The position numbers and the translations under genes were made by a program. DNA of 38,279 bases, from positions 1 through 38,279 of the forward strand of contig CAIQWB010000048.1 of NCBI GenBank assembly GCA_903875465.1, written 5' to 3'. This DNA is from an uncultured Verrucomicrobia subdivision 3 bacterium. Its GTDB lineage: Bacteria; Verrucomicrobiota; Verrucomicrobiia; Limisphaerales; UBA11358. The notes under the pieces are model-generated. The model did not search any database and was not told the DNA's origin. It saw only the letters and a list, made by a program, of their open reading frames with translations. Position 1 is the first letter of the stretch; the number at the start of each line of letters is the position of its first letter. Below are positions 1 through 38,279 of the stretch, in pieces.

Positions 1-81
1 AAACCAGCGAGGAACCTGTTTTAAAATTCAAAGCGGGCCAGCGGCGAGGGATTTTGGCGCTGACCAAGGCGGCGAGGTCCG

Positions 82-239
82 CGCATACCCGCAGCGGTCT
101 GGTAAGACTGCCTCTGCGCGAAGCGCGCACCCTTAAATGGGAAACTGATTGGCAGCGGCTTGGGAAGCCAATTTTCCAAACCGTTAATGCCCAAAAGATT
201 GATGCCGACCGGCCGTTTTAATTTCGGAGTTCGGGTTTA
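82..239 (+). repeat. Dispersed repeat, copy A
   Basis: Bases 82-106 are identical over 25 nt to 35341-35365, and bases 172-239 match 35368-35435 with 5 differences in 68. In this copy the two blocks are separated by a 65-nt insertion that includes a small hairpin (115-120 with 124-129). In the right-hand copy they almost touch. No convincing protein is encoded here. It looks like a structured, non-coding dispersed repeat of the genome. Confidence 0.75.
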
Positions 240-273
240 GACCAAGTCAAAAGCGGCATCTACTCAGAAACCC

Positions 274-308
274 AAACTCCATTGGCATTTAGCAGGCCAA
301 TGGAGTTT
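274..308 (-). terminator. Hairpin terminator of the PEP-CTERM gene
   Basis: A perfect 13-bp inverted repeat (274-286 with 296-308) has a 9-nt loop. It lies 35 nt downstream of the stop codon of the leftward PEP-CTERM gene. The T-run after the stem is short and interrupted (GTTTGGGTTTC in the direction of transcription), so the stem is certain but the termination efficiency is a guess. Confidence 0.6.
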
Positions 309-342
309 TCGGGGTAAAAACCGACTTGGTGAGCACTTATCC

Positions 343-1014
343 TCAGCGACGCCGCCAGCGGACAATGAAGCCGCCGACCGCCGCCAGGCCCACCAAGGCC
401 AGAGTGGACGGTTCCGGGGCACTGGCCACGGTGGTAATGGATGAACCCGGGACATCGTTGTAAGCCATGCTCACCAAAGTGATGCTATAGTCGTCGTTCA
501 GGGTTATTTCCGCATAGCCATAATCCGCCGCGCCGCCCGTGCCCCCAATCGTGAGACCCAGATAGCCATGCTCACCCGCCGTCCAATTACCAAAGGTCGG
601 CCCCAGATCGGTATAGCCCGCCCCGGGGGATTGGTAGCCGGAGGCGGAACCAATGGTCGCGCCGTCGCCAAAATAAGCCGGGTTGAGATTGGAAGGGCTG
701 TTGTAAATCACCCCGTTACCCCGGCTGAAAAAACCCTGCGTATAAATTTCCGCCTCGGTCTGCGTGTAGGTCTGGTCCATCACCAGAAAAAACTGGCCAT
801 CGGCAAACAAAGGGTTGGGGAAAAAATAACCACGACTTTCCGAGTAACCTGTCAGCACATTAAACCATACCCCGGTGCCATCGCTGTTGCCGCCACTAGG
901 ATTCGGACTCGTCGTCAGATTAATATTGTCATAAGTATGAATCGTAGCGTGGCCAGCCAATGGCAGGCAGGCGGCGGCAGCGGTGAAAAGGATCGTGCGT
1001 AATTTGTTTTGCAT
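343..1014 (-). CDS. PEP-CTERM sorting-domain secreted protein
   Basis: This 223-residue exported protein has an N-terminal signal peptide (MQNKLRTILF..., cleavage probably after LAGHA) and a C-terminal PEP-CTERM signal. That signal shows the order PEPSTLAL, a hydrophobic segment (VGLAAVGGFIV) and a terminal WRRR cluster. In this family exosortase recognises the PEP motif and removes the tail, after which the protein goes to the surface or the extracellular matrix. The middle is rich in Gly, Asn, Tyr and Ser and belongs to no fold I recognise. The start at 1014 was chosen because it places the signal peptide at the N-terminus. A longer frame to 1083 only adds unlikely residues and would cross the sigma-54-type promoter. 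No exosortase gene lies in the window. The S8 protease gene is divergent. Confidence 0.85.
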   Translation of the reverse strand: MQNKLRTILFTAAAACLPLAGHATIHTYDNINLTTSPNPSGGNSDGTGVWFNVLTGYSESRGYFFPNPLFADGQFFLVMDQTYTQTEAEIYTQGFFSRGNGVIYNSPSNLNPAYFGDGATIGSASGYQSPGAGYTDLGPTFGNWTAGEHGYLGLTIGGTGGAADYGYAEITLNDDYSITLVSMAYNDVPGSSITTVASAPEPSTLALVGLAAVGGFIVRWRRR

Positions 1015-1078
1015 GGCAATGGTTACTGAATGTCTGTTTCTAATTAATGTTGGGTGATGAAGCAACATAAAAATGAAT

Positions 1079-1095
1079 AGCAAAATTCATGCCAG
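1079..1095 (-). promoter_or_regulatory. Sigma-54-type promoter of the PEP-CTERM gene
   Basis: Read on the minus strand the site is CTGGCATGAATTTTGCT. The known sigma-54 (RpoN) consensus is YTGGCACGrNNNTTGCW, so only one position differs (C to T at the sixth base of TGGCAC), and the GG-to-GC spacing is exact. Transcription would start near 1068, about 54 nt before the ATG at 1014. In Zoogloea, PEP-CTERM genes are known to depend on RpoN with the PrsK/PrsR regulators, so the site makes biological sense. That this organism uses it is inferred. Confidence 0.65.
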
Positions 1096-1156
1096 CAAAC
1101 CGGCCGACCAACCAACGGCCGTGTCTCCCAAATTGCTCAATGGTGGAGGGTCGTTT

Positions 1157-1197
1157 TGAGCCGGCCGGCGGAAGCCCCATCCGGAATGGCCGGCTCA
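1157..1197. repeat. 10-bp inverted repeat upstream of the sigma-54 site
   Basis: TGAGCCGGCC (1157-1166) is repeated inverted at 1188-1197, with 21 nt between the arms. It lies about 90-130 bp upstream of the predicted start of the PEP-CTERM transcript, the usual distance for an activator site at a sigma-54 promoter. Two further CGGCCG boxes lie at 1101-1106 and 1116-1121. The rest of the 342-bp divergent spacer (1015-1356) holds nothing else I can support. Confidence 0.4.
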
Positions 1198-1356
1198 GTC
1201 ACTGTCCATAATTGATCTTGCTGGCCATATCCCGGCAAATGATTTAGCCCTTGCAGCGCCATTAAATTACTGGCTGGCCGTGACTTTAGGTTGACTTGAG
1301 CACCAACCAGTTTCATGTTTTACGGGTAGCGGTTACCTCCGTTTTTTTGCCAAGCC

Positions 1357-4113
1357 ATGAATTCTTCCCAACTAAACCTTTGGCCTGCCCGCAGCCCCAA
1401 ATCCCGCCGGACTTTGACCTGCCCATCTTTCCGCCTCCCCCAGCAAACCTTCGGTTGGCTGCTATTCAGTTTGGTCATCAGTCTATTTCGGGCGTCTGCG
1501 GCCGTCCTGCTGCTCCCCCCGCCGCCGCCCGCCATTCCGCCGCTGATTGGGGCCACCTATCCCAATGATACCGATGGCGATCATGTGGCAGACCAATTAA
1601 TGGTCCGCCTGCAACAAGCCGGCACCGCCCTGCAAACCGCCGGTTCCGCCACCCAAACCAATGCCGCCCAAGCCCGGCTCGACGCCCTGGTGGAGGTGGA
1701 ATTAGTCTTTCGCCAGCCAGTTACGCCAACCCAAATCAACACGTTCCTGGCTCTCGGCGGGGAAATTACCCATCTCTATAAAGCGGTTTCCTATGGCTGG
1801 AATGGGCGTCTGCCCTTGCGTTCCATTGGGCTATTACCCGCCCGGATGGGGGACTCCCTGGTGCTCGTGGAAGAGGCCAAATCCGCCGAATTGCACCTGG
1901 ATCTCGCTACCCAGACCGGCCGGGTTCGGCCAGTGTGGTCGCCCGGATTTGCCAGCAGCACCGCGGGCTTTGCCGGCAATTCCAACATCACCATTGCCAT
2001 TGTCGATTCCGGCCTGGATGCCACCCATGCCGACCTCGCGGGTCGTGGTGTTTTTTGGCAGGACTACTCCACGGATGCCGCCGCCAAGCCAGTGGATATT
2101 TCCCAGCATGGCACCTACGTAGGTTCCGTCGCCCTGGGCACCGGAGCGGCCAGTGGCAGCGGAACCGGCACCCTCTACGGCACGCTTTATGGCAGTCTCA
2201 GCGGAATATTCAGCAACAACTTTGTGGTCACCCCCATGACCCTGCCCACCAACCCCATCACCTTCACCGCCACCGCGCGCTGGAATGGCGGCGGTAATGG
2301 CAAACTGGAATTGCTCTCGCACAATCAAAACACCAAGACCGGTTACACCTTGGAAGGCAGCGCCGCCACCGGCCCTTCACCCTTGTCACTTAGTGTGACG
2401 GTCACCGGCAACCCCACCCGCGAGTATTCGCCCGCGCTCATCTCCAACGGTTCCATGACCGACTATGTCATCACCTACCAGGTGCCCCAATCCCCCGGCG
2501 TGGACAATTTCAACCGCCAGCGCGGCGTTGCACCCGGTTGCAATTGGGCGGCCGCCAAAGTCTTCGCCACCAACGGTAATAGTCTGCTGACCTGGGATTC
2601 CGCCGCCGTGGACGACCTGGTGGCCAATCGCGTGGCGGACAACATCAAGGTCATCAACCTGAGCCTCGGCGTCACCGGCACGCCGGGACTCTCCGCCACC
2701 ACCCGGCAAGTGGTAAATACCGCCGTCAACAACGGCATGCTGGTGACCGTTTCCGCCGGTAACAATGGCCTGTTCTCCCCCGGTAGCGCCGCGGCCGTCA
2801 GTGACCCCGGTCGCGCCGCCCTGGTTCTCACCGTGGCCGCCGCCAATGATATCAATCAGTTGACCGACTATTCGAGCCAGGGCTTCGGCTCCCCCGGCAC
2901 CGTCGCCGGGCAGGAGGAGGATTACAAACCCGACCTCCTGGCCCCCGGTGGTTCCAGTTATTATTCCGATGTCCTCGCCGCCGACAGTAATTCCGGCGAT
3001 GGCACCGCCTTTCCCGACCAGCAATCCAATGATTACTGGAGCATTCAGGGCACCTCCGTAGCCGCGCCCTTTGCGGCTGGGTGCGCCGCCCTGGTCATTG
3101 ATGCCTTGCAGCAAAACGGAATAACCTGGGATTTTACCTCCGCCCAATCGCCGCTCCTCGTGAAAATGCTGCTCTGCGCCACCGCCACGGAGACCACCAC
3201 CAACCGCGAGAATTCCCTCTATAATCCCTACTTGCAACGCGCCGCCGCTGGCACCAATGGCTTTCCCGCCGGCAAAGACCAGTTTGAAGGCTACGGCATG
3301 ATCAACCCCGACGCCGCTGTCGAAGCCGTCCAGCAAAACCTGGCGTTTGGCACCCCAAATACCTTTGTCCTCGGCCCCGGCCCCACCGATCCGCGCGCCT
3401 GGGCCTGCCATGTCAGCTTGCCCGCCAACGTCAACCTCGCCGTCAATCTAGCGGTGCCATCAACGGGCGATTTTGATTTGTATCTCTATCGCGCCGCTCC
3501 GGGACAGTATGGCAACCCCGTGATCCTGGCCGCCAGCACCTCGGCCGGCCTGGGGCAGAACGAATCACTTACCTGCCAGTCCCCCACCAACACCAACGCC
3601 TACCTCGTGGTGAAACGCGTCCGTGGCTCCGGCAGCTTTAGCCTCACCGGCAATGTGCCCCCCCAGGTGAATTTCTCCGCCGCCCCCCTGCGCGGCACGG
3701 CCCCATTGACCGTTACCTTTACCAACCTCACCCTCGGCAGTGGCACCTGCATCTGGGATTTCGGTGATGGCAATACCAGCACCAATTCCAACCCGGCCAA
3801 CCCCTACACCCGCAGTGGCACCTATACCGTCTCCCTCACCGTCAGCAATTCACTCGGCACCAGCACCCAGACGCAAACCAATTATGTAACCGTCATCACT
3901 CCCCCGGTCTTGCTTTCCCCCACCACCGATCAAACCAACCTGACCTTCACGTTTGCCACCTCCCCGGGACTCAACTACGTGATCCAGTACAAAACCGATC
4001 TGACGGACCCCAACTGGCAAACCCTCTCCACCCAACCTGGCGATGGCACCCTCCACCAATTCACCGAGCCCTTGTCCACCCCGCAACGCTTTTACCGCAT
4101 CCTGGTCCCTTAA
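1357..4113 (+). CDS. Secreted subtilisin-like (S8) serine protease with PKD domain
   Basis: This 918-residue secreted endopeptidase has a long basic N-terminus followed by a signal segment near residues 32-49 (FGWLLFSLVISLFRASA). The catalytic triad is visible: Asp217 in AIVDSGLD, His251 in QHGTYVG, and Ser567 in GTSVAAP. The oxyanion Asn is in VSAGNNG. Roughly 120 residues are inserted between the His motif and the usual GVAPG segment. After the protease comes a probable prepeptidase-type beta domain (about 670-765) and a PKD domain (about 769-847, with WDFGDGNTS). The final 65-residue module ends QRFYRILVP, a tail seen on many secreted Verrucomicrobiota proteins. It has no PEP-CTERM signal. 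The start is uncertain: no good ribosome site precedes the ATG, and an N-terminus of about 30 residues before the hydrophobic segment is long. Confidence 0.9.
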   Translation: MNSSQLNLWPARSPKSRRTLTCPSFRLPQQTFGWLLFSLVISLFRASAAVLLLPPPPPAIPPLIGATYPNDTDGDHVADQLMVRLQQAGTALQTAGSATQTNAAQARLDALVEVELVFRQPVTPTQINTFLALGGEITHLYKAVSYGWNGRLPLRSIGLLPARMGDSLVLVEEAKSAELHLDLATQTGRVRPVWSPGFASSTAGFAGNSNITIAIVDSGLDATHADLAGRGVFWQDYSTDAAAKPVDISQHGTYVGSVALGTGAASGSGTGTLYGTLYGSLSGIFSNNFVVTPMTLPTNPITFTATARWNGGGNGKLELLSHNQNTKTGYTLEGSAATGPSPLSLSVTVTGNPTREYSPALISNGSMTDYVITYQVPQSPGVDNFNRQRGVAPGCNWAAAKVFATNGNSLLTWDSAAVDDLVANRVADNIKVINLSLGVTGTPGLSATTRQVVNTAVNNGMLVTVSAGNNGLFSPGSAAAVSDPGRAALVLTVAAANDINQLTDYSSQGFGSPGTVAGQEEDYKPDLLAPGGSSYYSDVLAADSNSGDGTAFPDQQSNDYWSIQGTSVAAPFAAGCAALVIDALQQNGITWDFTSAQSPLLVKMLLCATATETTTNRENSLYNPYLQRAAAGTNGFPAGKDQFEGYGMINPDAAVEAVQQNLAFGTPNTFVLGPGPTDPRAWACHVSLPANVNLAVNLAVPSTGDFDLYLYRAAPGQYGNPVILAASTSAGLGQNESLTCQSPTNTNAYLVVKRVRGSGSFSLTGNVPPQVNFSAAPLRGTAPLTVTFTNLTLGSGTCIWDFGDGNTSTNSNPANPYTRSGTYTVSLTVSNSLGTSTQTQTNYVTVITPPVLLSPTTDQTNLTFTFATSPGLNYVIQYKTDLTDPNWQTLSTQPGDGTLHQFTEPLSTPQRFYRILVP

Positions 4114-4275
4114 CCGTTCTACTTGGCCCTGGTGATCAAGCCATTTTCCGAATAGCTGAAAAGCCACGCTGCGGCCCCTCAGGCAATGGACCGATAAGGG
4201 ACTGTGGCGGCATATCCTAATATTGGCGCCTTTTCCGCTTTGGCTGGACCGGGCGGCACTTTAGAATCCCGTCCG

Positions 4276-5835
4276 ATGTCGCAAATGTTAAAGTCTTCCG
4301 GCCTCATGGCCCTGGCCACGCTCACCAGCCGCATTCTCGGCATGGTGCGCGAAATGGTTTATGCCAGTTTCATGGGCGATGGCTGGGTGGCCGGGGCCTT
4401 TACCATGGCCTTCCAAATCCCCAACCTCTTCCGCCGCCTCCTGGGTGAGGGAGCATTGACGGCCGCCTTTATCCCCATTTTCAAAGAAAAGGAAAAGCTC
4501 CAGGGGGAGAAGGAAATGTGGCGCGCCGCCAATGCGGTGATTTCCGGCCTCATCATCTCCGCTTCGGCCATTATCGCCCTGGTGATGCTGGGCTTGACCA
4601 TCGCCTTGGCGATGCATCCCTTCGCGGCCAAAACGGAACTGATGCTCCGGTTGTTGCGGGTGATGTTTCCTTACATGCTGCCGGTGTGTCTCACGGCTAT
4701 TTTCATGGGGATGCTGAATGCCCGGGGCTTTTTCTTCGTGCCGGCCCTGGGGGCCACCATGCTCAATGTCGTCATGATCGCCTCCGTGCTCTGGGTGGCT
4801 CCACATTTTGGCCGCGAATTGCCCACGCAAATTTTCGCGCTCGCCCTTGGGGTGCTGGTGGCCGGCATTGCCCAGGGGGCGTTTCAATTGCCCACCTTGT
4901 TGCGAAATGGCTTTGCCTACCGTTGGGAAACCCCTTGGGGGAATGAAACCGTCCAGTTGGTTGTGCGCCGGATGGTCCCCGGCATGCTCGGCTTGGCGGC
5001 CTTCCAAATCAATGTGCTGATTACCCAGGTGATGAGTTTTTGGGTGGATCCGCATATTGTCGCCTCGTTCAATTACGCGGTACGACTCATGGAACTGCCG
5101 CAGGGGATGTTTGGCATTTCGCTCGCCACGTTTCTGCTGCCAGCGTTGTCCGGCCTGGCTGCGGAAAAGAAATTTCCCGAATTTCGCAGCACCCTTCGTC
5201 ACGGGATCGCGACCCTGCTGTTTGCCAACCTGCTCGCCGCCACGCTGCTGGTGGTCCTGGCGGAGCCGATCATCCGGCTGCTGTTTGAGCGGGGCGAATT
5301 TACCGCCCTCGCCACCCAGCGCGCCACCTGGGCGCTGGTTTGTCTGGCCCCCGGACTGATTGCCTTTTCCACCGTGAATGTGCTGGTGCGGGCCTTTTAT
5401 GCGCTGGGCGACACGCGGACACCCATGCGCATTAGCATCGTCTGCCTGGGGTTGAACCTGGCCATTGCCGCCATGCTGGTGGTGCCGTTGCATCAAGGTG
5501 GCCTGGGCATTGCCAATACCCTCACCTCCGCGGTGAACCTGGGCCTTTTGCTGTTTGCCTTGCGCAAGAAACTGGCGCGGCTGGAACTGGCCGAACTCCG
5601 CAAGACGCTCCTGCCGCTGGCCGCCGCCGCCCTGGCCGCCGGGTTGGTGGCTTGGGAAGGCTGGCGCTTATGGGAGGAAACCCTGGGACATGCGACGATC
5701 TGGTTGAAAATCGGCGCGGTGTTTGCCCCGGCGATCGCGGCCGGTGTGGTTTATGTGGTGATCACCCTGAGCTGTCAGGTCCCGGCGGCCCGGGAGATGG
5801 GCAATCTGCTCACCGCCCGGCTGCGCCGGAAGTGA
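4276..5835 (+). CDS. murJ: Lipid II flippase MurJ
   Basis: This 519-residue inner-membrane protein of the MOP superfamily moves lipid II across the cytoplasmic membrane for peptidoglycan synthesis. The N-terminus (MLKSSGLMALATLTSRILG, then VREM) and the segment QIPNLFRRLLGEGALTAAFI are the family's signature. The Arg residues of TSRILG and NLFRR and the motif RAFYALGDTRTP are all present. About 14 hydrophobic segments fill the rest. I chose the ATG at 4276 because it matches the usual MurJ start. A GTG 72 nt upstream would add a non-conserved extension. No strong ribosome site is visible. The gene converges with ispE, 69 nt away. Confidence 0.95.
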   Translation: MSQMLKSSGLMALATLTSRILGMVREMVYASFMGDGWVAGAFTMAFQIPNLFRRLLGEGALTAAFIPIFKEKEKLQGEKEMWRAANAVISGLIISASAIIALVMLGLTIALAMHPFAAKTELMLRLLRVMFPYMLPVCLTAIFMGMLNARGFFFVPALGATMLNVVMIASVLWVAPHFGRELPTQIFALALGVLVAGIAQGAFQLPTLLRNGFAYRWETPWGNETVQLVVRRMVPGMLGLAAFQINVLITQVMSFWVDPHIVASFNYAVRLMELPQGMFGISLATFLLPALSGLAAEKKFPEFRSTLRHGIATLLFANLLAATLLVVLAEPIIRLLFERGEFTALATQRATWALVCLAPGLIAFSTVNVLVRAFYALGDTRTPMRISIVCLGLNLAIAAMLVVPLHQGGLGIANTLTSAVNLGLLLFALRKKLARLELAELRKTLLPLAAAALAAGLVAWEGWRLWEETLGHATIWLKIGAVFAPAIAAGVVYVVITLSCQVPAAREMGNLLTARLRRK

Positions 5836-5904
5836 CGGAGGGATTCCAATTTTCACAGCCACGCTTTAGCGTCGCGGTGACCTCTTGAAGTTTGCGACTT
5901 GGCT

Positions 5905-6777
5905 TCAGACCGGCACCACGGCGGTCCAGCAGTTGCGGCCGAAAAAGGCCAGAAATTGCTCCCGGACCGTTTCAGCGATCGCAACGGTCTCAAAAATGGC
6001 AAACGTGGTGGAGCCGCTGCCGGACATCAGGGTGGCCAGGGCGCCGTATTCGCGCAAAAACTTCTGAAACACGTCGAGCACCGGATATTTATCCAGGGCG
6101 GGTGCCTCCAGGGAGTTATACATTTCCGACCGGATCGCGGCCCAATCCCAAGTTTGCAAGGCCGCGACCAATTGCTGGGCCCGACCGGGGCGGCCATTCA
6201 GTGCCTCGGGAAAACGCCCGAGGTTTTGGTAGGCCCAAGGGGTGGAAATGCCAAAGCCAGGATGGATCAAAAAGAAAGCCTTGCCCGTCATGGCCGGGAA
6301 ATCCGGGAGCGACTGCACTTTTTCTCCGCGTCCCGTGGCCAGGGCAGGCTTGGTTTGGAGGAAGAAATTGATATCGGAACCGAGACCGGCGGCCAGTTCA
6401 TCCAACTTATCCAAGCTTAGCGGCTGGCCAAAAATTTCGTTCAAACCCAATAGCGTGGTGGCGGCGTTGCCGCTGCCGCCGCCCAGGCCGGCAGCCATGG
6501 GGATGCGCTTTTCCAGATGAATAGCCACCCCGTCAGTAATCCCGGTGGCGGCAAGAAACGCCGTGGCGGCGCGATGCACGAGATTCCGGCCATCCACCGG
6601 CAGGCTGGCATCGCTGCAAGTCAGGCTGAGGCCACTGGCCGTGCGCGTAAAAGCGAGCTCATCGCATACCCGGACCGGCTGCATGATGGTTTCGAGTTCA
6701 TGGTAGCCATCCGGGCGGCGGCCGAGAATGTTAAGGATCAGGTTGACCTTGCAGGGGGATGACTTGATAAGGGACAT
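5905..6777 (-). CDS. ispE: 4-diphosphocytidyl-2-C-methyl-D-erythritol kinase
   Basis: This 290-residue GHMP kinase phosphorylates CDP-methylerythritol in the cytoplasmic MEP pathway to isoprenoids. Isoprenoids supply the undecaprenyl carrier used by the neighbouring MurJ substrate. Visible motifs are SPCKVNLIL with the substrate-binding Lys10, RRPDGYHELET, the ATP-binding loop AAGLGGGSGNAATTLLGLN and GSDINFF with the catalytic-type Asp. Length fits the family (about 280-300). The start at 6777 gives the canonical short N-terminus before SPCK. An upstream in-frame ATG at 6804 lies inside the terminator hairpin of the next gene and was rejected. PCK instead of the common PAK is a minor variation. 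Confidence 0.95.
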   Translation of the reverse strand: MSLIKSSPCKVNLILNILGRRPDGYHELETIMQPVRVCDELAFTRTASGLSLTCSDASLPVDGRNLVHRAATAFLAATGITDGVAIHLEKRIPMAAGLGGGSGNAATTLLGLNEIFGQPLSLDKLDELAAGLGSDINFFLQTKPALATGRGEKVQSLPDFPAMTGKAFFLIHPGFGISTPWAYQNLGRFPEALNGRPGRAQQLVAALQTWDWAAIRSEMYNSLEAPALDKYPVLDVFQKFLREYGALATLMSGSGSTTFAIFETVAIAETVREQFLAFFGRNCWTAVVPV

Positions 6778-6796
6778 GATGGGGGACAAAGCAAAA

Positions 6797-6821
6797 CGCG
6801 CCAACCATGACAGTTGGCGCG
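6797..6821 (-). terminator. Rho-independent terminator
   Basis: A perfect 9-bp stem, CGCGCCAAC (6797-6805) with GTTGGCGCG (6813-6821), has a 7-nt loop. On the minus strand it is followed by TTTTGCTTTG. It lies 31 nt past the stop codon of the leftward lipoprotein gene at 6852 and just before the ispE start, so it separates the two transcripts. Confidence 0.75.
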
Positions 6822-6851
6822 GATGGAAATCAACAAGGGGGTGCGTCGGTT

Positions 6852-7292
6852 TTAGTTGTCGAACACATGAAACCGACTGCCGGGAATAAACGGGGCCACA
6901 TCGCCGCCGCTGAAACCAGTGTAGGTGTCGGTGTCAAAGATTGGATCAGACATGCGTCCGGGGGTGTAGCTGGCCGGGAATACGGCGTTCGGGCTCAAAT
7001 AGTCGGTGCAAACGGGATCGTAGGAAGGAATCGGAAACGTGACGACCTCATACAGTCCGATGCCGGTGCGGGCGATCGAACGGTCAAATCCAGTCACCAA
7101 ACCCGTGGTAAAACTGGGGCCGCTGGGGTCGAAGATTTCGGCCTGCTCAATCGAGTGGCGCATTTCGCCCAGGCGGACGATTTCAAAAGTGTTGCTCAAA
7201 CCACGGCCCAGTTTTTGTTCGGGGCCGGCACAGCCGGTGCCCAGCGCAGCAGCGAGGGCAATCACAGCGAGAAAGGGAATGGCATGTCGCAT
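6852..7292 (-). CDS. TIGR04073-like exosortase-system-associated lipoprotein
   Basis: This 146-residue predicted lipoprotein has a signal peptide MRHAIPFLAVIALAAALGTG followed by Cys21 (lipobox LGTGC). The mature start, KLGRGLSNTFEIVRLGEMRH, resembles the family described as exosortase-associated TIGR04073, found in Verrucomicrobia and Lentisphaerae. Its biochemical role is unknown. The C-terminus is rich in Pro, Asp and aromatic residues (YDPVCTDYLSPNAVF, FSGGDVAPF). I chose the ATG at 7292 for the signal peptide. The frame stays open upstream to 7550 but that part overlaps tatC. It is consistent with the PEP-CTERM gene at 343-1014, though exosortase itself is not here. The family call is from memory of the motif. 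Confidence 0.7.
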   Translation of the reverse strand: MRHAIPFLAVIALAAALGTGCAGPEQKLGRGLSNTFEIVRLGEMRHSIEQAEIFDPSGPSFTTGLVTGFDRSIARTGIGLYEVVTFPIPSYDPVCTDYLSPNAVFPASYTPGRMSDPIFDTDTYTGFSGGDVAPFIPGSRFHVFDN

Positions 7293-7381
7293 ATCGTATT
7301 TTAGATGTTGAAAAAGCTTAGCCCGAATCCACCGGTTGTAAAGCGTGATTTTACTTTTTGGGCTGCCAATTTTGAAATTAC

Positions 7382-8377
7382 TTACGATTTCAATGCCCGC
7401 TTGCGGTCGCGCCATTCCCAGTACCAGGCAATCCAGACGGTGATTTCGTACAGGAGGTACAAGGGCACAGCCATTAGCACTTGAGTAAGCACTTCGGGGG
7501 TGGTCAGGAGGGCACCCAAAATGAGGTTGATGACGATCATGTAGCGCCACATGCTGCGCAGCATCGTGTAATTCAACACGCCCAGTTTGACCAGGGTGAG
7601 CAAAATGACCGGGAGTTCAAAGCCCAACCCCATGCCGAGCATAAATTTGCAGACGAAACTAATGTAGTCCTCCGCCCGCCATTCATAGGCCCCCAAACCG
7701 AGCCATTGGGAGTACCGCTGAGAGGCCTCAAGGGCAAATGGCATCAAACCAAAAAAGCAGAAGGCCACGCCCAACAGAAACAAGGCGGCCCCGATGAACA
7801 TCGCGCGGAAGATATGTTTTTTCTCGTGAATTTTGAGGGCGGGAAAAATAAAGGAGGTCAGGAAAAACAGGACAAAGGGTCCGGCGATGACCAACCCGCC
7901 ATAAATGGCCACTTGGAAGGCCACAAAAAAACCGCCGGCGGGGTTCAGGTTTACCAAATTAATATGCATCCGCTGGGCATCGGCGGCAATCGCGGGATCC
8001 GTGCTCACCTGCCAGCCGAGCACCTGGTTGGTGCCGATCCGCACGGGCTTGACTTCGACCGAGGAAAACTGGTTGCTGCCCACGTTCAAAAACGCGGCTT
8101 GTTCCGGGGAAAGGACGAATTTGCCGAGCTGGTTGGTGCCGTAGTTAATGACAACGATCTTTTCGGAGAGGGGATAACTCACCGAGGCCCGGGTCATGGG
8201 CCATTTGATAATTTGAATGACGTAGTTGGCGCCAATCAAACAAAGAAGCATGGCTACGCCGACGGCGACGGCACTTTTAACGAGCACCCAGCGGAAATCT
8301 TCCAGATGCTCGAGGAAATTTTTTACTGGTCCGCCCTCATCCGCATCAAAATCGGGCGTTTCGTCGTGGCTGGGCAT
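7382..8377 (-). CDS. tatC: Sec-independent protein translocase TatC with enlarged periplasmic loop
   Basis: This 331-residue (ATG at 8377) six-helix receptor of the twin-arginine translocase binds RR signal peptides and works with TatA. Diagnostic parts are FLEHLEDFRWVLVKS at the cytoplasmic N-terminus, SFIFPALKIHEKKHIF after helix 2, and FMLGMGLGFELPV in the fourth helix region. Ordinary TatC proteins have about 250 residues. Here the first periplasmic loop (about residues 62-150) is much longer, rich in Asn, Val and Gln. A TTG seven codons upstream (8398) would also be in frame, but the ATG is preferred. It lies downstream of tatA in the same direction with 88 nt between. MsrP in this window (31874-32854) is a likely substrate. 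Confidence 0.93.
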   Translation of the reverse strand: MPSHDETPDFDADEGGPVKNFLEHLEDFRWVLVKSAVAVGVAMLLCLIGANYVIQIIKWPMTRASVSYPLSEKIVVINYGTNQLGKFVLSPEQAAFLNVGSNQFSSVEVKPVRIGTNQVLGWQVSTDPAIAADAQRMHINLVNLNPAGGFFVAFQVAIYGGLVIAGPFVLFFLTSFIFPALKIHEKKHIFRAMFIGAALFLLGVAFCFFGLMPFALEASQRYSQWLGLGAYEWRAEDYISFVCKFMLGMGLGFELPVILLTLVKLGVLNYTMLRSMWRYMIVINLILGALLTTPEVLTQVLMAVPLYLLYEITVWIAWYWEWRDRKRALKS

Positions 8378-8395
8378 CCCGGGAACCTTGCGACT

Positions 8396-8516
8396 CAAGC
8401 CTTGGGTGGAGTGAGGGGTTGGGAGGCCGTGGACAGGAGCTGCGGCCAGAATATCCTCACGCGATTCACAAGACCTTGGTAGTGGGGATTTGGGAGGCCG
8501 TGGACGGGGGCTGCGG
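8396..8516. repeat. Imperfect direct duplication across the tatA stop codon
   Basis: Bases 8469-8516 (last codons of tatA) and 8396-8445 (tatA-tatC spacer) are imperfect copies about 70 nt apart. The core TGGGAGGCCGTGGAC occurs in both, and a 27-nt stretch differs at only two positions. The spacer copy therefore looks like a duplicated and now non-coding tatA 3' end. Confidence 0.7.
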
Positions 8517-8732
8517 CTGACTGGTGGCGGTCAGTTTGGGCGCGGGGGCGTCGACGGGGGCGTTTTGAATTTCATCGGTGACTTCGCGGGTGGCCTTTTT
8601 GAATTCCTTGATGCCGGTTCCCAGTCCTTTGGCCAGTTCCGGGAGCTTCTTGGCACCGAATAAAATCAAGACCACGGCGAAAATCAGCACGACTTCCCAG
8701 CCACCAAAAATTCCTGCAAGCATGACATTCAT
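8466..8732 (-). CDS. tatA: Sec-independent protein translocase TatA/E
   Basis: This 88-residue pore-forming subunit of the Tat system has one N-terminal membrane helix ([17 protein letters not shown]). It is followed by the hinge and amphipathic helix [20 protein letters not shown], the family signature with the conserved Phe-Gly and LPELAKGLG. The remaining tail is a variable Pro/Gln/Thr-rich segment (ending QIPTTKVL), normal for TatA. It is followed by tatC; no separate tatB is visible, so one TatA-type protein may do both jobs, as in many bacteria. An ATG three codons later (8723) is also possible. Confidence 0.93.
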
Positions 8733-8755
8733 ATTAATTTCCAGTTCTAAGCTTC

Positions 8756-8784
8756 AATCTACGCCCGGGGGCGGGAATAGTAAA
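8756..8784 (-). promoter_or_regulatory. Possible sigma-70 promoter of tatA-tatC
   Basis: On the minus strand TTTACT (8779-8784) and TAGATT (8756-8761) are 17 nt apart, each matching four of six consensus bases. Transcription would start about 17 nt before the tatA ATG. This is pattern matching only. Confidence 0.3.
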
Positions 8785-9031
8785 GCGGCAAAACGGGCCG
8801 GGTGAGAGCGCGCGGGAATAACTCCTGTCACCCATTGCCAAGGACGAGGGAAACACGTTCGCAAATCACGTTAACCCATGGCAAAGGCACGATTAGGTGC
8901 GATTTGCCTGGATTGGGTTGGCTGGGGGAAGGGCTAAAGGCAGGGATTAATCGGACGATTTTAGAGGCGCCCCCTACCCTCTCCGTCATTTCCCCCATGG
9001 CTGTCCGTGGCCGACGCACGCTGGGGGCATG
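8785..9031. other. Spacer between the tatA promoter region and the pal terminator
   Basis: I see no gene, RNA or clear repeat here. The short open frames have no recognisable product. It only separates two leftward transcription units, tol-pal and tatAC. Confidence 0.6.
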
Positions 9032-9057
9032 AAAAAGGCCGCGCGCAGCGCGGCCTT
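9032..9057 (-). terminator. Rho-independent terminator of the tol-pal operon
   Basis: The perfect 10-bp stem AAGGCCGCGC/GCGCGGCCTT (9035-9044 with 9048-9057) has a 3-nt loop and is followed on the minus strand by a run of five T (9032-9036, partly in the stem). It begins 30 nt after the pal stop codon. Confidence 0.88.
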
Positions 9058-9086
9058 GGTGAAATAGCGATTAACGTTGTGTCCGG

Positions 9087-9749
9087 TCAGGGCTTGGCGG
9101 TATTGGGATGGAGCAGCACGAATTCGCCCCGGCGGTTTTTGGTCCAAGCCGCGGCGTCGTGGCCGGGGTCAACCGGCTTGTCCTTGCCATAGCTGATTTC
9201 CTTCACGCGGGCCGCGTCCAGATTCAGTTTGGCGAGGGCTTCGCGCAGGGCGAGGGCGCGGCGTTCGCCGAGCGATCGGTTGTATTCCTCGGTGCCGCGT
9301 TCGTCGCAATGGCCTTCAATGAGCAGTTTCAACGTGGCATCGGCGCCCAAGGCCGTCGCCACCGATTGCAAGTTGGCCTTTTCGGAGGACTTCACCACCG
9401 AGCTGTCGTAATCAAAGTGCACAGTGTAAGCGGCCAGGGCGGCACGGTCCTGAATCATGCCATCAAAGAGGTCCGGATTGGACGGCGGTCTGGTGCCGTC
9501 GGGATTGAGAGGGATATTTTGTCCGCCGCCGCCAACAGGGGGTTCTTGGGAGATGGGCGGCGCGGTGGGTAACTGGACCTGCTGCGGCTGCTGCGGTTGG
9601 GTGGTCACCGGGGGGACATCCCCCACGTTGGGAGCATCGGCGGGGCCAGGCAAACGGGTGAGTTTGGCCGGTCCGTGTTTACAACCAGCGCCGGCAAGGG
9701 CGACCGCGAGGGCCAGGGACAGGGGATAGATCAGGTTCAGCTTTTTCAT
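9087..9749 (-). CDS. pal: Peptidoglycan-associated lipoprotein Pal (OmpA family)
   Basis: This 220-residue outer-membrane lipoprotein holds peptidoglycan and interacts with TolB. The signal peptide ends at the lipobox (A-G-Cys23). A Pro/Gln-rich linker (about 25-85) leads to the OmpA-like domain. There VHFDYDSSVVKSSEKANL and LLIEGHCDERGTEEYNRSLG carry the conserved Asp and Arg that bind diaminopimelate, followed by RALALREAL and ISYGKDKPVDPG. It is last in the tolQ-tolR-tolA-tolB-pal order, but a 104-nt AT-rich spacer separates it from tolB. An independent promoter inside that spacer is therefore possible. Confidence 0.95.
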   Translation of the reverse strand: MKKLNLIYPLSLALAVALAGAGCKHGPAKLTRLPGPADAPNVGDVPPVTTQPQQPQQVQLPTAPPISQEPPVGGGGQNIPLNPDGTRPPSNPDLFDGMIQDRAALAAYTVHFDYDSSVVKSSEKANLQSVATALGADATLKLLIEGHCDERGTEEYNRSLGERRALALREALAKLNLDAARVKEISYGKDKPVDPGHDAAAWTKNRRGEFVLLHPNTAKP

Positions 9750-9853
9750 AAAATATGGTAAATTATCTAAAAATAATTGGAATCACTGCAAATTTTAAAA
9801 ATTATTCGGTATCAAATTAAACTTCCGGCAAAATTATAGTTAAGGGGTATCCT
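9750..9853. other. AT-rich tolB-pal spacer, possible pal promoter
   Basis: These 104 nt are strikingly AT-rich compared with the GC-rich genes on both sides. On the minus strand TTGCAG (9786-9791) and GATAAT (9762-9767) lie 18 nt apart. The resulting leader would be only about 6 nt, so the assignment is weak. All other genes of the operon are nearly or fully overlapping. Confidence 0.35.
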
Positions 9854-11044
9854 TCAGCGCGCCCACGCAGGCTGGGAGTCATTACCCGAAATCCGCTTAA
9901 TATCCTTGACCTGTTTGGTCATTACGTCAAGCACAGACAGCGCATAACTTCCGCCCGCAGTGCGGCGGGTGAATATCAGCGTACGCGAATTGGGGGACCA
10001 GGAGGGGTCTTCACCGGGGACCAGAACGGTGGGTGGGATGCTGCCATCCGCCGGCACGACGCAAATGTCAAATTCACCGGCCTGGCGGGTGAAGGCGATC
10101 CATTTGCTGTCCGGGGACCAATCCGGCTCGGTGGGGTTGGAAACCCCGGCGGTATGAATGACCGAGATTTCGCCGCCTCCGGCCGGGACCTTGGCTAGAA
10201 CGCGGCGCTCGCGGAGCTTGGTGGCAAAACAGATCCATTGCCCATCCGGCGACCAGCAGGGGGAGGAATCCTCGAGGGTGGAGGTAAGCTTTTTGGGATT
10301 GGTGCCATCGGCATCGGCCACCCAAATGTTGGGGCTGCCACCCTTGCTGAGAACCATCGCCAGGTGGGAGCCATCAGGGGACACGGCCGGCGAGGTGTTC
10401 AGGCCGGGATATTTGGCAACGATGGTGCGCTGACCGCTCGTCAGGCTCTGGTAAAAAATATCCGGATTTCCGGGGTAGTAGGAGGTGTAGCAGACGGCCA
10501 GTTTGCCCGGCACCCAGCACGGGGCGGCCACGATGGTGTCGTCATGAGTGACGAACTGGGGGTTAAAACCATCAAAATCCGCGACGTAAATTTCACCGTG
10601 GCCGAGGGCGATTTCCTTCTTGAAGGCAATTTTGGTCAGGCCAACGCCGGGGCGGTGCGCGATGGCCGAGACGATGTCATTCGCAAAGAAATGGGCCTGG
10701 CGGCGCAGGGTGGTGCCGGAATAAGCGCGAGCAAGAATGGGCTGTTTGGCAATGCTATCCAAAACCGTGCCCGTGACGTTTTCGCCCGGCGTGCCGGTGA
10801 TTTGGTATTGCGCCACGTCCGGCGTGGTGAAAGCGAAGCCCTGCACGTAGAGGTCGAATTTCAAGACTTGCAGGACTTCCCCGCTGAAACCAGCAATGGC
10901 CAGGGGAATGGGTTTGGTCTGCCCCAGCACTTGAATATTTTGGGTGATGACAATGTCCTGGTCCGCGCGGGCCGGGGACAGGGAGCCGAGGGCCAGGGCG
11001 GCCGCCAGGCACAGTTTAAGCGAGTTTAACATGGTAGTGTTCAT
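9854..11044 (-). CDS. tolB: Tol-Pal system protein TolB
   Basis: This 396-residue periplasmic protein of the Tol-Pal complex binds Pal through its beta-propeller and TolA through its N-terminus. A signal peptide ends near PARA-DQDIV. The N-terminal domain (about 28-150) includes IPLAIAGFSG and VDFLYVQG-like segments (read here as FDLYVQGF). Then come PD40 blades with repeated SPDG or SPDS turns: VSPDGSHLAM, WSPDGQWICFAT, WSPDSKWIAFT, WSPNSRTLIFTR. Length is slightly under the E. coli protein (430). The start overlaps the tolA stop by ATGA (11041-11044), a sign of translational coupling. Confidence 0.93.
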   Translation of the reverse strand: MNTTMLNSLKLCLAAALALGSLSPARADQDIVITQNIQVLGQTKPIPLAIAGFSGEVLQVLKFDLYVQGFAFTTPDVAQYQITGTPGENVTGTVLDSIAKQPILARAYSGTTLRRQAHFFANDIVSAIAHRPGVGLTKIAFKKEIALGHGEIYVADFDGFNPQFVTHDDTIVAAPCWVPGKLAVCYTSYYPGNPDIFYQSLTSGQRTIVAKYPGLNTSPAVSPDGSHLAMVLSKGGSPNIWVADADGTNPKKLTSTLEDSSPCWSPDGQWICFATKLRERRVLAKVPAGGGEISVIHTAGVSNPTEPDWSPDSKWIAFTRQAGEFDICVVPADGSIPPTVLVPGEDPSWSPNSRTLIFTRRTAGGSYALSVLDVMTKQVKDIKRISGNDSQPAWAR

Positions 11045-11952
11045 CCGAGCATGCGTTTGGCTTTAAGGTCAAATTTGATGTTGTAAGCGCGTTGGGTTTC
11101 TTTCACGCCGGGGGGGAATGCGTGAATGAAATTAACCCGGTCCAGCGTGCGCTGCACCGAGGCATCCAGGGCCCGGTCGCCCGAGGGCTCAATAATGTGC
11201 GCGGAAATGACGGAGCCATCGTTGGCGATAACCACCTTCACCCGGGGGCTGGCCTCATCGTTATCCGCCGTATCCGGGGGGTTCCAGGCATTCTGGTACA
11301 CGCTTTTAACGAGCTGTCCGTAATTCACCATGGCGGCGGAACTGTCCCCGGGCGAGGTGTCAATTTCGGTGGCCGTGCTGGAATTTTCGCGGATGTTATT
11401 CAAGGCGGTCTGAAAGGCCCGGGCTTTGCGGCGGGCATCGGCCTGGGCGGCCTTTTCCTCGGCAGCCGCCTCATCCTGCGCGGAAGTGTCGGGCTTGGGT
11501 TTCACGGGCACATGGCGCTTGATCAAGGTCAGATTAACTTCTCTTTTTTTGACCGGCTTGGGCATCGGATCGGGATGCTCCGTAACCACGGGCGTTTCGG
11601 GCTCGGCGGGTTCCTCGGGTTCGGGTTTCACGACCACCTTGGGGGTGGGGGCATGAGTAACCACCGGTCTGGGCGGTTCCGGCGCGGGCGTGGGCTGGGG
11701 CGGCGGCGGCGTGGGATCCGGCGGGGTCACCACCGGCGGTGCCGGCGGCGGCGGGGTCACCACCGGGGTGGCGTGGCTGGAGCCACTGGTCAGGGCATCG
11801 GTCACATCGCCCAGGGGAATGACCTTGAGCACCGGGAGATTATCCGGCGGCGGCTCATGACGGAAAAAGCCGGGGCCGACAAATAAAATGACCAGCAACA
11901 GCAGATGAAAACCTGCGGTGGCGAGGACGCATTTTTTTTGGAGCGGGTTCAT
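11041..11952 (-). CDS. tolA: TolA/TonB-like energy-transducing protein
   Basis: This 303-residue inner-membrane anchored protein links TolQR to the outer membrane. One N-terminal membrane helix (about 8-30, TAGFHLLLLVILFVGPGFF) is followed by a long Pro-rich stretch (about 60-135, PTPPPPQPTPAPEPP and similar). A Lys/Arg/Glu/Ala-rich helical part comes next. The C-terminal TonB/TolA-type domain has WNPPD, VKVVIANDGSVISAHIIEPSG and FPPGVKETQRAYNIKFDL. Position between tolR and tolB, with 4-nt overlaps on both sides, makes TolA more likely than TonB, although the Pro-rich spacer is TonB-like. Confidence 0.85.
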   Translation of the reverse strand: MNPLQKKCVLATAGFHLLLLVILFVGPGFFRHEPPPDNLPVLKVIPLGDVTDALTSGSSHATPVVTPPPPAPPVVTPPDPTPPPPQPTPAPEPPRPVVTHAPTPKVVVKPEPEEPAEPETPVVTEHPDPMPKPVKKREVNLTLIKRHVPVKPKPDTSAQDEAAAEEKAAQADARRKARAFQTALNNIRENSSTATEIDTSPGDSSAAMVNYGQLVKSVYQNAWNPPDTADNDEASPRVKVVIANDGSVISAHIIEPSGDRALDASVQRTLDRVNFIHAFPPGVKETQRAYNIKFDLKAKRMLG

Positions 11953-12365
11953 CGGTCGGGCCGGGGATCGGTGGCCATGGCAATGGTGATGCCATTGCGC
12001 TGGCAGGTATCGAATAATTTGGCCAGTAATTCGTAGCGGCTGTCCTTGTCCACCCGAATGTAGGCGATCAAGTTCGGATTGGTGCGCGCCTCGGTGGTGA
12101 GTTGCGTCACCAACTGGGTCTGGGTCAGCCGCAGGCGGTCCATCTTGAAAAAGCCCGTGCTGGTAATTTCAATGGTGCGGATGTTGTGCTTGTCAATGGC
12201 CTTGTTGGTGCTGCCGCCATGCGGGAGTTTGACGTTGATACTATTGTCCAGCAAGGGCGTGGTGATCACGAAGATGATCAGCAGCACGAAGGCAAGGTCG
12301 AGCAGCGGGGTGATGTTGATTTCACTCAACGTCACCAGATGGCTGCGGTCGGAAAACCTTCTCAT
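11949..12365 (-). CDS. tolR: ExbD/TolR family proton-channel subunit
   Basis: This 138-residue single-helix protein forms, with TolQ, the proton-driven motor of the Tol system. The helix carries the essential Asp, here Asp23 in NITPLLDLAFVLLIIFVITT, which is the family signature. The periplasmic part (about 40-138) has the usual alternating strands ending in GITIAMATDPRPD. It is separated by 14 nt from tolQ and overlaps tolA by ATGA. ExbD is the alternative name for the same fold. Context with tolB and pal favours TolR. Confidence 0.92.
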   Translation of the reverse strand: MRRFSDRSHLVTLSEINITPLLDLAFVLLIIFVITTPLLDNSINVKLPHGGSTNKAIDKHNIRTIEITSTGFFKMDRLRLTQTQLVTQLTTEARTNPNLIAYIRVDKDSRYELLAKLFDTCQRNGITIAMATDPRPDR

Positions 12366-12379
12366 GGCCGTAAAAACAC

Positions 12380-13108
12380 TTAGTCGTCCGCGAGGAATTC
12401 GGTTTCCATCCGGGAAACGAGTTCCTGGGCAAAATTATCCAGGCCCACGGTAAACGCGCGCAGGTTATGCACCAGCCAGTTGTAGCCAAACATGGAAGGG
12501 ATGGCCACGAGGAGACCGGCCACGGTGGTGACGAGGGCGGCGGATACACCCGGGGCCATGGCGGCCATGGTGGCGCTGCCCTCCTGGGCAATGCCGGCAA
12601 AGGTGCTCATCACGCCCCAGACGGTGCCCAGCAGGCCGATGAACGGGGCGCCGCTGACGGCAATGGCCAGCAGGATCAGGCCGGATTCGAGCTTCAAAGA
12701 TTCCTGGGCGACGACGTTTTCCATGGCGCGTTTGACGTGCTCCATGTGTTTCAACGAGACTTGCTGCTTATTGCGCTCGCCAGCGGGACCGCGCAGGCGG
12801 GTGTCCAGGTTGACACAACCCGCCTGGTACACGGCGTAGAGGGGGCAGCCTTCGACCTCCAGTTTGCGGTCAAAGATGCCCAGCACGGTCGGCTGGGCGC
12901 GAAATTCCTCGTAAAAGAAATGGTTCAGCTTGTGGGCGCGGCGCATCTGGATGGCTTTGGAGACCATCACGGACCACGCCAGGATGCTGAAGATGATGAG
13001 GAAAAAAATGATGATCCGCGCCTCAATGGTGGCCTGGCCCCAAATATAGACCAATTCCCACTTGTTGGAAGCGGTTCCTGCGACGGCAAATAGATAGAGT
13101 TCACCCAT
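12380..13108 (-). CDS. tolQ: MotA/TolQ/ExbB proton-channel protein
   Basis: This 242-residue inner-membrane protein with three predicted helices (about 30-50, 145-170, 190-212) is the stator of the Tol motor. The conserved block SGAPFIGLLGTVWGVMSTF followed by ATMAAMAPGVSAALVTTVAG identifies it. A cytoplasmic region with RAMENVVAQESLKLESG precedes helix 2. The ATG at 13108 gives MGELYLFAVAG and a normal length. The frame continues upstream to 13174 without family resemblance. It is the first gene of the leftward tol-pal operon. Confidence 0.93.
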   Translation of the reverse strand: MGELYLFAVAGTASNKWELVYIWGQATIEARIIIFFLIIFSILAWSVMVSKAIQMRRAHKLNHFFYEEFRAQPTVLGIFDRKLEVEGCPLYAVYQAGCVNLDTRLRGPAGERNKQQVSLKHMEHVKRAMENVVAQESLKLESGLILLAIAVSGAPFIGLLGTVWGVMSTFAGIAQEGSATMAAMAPGVSAALVTTVAGLLVAIPSMFGYNWLVHNLRAFTVGLDNFAQELVSRMETEFLADD

Positions 13109-13189
13109 AATACATGCGACTGGTGATCTGACCGTGAGGAACCGAAGCGGCCAGACGGCAGGCGGTCGTAACACGTCCTACCAACGGAA

Positions 13190-13218
13190 TTATTAAGGGA
13201 TGGGTGGGAAAAAACCAA
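13190..13218 (-). promoter_or_regulatory. Candidate promoter of the tol-pal operon
   Basis: On the minus strand TTGGTT (13213-13218) and TAATAA (13190-13195) are separated by 17 nt. This predicts a start near 13183 and a leader of about 75 nt to tolQ. The -35 is poor (three of six). No riboswitch-like structure is evident in the leader. Confidence 0.35.
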
Positions 13219-13295
13219 GTCTTTTTGGGATAAAAGTGCAAGCCGGGAAAACGTTAAACTGACAGCCCACCGGCCGGGAACCACGGGGGGGCGGG

Positions 13296-13829
13296 TCAAG
13301 GAGGGGACACGGTTACGCCCTCGGCGGCCAGGAGGGCCTGTTTCCACTCCAAACCGCCCGAAAAGCCGCCCAGGCGGCCATTCGCGGCCAGCGCCCGGTG
13401 ACAGGGAATAAACACGACGATGGGGTTGGCTCCGCAAGCCCCGCCAACAGCCCGAAATGCGTGCGGCCGGCCAATCGCCCGGGCCAGGTCACCATAGCTG
13501 GCCGTCTGGCCGCGCGGAATCTGCTGGAGCGCGGACCAGACCTGGCGTTGGAAGGCGGTCCCGGCCAGAATATCCAGCGGCGGCAAAGCCAGGGGTTCGC
13601 GACCAGTCAAAATCATTTTGAGCGCCTGGGTGGCGAGCCGGTGCCAGGCGGAAATGTGGGGGAGCAGACCCGCTGGCAGGGCCGGGCGGCGCGGTTGCAC
13701 CTGGGTGGCGCCACGGGGGAACGCCAGGCCAGCCAGACCATTGGCGGAATAGCGGGCGGTAAAGGTGCCCCGGGCGGAGGGAATCGCCAGTTCAAACAAT
13801 TGGACGGGGGTGGAGTCCGGCGGGTGCAT
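13296..13829 (-). CDS. ogt: Methylated-DNA--[protein]-cysteine S-methyltransferase
   Basis: This 177-residue suicide repair enzyme transfers the O6-alkyl group of guanine to its own Cys143 in the motif [14 protein letters not shown]. The DNA-binding helix-turn-helix region ([21 protein letters not shown]) with the arginine finger and the C-terminal [16 protein letters not shown] complete the domain. The N-terminal half is the variable ribonuclease-like fold. The ATG at 13829 shares one base with the stop of the upstream gene (TGATG), suggesting coupled translation. A start at 13853 would add eight residues. No Ada-type DNA-binding domain is attached. Confidence 0.92.
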
Positions 13830-14335
13830 CAGCGGTGTTGGTAGTAATGCCAAACGATGAGGAACAGGATGACGAACAGCAGGGCGGCGAGCCCAAAAAA
13901 CCGGCGGCGGGCGATGCGTTTTTCATAGCGCATGGGGCGCAGCCCTTGCACTCCACCGGCCGCGAGGTAACTTACCAACCGGGGATTGGCGGTGGTGGGA
14001 CCGCTAAAAAACTGGCAGCCACGCTTCCACAAGGCGGGTAAATCCAGTTTACGCACGCCGAATTCATTAAAGTATTCCGGGGCCGGCGGCGGCTCTGGCG
14101 GTTGAATCGGCCGCTGCTTGACGGGGGTAAACTCAGGTTCCCGCAACGGGGCGGGTTCGGGTGGGCGGGGCCGGGCGGCACCCGGCGGAAGGGTACTGGC
14201 CCGTAACCGGGGGCCGGGGGCGGGGTGCAATTGTGAATCCAGCTTTTTGATCTGGGATTCCAGCGCGGCAATCTGCTCGTTCAGAGCGGCGGCGTGAGCG
14301 GAAATGGGATCGTTTTTTTTCTTCAGCCAGGCCAT
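13829..14335 (-). CDS. Unknown protein: short coiled coil, Pro-rich middle, tail-anchor helix
   Basis: I do not recognise this 168-residue protein. Residues 10-36 ([20 protein letters not shown]) have heptad spacing typical of a coiled coil. Residues 38-88 are rich in Pro and Arg. The region [17 protein letters not shown] looks conserved-domain like. The C-terminus has a basic patch ([10 protein letters not shown]) directly before one hydrophobic helix ([20 protein letters not shown]) and HR, as in a tail-anchored inner-membrane protein with its bulk in the cytoplasm. It lies 18 nt after a gene of the same architecture and one base overlaps ogt. Confidence 0.7.
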
Positions 14336-14353
14336 GAGCTTGCGCGGCAGGGG

Positions 14354-15040
14354 TTAGTGGTGCCGGAGAAGGAGGATGAATGCTCCCAATGCGAGCAAGC
14401 CCACCGCCACCAGCGGCAGGGTGAAGGCCAGCCCGAGTTTGCACAGATCGCCAAACGGCAGGGCGGCCAGCGTGGCGGCACTAAGGGGGGCTGGCTGCGC
14501 GGCGGCATCCGGAGCCGGGGCATCGGCCAGCAGCGGGAGTTTCAAGCGGGCCGAATTCCATTCCAGCCGGGCATTTTCGACCGTGACCAGGCCACGGGAA
14601 AGTTCGGTGGTGTAGCTGTCCCGGGACCAGGCTTCCTCGCGAATGGCGGAAACTTTGCCCAGGGCGGTGCGAAAATCCGCGATGGTGCGGGCCATTTGCT
14701 CGGCATCCCGGCGGGCGGTGAACTCGGCCTTTTCCAACAAACCCAGGCCGCGCGTCAGGTGCTGGATCATTTCCTCCCGGCCCGTGGTGAATTCGCTCTG
14801 GCGGCGGCGCAATTCCTCCAGCGTGGCGCGTTCGCGTTCCAATTCCTCCTGCGCGCGTTTCAATTCCGTGAGCTTTTGCTGGGCCTCACCAACTTTGCGG
14901 TCCACGTCCTCGCGGTTGGGGGCGCGGTACGGGTCGTGCGCAACGGCGGCCGGGCGAGGGGCGGCGGGCGGGGTGTAAGGCACCTTGTGCACCACAAAAT
15001 CGGGGTCTATAAACTCAGTCGCATCGTGTTCGCCAGCCAT
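14354..15040 (-). CDS. Unknown protein: long coiled coil with C-terminal membrane helix
   Basis: I do not recognise this 228-residue protein. The N-terminus is soluble and Pro-rich (about 20-45). Residues about 46-150 are strongly helical with heptads (AQQKLTELKRAQEELERERA, then TLEELRRRQSEF), so a coiled coil is likely. An Ala/Pro linker (175-195) leads to one C-terminal hydrophobic segment (LGLAFTLPLVAVGLLALGAFILLL) with only RHH after it. The layout matches the next gene, 13829-14335, and both may form a membrane-tethered complex. That is inference from shape alone. Confidence 0.75.
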   Translation of the reverse strand: MAGEHDATEFIDPDFVVHKVPYTPPAAPRPAAVAHDPYRAPNREDVDRKVGEAQQKLTELKRAQEELERERATLEELRRRQSEFTTGREEMIQHLTRGLGLLEKAEFTARRDAEQMARTIADFRTALGKVSAIREEAWSRDSYTTELSRGLVTVENARLEWNSARLKLPLLADAPAPDAAAQPAPLSAATLAALPFGDLCKLGLAFTLPLVAVGLLALGAFILLLRHH

Positions 15041-15248
15041 GGACCGACTTTAGCCCCGGCAAGCCGCCCTGTAAAGACGACAATCGGCGAATACGCTCGG
15101 GCGGTGGCCAACCCACCGTTGGGAGGCGGGTGGGGATTTGGCGCTGGTTAAAAAATCAAAATCGCACGATTGCGGGAGCAGGCAAATCGCGGGGAACGAG
15201 GCGGGGTGAGATCAAATAAACTGCCGTTTAAAATCCAAAATCGCCTGG
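15041..15248. other. Spacer beyond the decayed hicA
   Basis: I see no gene, repeat or RNA in these 208 nt. Frames reading through here are continuations of the broken toxin region or noise. A promoter for the coiled-coil/ogt transcript must lie here or in the pseudogene, but I cannot point to one. Confidence 0.5.
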
Positions 15249-15437
15249 CTAGAGACCAGATTACCGGATGATGGCGTGAGTGGCACCAATGGGCATTTCC
15301 TTTTTTGGGTGTGGCACAATGGCGGTGCGGCCGTTGGTGTGCAGGTGCTGGGTGTGACTGCCTTTCTGGGAGATAAAAACAAATCCTTGCGCATGGAGCA
15401 CACGGATAACTGCAACCGAGCCGGGTCATTTAGGCAT
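15249..15437 (-). pseudogene. hicA: Decayed hicA toxin with two in-frame stop codons
   Basis: Read from the ATG at 15437 the frame gives MPK, a TGA stop (15426-15428), then a clear HicA mRNA-interferase sequence: VIRVLHAQGFVFISQKGSH with the catalytic-type His, HTNGRTAIVPHP, and MPIGATHAIIR. It is interrupted by TAA (15261-15263) exactly where HicA proteins normally have Gln before SGL, and closed by TAG at 15249. The order, and an 8-nt overlap with the end of hicB, are those of a hicBA operon. Both stops could come from single substitutions. The only other open frames here encode unrelated, non-protein-like sequence. Confidence 0.75.
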
Positions 15438-15639
15438 TAACGAACTCCTCGCCCACGTTGAAATCAGCCACCACGGCAAATTTGGAATCGGGTTCATCCT
15501 CAAAATAAAGTTCCACGGCTTCCTTGAGGCTGGCCACCGCCTCGGCGCGGGTGGACCCGAAACTTGAAACGTCCACATTCAGGCACTGGGCCAACATAAA
15601 TTCGTCTTCACAATAAACAACATAGGCCAGTTGTTGCAT
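15430..15639 (-). CDS. hicB: HicB-like antitoxin (short form)
   Basis: This 69-residue protein has the HicB partial RNase-H-like fold: QLAYVVYCEDEFMLAQCLNV, then SSFGSTRAEAVASLKEAVELYFED. It would bind and silence HicA. No C-terminal DNA-binding domain is present, so autoregulation is doubtful. The ATG at 15639 gives the usual start. The frame is open to 15804, but that part has no family resemblance. Its partner toxin downstream is broken by stops, leaving this as an orphan antitoxin that could still act against a related HicA. Confidence 0.8.
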   Translation of the reverse strand: MQQLAYVVYCEDEFMLAQCLNVDVSSFGSTRAEAVASLKEAVELYFEDEPDSKFAVVADFNVGEEFVNA

Positions 15640-15860
15640 GAATGGAATCTGACAAAAGCCAGCAAACGTCAAACGCCCCACCGCCGCCCGGGTGGCTTTG
15701 GCCGAAGCGCGAGCAAGGCGGGCGAGGATCATCTTTCCGGTTTCCGCGCTGGCAGCTCTCAAAATGTTGCCATCCAGTGGCAAAATATGGCTGGGCTTTG
15801 CCAACGGGCGAGAAGTCAGAACCGGGTTTCAGTGTCAGTGTATGCCCAGATTTGCGATGA

Positions 15861-18698
15861 ATGACATTAAATGATGCTATGACGACCACTCTACTTTCCG
15901 CCCGGCGCACCGCCGACCTTAACCCCCGATCCCAAACCTCAGCCCCGGTGATCACCGGCGATAAATTGGAATCCGCCCACGACATCCTGCACCAGACCCG
16001 CCGGCGGCCCCTGGACCCCATTTTCTCCCCCAAAAGCATTGCCATCATCGGGGCCACCGAAACCGTCAACAGCGTGGGCCGCACCATTCTGGAAAACTTG
16101 CAAAAAGGCGGGTTCGCCGGCGACCTGTACCCGGTGAATCCCAAGCGCCCCACGGTGCTCGGGCTCAAAGCCTATCCCAGCATCAAGGACATTCCCGGCA
16201 CCCCCGACCTGGCGGTGATCATCACCCCGCCCGCCACGGTGCCCGGGATTGTGCATGATTGCGTGGATAAAGGGGTGCCGGGCGCCATCATTATCAGTGC
16301 CGGTTTCAAGGAAATTGGGGCCTCGGGCGTGGAATTGGAACGCCAAATCATGGCGGAAGCCCGCCGTGGCGGCCTGCGCATTGTGGGGCCGAACTGCCTC
16401 GGGGTGATGGCCCCGCACGGGAAGTTAAACGCCACGTTTGCGGCCGACATGGCCCGGCCGGGGAGCGTGGCGTTCATCAGCCAGAGCGGCGCGCTCTGCA
16501 CCGCCGTGCTGGACTGGAGTTTGCGCGAGAATGTGGGTTTCAGCGCGTTTGTTTCCCTGGGATCCATGCTGGACGTGGGCTGGGGTGATTTGATTTATCA
16601 TTTGGGCGACGATCCGAATACCCGGAGCATTGTCATTTACATGGAATCCATCGGGGATGCCCGCGCCTTCCTTTCCGCCGCGCGCGAAGTGGCGCTGACC
16701 AAACCCATCATCGTCATTAAGCCGGGACGTACTGCGGCGGCGGCCAAAGCGGCGGCCTCCCACACCGGCTCGCTCACCGGCAGCGACGAAGTGCTCCAGG
16801 CGGCTTTTCAACGCGTGGGCGTCCTCCGCGTGGACGCCATCTCGGAACTCTTCGACATGGCCGAGGTGCTCTCGAAGCAACCCCGCCCCAAGGGACCGAA
16901 CCTGACCATTGTGACCAATGCCGGTGGTCCCAGTGTGATCGCCACAGACATGCTCATTACTAGTGGGGCGCAACTGGCCGAACTGACGCCGGAGACCATG
17001 GAAGCGTTCAACGCCATTCTGCCGCCCACCTGGAGCCATAACAACCCGGTGGATATTATCGGCGACGCCAAACCGGAGTTGTACGCCAAGGCGGTGGAAA
17101 TCGCCGCGAAGGATCCCAACACGGACGGATTGCTGGTAATTCTCACGCCGCAGGCCATGACGGACCCGGTGGCGACCGCGGAACAGCTCAAGCAATTTGC
17201 CCACATTGAAGGCAAGCCCATCCTCGCCAGTTGGATGGGGGCCGGCCAGGTGGAAAAAGGCGAGGACATCCTGAATGCCGCGAACATTCCCACCTTCAAA
17301 TATCCCGATCGCGCGGCGCGCGCCTTTTATTATATGTGGCGGTACAGTGAAAATCTGCGCGCACTCTATGAGACGCCCGCCGCCCAGCCGGAATCCGCCC
17401 GCGGCATCAACCGCATCAACCACGCCAAGGCCGCTGAATTAATCAATGGGGCCCGCGCCGCCGGCCGGACGATTTTGACGGAATATGAATCCAAGGAATT
17501 GCTCGCCGCCTACGGCATTCCCACGGTGGAAACGCACATTGCGCGCACGGAAGCCGATGCGGTAAAAATCGCGGCCCGGCTGGGCTTTCCCGTGGTGCTC
17601 AAACTCTTCTCAGAAACGATCACCCACAAAACCGATGTGGGCGGGGTGCAGTTGAATCTCCGCACTGCCTCCGCCGTGCGCCAGGCCTGGGCTACGATCG
17701 AGGAATCTGTCACCAAAAAAGCCGGCAAGGAACATTTCCTAGGGGTGACGGTGCAACCGATGATCAAACTCGAAGGCTACGAACTCATCGTGGGCAGCAG
17801 TGTGGATTCCCAATTTGGACCAGTGCTGCTGTTTGGCACCGGCGGCCAGTTGGTGGAGGTGTTCAAGGACCGGGCGCTGGCGCTGCCGCCGCTCAACGCC
17901 ACCCTCGCGCGCCGCATGATGGAACGCACCAAGATCTTTACGGCCCTCCAGGGCGTGCGCGGTCGCAAATCAGCCAACCTTGCGGAACTCGAACAATTGC
18001 TGGTGCGCTTCAGCCAGTTGGTGGTGGAGCAGCCGTGGATCGCGGAAATCGACATCAATCCCCTGCTCGTTTCAGCGGAACGCATTTTCGCCCTGGATGC
18101 CCGCGTGGTCCTGCACGACTTGAAGACGCCGGAGGCGGAATTGCCCCGGCCAGCCATCCGGCCCTATCCCGTGCAGTACGACTCGCCCTGGCGCATGAAA
18201 AACAAGGCCACCGTCACGATCCGGCCAATTCGCCCGGAGGACGAGCCCCTGATGGTAAAGTTCCACGAGACGCTGTCCGAAGAAACCGTGTATCACCGCT
18301 ACTTCAGCGCCTTGAAGTTGTCCCAACGCGTCGCCCATGAGCGCCTCACGCGCATCTGCTTCAATGATTATGACCGGGAAATTGCGCTGGTGGTGGAACA
18401 CCTGTCCGCGCGCTCCGACGTGCCGGCCATCCTCGGGGTGGGCCGCCTGAGCAAGCTGCACGGCACCAACGAGGCGGAATTTGCCCTCCTGGTCAGCGAT
18501 GCCTGGCACGGCCTGGGCCTCGGCGAGGAATTGTTGAAACGCCTCATTCAAATTGGCCGGGATGAAAAACTCGACCGCATTGTGGGCGCCATCCTGCCGG
18601 ACAACCAGGCGATGCAGCACATTTGCAAAAAAATTGGGTTCAAGGTGGAGTACAGCCAGGAAAATCAAGGTTTCACGGCCGTTTACGAGATCAAATAA
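15861..18698 (+). CDS. ADP-forming acyl-CoA synthetase fused to a GNAT acetyltransferase
   Basis: This protein has 945 residues (939 if started at the ATG at 15879). Parts in order: CoA-binding domain (about 50-145, [15 protein letters not shown]), succinyl-CoA-ligase-like domain (about 190-480) with the phosphorylated-type His301 in [12 protein letters not shown]-grasp domain (about 525-745, [20 protein letters not shown] and EIDINPLLV) and a GNAT domain (about 775-945, [13 protein letters not shown] and [15 protein letters not shown]). Known relatives either make ATP from acetyl-CoA (acetate plus ATP) or, like Pat/PatZ, acetylate lysines of proteins. The His argues for a working ligase. The stop is followed by one base and then the nifJ start, so both are surely co-transcribed. 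Confidence 0.9.
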
Positions 18699-18699
18699 T

Positions 18700-21600
18700 A
18701 TGAGCACCCCGGAAAAGCATTTTAAGACGATCGACGGCTGTGAAGCCGCCGCTTATGTGGCCTATCGCTTAAATGAGGCCATGGCCATCTATCCCATCAC
18801 CCCTTCCTCGCCCATCGCGGAATGGTGTGACCAATGGGCCTCAGAAGGCAAAAAAAATCTCTGGGGCACCACGCCGGCCATCGTGGAAATGCAAAGCGAA
18901 GGCGGAGCTGTGGGCGCGGTCCATGGGATGCTGCAAACCGGATCCATCAGCACCACCTTCACGGCCTCCCAGGGGCTGTTGTTGATGATCCCGAACATGT
19001 TTAAAATCGCGGGTGAACTGCTGCCCACGGTGTTTCATGTCACGGCCCGGACGGTGGCAACCCACGCCCTCTCCATCTTCGGCGATCATGGGGACATCAT
19101 GGCCTGCCGGGCCACTGGCTGGGGCATGCTGGGCGCGGCTTCCGTGCAGGAAACCATGGATTTCGCTCTCATTTCGCAAATTTCGGCCTGGCGCTCCCGG
19201 CTGCCCTTCATCCATTTCTTTGATGGCTTCCGCACGTCGCATGAGGTCTCGAAAATTGAATTGCTCGATGAGTCCGTAATGCGGGCGTTGGTGGATGATG
19301 AATTACTGGCCCGTCTGCGGGCGCGGGGCATGACGCCGGACCAACCCACGCTCCGCGGGACCGCGCAAAATCCTGATGCATTTTTCCAAGGCCGGGAAGC
19401 CGCAAACATTTTTTATGACCTCTGCCCGGGGAAAGTGCAAACGGTCATGGATCAGTTCGCGGCCCTGACGGGACGCAAATATAATTTATTTGATTACGTG
19501 GGCGCGCCGGATGCCGAGCGCGTGCTTGTGCTCATGGGCTCGGGCTGCGAGGCCGTGCACGAAACGGTCGATTATCTGGTGGCTCAAGGCGAAAAAGTGG
19601 GTGTCATTAAAGTTCGCTTGTACCGGCCCTTTGACGGCCGCCGCTTTGTCGCCGCGCTGCCCGCTTCGGTTAAAAGTATCGCGGTGCTGGACCGCACTAA
19701 AGAGCCCGGAGCCACCGGGGAACCGCTTTACCAGGATTGCGTCACCGCGCTCATGGAGGAATTATCCGCCGGCCGAACGAACTTCTCCCGGCCGCCAAAA
19801 ATGCTGACCGGCCGTTACGGCCTGTCTTCGAAAGAATTCACCCCGGCAATGATCAAAGCGGTGTACGACAACCTTGCCGCCGCCAGCCCCAAAAACCACT
19901 TCACCGTGGGGATCAATGACGATGTGTCCCATACCAGCCTGGCGGTGGACAGCCGTTTCTCGACGGAACCGGATTCCGTCGTGCGCGCCCTCTTTTACGG
20001 CCTGGGCGCCGATGGCACGGTGGGGGCCAACAAGAATTCCATCAAAATCATCGGCGAGGAAACCGACAATTACGCGCAGGGTTATTTCGTTTACGACTCC
20101 AAGAAATCCGGTTCCATGACCGTTTCGCATTTGCGCTTTGGGCCGCAGCCGATTCGCTCCAGTTACCTGGTGACGCGGGCCAATTTCGTGGCCTGCCATC
20201 TCCCCGGGTTTTTGGAACGGTATGACATGCTGCGCAGCCTGGTGCCGGGCGGCACGTTCCTGTTGAACACCCCGCGTCCGCCGGCAGAAATCTGGGCCAG
20301 CCTCCCCAGCCCGGTGCAGGCGGAGTTGCAAGCGAAGGGGGCGAAATTTTTCATCATTGATGCCAGCCAGGTGGCCCGCGACAGCGGCATGGGCGGACGC
20401 ATCAACACCGTCATGCAGGTGTGCTTCTTCGCCCTGTCCGGGGTGCTGCCCAAGGACGAGGCGATCGCGGCCATCAAAAATTCCATCAAAAAAACCTACG
20501 GCAAAAAAGGCGAGGAAGTGGTGCGGATGAATTTGCAGGCCGTGGACAACACGCTCGCGCATCTGCACGAAGTGCGGCTGGCCGACTGCCAGTTAAACGG
20601 TTCCGGCCCCCTGCTCCCGCCCATTTCTCCGGAAGCTCCCGAGTTTGTCCGCCGTGTGCTGGGCACCCTGGCCGCGGGCGATGGGGATGATCTGCCCGTC
20701 AGCGCGTTCCCCAATGACGGGACGTTCCCGACCGCAACCGCGCAGTTTGAAAAGCGCAACCTCGCGCTGCAAATCCCGGTGTGGGATGAAAAATTGTGCA
20801 TCCAATGCCTGAAATGCGTGGCCATCTGTCCGCACGCCACCATCCGCGCGAAAGTCTATGAACCCGCCCGGCTGTCCGGCGCGCCCGCCACGTTCAAATC
20901 GGTTCCTTCCCGCTCGCCCGAATGGAAAGGCCAGACCTTCACCCTGCAAGTGGCGGCGGAGGATTGCACCGGGTGCGCCCTGTGCGTGGATGTGTGCCCC
21001 GCCAAAAACAAAACCGAGGCCAGACTGCGCGCCATCAACATGCGGCCGCAACCGCCCCTAGTGGCGGAGGAGCGCGGCAACTGGAACTTCTTCCTGACCC
21101 TCCCCGAGGTGGACCGCCGCAAACTCAAAACCACCCAGTTGCGTTCGCAACAACTGCAGCGTCCGCTCTTTGAATTCAGTGGCGCCTGCGCGGGTTGCGG
21201 GGAAACGCCGTATATCAAAATGTTGACGCAGCTTTTCGGCGACCGCGCCGTGATCGCCAACGCCACCGGCTGTTCTTCGATCTATGGGGGCAACCTGCCC
21301 ACCACGCCTTATTGCAAAAACGCCGAGGGCCGCGGCCCCACCTGGTGCAATTCCCTGTTTGAGGACAACGCCGAGTTCGGCCTGGGCTTCCGGGTGTCGC
21401 TGGATCAGCAACGGGACTTTGCCCTGGAGTTGCTAAAGCAACTCGCCCCGCAGTTGGGGGATGACCTGGCCGACGCCATCATCAACGCCAACCAAGGCGA
21501 TGAGGCCGGCATTGTCGAGCAACGTGAACGCGTCACCGGCCTGAAAGCCCGGCTCGCCAGTCTGGACACGCCGGCGGCCAAACTACTGCTCACCCTGGCG

Positions 21601-22323
21601 GACAAACTCGTCAAAAAGTCGGTCTGGATTCTGGGCGGTGATGGCTGGGCGTACGACATCGGCTACGGCGGCCTGGACCATGTGCTGGCCAGTGGCCGGA
21701 ATGTCAATGTGCTGGTCATGGATACCGAGGTGTATTCCAACACCGGCGGCCAGATGTCCAAATCCACCCCGCGCGGTGCCGTGGCCAAATTTGCGGCGGG
21801 CGGGAAGCCGGCCGGCAAAAAGGATCTGGGCCTGATCGCCATGAGTTACGGTAACATTTACGTGGCCAGCGTTGCCATGGGGGCGAAAGATGAGCAGACC
21901 TTGAAGGCCTTTGTGGAGGCGGAATCCTATCCCGGCCCTTCGCTGATCATCGCTTACAGCCATTGTATTGCCCACGGCATTGCCACGGATCTGGGCGTGG
22001 GGGCACGCCAGCAAAAGCTCGCGGTGGACGCCGGCCACTGGCTGCTTTACCGCTATGACCCCCGCCGGACCGAGCGGGGCGAAAACCCCCTGCAAATGGA
22101 TTCGTCCGTGGCCCGCCTGAAAGTACAGGACTTTCTCCAATCCGAAAACCGGTTCAAAATGCTCACCAAAAGCAAACCGGAGGACGCGAAGAAATTTTTT
22201 GCCCAAGGCCAGGCGGATTCCGAGAAGCGCTGGAAATTTTACCAATTCCTGGCGGGACGGGAAATGCTGCCCACCACACCAGCCGGCCAGCCGGCGGCCC
22301 CGGCCACCCTTTCCCCCAGCTAA
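18700..22323 (+). CDS. nifJ: Pyruvate:ferredoxin (flavodoxin) oxidoreductase, single-chain
   Basis: This 1207-residue cytoplasmic enzyme oxidises pyruvate with CoA to acetyl-CoA, CO2 and reduced ferredoxin. The N-terminal domain has AIYPITPSSPIAEWCDQWA. A two-cluster ferredoxin domain has Cys700/703/706/710 and Cys756/759/762/766. The last cluster ligands are Cys830, Cys833, Cys858 and Cys1089, with the same 3/25/231 spacing as in the Desulfovibrio africanus enzyme. The thiamine-diphosphate motif is GGDGWAYDIGYGGLDHVLAS followed by MDTEVYSNTGGQMSKSTPRG. The true start is 18700. An earlier in-frame ATG at 18553 lies inside the previous gene. Its product feeds the upstream acyl-CoA synthetase. 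Confidence 0.97.
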   Translation: MSTPEKHFKTIDGCEAAAYVAYRLNEAMAIYPITPSSPIAEWCDQWASEGKKNLWGTTPAIVEMQSEGGAVGAVHGMLQTGSISTTFTASQGLLLMIPNMFKIAGELLPTVFHVTARTVATHALSIFGDHGDIMACRATGWGMLGAASVQETMDFALISQISAWRSRLPFIHFFDGFRTSHEVSKIELLDESVMRALVDDELLARLRARGMTPDQPTLRGTAQNPDAFFQGREAANIFYDLCPGKVQTVMDQFAALTGRKYNLFDYVGAPDAERVLVLMGSGCEAVHETVDYLVAQGEKVGVIKVRLYRPFDGRRFVAALPASVKSIAVLDRTKEPGATGEPLYQDCVTALMEELSAGRTNFSRPPKMLTGRYGLSSKEFTPAMIKAVYDNLAAASPKNHFTVGINDDVSHTSLAVDSRFSTEPDSVVRALFYGLGADGTVGANKNSIKIIGEETDNYAQGYFVYDSKKSGSMTVSHLRFGPQPIRSSYLVTRANFVACHLPGFLERYDMLRSLVPGGTFLLNTPRPPAEIWASLPSPVQAELQAKGAKFFIIDASQVARDSGMGGRINTVMQVCFFALSGVLPKDEAIAAIKNSIKKTYGKKGEEVVRMNLQAVDNTLAHLHEVRLADCQLNGSGPLLPPISPEAPEFVRRVLGTLAAGDGDDLPVSAFPNDGTFPTATAQFEKRNLALQIPVWDEKLCIQCLKCVAICPHATIRAKVYEPARLSGAPATFKSVPSRSPEWKGQTFTLQVAAEDCTGCALCVDVCPAKNKTEARLRAINMRPQPPLVAEERGNWNFFLTLPEVDRRKLKTTQLRSQQLQRPLFEFSGACAGCGETPYIKMLTQLFGDRAVIANATGCSSIYGGNLPTTPYCKNAEGRGPTWCNSLFEDNAEFGLGFRVSLDQQRDFALELLKQLAPQLGDDLADAIINANQGDEAGIVEQRERVTGLKARLASLDTPAAKLLLTLADKLVKKSVWILGGDGWAYDIGYGGLDHVLASGRNVNVLVMDTEVYSNTGGQMSKSTPRGAVAKFAAGGKPAGKKDLGLIAMSYGNIYVASVAMGAKDEQTLKAFVEAESYPGPSLIIAYSHCIAHGIATDLGVGARQQKLAVDAGHWLLYRYDPRRTERGENPLQMDSSVARLKVQDFLQSENRFKMLTKSKPEDAKKFFAQGQADSEKRWKFYQFLAGREMLPTTPAGQPAAPATLSPS

Positions 22324-22343
22324 CGCCCACTGACTTTAATATT

Positions 22344-23345
22344 ATGGACCTTACCACCGAATATCTTGGCCTGAAACTGCGCACCCCGCTGGTGGCCGCC
22401 GCGTCACCGTTGTCAGAGGAACTGGACAGCATCCGCCTGATGGAAGACTCGGGGGCGAGCGCCATTGTGCTGTATTCATTGTTTGAGGAACAGTTGCAGC
22501 AGGAGGGGCTGGAGTTGAACCGCCAGCTTGAGCATGGCACTGAAAGTTATCCGGAGGCGCTGAGTTATTTTCCCGAGGCGGTGGATTATAATCTCGGGCC
22601 GGAAGATTATCTCAAACACATCGCCCGCGCGAAAGCCGCCGTGAAAATCCCCATCATCGCCAGTTTAAACGCCGCCTCCCCGGGGAACTGGACCGAATAC
22701 GCCGCCCTCATTCAGGCCGCGGGGGCGGATGCGCTGGAATTGAACATTTACCGCGTCCCCACCGACCTCAACCTGTCCGGTGCCGAAGTGGAACAAAGCT
22801 GCCTGGACATCGTCAAGGCGGTGAAAGCGGAGGTCTCCATCCCGGTAAGTGTCAAAGTGAGCCCTTTCTTTTCCAATTTCGCCAACCTGGCCAGCCGCTT
22901 GGAACAGTCCGGCGCGGATGGCCTGGTGTTATTTAATCGCTTCTACCAACCAGACCTCGATCTGGAGTCCCTTGAACCGCGACCGAATATTTTGCTCAGC
23001 ACCCCGATGGATCTCCGGTTGCCCCTGCGTTGGATCGCCATTTTATCCGGCCAACTGGACCTCAGCTTGGCGGCCTCCAGCGGGATTCATCGCGCCACGG
23101 ACGCTTTGAAAATGTTAATGGTCGGGGCCGATGTCACCACCCTGTGTTCCACCCTCATTCGGCACGGCATGCGGCAGATCAACCTGATCGAACGCGACAT
23201 GGTCACCTGGATGCAGGAGCATGAATATGAATCCATCCGCCAGCTCAAGGGCAGCCTGAGCCAGAAAAACTGCCCGGACCCGGCCGCCTTCGAGCGCGCC
23301 CAATACATGCGGGCCATTTCCAGCTATTACGTGTCTCCGGCCTGA
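22344..23345 (+). CDS. Dihydroorotate-dehydrogenase-like flavoprotein
   Basis: This 333-residue TIM-barrel protein of the DHOD family is one often seen next to nifJ. Barrel landmarks are TTEYLGLKLRTPLVAAASPL, IPIIASLNAASPGNW, VSVKVSPFFSNF (the FMN-contact Lys) and ASSGIHRATDALKMLMVGA near the phosphate of FMN. The loop that in true dihydroorotate dehydrogenases carries the catalytic Cys or Ser (N-x-S-C-P-N type) reads ELNIYRVPTDLNLSG, so pyrimidine synthesis is unlikely. It starts 20 nt after nifJ. A redox role tied to the pyruvate oxidoreductase is an inference from that recurrent neighbourhood. The substrate is unknown. Confidence 0.88.
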   Translation: MDLTTEYLGLKLRTPLVAAASPLSEELDSIRLMEDSGASAIVLYSLFEEQLQQEGLELNRQLEHGTESYPEALSYFPEAVDYNLGPEDYLKHIARAKAAVKIPIIASLNAASPGNWTEYAALIQAAGADALELNIYRVPTDLNLSGAEVEQSCLDIVKAVKAEVSIPVSVKVSPFFSNFANLASRLEQSGADGLVLFNRFYQPDLDLESLEPRPNILLSTPMDLRLPLRWIAILSGQLDLSLAASSGIHRATDALKMLMVGADVTTLCSTLIRHGMRQINLIERDMVTWMQEHEYESIRQLKGSLSQKNCPDPAAFERAQYMRAISSYYVSPA

Positions 23346-23555
23346 CCGGCGGATACCTCGTGGTACAAGCTCTGTTTAGTGGGTCGGTTCAATCCCAAAA
23401 CCCGCCCAGCCAACCGGCATTCGGCTGACTGGTAGGGCTACACCTGCCCACAACTTTTTGGTTTTAGCCTTCCCTAAATGAATTCCTCGCCCATGGCGCA
23501 TTACTTTCCCGGCTTCTCTTCCCCCGCCCAATCCACTCCTAATAATTTTCAAACG
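23346..23555. other. Spacer after the nifJ operon
   Basis: I see no gene in these 210 nt. I looked for a terminator of the nifJ operon and found only imperfect stems (around 23420-23440), none with a T-run. Confidence 0.5.
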
Positions 23556-23577
23556 AGTAGTTGACTGTTTAGTCTAA
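23556..23577 (+). promoter_or_regulatory. Operator-like palindrome and probable promoter of tetR
   Basis: AGTAGTTGACTGTTTAGT (23556-23573) recurs on the opposite strand before the next gene (24284-24301) with two differences. The core GACTGTTTAGTC (23563-23574) is an inverted repeat with 4-bp arms, of the type used by NemR-like TetR proteins. TTGACT (23561-23566) can serve as a -35 with TAGAGT (23583-23588) as a weak -10, so repressor binding would cover the promoter. Confidence 0.6.
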
Positions 23578-23645
23578 TATGATAGAGTTAACGTGTGATT
23601 CGGAAACGGTTCGAATCAATTTAAGCTTTTTGAAAGATATCAACT

Positions 23646-24260
23646 ATGGGCCGTGTCAGTGATGCCAAAGTCAGATTGATGGATGCCGTGCTGGAGTTGC
23701 TCTGGACGGGATCCTATGGCAGCACCACGATTGACCATATTTGCGAGCGGGCCGGGGTGAAAAAAGGCAGTTTTTATTACTTTTTCAATTCCAAAGCCGA
23801 CGTGGCCGTGGCTGCACTCGACACCAGCTTTCAAGCCCGGCGCGTGGAACTGGATGCCATGTTCTCCCCGTCGGTGCCGCCGACGGAGCGTATTCGCAAA
23901 TATTGCGAGTTTGGCTACCTCCTTCAGGTGGAAATGAAGGCTAAATTCGGGTATGTGCTCGGATGTCCGCTGTTTACTCTGGGCGCGGAGGTCTGCACGC
24001 AGGAGCAGGCCGTGGGGGCCAAAATCCAGGAGATTTTAGAGTACAAGGCGCGCTATTTCGAGACCGCCATTCGCGATGGTCATGCTGCGGGCGCGTTTCA
24101 CGCCCCGGATGCCGCCGCCAAGGCCCGGGTCGTCCGGGCCTATATCGAGGGTTTGTTGACCCAGGCGCGCATCCAGAACGATTTGGAAATTTTACGGGAG
24201 ATGCCCGAGGGCGTGTTTGCCATGCTGGGAGCCAGGTCCGTGAATGCCGTGACCGTTTAA
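23646..24260 (+). CDS. TetR/AcrR family transcriptional regulator
   Basis: This 204-residue regulator has an N-terminal helix-turn-helix (about 8-52): LMDAVLELLWTGSYGSTTID followed by HICERAGVKKGSFYYFFNSKADV. The GVKKGSFYYFF recognition helix is like that of NemR-type regulators. The C-terminal half (about 60-204) is the ligand-binding and dimer domain, with Cys residues (near GCPLFTLGAEVCTQEQ) that could sense electrophiles. It precedes the efflux/nitroreductase cluster in the same direction. Operator-like sites lie before this gene and before the next one, so it probably represses both. The ligand is unknown. Confidence 0.9.
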   Translation: MGRVSDAKVRLMDAVLELLWTGSYGSTTIDHICERAGVKKGSFYYFFNSKADVAVAALDTSFQARRVELDAMFSPSVPPTERIRKYCEFGYLLQVEMKAKFGYVLGCPLFTLGAEVCTQEQAVGAKIQEILEYKARYFETAIRDGHAAGAFHAPDAAAKARVVRAYIEGLLTQARIQNDLEILREMPEGVFAMLGARSVNAVTV

Positions 24261-24283
24261 TTTTTTTTAAACAAAATTACTTT

Positions 24284-24301
24284 ACTAAATAGACAACTAC
24301 T
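24284..24301 (-). promoter_or_regulatory. Second operator-like site, before the efflux cluster
   Basis: On the minus strand the site reads AGTAGTTGTCTATTTAGT, 16 of 18 bases equal to the site before tetR. It lies 16-33 nt upstream of the ATG at 24317 and inside the only spacer between tetR and the cluster. A ribosome site AGAGG (24308-24312) follows. Confidence 0.6.
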
Positions 24302-24316
24302 ACAAGCAGAGGTGAT

Positions 24317-24661
24317 ATGAAAACAAATCTTAACAAGTTAGAGTACTATGGTGAAAACCACCTGCCAACCCCCGCCACCGTGAGCCGTTGCGCCCAAGTG
24401 GCGGCCCAATTGGAGACGGCAAAAAACGTCGTTGCCGCGGAATTCAGCGGCCAGCTCGACGGCCATCCCACGATCTTGCGCCAGGCCTTGAGCGAGGCGG
24501 AAGCCCTGGCCTGGGAAACGAATTATCCCCACCTGGTCTTTGCCACCCTCGCCATGGAAAAAGCCCAAGCGGCGGTTACTTGGGAAAACCGCCAGCAATT
24601 ATTCACGCGCCACCGGCCCGCCCCAACCGCGCCCGCCGCCGCCCCCCTCGACCATGTTTAA
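24317..24661 (+). CDS. Small unknown protein of the efflux cluster
   Basis: I do not recognise this 114-residue soluble protein. It starts MKTNLNKLEYYGENHLPTPA. Residues about 22-80 are Ala/Glu-rich and helical (AQVAAQLETAKNVVAAEFSG), and the last 20 residues are Pro/Ala-rich and probably disordered. No signal peptide or membrane segment is seen. A good ribosome site (AGAGG) lies 4 nt before the ATG, unusual in this window, which supports real translation. It is the first gene after the second operator and 38 nt before the adaptor gene, so it is probably co-regulated with the pump. Confidence 0.7.
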   Translation: MKTNLNKLEYYGENHLPTPATVSRCAQVAAQLETAKNVVAAEFSGQLDGHPTILRQALSEAEALAWETNYPHLVFATLAMEKAQAAVTWENRQQLFTRHRPAPTAPAAAPLDHV

Positions 24662-24699
24662 CCATCCCTTTAATAAAACCCAGCAACACCCGCTACCGC

Positions 24700-25836
24700 A
24701 TGAACGCACCCGCCTTTCGCTTCGGCATTTCCGCTTTAACTCTGGCCGCCCTCGCCCTGATCACGGGCTGCTCCCCGCAGCCAGCGGCCCCATCCGCCCC
24801 GCCCGCCCCAGCCGTGACGGTGGCCCCGGTCTCTCAGAAGGAGATCGTGGAATGGCATGATTTCACCGGACGCACAGAACCCGTGCAATCCGTGGAAATC
24901 CGCCCGCGCGCGTCCGGCTACATCACCGAGGTGCGCTTTCAATCCGGACAACTGGTCAAACAGGGCGACGTGCTGTTTGTCATTGATCCACGGGATAACC
25001 AGGCGGTTTATGACCAGCGCAAAGCCGTGTTCGACCAGGCCCGCCGCGTGAATGAACGGACGGCCCAGTTGCTGGCCAACAAAGCTATCTCCACCGAGGA
25101 TGCGGATGCGCGCACAGCCCAGTTTGAGGAGGCTCAGGCCGCGTTGGAAACCGCGCGCTTAAATCTGGAGTACACCCAGGTGCGGGCGCCGATTGATGGC
25201 CGGGTGAGCCGGGCCTTGCTGACCCAGGGAAACTATGTGAGCGGGGTGGCCGGCAGCGCCTCGTTGCTGACGACCCTCGTTTCCGTCAATCCCGTTTATG
25301 TCTACGCGGATCTGGACGAGGCCTCGCTGTTGAAATTTAACGACCTGGTCTATGCCAAAAAACTGGGCACCAGCCCGGATGGCCGCGTGCCGGTGGAATT
25401 ACAACTAGGGGACGAAGTGGACTACCCCCATGCCGGTTTTATTGAATCCTTCGACAACCGGGTGGACCCGGAAACCGGCAGCATCTTGGTGCGCGCGGTG
25501 TTCCCCAATGAGGACGGACACATTTTGCCCGGTTTGTTTGCACGCCTCCGGCTGCCCTTGAGCGAGCGCCATGCGGCCTTGCTGGTGAATGAAAGCGCCA
25601 TTGGCACCGATCAGGCCGATAAATTCGTTCTCACCCTGTCCTCCACCAACACCGTGCAATATCGCCCGGTGAAATTAGGGCCCTTGGTCAACGGCCAGCG
25701 GGTCATCACCGAAGGCCTGTCCGCCGGTGAAAAAGTGGTGGTGAATGGCATGGCCCGGGTGCGTCCCGGCATGCCGGTGACTCCCGAGACGGCCACGGCT
25801 GCCCTCCCGCCCGTGACCACCACGGCCAAACGCTAA
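24700..25836 (+). CDS. RND efflux periplasmic adaptor lipoprotein (AcrA/MexA type)
   Basis: This 378-residue membrane-fusion protein joins the RND pump to the outer-membrane channel. The signal peptide ends at the lipobox LITGC with Cys24. The lipoyl/barrel-sandwich halves are SVEIRPRASGYITEVRFQSG and LEYTQVRAPIDGRVSRALL. The alpha-hairpin lies between (about 105-150), followed by the beta-barrel domain (VYADLDEASLLKF) and the membrane-proximal domain (NGQRVITEGLSAGEKVVVNG). The ATG at 24700 is chosen because it opens the signal peptide. The frame extends upstream to 24388 inside the previous gene. The pump gene follows after 19 nt. Confidence 0.95.
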   Translation: MNAPAFRFGISALTLAALALITGCSPQPAAPSAPPAPAVTVAPVSQKEIVEWHDFTGRTEPVQSVEIRPRASGYITEVRFQSGQLVKQGDVLFVIDPRDNQAVYDQRKAVFDQARRVNERTAQLLANKAISTEDADARTAQFEEAQAALETARLNLEYTQVRAPIDGRVSRALLTQGNYVSGVAGSASLLTTLVSVNPVYVYADLDEASLLKFNDLVYAKKLGTSPDGRVPVELQLGDEVDYPHAGFIESFDNRVDPETGSILVRAVFPNEDGHILPGLFARLRLPLSERHAALLVNESAIGTDQADKFVLTLSSTNTVQYRPVKLGPLVNGQRVITEGLSAGEKVVVNGMARVRPGMPVTPETATAALPPVTTTAKR

Positions 25837-25855
25837 GCCCCATCCCCCCGTCATT

Positions 25856-28800
25856 ATGAATTTCTCGGATTTTTTCATCCGGCGGCCGATTTTTGCCGGC
25901 GTGCTGTCCATTGCTGTATTCATCATCGGCCTGCTGGCGATGTTTAAACTGCCCATCGCCGAATATCCCGAAGTGGTCCCGCCGACCATTGTGGTGCGCG
26001 CCACCTACCCGGGGGCCAACCCCAAAACCATCGCGGAAACGGTGGCCTCCCCCCTTGAACAGGCCATCAATGGTGTGGAAGGCTCGCTTTACATCTTTTC
26101 CCAGGCCACCGGGGACGGCGTGCTCACCACGACCGTGACCTTCAAGCTCGGCACCAATCCCGACGAGGCCCAGGTGCAGGTGCAAAACCGGGTGGCCCAG
26201 GCCCTGCCCAAACTCCCCGAGGAAGTGCGCACGCTGGGGGTCACCACCACCAAACAATCGCCGGACCTCACCATGGTGGTTCACTTGTTCTCGCCGGATG
26301 GCCGCTACGACGACGTTTACCTGCGGAATTACGCCACCCTCCAGGTCAAGGATGCCCTGGCCCGCATCCCGGGCGCGGGCGATGTCGAACTCTTCGGCTC
26401 CGGCGATTACGCCATGCGCATCTGGTTGAATCCCGACAAAATTGCGGCGCGCAACCTCACCGCCAGCGATGTGGTGAATGCCATTCGCGAACAAAATGTG
26501 CAAGTGGCCGCCGGCGTGGTCGGCCAGCAACCCGTGCATGACCCGGTCAATTTTGAAATGGCCGTAAACGTCAAGGGCCGCCTGATTTCCGAGGAGGAAT
26601 TCGGCCAGATCGTCGTCAAAACCGGCACCAACGGCTCCAAGACCCTGCTTAAAGATGTGGCCCGCATTGAACTCGGCGCCGGTAGCTACTCGCTCCGCTC
26701 GCTGCTCAATAACAAATCGGCGGTCGCCATTCCCATTTTCCAATCCCCCGGGGCCAATGCCTTGCAATTGTCCCAGGATGTCCGCGCCAAGATGGAGGAA
26801 CTGAAGAAAAACTTCCCCGAGGGTGTGGATTACTCCGTCGTTTATGATCCCACTGTCTTTGTGCGGCATTCCATCGAGGCCGTGCTGCACACCCTGGCCG
26901 AGGCCATCCTGCTGGTAGTCATTGTCGTGATTTTGTTCCTGCAAACCTGGCGGGCGGCGATCATTCCACTCGCGGCCGTGCCCGTATCGCTGGTCGGCAC
27001 CTTCAGCGTCATGCTCCTGCTGGGTTTTAGTATTAACGCCCTCTCGCTCTTCGGTCTGGTGCTGGCCATCGGCATTGTCGTTGATGATGCCATCGTCGTG
27101 GTCGAAAACGTCGAGCGTAACATCGCCCTGGGGCTGACTTCCCTCGAAGCCGCGCGCCGGGCCATGCGCGAAGTCACCGGCCCCATTGTGGCCACGGCCT
27201 TGGTCTTGTGCGCAGTGTTCGTGCCCACCGCTTTCATTAGCGGACTGACCGGCCAGTTCTACAAGCAATTCGCCCTGACGATTGCCATTTCCACCGTGAT
27301 CTCCGCGTTCAATTCCCTCACCCTGTCACCGGCCCTGTGCGCCGTGCTGCTGCGCAATCATCATGATCCCAAGGACCGGCTCACCCGGGTCATGGATGCC
27401 TGCTTCGGCTGGTTTTTCCGGCCCTTCAACCGCGCCTTCGCCTGGGCGGGCGAACGGTATTCGAGCGGCGTTAATCAAGTGCTCCGCAAAAGCTTTGTGG
27501 CCCTCGTGCTCTACGCCGGACTGGTCGTCCTCACCGGCTGGAGTTTCAACCAGGTCCCGACCGGCTTTGTGCCCTCGCAGGACAAACAGTATCTCGTGGC
27601 CTTTGCCCAGTTGCCGGACGGCTCGTCCCTCGACCGGACCGAGGCCGTTATCCGCCGCATGTCGGACATTGGTTTGAAGACCCCCGGCGTGGAGGCCTCC
27701 GTGGCCTTCCCCGGCCTGAGCATCAGTGGTTTTAGTGTGGCCCCCAATGCGGGCATCGTGTTTTTCACGCTCAAACCGTTTGACGAACGCACCACCTCCG
27801 ACCTCAGCGGGCCCGCCATCGCCGCCGCGCTGAACCAAAAACTGTCGGTCATTCAAGACGCCTATGTCCTCGCCGTGCCGCCCCCCGCGGTGATGGGATT
27901 GGGCACCATTGGCGGCTTCAAGCTGTATGTCGAGGACCGTGCCGACCTCGGGTACGACGCCCTCTATGCGAACTTGCAAGGCATCATCGGCAAGAGTTAC
28001 CAAACGCCCGGGCTGGCCGGGGTGTTTTCCATGTTCACCGTCAATGTGCCGCAATTGGACGCCGACGTGGACCGCGTGAAGGCCAAAACCCAGGGCGTGC
28101 CACTGGCCAACCTGTTTGAAACCCTGCAAATCTACCTGGGTTCGTTGTATGTCAATGACTTCAACCGCTTCGGCCGCACCTACGAGGTGTTCGCCCAGGC
28201 CGACGCCCCGTTCCGGGCGCATGCAGCGGACATCACCCGGCTCAAGACCCGCAATGATCAGGGCCAGATGGTCCCCCTGGGTGCCCTGGTGAAAGTCACC
28301 GAATCGCACGGCCCCGATCGGGTGATGCGCTACAACGGTTATCCCGCAGCGGAGATTAACGGCGCCCCCGCGCCTGGCTACAGCTCCGGCCAGGCGGAGG
28401 CGGCGATGACCCAAGTCGTGGAAAGTTCCCTGCCCCGCGGACTGGCCTATGAATGGACCGAACTTACCTACCAGCGCATCCTTGCCGGCAACACGGCGGT
28501 GTATGTCTATCCCCTGTGCTTGTTGTTCGTGTTTCTTGTGCTGGCCGCGTTATATGAAAGTTTCCGGCTGCCGCTGGCCATCATCCTGATTGTGCCCATG
28601 TGCCTGCTGTTTGCCATTGCGGGCGTCTGGCTCAAGCACAGCGACAATAATATTTTCACGCAGATCGGCCTGATCGTGCTCGTCGGCCTCGCGTGCAAGA
28701 ACGCCATTCTCATCATTGAATTTGCCAAGCAAAAGCAAGAGGAGGGCGTGCCGCCCTTGGAAGCCGCCTTGGAAGCCTGCCGCCTCCGCCTCCGGCCGAT

Positions 28801-30520
28801 TCTCATGACCTCCATTGCTTTCATCGCCGGGGTGTTCCCGCTGGTGGTGGCCCACGGGGCCGGCGCGGAAATGCGCCAGGCCATGGGTATTGCCGTGTTC
28901 TCCGGCATGATCGGCGTGACGGTGTTCGGGCTGTTTCTCACCCCGGTATTTTATGTCACCCTGATGAATCTCGGTTCCCGCAAAAAGGCTGCTGCGACCA
29001 CGCCCCCCGTCGTACCCGTGGCCACGGGCGGGGCGGTCGTCAGCTTGTTGTTCCTGGGCCTGCTCGGCACCTCCCTCGCCACCCACGCCGGCCCGCTCAC
29101 CGTGGGACCAGACTACCAACCCCCCACCAACGCCCTGCCCGCCCACTTCAAGTCCCTCGTCCCCGGCCAATGGCAGGAAGGCAAACCCCTCGATCAGGTG
29201 CCCAAAGGCAATTGGTGGGAAATTTTTGGCGATGCGTCGTTAAATTCCCTGGAGGGCCAGGCCGTGGCCGCCAGCCCGGATTTGCAGGGCGCCCTCGCCC
29301 GGCTGGATCAGGCCCGCGCCACCGCCCGGGTTTCCCGCGCCAGCCTGCTGCCCAGCGCCAGCCTCGACCCCAGTTTCGAGCGCCAGCGTTATTCACCCAA
29401 TGCCAGCCCCAGTTTTGGCAACCTCACCGCCAGCAGCCTCAGCACCCCGCTGGATCTGAGTTATGAAATCGACCTCTGGGGCCGCGTGCGCCGGGGGTTT
29501 GAAAGCGCCCATGCGGATGCCCAGGCCAGTCTGGCCGTTTATTACAACACCCTGCTCAGCCTGGAGGCCAATGTCGCCCAGGATTATTTTTCCCTGCGGT
29601 CGCTGGATGCCGAAATCGCCACCGTCACCAGCACCGTGGCGCTGCGCCATGAACAGGTCCAGCTGGTGCGCAGCCGCTATGAGGGGGGTATCGGTAACGA
29701 ACTCGACGTGGCCCAGGCGGAAACCGAACTCGCCACCACCGAGGCCGATGCCGCCGCCCTCGCCCGGCAACGCGACCAACTGGAAAATGCCCTGGCCATC
29801 CTGGCCGGCCAGAACCCCGCCGCTTTCCATTTACCCGCGCTGCCCGAGTCTAATCTTAACTGGCATCCCCAGCCACCCGTCATTCCCGCCGGCCTGCCCG
29901 GCGACCTCTTGCAACGCCGCCCGGACGTGGCCGCCGCCGAACGTCAACTCGCCTCCGCCAATGCCAAAATCGGCGTCGCCAAAGCGGCCTTTTTCCCGGT
30001 GTTGACGTTGACCGGTTCGGGTGGTTTCCTAAGCGGCGACGTGGACTCCTTGTTTAACTGGAATAGCCGCACTTGGTCCATTGGCCCGAGCCTGTCGCTG
30101 CCCATCTTTGCCGGTGGGCGCAACCGGGCCAATTACTCACGCTCCCAGGCGGCCTATGCCGAGGCGGTCGCCCACTACCGCCAGTCGGTGCTCGTGGCTT
30201 TCAGCGATGTGGAGAATAGCCTCTCCGATATCCGGCACCTGACGGACCAGGCCGCCGCCCAGGAGCGGGCGGTGGATAATGCCCGGCATGCCGCCGACCT
30301 GGCCACCGATCGCTATCGTTCCGGCATCGTCGCTTACCTCACCGTGGTGGACGCCGAACGTGCCGCCCTCGAAAATGAACGGGCCAACGCCCAACTGGCC
30401 GGCCAGCGCTTGATCGCCTCCGTCCAACTCATCAAGGCCCTCGGCGGCGGCTGGCAGGCCGCCCCGGCGCTCACCCGCGCCGACACCGCCCCCACCCCCG
30501 CTTTGTCGCCCTCCCACTGA
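25856..30520 (+). CDS. Fused RND efflux permease (AcrB type) and outer-membrane factor (NodT/TolC type)
   Basis: One open frame of 1554 residues contains two normally separate proteins. Residues 1-1040 are a complete HAE1 permease: FFIRRPIFAGVLSI at the start, the proton-relay Asp410/Asp411 in GIVVDDAIVVVENVER, and Lys948 in LACKNAILIIEFAKQ. Residues 1079-1554 are an outer-membrane efflux protein: VGPDYQPP, NWWEIFGDASLNSLEGQA, DLSYEIDLWGRVR, and LLQRRPDVAAAERQLASAN. Between them a basic segment (SRKK, about 1040) precedes a hydrophobic stretch (about 1061-1075, VVSLLFLGLLGTSLA) and THAGP, which looks like an internal signal sequence. The lipid-anchor Cys usual in NodT proteins is absent. No stop or frameshift signal separates the halves. 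Confidence 0.93.
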   Translation: MNFSDFFIRRPIFAGVLSIAVFIIGLLAMFKLPIAEYPEVVPPTIVVRATYPGANPKTIAETVASPLEQAINGVEGSLYIFSQATGDGVLTTTVTFKLGTNPDEAQVQVQNRVAQALPKLPEEVRTLGVTTTKQSPDLTMVVHLFSPDGRYDDVYLRNYATLQVKDALARIPGAGDVELFGSGDYAMRIWLNPDKIAARNLTASDVVNAIREQNVQVAAGVVGQQPVHDPVNFEMAVNVKGRLISEEEFGQIVVKTGTNGSKTLLKDVARIELGAGSYSLRSLLNNKSAVAIPIFQSPGANALQLSQDVRAKMEELKKNFPEGVDYSVVYDPTVFVRHSIEAVLHTLAEAILLVVIVVILFLQTWRAAIIPLAAVPVSLVGTFSVMLLLGFSINALSLFGLVLAIGIVVDDAIVVVENVERNIALGLTSLEAARRAMREVTGPIVATALVLCAVFVPTAFISGLTGQFYKQFALTIAISTVISAFNSLTLSPALCAVLLRNHHDPKDRLTRVMDACFGWFFRPFNRAFAWAGERYSSGVNQVLRKSFVALVLYAGLVVLTGWSFNQVPTGFVPSQDKQYLVAFAQLPDGSSLDRTEAVIRRMSDIGLKTPGVEASVAFPGLSISGFSVAPNAGIVFFTLKPFDERTTSDLSGPAIAAALNQKLSVIQDAYVLAVPPPAVMGLGTIGGFKLYVEDRADLGYDALYANLQGIIGKSYQTPGLAGVFSMFTVNVPQLDADVDRVKAKTQGVPLANLFETLQIYLGSLYVNDFNRFGRTYEVFAQADAPFRAHAADITRLKTRNDQGQMVPLGALVKVTESHGPDRVMRYNGYPAAEINGAPAPGYSSGQAEAAMTQVVESSLPRGLAYEWTELTYQRILAGNTAVYVYPLCLLFVFLVLAALYESFRLPLAIILIVPMCLLFAIAGVWLKHSDNNIFTQIGLIVLVGLACKNAILIIEFAKQKQEEGVPPLEAALEACRLRLRPILMTSIAFIAGVFPLVVAHGAGAEMRQAMGIAVFSGMIGVTVFGLFLTPVFYVTLMNLGSRKKAAATTPPVVPVATGGAVVSLLFLGLLGTSLATHAGPLTVGPDYQPPTNALPAHFKSLVPGQWQEGKPLDQVPKGNWWEIFGDASLNSLEGQAVAASPDLQGALARLDQARATARVSRASLLPSASLDPSFERQRYSPNASPSFGNLTASSLSTPLDLSYEIDLWGRVRRGFESAHADAQASLAVYYNTLLSLEANVAQDYFSLRSLDAEIATVTSTVALRHEQVQLVRSRYEGGIGNELDVAQAETELATTEADAAALARQRDQLENALAILAGQNPAAFHLPALPESNLNWHPQPPVIPAGLPGDLLQRRPDVAAAERQLASANAKIGVAKAAFFPVLTLTGSGGFLSGDVDSLFNWNSRTWSIGPSLSLPIFAGGRNRANYSRSQAAYAEAVAHYRQSVLVAFSDVENSLSDIRHLTDQAAAQERAVDNARHAADLATDRYRSGIVAYLTVVDAERAALENERANAQLAGQRLIASVQLIKALGGGWQAAPALTRADTAPTPALSPSH

Positions 30521-30563
30521 ACGCAAACTAAACACCCTTCATTAAACCAAATATAATTCAATT

Positions 30564-31214
30564 ATGAGTACTATCACCGCCCCGCAACTGCTGGAACAAC
30601 TGCAATGGCGTTACGCCACCAAACAATTTGATCCGGCGCAGAAAATCAGTCCCTCCGACTGGGCCGCGCTCGAAGAATCCCTCGTGCTCACCGCCTCCTC
30701 CTTCGGCCTGCAACCCTGGAAATTTGTGGTGGTCACCGATCCGGCCCAGCGCGAAAAACTCGTGCCTGTCTCCTGGAACCAGCGCCAGGTCGCGGATGCC
30801 TCCCACCTGGTCGTGTTCGCCCTCAAGAAAAACTTCAGCGAAGCCGACGTCGCCGCCTACATCAACCGCATCGTGGAAGTGCGCGGCATCCCCGCCGCCG
30901 CCCTGGCCCAGTATAACGACATGATGATCGGCAGCCTGTTCAAGGGCCGCGATGCCGCCGCCCGCAAGGTCTGGGCCATCAATCAAATCTACATTGCCCT
31001 CGGCAATTTCCTGACCAGCGCCGCCTTGCTGGGCATCGACACCTGCCCGATGGAAGGCATTGACCCGGCCAGGTATGATGAAATTCTCGGCCTCGACGCC
31101 CTTGGCCTCGCCACCGTGGTGGTCGGAGTCGCTGGCTACCGGGCCGCGACCGACAAGTATGCCAGTTTGAAAAAAGTCCGCTTCGCCAACCCGGACGTCA
31201 TCGTCACTCTCTAA
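30564..31214 (+). CDS. Nitroreductase family NAD(P)H-dependent oxidoreductase
   Basis: This 216-residue flavin enzyme resembles NfsB. It begins QLLEQLQWRYATKQFDPAQK, the usual FMN-phosphate-binding Arg/Lys region, followed by SSFGLQPWKFVVV, a family hallmark, and ends with the FMN/NAD(P)H region LGLATVVVGVAGYRAATDKY. It would reduce nitro-aromatics, quinones or similar electrophiles in the cytoplasm. It lies 43 nt after the fused pump, in the same direction and within the TetR-linked cluster. The combination fits detoxification of a reducible toxic compound (inference). Confidence 0.93.
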   Translation: MSTITAPQLLEQLQWRYATKQFDPAQKISPSDWAALEESLVLTASSFGLQPWKFVVVTDPAQREKLVPVSWNQRQVADASHLVVFALKKNFSEADVAAYINRIVEVRGIPAAALAQYNDMMIGSLFKGRDAAARKVWAINQIYIALGNFLTSAALLGIDTCPMEGIDPARYDEILGLDALGLATVVVGVAGYRAATDKYASLKKVRFANPDVIVTL

Positions 31215-31256
31215 TTTCGTTCCAAAAACAAAAACAACCACATCTCCCCAACCATT

Positions 31257-31715
31257 ATGAGCCACCTCATCACCGGACCCGACCTCACCCAGCGCCCGCC
31301 GCGCAGCCCGCGCGTGCGCCTCGGCGGCTTTGTCATCCTCCCCCGCATGCTCGATAAATGCCGCGCCACGATCATTGGCAAAAACGGCGAGTACCATTAC
31401 AACTGCCCGCTCGACCACCACTTCCTTAAGTTCACCGGCATTGACGCCGACCTGCTCAAAGCCGAAGTGGCCAAGGGCTTGGGCGATGGCGAAATCCTCG
31501 AATGGATCCTCGCCAACGCCTCCATCAAAAACCAGCCCTGGCAAATCCTCCAATGGAGCGCCTACCATGACCTCCGCGGACCGGATAGCGACGCCGAAAC
31601 CCTCGGCTGGTTTGCCGAGACCGTCGGCAAACTGAGCAAAAACCGCGAAGACATCCGCACCTGGCAGGATCTCCTCGACTTGGACGACCACGTTAGTTTC
31701 GGTGGCAAAGCTTAA
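31257..31715 (+). CDS. DUF5069 family protein
   Basis: This 152-residue soluble protein of unknown function has a highly conserved look: DLTQRPPRSPRVRLGGFVIL, then PRMLDKCRATIIGKNGEYHY, then NCPLDHHFLKFTGID. I associate this pattern with DUF5069. The second half is helical and charged (AEVAKGLGDGEILEWILANA). No signal or membrane segment is seen. It is 42 nt after the nitroreductase and last before a strong terminator, so it is the end of that transcription unit. A role together with the nitroreductase is a guess. Confidence 0.85.
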   Translation: MSHLITGPDLTQRPPRSPRVRLGGFVILPRMLDKCRATIIGKNGEYHYNCPLDHHFLKFTGIDADLLKAEVAKGLGDGEILEWILANASIKNQPWQILQWSAYHDLRGPDSDAETLGWFAETVGKLSKNREDIRTWQDLLDLDDHVSFGGKA

Positions 31716-31755
31716 TTCTCCACCACCCTCGCTGGGTTGTTTTGAGCCTGCCGGC

Positions 31756-31790
31756 AAAGCCCATTCTCCCCGGGGGAGAATGGGCTTTTT
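31756..31790 (+). terminator. Strong rho-independent terminator after the efflux cluster
   Basis: A perfect 15-bp stem (31756-31770 with 31774-31788) with a 3-nt loop (CGG) ends in CTTTTT. It lies 41 nt past the DUF5069 stop codon and is the clearest terminator in the window. The stem begins with AAAG, so it may also act on the opposite strand. Confidence 0.93.
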
Positions 31791-31873
31791 CTTGACCCCC
31801 CGGAATACCCAAATCTATTTGTAACTCCCAAAAATCGTGTTAACGTGAACCTGTTCGCAAGGTGTAACTTAAC

Positions 31874-32854
31874 GTGAGCGACCCCAATAAAATATCCGAG
31901 CGCGAAGTCACCGACCCGGCGGTTTACTTCAACCGCCGGCAATTCCTCCAGACCGGCCTGCTCGCCGCCAGCGCCGTCGCCACCGGCCTCGCGTACCGCC
32001 AGCTCAACCCCACTTCGACCGGCTCTGTCACCACCGCCCCGCTTGCCCACCTCGTCACCCCGGCCGCCACCACCACTGTCGATAATGGCTTCCGCGCCAC
32101 CGAGCCGCCCACCTCCTTCGCGAACATCACTCACTACAATAATTTTTACGAGTTCTCCACCGACAAGGAAGCCGTCGCCGCCGCCTCTGCAAAATTCGAC
32201 ACCAAAGGCTGGCAGGTGTCCGTCGCAGGCTTGGTGAACCATCCCCGTGTATTCGATCTCGATGACCTCCTGAAAATCAGCCCGCCCGAGGAACGCATCT
32301 ACCGCATGCGGTGTGTCGAAGGGTGGTCCATGGTCGTCCCGTGGGCAGGTTATTCCCTCTCCAAGCTGCTCGCCCTGGTTGAACCCCTGGGCAGTGCCCG
32401 CTATGTGGCCTTCGAATCCCTCCTTGATCCCCAGCGCATGCCCGGCCAGCGCGGCGAAGTGCTGAACTGGCCCTACGTGGAAGGCCTGCGCCTGGATGAG
32501 GCCATGCATCCGCTCACCCTGCTGGCCAGCGGCCTTTACGGTCGCGCCCTGCCCCCGCAGGATGGCGCGCCCCTCCGCCTCGTCACCCCGTGGAAATACG
32601 GCTTCAAAGGCATTAAATCCATCGTCAAAATCAAGCTGGTCGCCGAACAACCCCGCACCACTTGGAACGAGGCCGCCCCCAATGAATACGGCTTCTATGC
32701 CAATGTGAATCCCGAAGTGGACCACCCCCGCTGGAGCCAGGCCACGGAACAGCCCATTGGCAAATCCGGCCGGCAGCCCACCCTCCTGTTCAATGGCTAC
32801 GCCGCCCAAGTCGGGCATTTATACGCCGGCCTCGACCTCCGCGCCAATTTCTGA
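31874..32854 (+). CDS. msrP: Protein-methionine-sulfoxide reductase catalytic subunit MsrP
   Basis: This 326-residue periplasmic molybdopterin enzyme repairs oxidised methionines of exported proteins. The Tat signal is [19 protein letters not shown] (residues 20-38). Cofactor binding is shown by Cys147 in [19 protein letters not shown], the single Mo-ligand of this family. Other matches are [18 protein letters not shown] and [18 protein letters not shown]. Start is a GTG at 31874, supported by AAGGTG 9 nt upstream. The gene for the haem partner MsrQ follows after 5 nt. TatA and TatC encoded at 7382-8732 would export it. Confidence 0.95.
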
Positions 32855-32859
32855 CCGGC

Positions 32860-33504
32860 ATGAAAGCCAACGATCTGCGCTTCGCCCAATGGTTCGTGCT
32901 CGTGAATGCCGCCGTGCCCGGCGCGCTGCTTGCCTGGGATGCCGCGCACCGCCAGCTCGGCGCCAACCCCGTCAATTTCGCCATCCTCACCACCGGTCTG
33001 CTCGCCCTGATTTTCCTGCTCCTGACCCTGCTCGTCACCCCGCTGCGCAGCCTCACTGGCTGGAACTGGATCATCTTTTCCCGGCGCACCCTGGGCCTCT
33101 ATGCCTTCTTTTATGCGGCGGCTCATTTCCTCATCTTTTTCTTTCTGGATCGCGGTGGCAACCTCGCCAGCACGCTGTCTGAAATGGTCAAACGCAACTA
33201 TTTAATTGTCGGCAGCCTCGGCTTGTTCGTCATGTTACCGCTGGCCGTCACCTCCACCAACGCCATGATCAAGCGCCTCGGCGGCCAGCGCTGGCGCGCC
33301 CTGCACCGCCTTACCTACATCGCCGCCATCGCCGGCGTGATCCATTACTACATGCAGTCCAGGAAAGACGTCCGCCAGCCCCTCGCCTTCGCCGCCATCC
33401 TGGTCCTCCTTCTCGGCTACCGCCTGCTCGTCGCCGCCCGCAAATCCCAATCCGCCCCCGTCAAAGCCGCCGCTGCAAAACCCTCCTCCACCCGGCCAGC
33501 TTGA
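32860..33504 (+). CDS. msrQ: MsrP haem-binding membrane subunit MsrQ
   Basis: This 214-residue inner-membrane cytochrome b-type protein (YedZ family) passes electrons from the quinone pool to MsrP. About six hydrophobic helices are visible. The haem-binding His residues are in FYAAAHFLIFF and in WRALHRLTYIAAIAGVIHYY. TRRTLGLYAF-type sequence (here SRRTLGLYAFFYAAAHF) is the family signature. It is paired with msrP and separated by only 5 nt. The tail is Ala/Lys-rich and not conserved. Confidence 0.93.
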   Translation: MKANDLRFAQWFVLVNAAVPGALLAWDAAHRQLGANPVNFAILTTGLLALIFLLLTLLVTPLRSLTGWNWIIFSRRTLGLYAFFYAAAHFLIFFFLDRGGNLASTLSEMVKRNYLIVGSLGLFVMLPLAVTSTNAMIKRLGGQRWRALHRLTYIAAIAGVIHYYMQSRKDVRQPLAFAAILVLLLGYRLLVAARKSQSAPVKAAAAKPSSTRPA

Positions 33505-33530
33505 CGCACCCCGGCCAATATTTAGGAGTG

Positions 33531-33546
33531 CGGCGACATGTCGCCG
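33531..33546. repeat. 16-bp perfect palindrome between convergent genes
   Basis: CGGCGACATGTCGCCG is self-complementary over all 16 bases. It lies in the 122-nt spacer between msrQ and the convergent esterase gene. It has no T-run, so it is not a typical terminator. Beyond it, bases 33566-33612 form an AT-rich stretch of short TTGAAT/TTTGGA-like words. Confidence 0.7.
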
Positions 33547-33626
33547 AGCCCACCAGAAATGGCTTGATGCTTGAATATTGAATTTTCTCTGAAGTTTGGA
33601 TTTTGGAATTTGCAGTTTCCGCCAAC

Positions 33627-34625
33627 TCATTTGGCCGCCGGCGCATTCGTCTCCGTCGCCGCCGGCACCAACAGCGTCCGCTCTCTGCCATCCAAGGGAT
33701 CATCCGGTAGCGGCTGATCCCGCCACAGCCACCGCAGCATTTCCGGCATGATCGCCCCACCCTGCTTGTTGGAATGCGTGCCAATCCCCCACGTATAATT
33801 CACGTCATAATGCTTCGCGGTCAATTCCTTCACCATGCGGATGTTTTGCCAGTGCCAGTCCCAGCTCGCCCGGTACTCGCCCCCGTTCTTCCCCACCCCC
33901 CGGTTGTCGTTGCGCCCGTCCTGCAAAAAAATCCGAATCGGCTTGGCGTCATTCGTCCGGATGATGTCCGGATAAGCATCCCCGCCCAAAATCCCCGTGA
34001 AACTGCCAATGGTGCTGATCACTTTGCGAAACTGATCCGGCCGTTGCCAGGCCACCGTGAACGAACAAATCGCCCCGGAACTCGCCCCCGCCAGCGCCCG
34101 ATCCTCCGGGTTCGTTGAAATATGATACTGGCGGCGAATCACCGGCAGCAACTCATCCACCGTAAACCGCGCATACCGGTCATCCAGCGCATTGTACTCC
34201 ACCCGCCGGTCGCCCGTGCGATCCCCCCACTCGGAATCCGTGGGCTCCGACTGGTCCGGCAGGTGCCCCGGATTCACAAACACCGCAATCGTCACCGGCA
34301 TTTCCCGCCGGTAAATCAAATTATCAAACACATACGGAATCCGGTAATCCCCCTGCAAATTTAGAAACGCATGACCATCTTGGAAAATCATCAGGCACGC
34401 CGGCTTGGCCGGATTATATTGCGCCGGCACATAGACCCAATAATTCCGCGTGGTATTGGTAAAGACCGAACTGGCCAGTGTGGCGGGCCCGATAACTTTC
34501 CCCTGCGGCACCCCGGGATGCGGCGCTGCATCCGGGCCCAGGGCATATACCTCATCCAACGGCCCCGCCACCAGGCCCGCCGTCGACATCCACAGACCCA
34601 GCACGCAACCAATCAAATGTTTCAT
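33627..34625 (-). CDS. Secreted alpha/beta-hydrolase esterase (Fes-type, PF00756-like)
   Basis: This 332-residue protein has a signal peptide (MKHLIGCVLGLWMSTAGLVA, cut before GPLDE). The esterase-D-like core has the strand YWVYVPAQYNPAKPACLMIF, then QDGHAFLN, the nucleophile Ser in ALAGASSGAICSFTVAW, a probable acid in IFLQDGRNDNRG, and a His in GIGTHSNKQGG. Relatives hydrolyse siderophore or feruloyl/acetyl esters; the substrate here is unknown. The ATG at 34625 opens the signal peptide, and a longer frame to 34667 has no added value. It lies in a separate leftward unit. Confidence 0.87.
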   Translation of the reverse strand: MKHLIGCVLGLWMSTAGLVAGPLDEVYALGPDAAPHPGVPQGKVIGPATLASSVFTNTTRNYWVYVPAQYNPAKPACLMIFQDGHAFLNLQGDYRIPYVFDNLIYRREMPVTIAVFVNPGHLPDQSEPTDSEWGDRTGDRRVEYNALDDRYARFTVDELLPVIRRQYHISTNPEDRALAGASSGAICSFTVAWQRPDQFRKVISTIGSFTGILGGDAYPDIIRTNDAKPIRIFLQDGRNDNRGVGKNGGEYRASWDWHWQNIRMVKELTAKHYDVNYTWGIGTHSNKQGGAIMPEMLRWLWRDQPLPDDPLDGRERTLLVPAATETNAPAAK

Positions 34626-34685
34626 AAATCGAATAACTAATTTGAGCGCCTGGCCGCCCTTGGCCAAAAATTCCCCCCGCTCGGC

Positions 34686-35033
34686 TTACCCTTTCACCAG
34701 CGTGCGGGTGCAATAACCATTAAGACTTTCCCCCGCAGCCAGGGCTTTGGCCGCCAGCCGCCGGTGCAGGGACGGCTCCATGCGCAAGACGAATTTACCG
34801 CTGAACCGTTTGGCGGCCAGCGGTTCCGGCAAGGGCTGGCCATCCTTCTCCAAAGTTTCCAGCCATTCCGCCACAATCTGGCACAATTCGGCATAAACCC
34901 GGGCCTCGTCCGAACCATGGCAACAGGGGCCGATCAGCGGCGGTGCGCTGCCTACAAAGCAATTGTCCTCCGCGCTCCATTCCACAATTTTTAAATAACC
35001 GGCGGCCCGGGGCGGCGTTGTGTTTTTTTTCAT
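34686..35033 (-). CDS. hicB: HicB antitoxin with ribbon-helix-helix domain
   Basis: This 115-residue protein has an N-terminal HicB fold (GYLKIVEWSAEDNCFVGSAP, then LIGPCCHGSD). The C-terminal ribbon-helix-helix has the usual pattern FSGKFVLRMEPSLHRRLAAK and AGESLNGYCTRTLVKG. It should bind HicA and its own promoter. The start overlaps the hicA stop by ATGA (35030-35033), as expected for a co-translated pair. Both parts look intact, unlike the short HicB at 15430-15639. Confidence 0.9.
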   Translation of the reverse strand: MKKNTTPPRAAGYLKIVEWSAEDNCFVGSAPPLIGPCCHGSDEARVYAELCQIVAEWLETLEKDGQPLPEPLAAKRFSGKFVLRMEPSLHRRLAAKALAAGESLNGYCTRTLVKG

Positions 35034-35224
35034 CGTTGGCTTTCCTCAATCTGCCGCCGCACCTGCCGTTCCTGATAGGGCAGCGCATCTTGTCCAGGCT
35101 GACCACTGATGGTCACCCGCACATCTTTTGGATGCTGGTAATTGCGATGACTGCCCTTGCCGCCTCGGTTTACAAACCCGGCTCTCTCCAAGTCGGCAAT
35201 CAACTGTCGCACTTTGCGGGGCAT
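35030..35224 (-). CDS. hicA: HicA toxin (mRNA interferase)
   Basis: This 64-residue protein has the double-stranded-RNA-binding-like HicA fold: KVRQLIADLERAGFVNRGGK, then GSHRNYQHPKDVRVTISGQP, with the catalytic His26. Such toxins cleave mRNA in a translation-independent way when not bound to HicB. It precedes hicB, the opposite order to the decayed pair at 15249-15639. The structured repeat (35269-35452) begins 45 nt upstream and may contain or disturb its promoter. Confidence 0.88.
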   Translation of the reverse strand: MPRKVRQLIADLERAGFVNRGGKGSHRNYQHPKDVRVTISGQPGQDALPYQERQVRRQIEESQR

Positions 35225-35268
35225 TCCAGTATCAAAGCAGTATCATTAAAACCTGCCGCAGTCAAATA

Positions 35269-35452
35269 ATCCCGAACTCCGAAAGTAAAATGGCTGGGAT
35301 GCGTCAAGATATTGGAGCAGAAACACTTTGGAAAAATCGCCGCATACCCGCAGCGGTCTGGTAAGATTTTTCCAAACCGTTTATGCCCAATAGATGGATG
35401 CAGACCGGGCGTTTTAATTTCGGAGTTCGGGTTTAATTTCGGAGTTCGGGAT
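35269..35452. repeat. Dispersed repeat, copy B, with terminal inverted repeats
   Basis: Sixteen-base perfect inverted ends, ATCCCGAACTCCGAAA (35269-35284) and its complement (35437-35452), bound 184 nt. Inside, a second perfect 12-bp inverted repeat (35327-35338 with 35365-35376) encloses the 25-nt block shared with copy A at 82-106. The right end contains two tandem 19-bp copies (35413-35431, 35432-35450). It is non-coding and has the architecture of a small REP/MITE-like element without a transposase. Confidence 0.75.
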
Positions 35453-35518
35453 AATTGGTCCCGCCGCAACCAGCCAACCCATATCTGCCCCCGGCGTCCA
35501 CTGCCTTGCTTTCGCCCC

Positions 35519-37711
35519 TCACTTCCCCACCACCCGCACAAACACCCGCAGCTCTTTCACCTTAAAACTCCCCGCATTCTTCGCAAATGTCCAATCCGGA
35601 TTTTCCCCCGGATTATTGCCAATGCCCACATCGCCCCCCGGCCCGGCATGCCAGTCATTGAGTGAGAAGATGGTTTGGCGCGCTGCATGATTGTGCACCT
35701 GCATGCTGCCATAACCATCCTCCGGGTCAGAAGGTTCATCGCCAAAATCGAAGGTGGCCGAGGATGCGTTCGGCACCTTGGCCGCATTATTTTGCCCGTA
35801 ATTATTCGGCCAGAACTCAATATTGCCCCCGTCCAAACCGGTGCCCGTCACCAACCCTTTGACATTCGAGAACACATTCAGATGCGCCACGTTTTGCTGA
35901 AAGTGCGCGCCCGAAGCCACCGTGGGCACCCCGATTTGGTCCAGCGACTTCGTGAAGGCGTCCATGGACACAAACACCGATTGATAAACCCCATTGGCAT
36001 CCTGCAATTCCAGGCAATACGCCACCCGGTCAAACGACCCCGCGATTTTGTCCCGGTTATCCACGTCCCAATGAATCTCCTGCCCCATCCGGTTCAGGTC
36101 CAGGTCATAGACCAGCGTGTACTCCTTGCTCTCCGGCACCTGCTTCGCCAGCCAGTCGCGCTTGGGTACCGTGCCCGCGCGAAACGCGCCGGTCGGCAGC
36201 CCCTCTCCATTGACCAGATTCGGCTCCGCCAGCTGACTCCACGCAAACCGCATCGCCGCCGGATGCGCCACCTGCGGCGCCGAGAGCACCACCGAATCAC
36301 CCTCAATCTTCGCGTCCGCCGCCACAAACCCGTCCCCTTCGTCCCCGATGATTTCAAACCAGTTCAGCGGCTGCCCGTCGCGGCTCTTCAACCCGCCGTC
36401 CGCATGCTCAAACTTCACGCGCAGTGTGCTGCCCTCCACCGTGATCCCTTGCAGCGTCGGTCCGGAATCCACCACCCCCGCCTGGCCATACGTCCGCGCC
36501 AGCGCGAGCCGTGCGAGCCGGCGGCCGACCTCCTGCTTGTTCCGCGGATGAATATCCCCCAAATTCCCGATGTCATTGATCACTGCCATGCCCGCCTGCG
36601 GAATCGTCCGGGCCGCCGCCGCCTGCGCCTCCCAAATTTCCGCCAGGCGCGCCGCCTCCCCGCCATAATTAAACGGCGCCAGTTGGGCAAAATAAAAGGC
36701 AAAATCCCCCTCGTTCCACACCTGCCGCCAGCCCCCGACCAGGGCCTTCATCTTTTCCGCGTACAGCCTGCCCTCGCCCAGGTTCGCTTCCCCCTGGTAC
36801 CAAATTGCCCCGCGCATCCCAAACGGATGCAGCGGATAAATCATCCCGTTATACAGTGCCGTGGCATTCTGCAAGTCATGCGGCGGCAGCAAGTCGGAGG
36901 GAAAAGCCGGCATCGCCGGTGCCAGACTGCCGTCATTCAGGGAGGCGTGGGCCGCGGCCAGCCAGGTCTCCGTCTCGCCCAAAAACTGCTTCAACCGCTG
37001 TTTGTGCTCCGCCGTGTGCGGATCCCCCAGTTTCACCGCGTCGTTCAAGCCAGCCAAAGCCGGCACCGCCGCGAACCCTTCCGGCGGCGTCCACGATTCA
37101 ATCCGCGTACCGCCCCAGGTCGAATCCATCAAACCCACCGGCACCTTTAACTTCTGGTGCAATTCCCGGCCAAAAAAATAACCGGCCGCCGTAAACCCAT
37201 TCCAACCACCCTGCGCAATGGTCTCCGGCGAACAAGTCTTCCAGTTCGCCGCCTGATTCGTCTGGGCCTGGGGCAACCACAGCTTGGGCACCTTCAAGAG
37301 CCGGATCTCCGGGAAATTCGCCGCGGCCATCTCCTGGGCGCCATTATTCGCCATGCCCACCCCCAACTCCATGTTGGACTGCCCCGAGCACAACCACACC
37401 TCGCCGATCAATATATCCTGCACCACCCGTGTGGTGGACCCCGCCACCGTCAGCGTTTGCGGCGTGCTATTGGCCGGCCAGGCCGCCAGCTTCACCAGCC
37501 ACCGCCCGTCCGCCCCCGCCACCGTGGCATAATCCTGCCCGGCAAAGGACACCGTAACCTTCGTGCCCGGCGTGTCCCAGCCCCAAATCGGATCCGCCTG
37601 CTGCTGCTGCAACACCATGTGGTCACTAATGACCCCGGGCAATGCAAGTTCCGCCCGCAACGCGGGCACCAGCGCCAGTCCCAGCGCGAGGCATAATCCA
37701 ATTTTATTCAT
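35519..37711 (-). CDS. Secreted sialate O-acetylesterase family protein
   Basis: This 730-residue SGNH/GDSL-type esterase removes acetyl groups from sugars, typically sialic acid or plant polysaccharides. A signal peptide (MNKIGLCLALGLALVPALRA) leads to a beta domain (LPGVISDHMVLQQQQADPIW). The catalytic Ser109 is in IGEVWLCSGQSNMELGVGM, and further family blocks are KVPVGLMDSTWGGTRIESW and GAIWYQGEANLGEG, then DIGNLGDIHPRNKQEVGRR with the catalytic Asp and His. After residue 540 about 190 residues form an additional probable beta domain (EYTLVYDLDLNRMGQEIHWD). The ATG at 37711 was preferred to one at 37759 because it opens the signal peptide. Confidence 0.92.
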   Translation of the reverse strand: MNKIGLCLALGLALVPALRAELALPGVISDHMVLQQQQADPIWGWDTPGTKVTVSFAGQDYATVAGADGRWLVKLAAWPANSTPQTLTVAGSTTRVVQDILIGEVWLCSGQSNMELGVGMANNGAQEMAAANFPEIRLLKVPKLWLPQAQTNQAANWKTCSPETIAQGGWNGFTAAGYFFGRELHQKLKVPVGLMDSTWGGTRIESWTPPEGFAAVPALAGLNDAVKLGDPHTAEHKQRLKQFLGETETWLAAAHASLNDGSLAPAMPAFPSDLLPPHDLQNATALYNGMIYPLHPFGMRGAIWYQGEANLGEGRLYAEKMKALVGGWRQVWNEGDFAFYFAQLAPFNYGGEAARLAEIWEAQAAAARTIPQAGMAVINDIGNLGDIHPRNKQEVGRRLARLALARTYGQAGVVDSGPTLQGITVEGSTLRVKFEHADGGLKSRDGQPLNWFEIIGDEGDGFVAADAKIEGDSVVLSAPQVAHPAAMRFAWSQLAEPNLVNGEGLPTGAFRAGTVPKRDWLAKQVPESKEYTLVYDLDLNRMGQEIHWDVDNRDKIAGSFDRVAYCLELQDANGVYQSVFVSMDAFTKSLDQIGVPTVASGAHFQQNVAHLNVFSNVKGLVTGTGLDGGNIEFWPNNYGQNNAAKVPNASSATFDFGDEPSDPEDGYGSMQVHNHAARQTIFSLNDWHAGPGGDVGIGNNPGENPDWTFAKNAGSFKVKELRVFVRVVGK

Positions 37712-37971
37712 AAAAACCGGCCGGGTAGCGTGGCGCGCGGACAATAAGTTGTTTGGCATAAATCACAAATTAAAAGGGCAAGCGCCACTTTAAGGGAGCC
37801 TCCCCCTCCAACCCAAGCACGAATTCAAAAGAACTCCCGCGACGCGTTGCCGCCCATGAAAAGAAACCGCCGCCAGGGAGGGTAAGACCCCATGGCCGCC
37901 CCCGTCCCGACGGTTCAAACTAATCATCTTAAAAATCAACTCAAACTGGTTTTTATAATCCATTAATTATT
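37712..37971. other. Divergent spacer before the partial secreted gene
   Basis: This 260-nt region lies between two divergent genes. A TATAAT occurs at 37954-37959, but only 12 nt before the ATG at 37972 and without a good -35. I see no other signal or gene. Confidence 0.4.
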
Positions 37972-38279
37972 ATGCCCACACCCACCCTAACCCCCGTGTC
38001 CACCCTGCTCGCTGTTTGGTTTGCTCGTTGGTCTTGTTGGGTGATGACCGGCCGCCACTGGTGCGGCCAGCTGGCTTGGCTCCTGGGCATGCTCTTGCTT
38101 TTATCCACCGCGCCGACTGCCCGGGCGGACCAGAGTCCGCCCGGGTGCACGGGGAGCGGTTTGGGGATTCTGTTGTACACGGGCTCCGCCGATGTGCACG
38201 TGGGCGACACGCTGGAATACAGCGCCACCGTCTTCAACGGCACCGGGGTTGGCCCGGTGGTGTGTGATGCCACCGCCAT
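37972..38279 (+). CDS. Partial secreted protein, runs off the window
   Basis: An open frame from ATG 37972 continues to the end of the window with 102 codons and no stop. It begins MPTPTLTPVSTLLAVWFARW, then a hydrophobic signal core (LAWLLGMLLLLSTAPTARA, with cleavage expected before DQSPPG). The mature part begins GILLYTGSADVHVGDTLEYS with ATVFNGTG, like the start of a repeated surface-protein domain. A second in-frame ATG at 38044 gives a more standard signal length and may be the true start. The function is unknown; a cell-surface or matrix role is only inference. Confidence 0.65.
   Translation, partial: MPTPTLTPVSTLLAVWFARWSCWVMTGRHWCGQLAWLLGMLLLLSTAPTARADQSPPGCTGSGLGILLYTGSADVHVGDTLEYSATVFNGTGVGPVVCDATA

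Follow-up and report, generated by a model that had tools for sequence, protein, structure and literature searches.

RND pumps are textbook three-protein machines. In the window analysed here (the whole stretch of 38,279 nucleotides), two of the three parts of such a pump, which belong to different membranes, are encoded in one chain. The question that this locus raises is how a single polypeptide can supply both an inner-membrane permease and an outer-membrane channel, and whether the two halves stay joined. The frame lies on the forward strand at 25856 to 30520 and reads 1554 residues from ATG to stop without interruption. Its first half (residues 1-1037; 25856 to 28966, forward strand) is an HAE-1 RND permease. 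Pfam ACR_tran (PF00873) matches residues 3-1036 with 1184 bits and covers model positions 1-1020 of 1021. The half passes NF000282 (1462 bits against a cut-off of 1250) and the HAE-1 model TIGR00915 (1170.9 against 940.35), and it does not reach the CusA/CzcA heavy-metal RND model TIGR00914 (352.5 against 701.45). Its best NCBIfam model is OqxB, where it stays under the cut-off (1465.2 against 2200), and its top PDB chain is 8yr0, named "Cation/multidrug efflux pump". Among the matches listed (60 of 98 PDB chains), the best-aligned stretch always falls within this half.

The second half (residues 1079-1554; 29090 to 30517, forward strand) corresponds to a mature NodT/OprN-like outer-membrane channel. 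The NCBIfam model TIGR01845 (outer_NodT) matches residues 1083-1532 with 436.8 bits (cut-off 210.05) over model positions 12-460 of 460. The best PDB chains for this half are an OprJ-like chain, OprM, OprJ and OprN, and the OprJ-like, OprM, OprN and CusC chains match with E values from 1.4e-63 to 1.1e-51. The original prediction of a full AcrB-like permease followed by a full NodT/TolC-like channel in one frame is thus borne out by the open reading frame, Pfam and NCBIfam. Both halves are complete, and the permease end proposed is moved slightly, to about M1037 (ATG at 28964). Each half departs from its family at the join. An HAE-1 permease is normally a separate protein with a cytoplasmic C-terminus after the last helix, whereas here 517 residues extend beyond M1037. 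A NodT/OprN channel normally carries its own N-terminal signal peptide and a lipobox Cys, whereas here the signal is internal. T1082 pairs with residue 2 of the OprN chain in the alignment, which places L1081 at what we take to be the position of OprN Cys1. The channel does lack the lipid Cys, as had been proposed.

The surrounding genes are those of an efflux pump. A TetR-family regulator (23646 to 24260, forward strand; PF00440 and PF16925) lies upstream of the pump genes and shares their strand. It is followed by a MexE/OqxA-like periplasmic adaptor (MFP) at 24700 to 25836 on the forward strand, with its own lipobox LITGC; the start is taken at 24700, and the longest ORF there opens at 24388. 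The adaptor scores 259.8 bits with TIGR01730 (cut-off 94.9), and it remains below the cut-offs of MexE, its best NCBIfam model (354.7 against 714), and of OqxA (282.6 against 835). The cluster is MexEF-OprN-like in gene content, with the last two genes fused. It shares with MexEF-OprN and OqxAB-type HAE-1 pumps the order adaptor-permease-channel and the same domain families at full length. It differs from them in having permease and channel in one frame, an internal signal, a channel without the lipid Cys, and scores under the OqxB, MexE and OqxA cut-offs. Further along the window, two ORFs at 31874 to 33504 resemble, as judged by eye, a methionine-sulfoxide reductase pair (MsrP/MsrQ type).

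The junction between the halves has the layout of a signal peptide. Residues 1038-1057 (28967 to 29026, forward strand) form a cytoplasmic linker and a basic n-region with SRKK. They are followed by a hydrophobic core at about residues 1058-1072 (29027 to 29071, forward strand), which is short, about 11-15 residues, and has a 19-residue mean hydropathy of 2.22. The c-region SLATHA (residues 1073-1078; 29072 to 29089, forward strand) satisfies the (-3,-1) rule, which predicts cleavage by signal peptidase I (SPase I) after A1078. The most likely cut is A1078/G1079, between nucleotides 29089 and 29090 (THA/G, residues 1076-1079; here and below a slash marks the cut). A hydrophobic stretch flanked by SRKK and THAGP had been proposed at residues 1061-1075. 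The flanks stand, with SRKK from residue 1041 and THAGPLT from residue 1076, and the core is shifted to about 1058-1072. The host genome encodes SPase I (PF10502) at two places and LspA (PF01252) at two places.

The suspicion that similar fusions exist elsewhere proved correct. Fused frames were found in relatives by searches of 59 genomes, 245 of the order and 387 of the phylum, and stop-to-stop frames at 227 loci were read with two profiles seeded from the two halves of this protein. These loci held 65 distinct fused junctions, a count that is not a frequency because the loci were picked by similarity, many of them for looking fused. Within the first 181 loci there were 53 of the 65, from 60 frames. 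Contig ends truncate some of the 65, and the count includes L180, of which only the last 147 permease residues lie in the fused frame. The fused forms include close relatives, two further HAE-1 clades (one at about 50% and one at about 39% identity), and the distant L159 at about 33%. One fused locus (L115) carries a Planctomycetota label; it comes from a metagenome bin, and the label may be wrong. Loci labelled Proteobacteria gave no permease and channel in the same frame, and for some of them no channel was found in reach. RND genes near this family also occur in bins labelled Klebsiella pneumoniae (L099) and Akkermansia muciniphila (L117), and these labels too may be wrong.

Across the 65 junctions, linkers of differing sequence and of 33-55 residues keep the layout of a signal peptide. 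Every junction has a net positive charge ahead of the hydrophobic core, and the best 12-residue mean hydropathy ranges from 1.96 to 3.03. Directly before the xGPDY-like motif of the channel, a signal-peptidase-type site is present in all 65. Thirty-four of the sites, that of this gene among them, are SPase I-type. All 34 satisfy the (-3,-1) rule at one fixed offset, with Ala at -1 in 31, while between 0 and 14 of them do so at any other offset between -6 and +5. At offset +6 the rule again holds in 32 of the 34, which we ascribe to the invariant GP motif in the channel. The remaining 31 junctions are lipobox-like, and all 31 have Gly at -1 of a Cys that lies 1 or 2 residues ahead of the motif. 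The strict lipobox [LVI][ASTVI][GAS]C is found in 13 of the 31 and missed by 18, and the wider pattern [LVIFM][ASTVIGN][GAS]C is found in 26. This Cys falls at what we take to be the lipidated Cys of OprN. By alignment, it also coincides with the lipidated N-terminal residue of CusC and OprM (PMC3017539, in excerpt). That the sites of two different enzymes occupy one position has no easy explanation if the chain is not cut at this point. All 65 junctions thus combine an internal signal with a conserved cleavage-type site, as would a signal-processed polyprotein.

The gene very probably encodes a polyprotein that is separated by signal peptidase, that arose through loss of a stop codon, that has been gained and lost repeatedly, and that probably yields an ordinary tripartite pump. 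From the fused frame and its conservation, from the cleavage-type motifs kept at the junctions and from the recurrence of the fusion we infer the following course. The ribosome would first make a 12-helix RND permease with its C-terminus in the cytoplasm. A short basic linker would then lead into the former N-terminal signal peptide of the channel, now internal, which would insert with its N-terminus in and its C-terminus out and start export of the channel by Sec. SPase I would cut after A1078, and the core of the signal would stay on the permease as a short thirteenth membrane segment. The released OprN-like channel, unlipidated, would go to the outer membrane. In the relatives with a lipobox, Lgt and LspA would perform this step and yield a lipoprotein channel. 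Pump and channel would be made 1:1 and would then join the adaptor encoded upstream, which is MexE-like, in an ordinary tripartite efflux pump.

Among the other explanations, the one that survives best places the start of the channel inside the frame. The channel would then be translated mainly from M1037 (ATG at 28964) with a signal peptide of its own, 42 residues long, and the open frame would be a by-product of overlapping genes. Most near relatives also have an ATG there. Start codons were surveyed at the 53 junctions that had been found first, over the stretch from 8 residues before the permease end to about 12 before the channel domain. An ATG lies near the junction in 42 of the 53, and an ATG, GTG or TTG in 51. 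The anti-Shine-Dalgarno (anti-SD) energy is -3.1 kcal/mol at 28964 and +0.7 kcal/mol at the gene start, which at face value favours the internal ATG. These energies discriminate weakly, however, as the genuine gene start itself scores poorly. In two fused loci, L115 and L151, the stretch contains neither ATG nor GTG nor TTG, and internal initiation cannot account for these two. Four more (L036, L145, L146 and L153) have one candidate start each, with weak anti-SD energy. A Met at the same place is part of the permease in the unfused L032, L162, L164 and L168, so it is not linked to fusion. The frame is open in all 65 junctions despite linkers of 33-55 residues, whereas unfused neighbours are distributed over the three possible relative frames (30, 18 and 33 of 81). 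We consider it improbable that the channel is made mainly in this manner. Internal initiation may add to read-through, and it is unlikely to replace it.

The signal-processed polyprotein also has to be weighed against a chain that is never cut, since the original prediction had left the choice between a cleaved polyprotein and a covalently fixed pump. In the latter, residues 1058-1072 would be a permanent thirteenth helix that ties pump and channel together for good. The single frame agrees with this, and the core, with its mean hydropathy of 2.22, is sufficiently hydrophobic to form a membrane segment. Pump and channel have equal stoichiometry, which would permit a fusion. The core, on the other hand, is only about 11-15 residues long, and a permanent anchor has no need of the signal-peptidase-type sites kept in all 65 junctions. 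Geometry is a further obstacle. The spacer from the core to T1082 has about 10 residues (1073-1082), which at 0.36 nm each span less than 4 nm when stretched. The intermembrane distance in MexAB-OprM is given as 23 nm (excerpt of PMC4754349). Cys1 of CusC is described in the inner leaflet of the outer membrane, so that the N-terminus of an outer-membrane factor (OMF) would be found at the outer membrane (excerpt of PMC3017539), and the helical barrel of OprM is stated to reach more than 100 A into the periplasm (excerpt of PMC4790312). On these excerpts, about 10 residues could not bridge the way from the inner membrane to the OMF N-terminus, and an uncut chain would be incompatible with a normally assembled pump. 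Of the two outcomes originally offered, cleavage is strongly favoured by the motif at 65 of 65 junctions, and a fixed pump is very unlikely on grounds of geometry. An error of sequencing or assembly that conceals a stop codon or frameshift, which had been named as the finding that would undo the fusion and which the draft state of the source genome (153 contigs, 96% complete) might suggest, has a negligible chance, because like fusions at 33-89% identity occur in many independent assemblies, three of which are listed as a single contig (genomes G132, G349 and G454, with loci L149, L217 and L223).

The unfused relatives suggest how a signal-processed polyprotein of this kind could come about. 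Unfused pairs in Acinetobacter (annotated adeF and adeH) and in Verrucomicrobia encode the same two proteins side by side, but with a stop and a separate start between them. At L144, L155-L158 and L160, permease and channel share a frame, and a single stop separates them. The N-terminal signal-peptide sites of unfused channels resemble the internal one: STAFA/GILTVGPDY in L164 and LPAIA/GPFTVGPDY in L181, against ATHA/GPLTVGPDY here. The unfused permease tails inspected are polar and have no hydrophobic segment, with the exception of L165 and the contig-cut L039. The simplest history would be loss of the stop between in-frame neighbours, by which the signal peptide of the channel was buried. 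The permease of L165 (frame 2994-6369), which lies near the fused clade, has at its tail a basic region, a hydrophobic core and the residues GAHA, as the fused proteins do, but no channel in frame; it may be a fusion in the course of breaking up.

The lipid Cys does not follow the fused state. Among 68 distinct unfused channel genes adjoining a permease, 49 have a lipobox and 19 have none by the same pattern. Most of these 19 have SPase I-type sites by eye, and in L156 the pattern missed a Cys. A link between fusion and a missing lipid Cys was rejected, as the Cys is present in 31 of 65 fused junctions and absent from several unfused Verrucomicrobial relatives. Eight unfused Verrucomicrobial channels without the lipid Cys (L048, L068, L071, L073, L077, L081, L182 and L194) have Gln directly after the likely SPase I cut (A/Q). 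This pattern recalls the Q-rule of Bacteroidetes (PMC5837995, in excerpt).

A tree of 200 permease sequences requires the fused state to change at least 14 times. The contig-cut L033, L166, L167 and L196 are left uncounted there, and L039 is scored as fused since its cut-off tail ends in a lipobox. This tree replaced an earlier one of 156 rows, which gave 16 changes with contig-cut tips scored as unfused. A single origin of the fusion was rejected on a set of 38 hand-chosen rows, where placing the fused rows in one clade gave a p-AU of 2.65e-67. The same set needs 10 changes, 8 of them forced by well-supported branches. The fused label is weakly clustered on these chosen rows, with 10 changes against a shuffled mean of 12.5 and 48 of 500 shuffles as low. 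The fusion thus appears to have been both gained and lost several times.

The nearest precedent known to us is FbcH, the cytochrome b/c1 polyprotein of Bradyrhizobium japonicum, which reportedly consists of a polytopic protein and an exported protein in one frame that signal peptidase splits at an internal signal. The second product of FbcH is said to stay in the inner membrane, whereas here that product is a channel of the outer membrane, with a lipobox in many relatives. A natural RND-OMF fusion was not described in the open-access literature searched (titles and abstract openings), and annotated database records of such fusions may well exist. A broader reading seems to us probable, with less confidence than the cleavage of this chain: that this is a recurrent polyprotein holding the parts of one trans-envelope machine for both membranes, split by SPase I or by Lgt and LspA according to lineage, with an outer-membrane lipoprotein arising from the C-terminal half of an inner-membrane protein and with an enforced 1:1 ratio. 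If so, a lipoprotein signal preceded by more than 1000 residues of polytopic protein must be acceptable to Sec, Lgt and LspA. The fusion would be a natural means of fixing the pump-to-channel ratio and could serve as a scaffold for studies of tripartite pump assembly. For annotation it is a warning, as a single "RND permease" of about 1500 residues may represent two mature proteins.

One fusion of this type was also found among the heavy-metal RND permeases. CusA-CusC fusions are said to occur in Bacteroidetes. Three plasmid loci (two from Bacteroidota and one from Rhodothermota) have separate genes, and only the Rhodothermota locus is CusA-type. In L231 (G384:C11:95084-106158), the frame at 2710-7479 joins a CusA/CzcA-type RND permease to an OMF. 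The join here too has a basic stretch, a core and, by eye, the SPase I-type site PVAQA/ADARG. This is the sole frame longer than 1300 residues among the heavy-metal RND matches listed for the phylum (E <= 1e-250).
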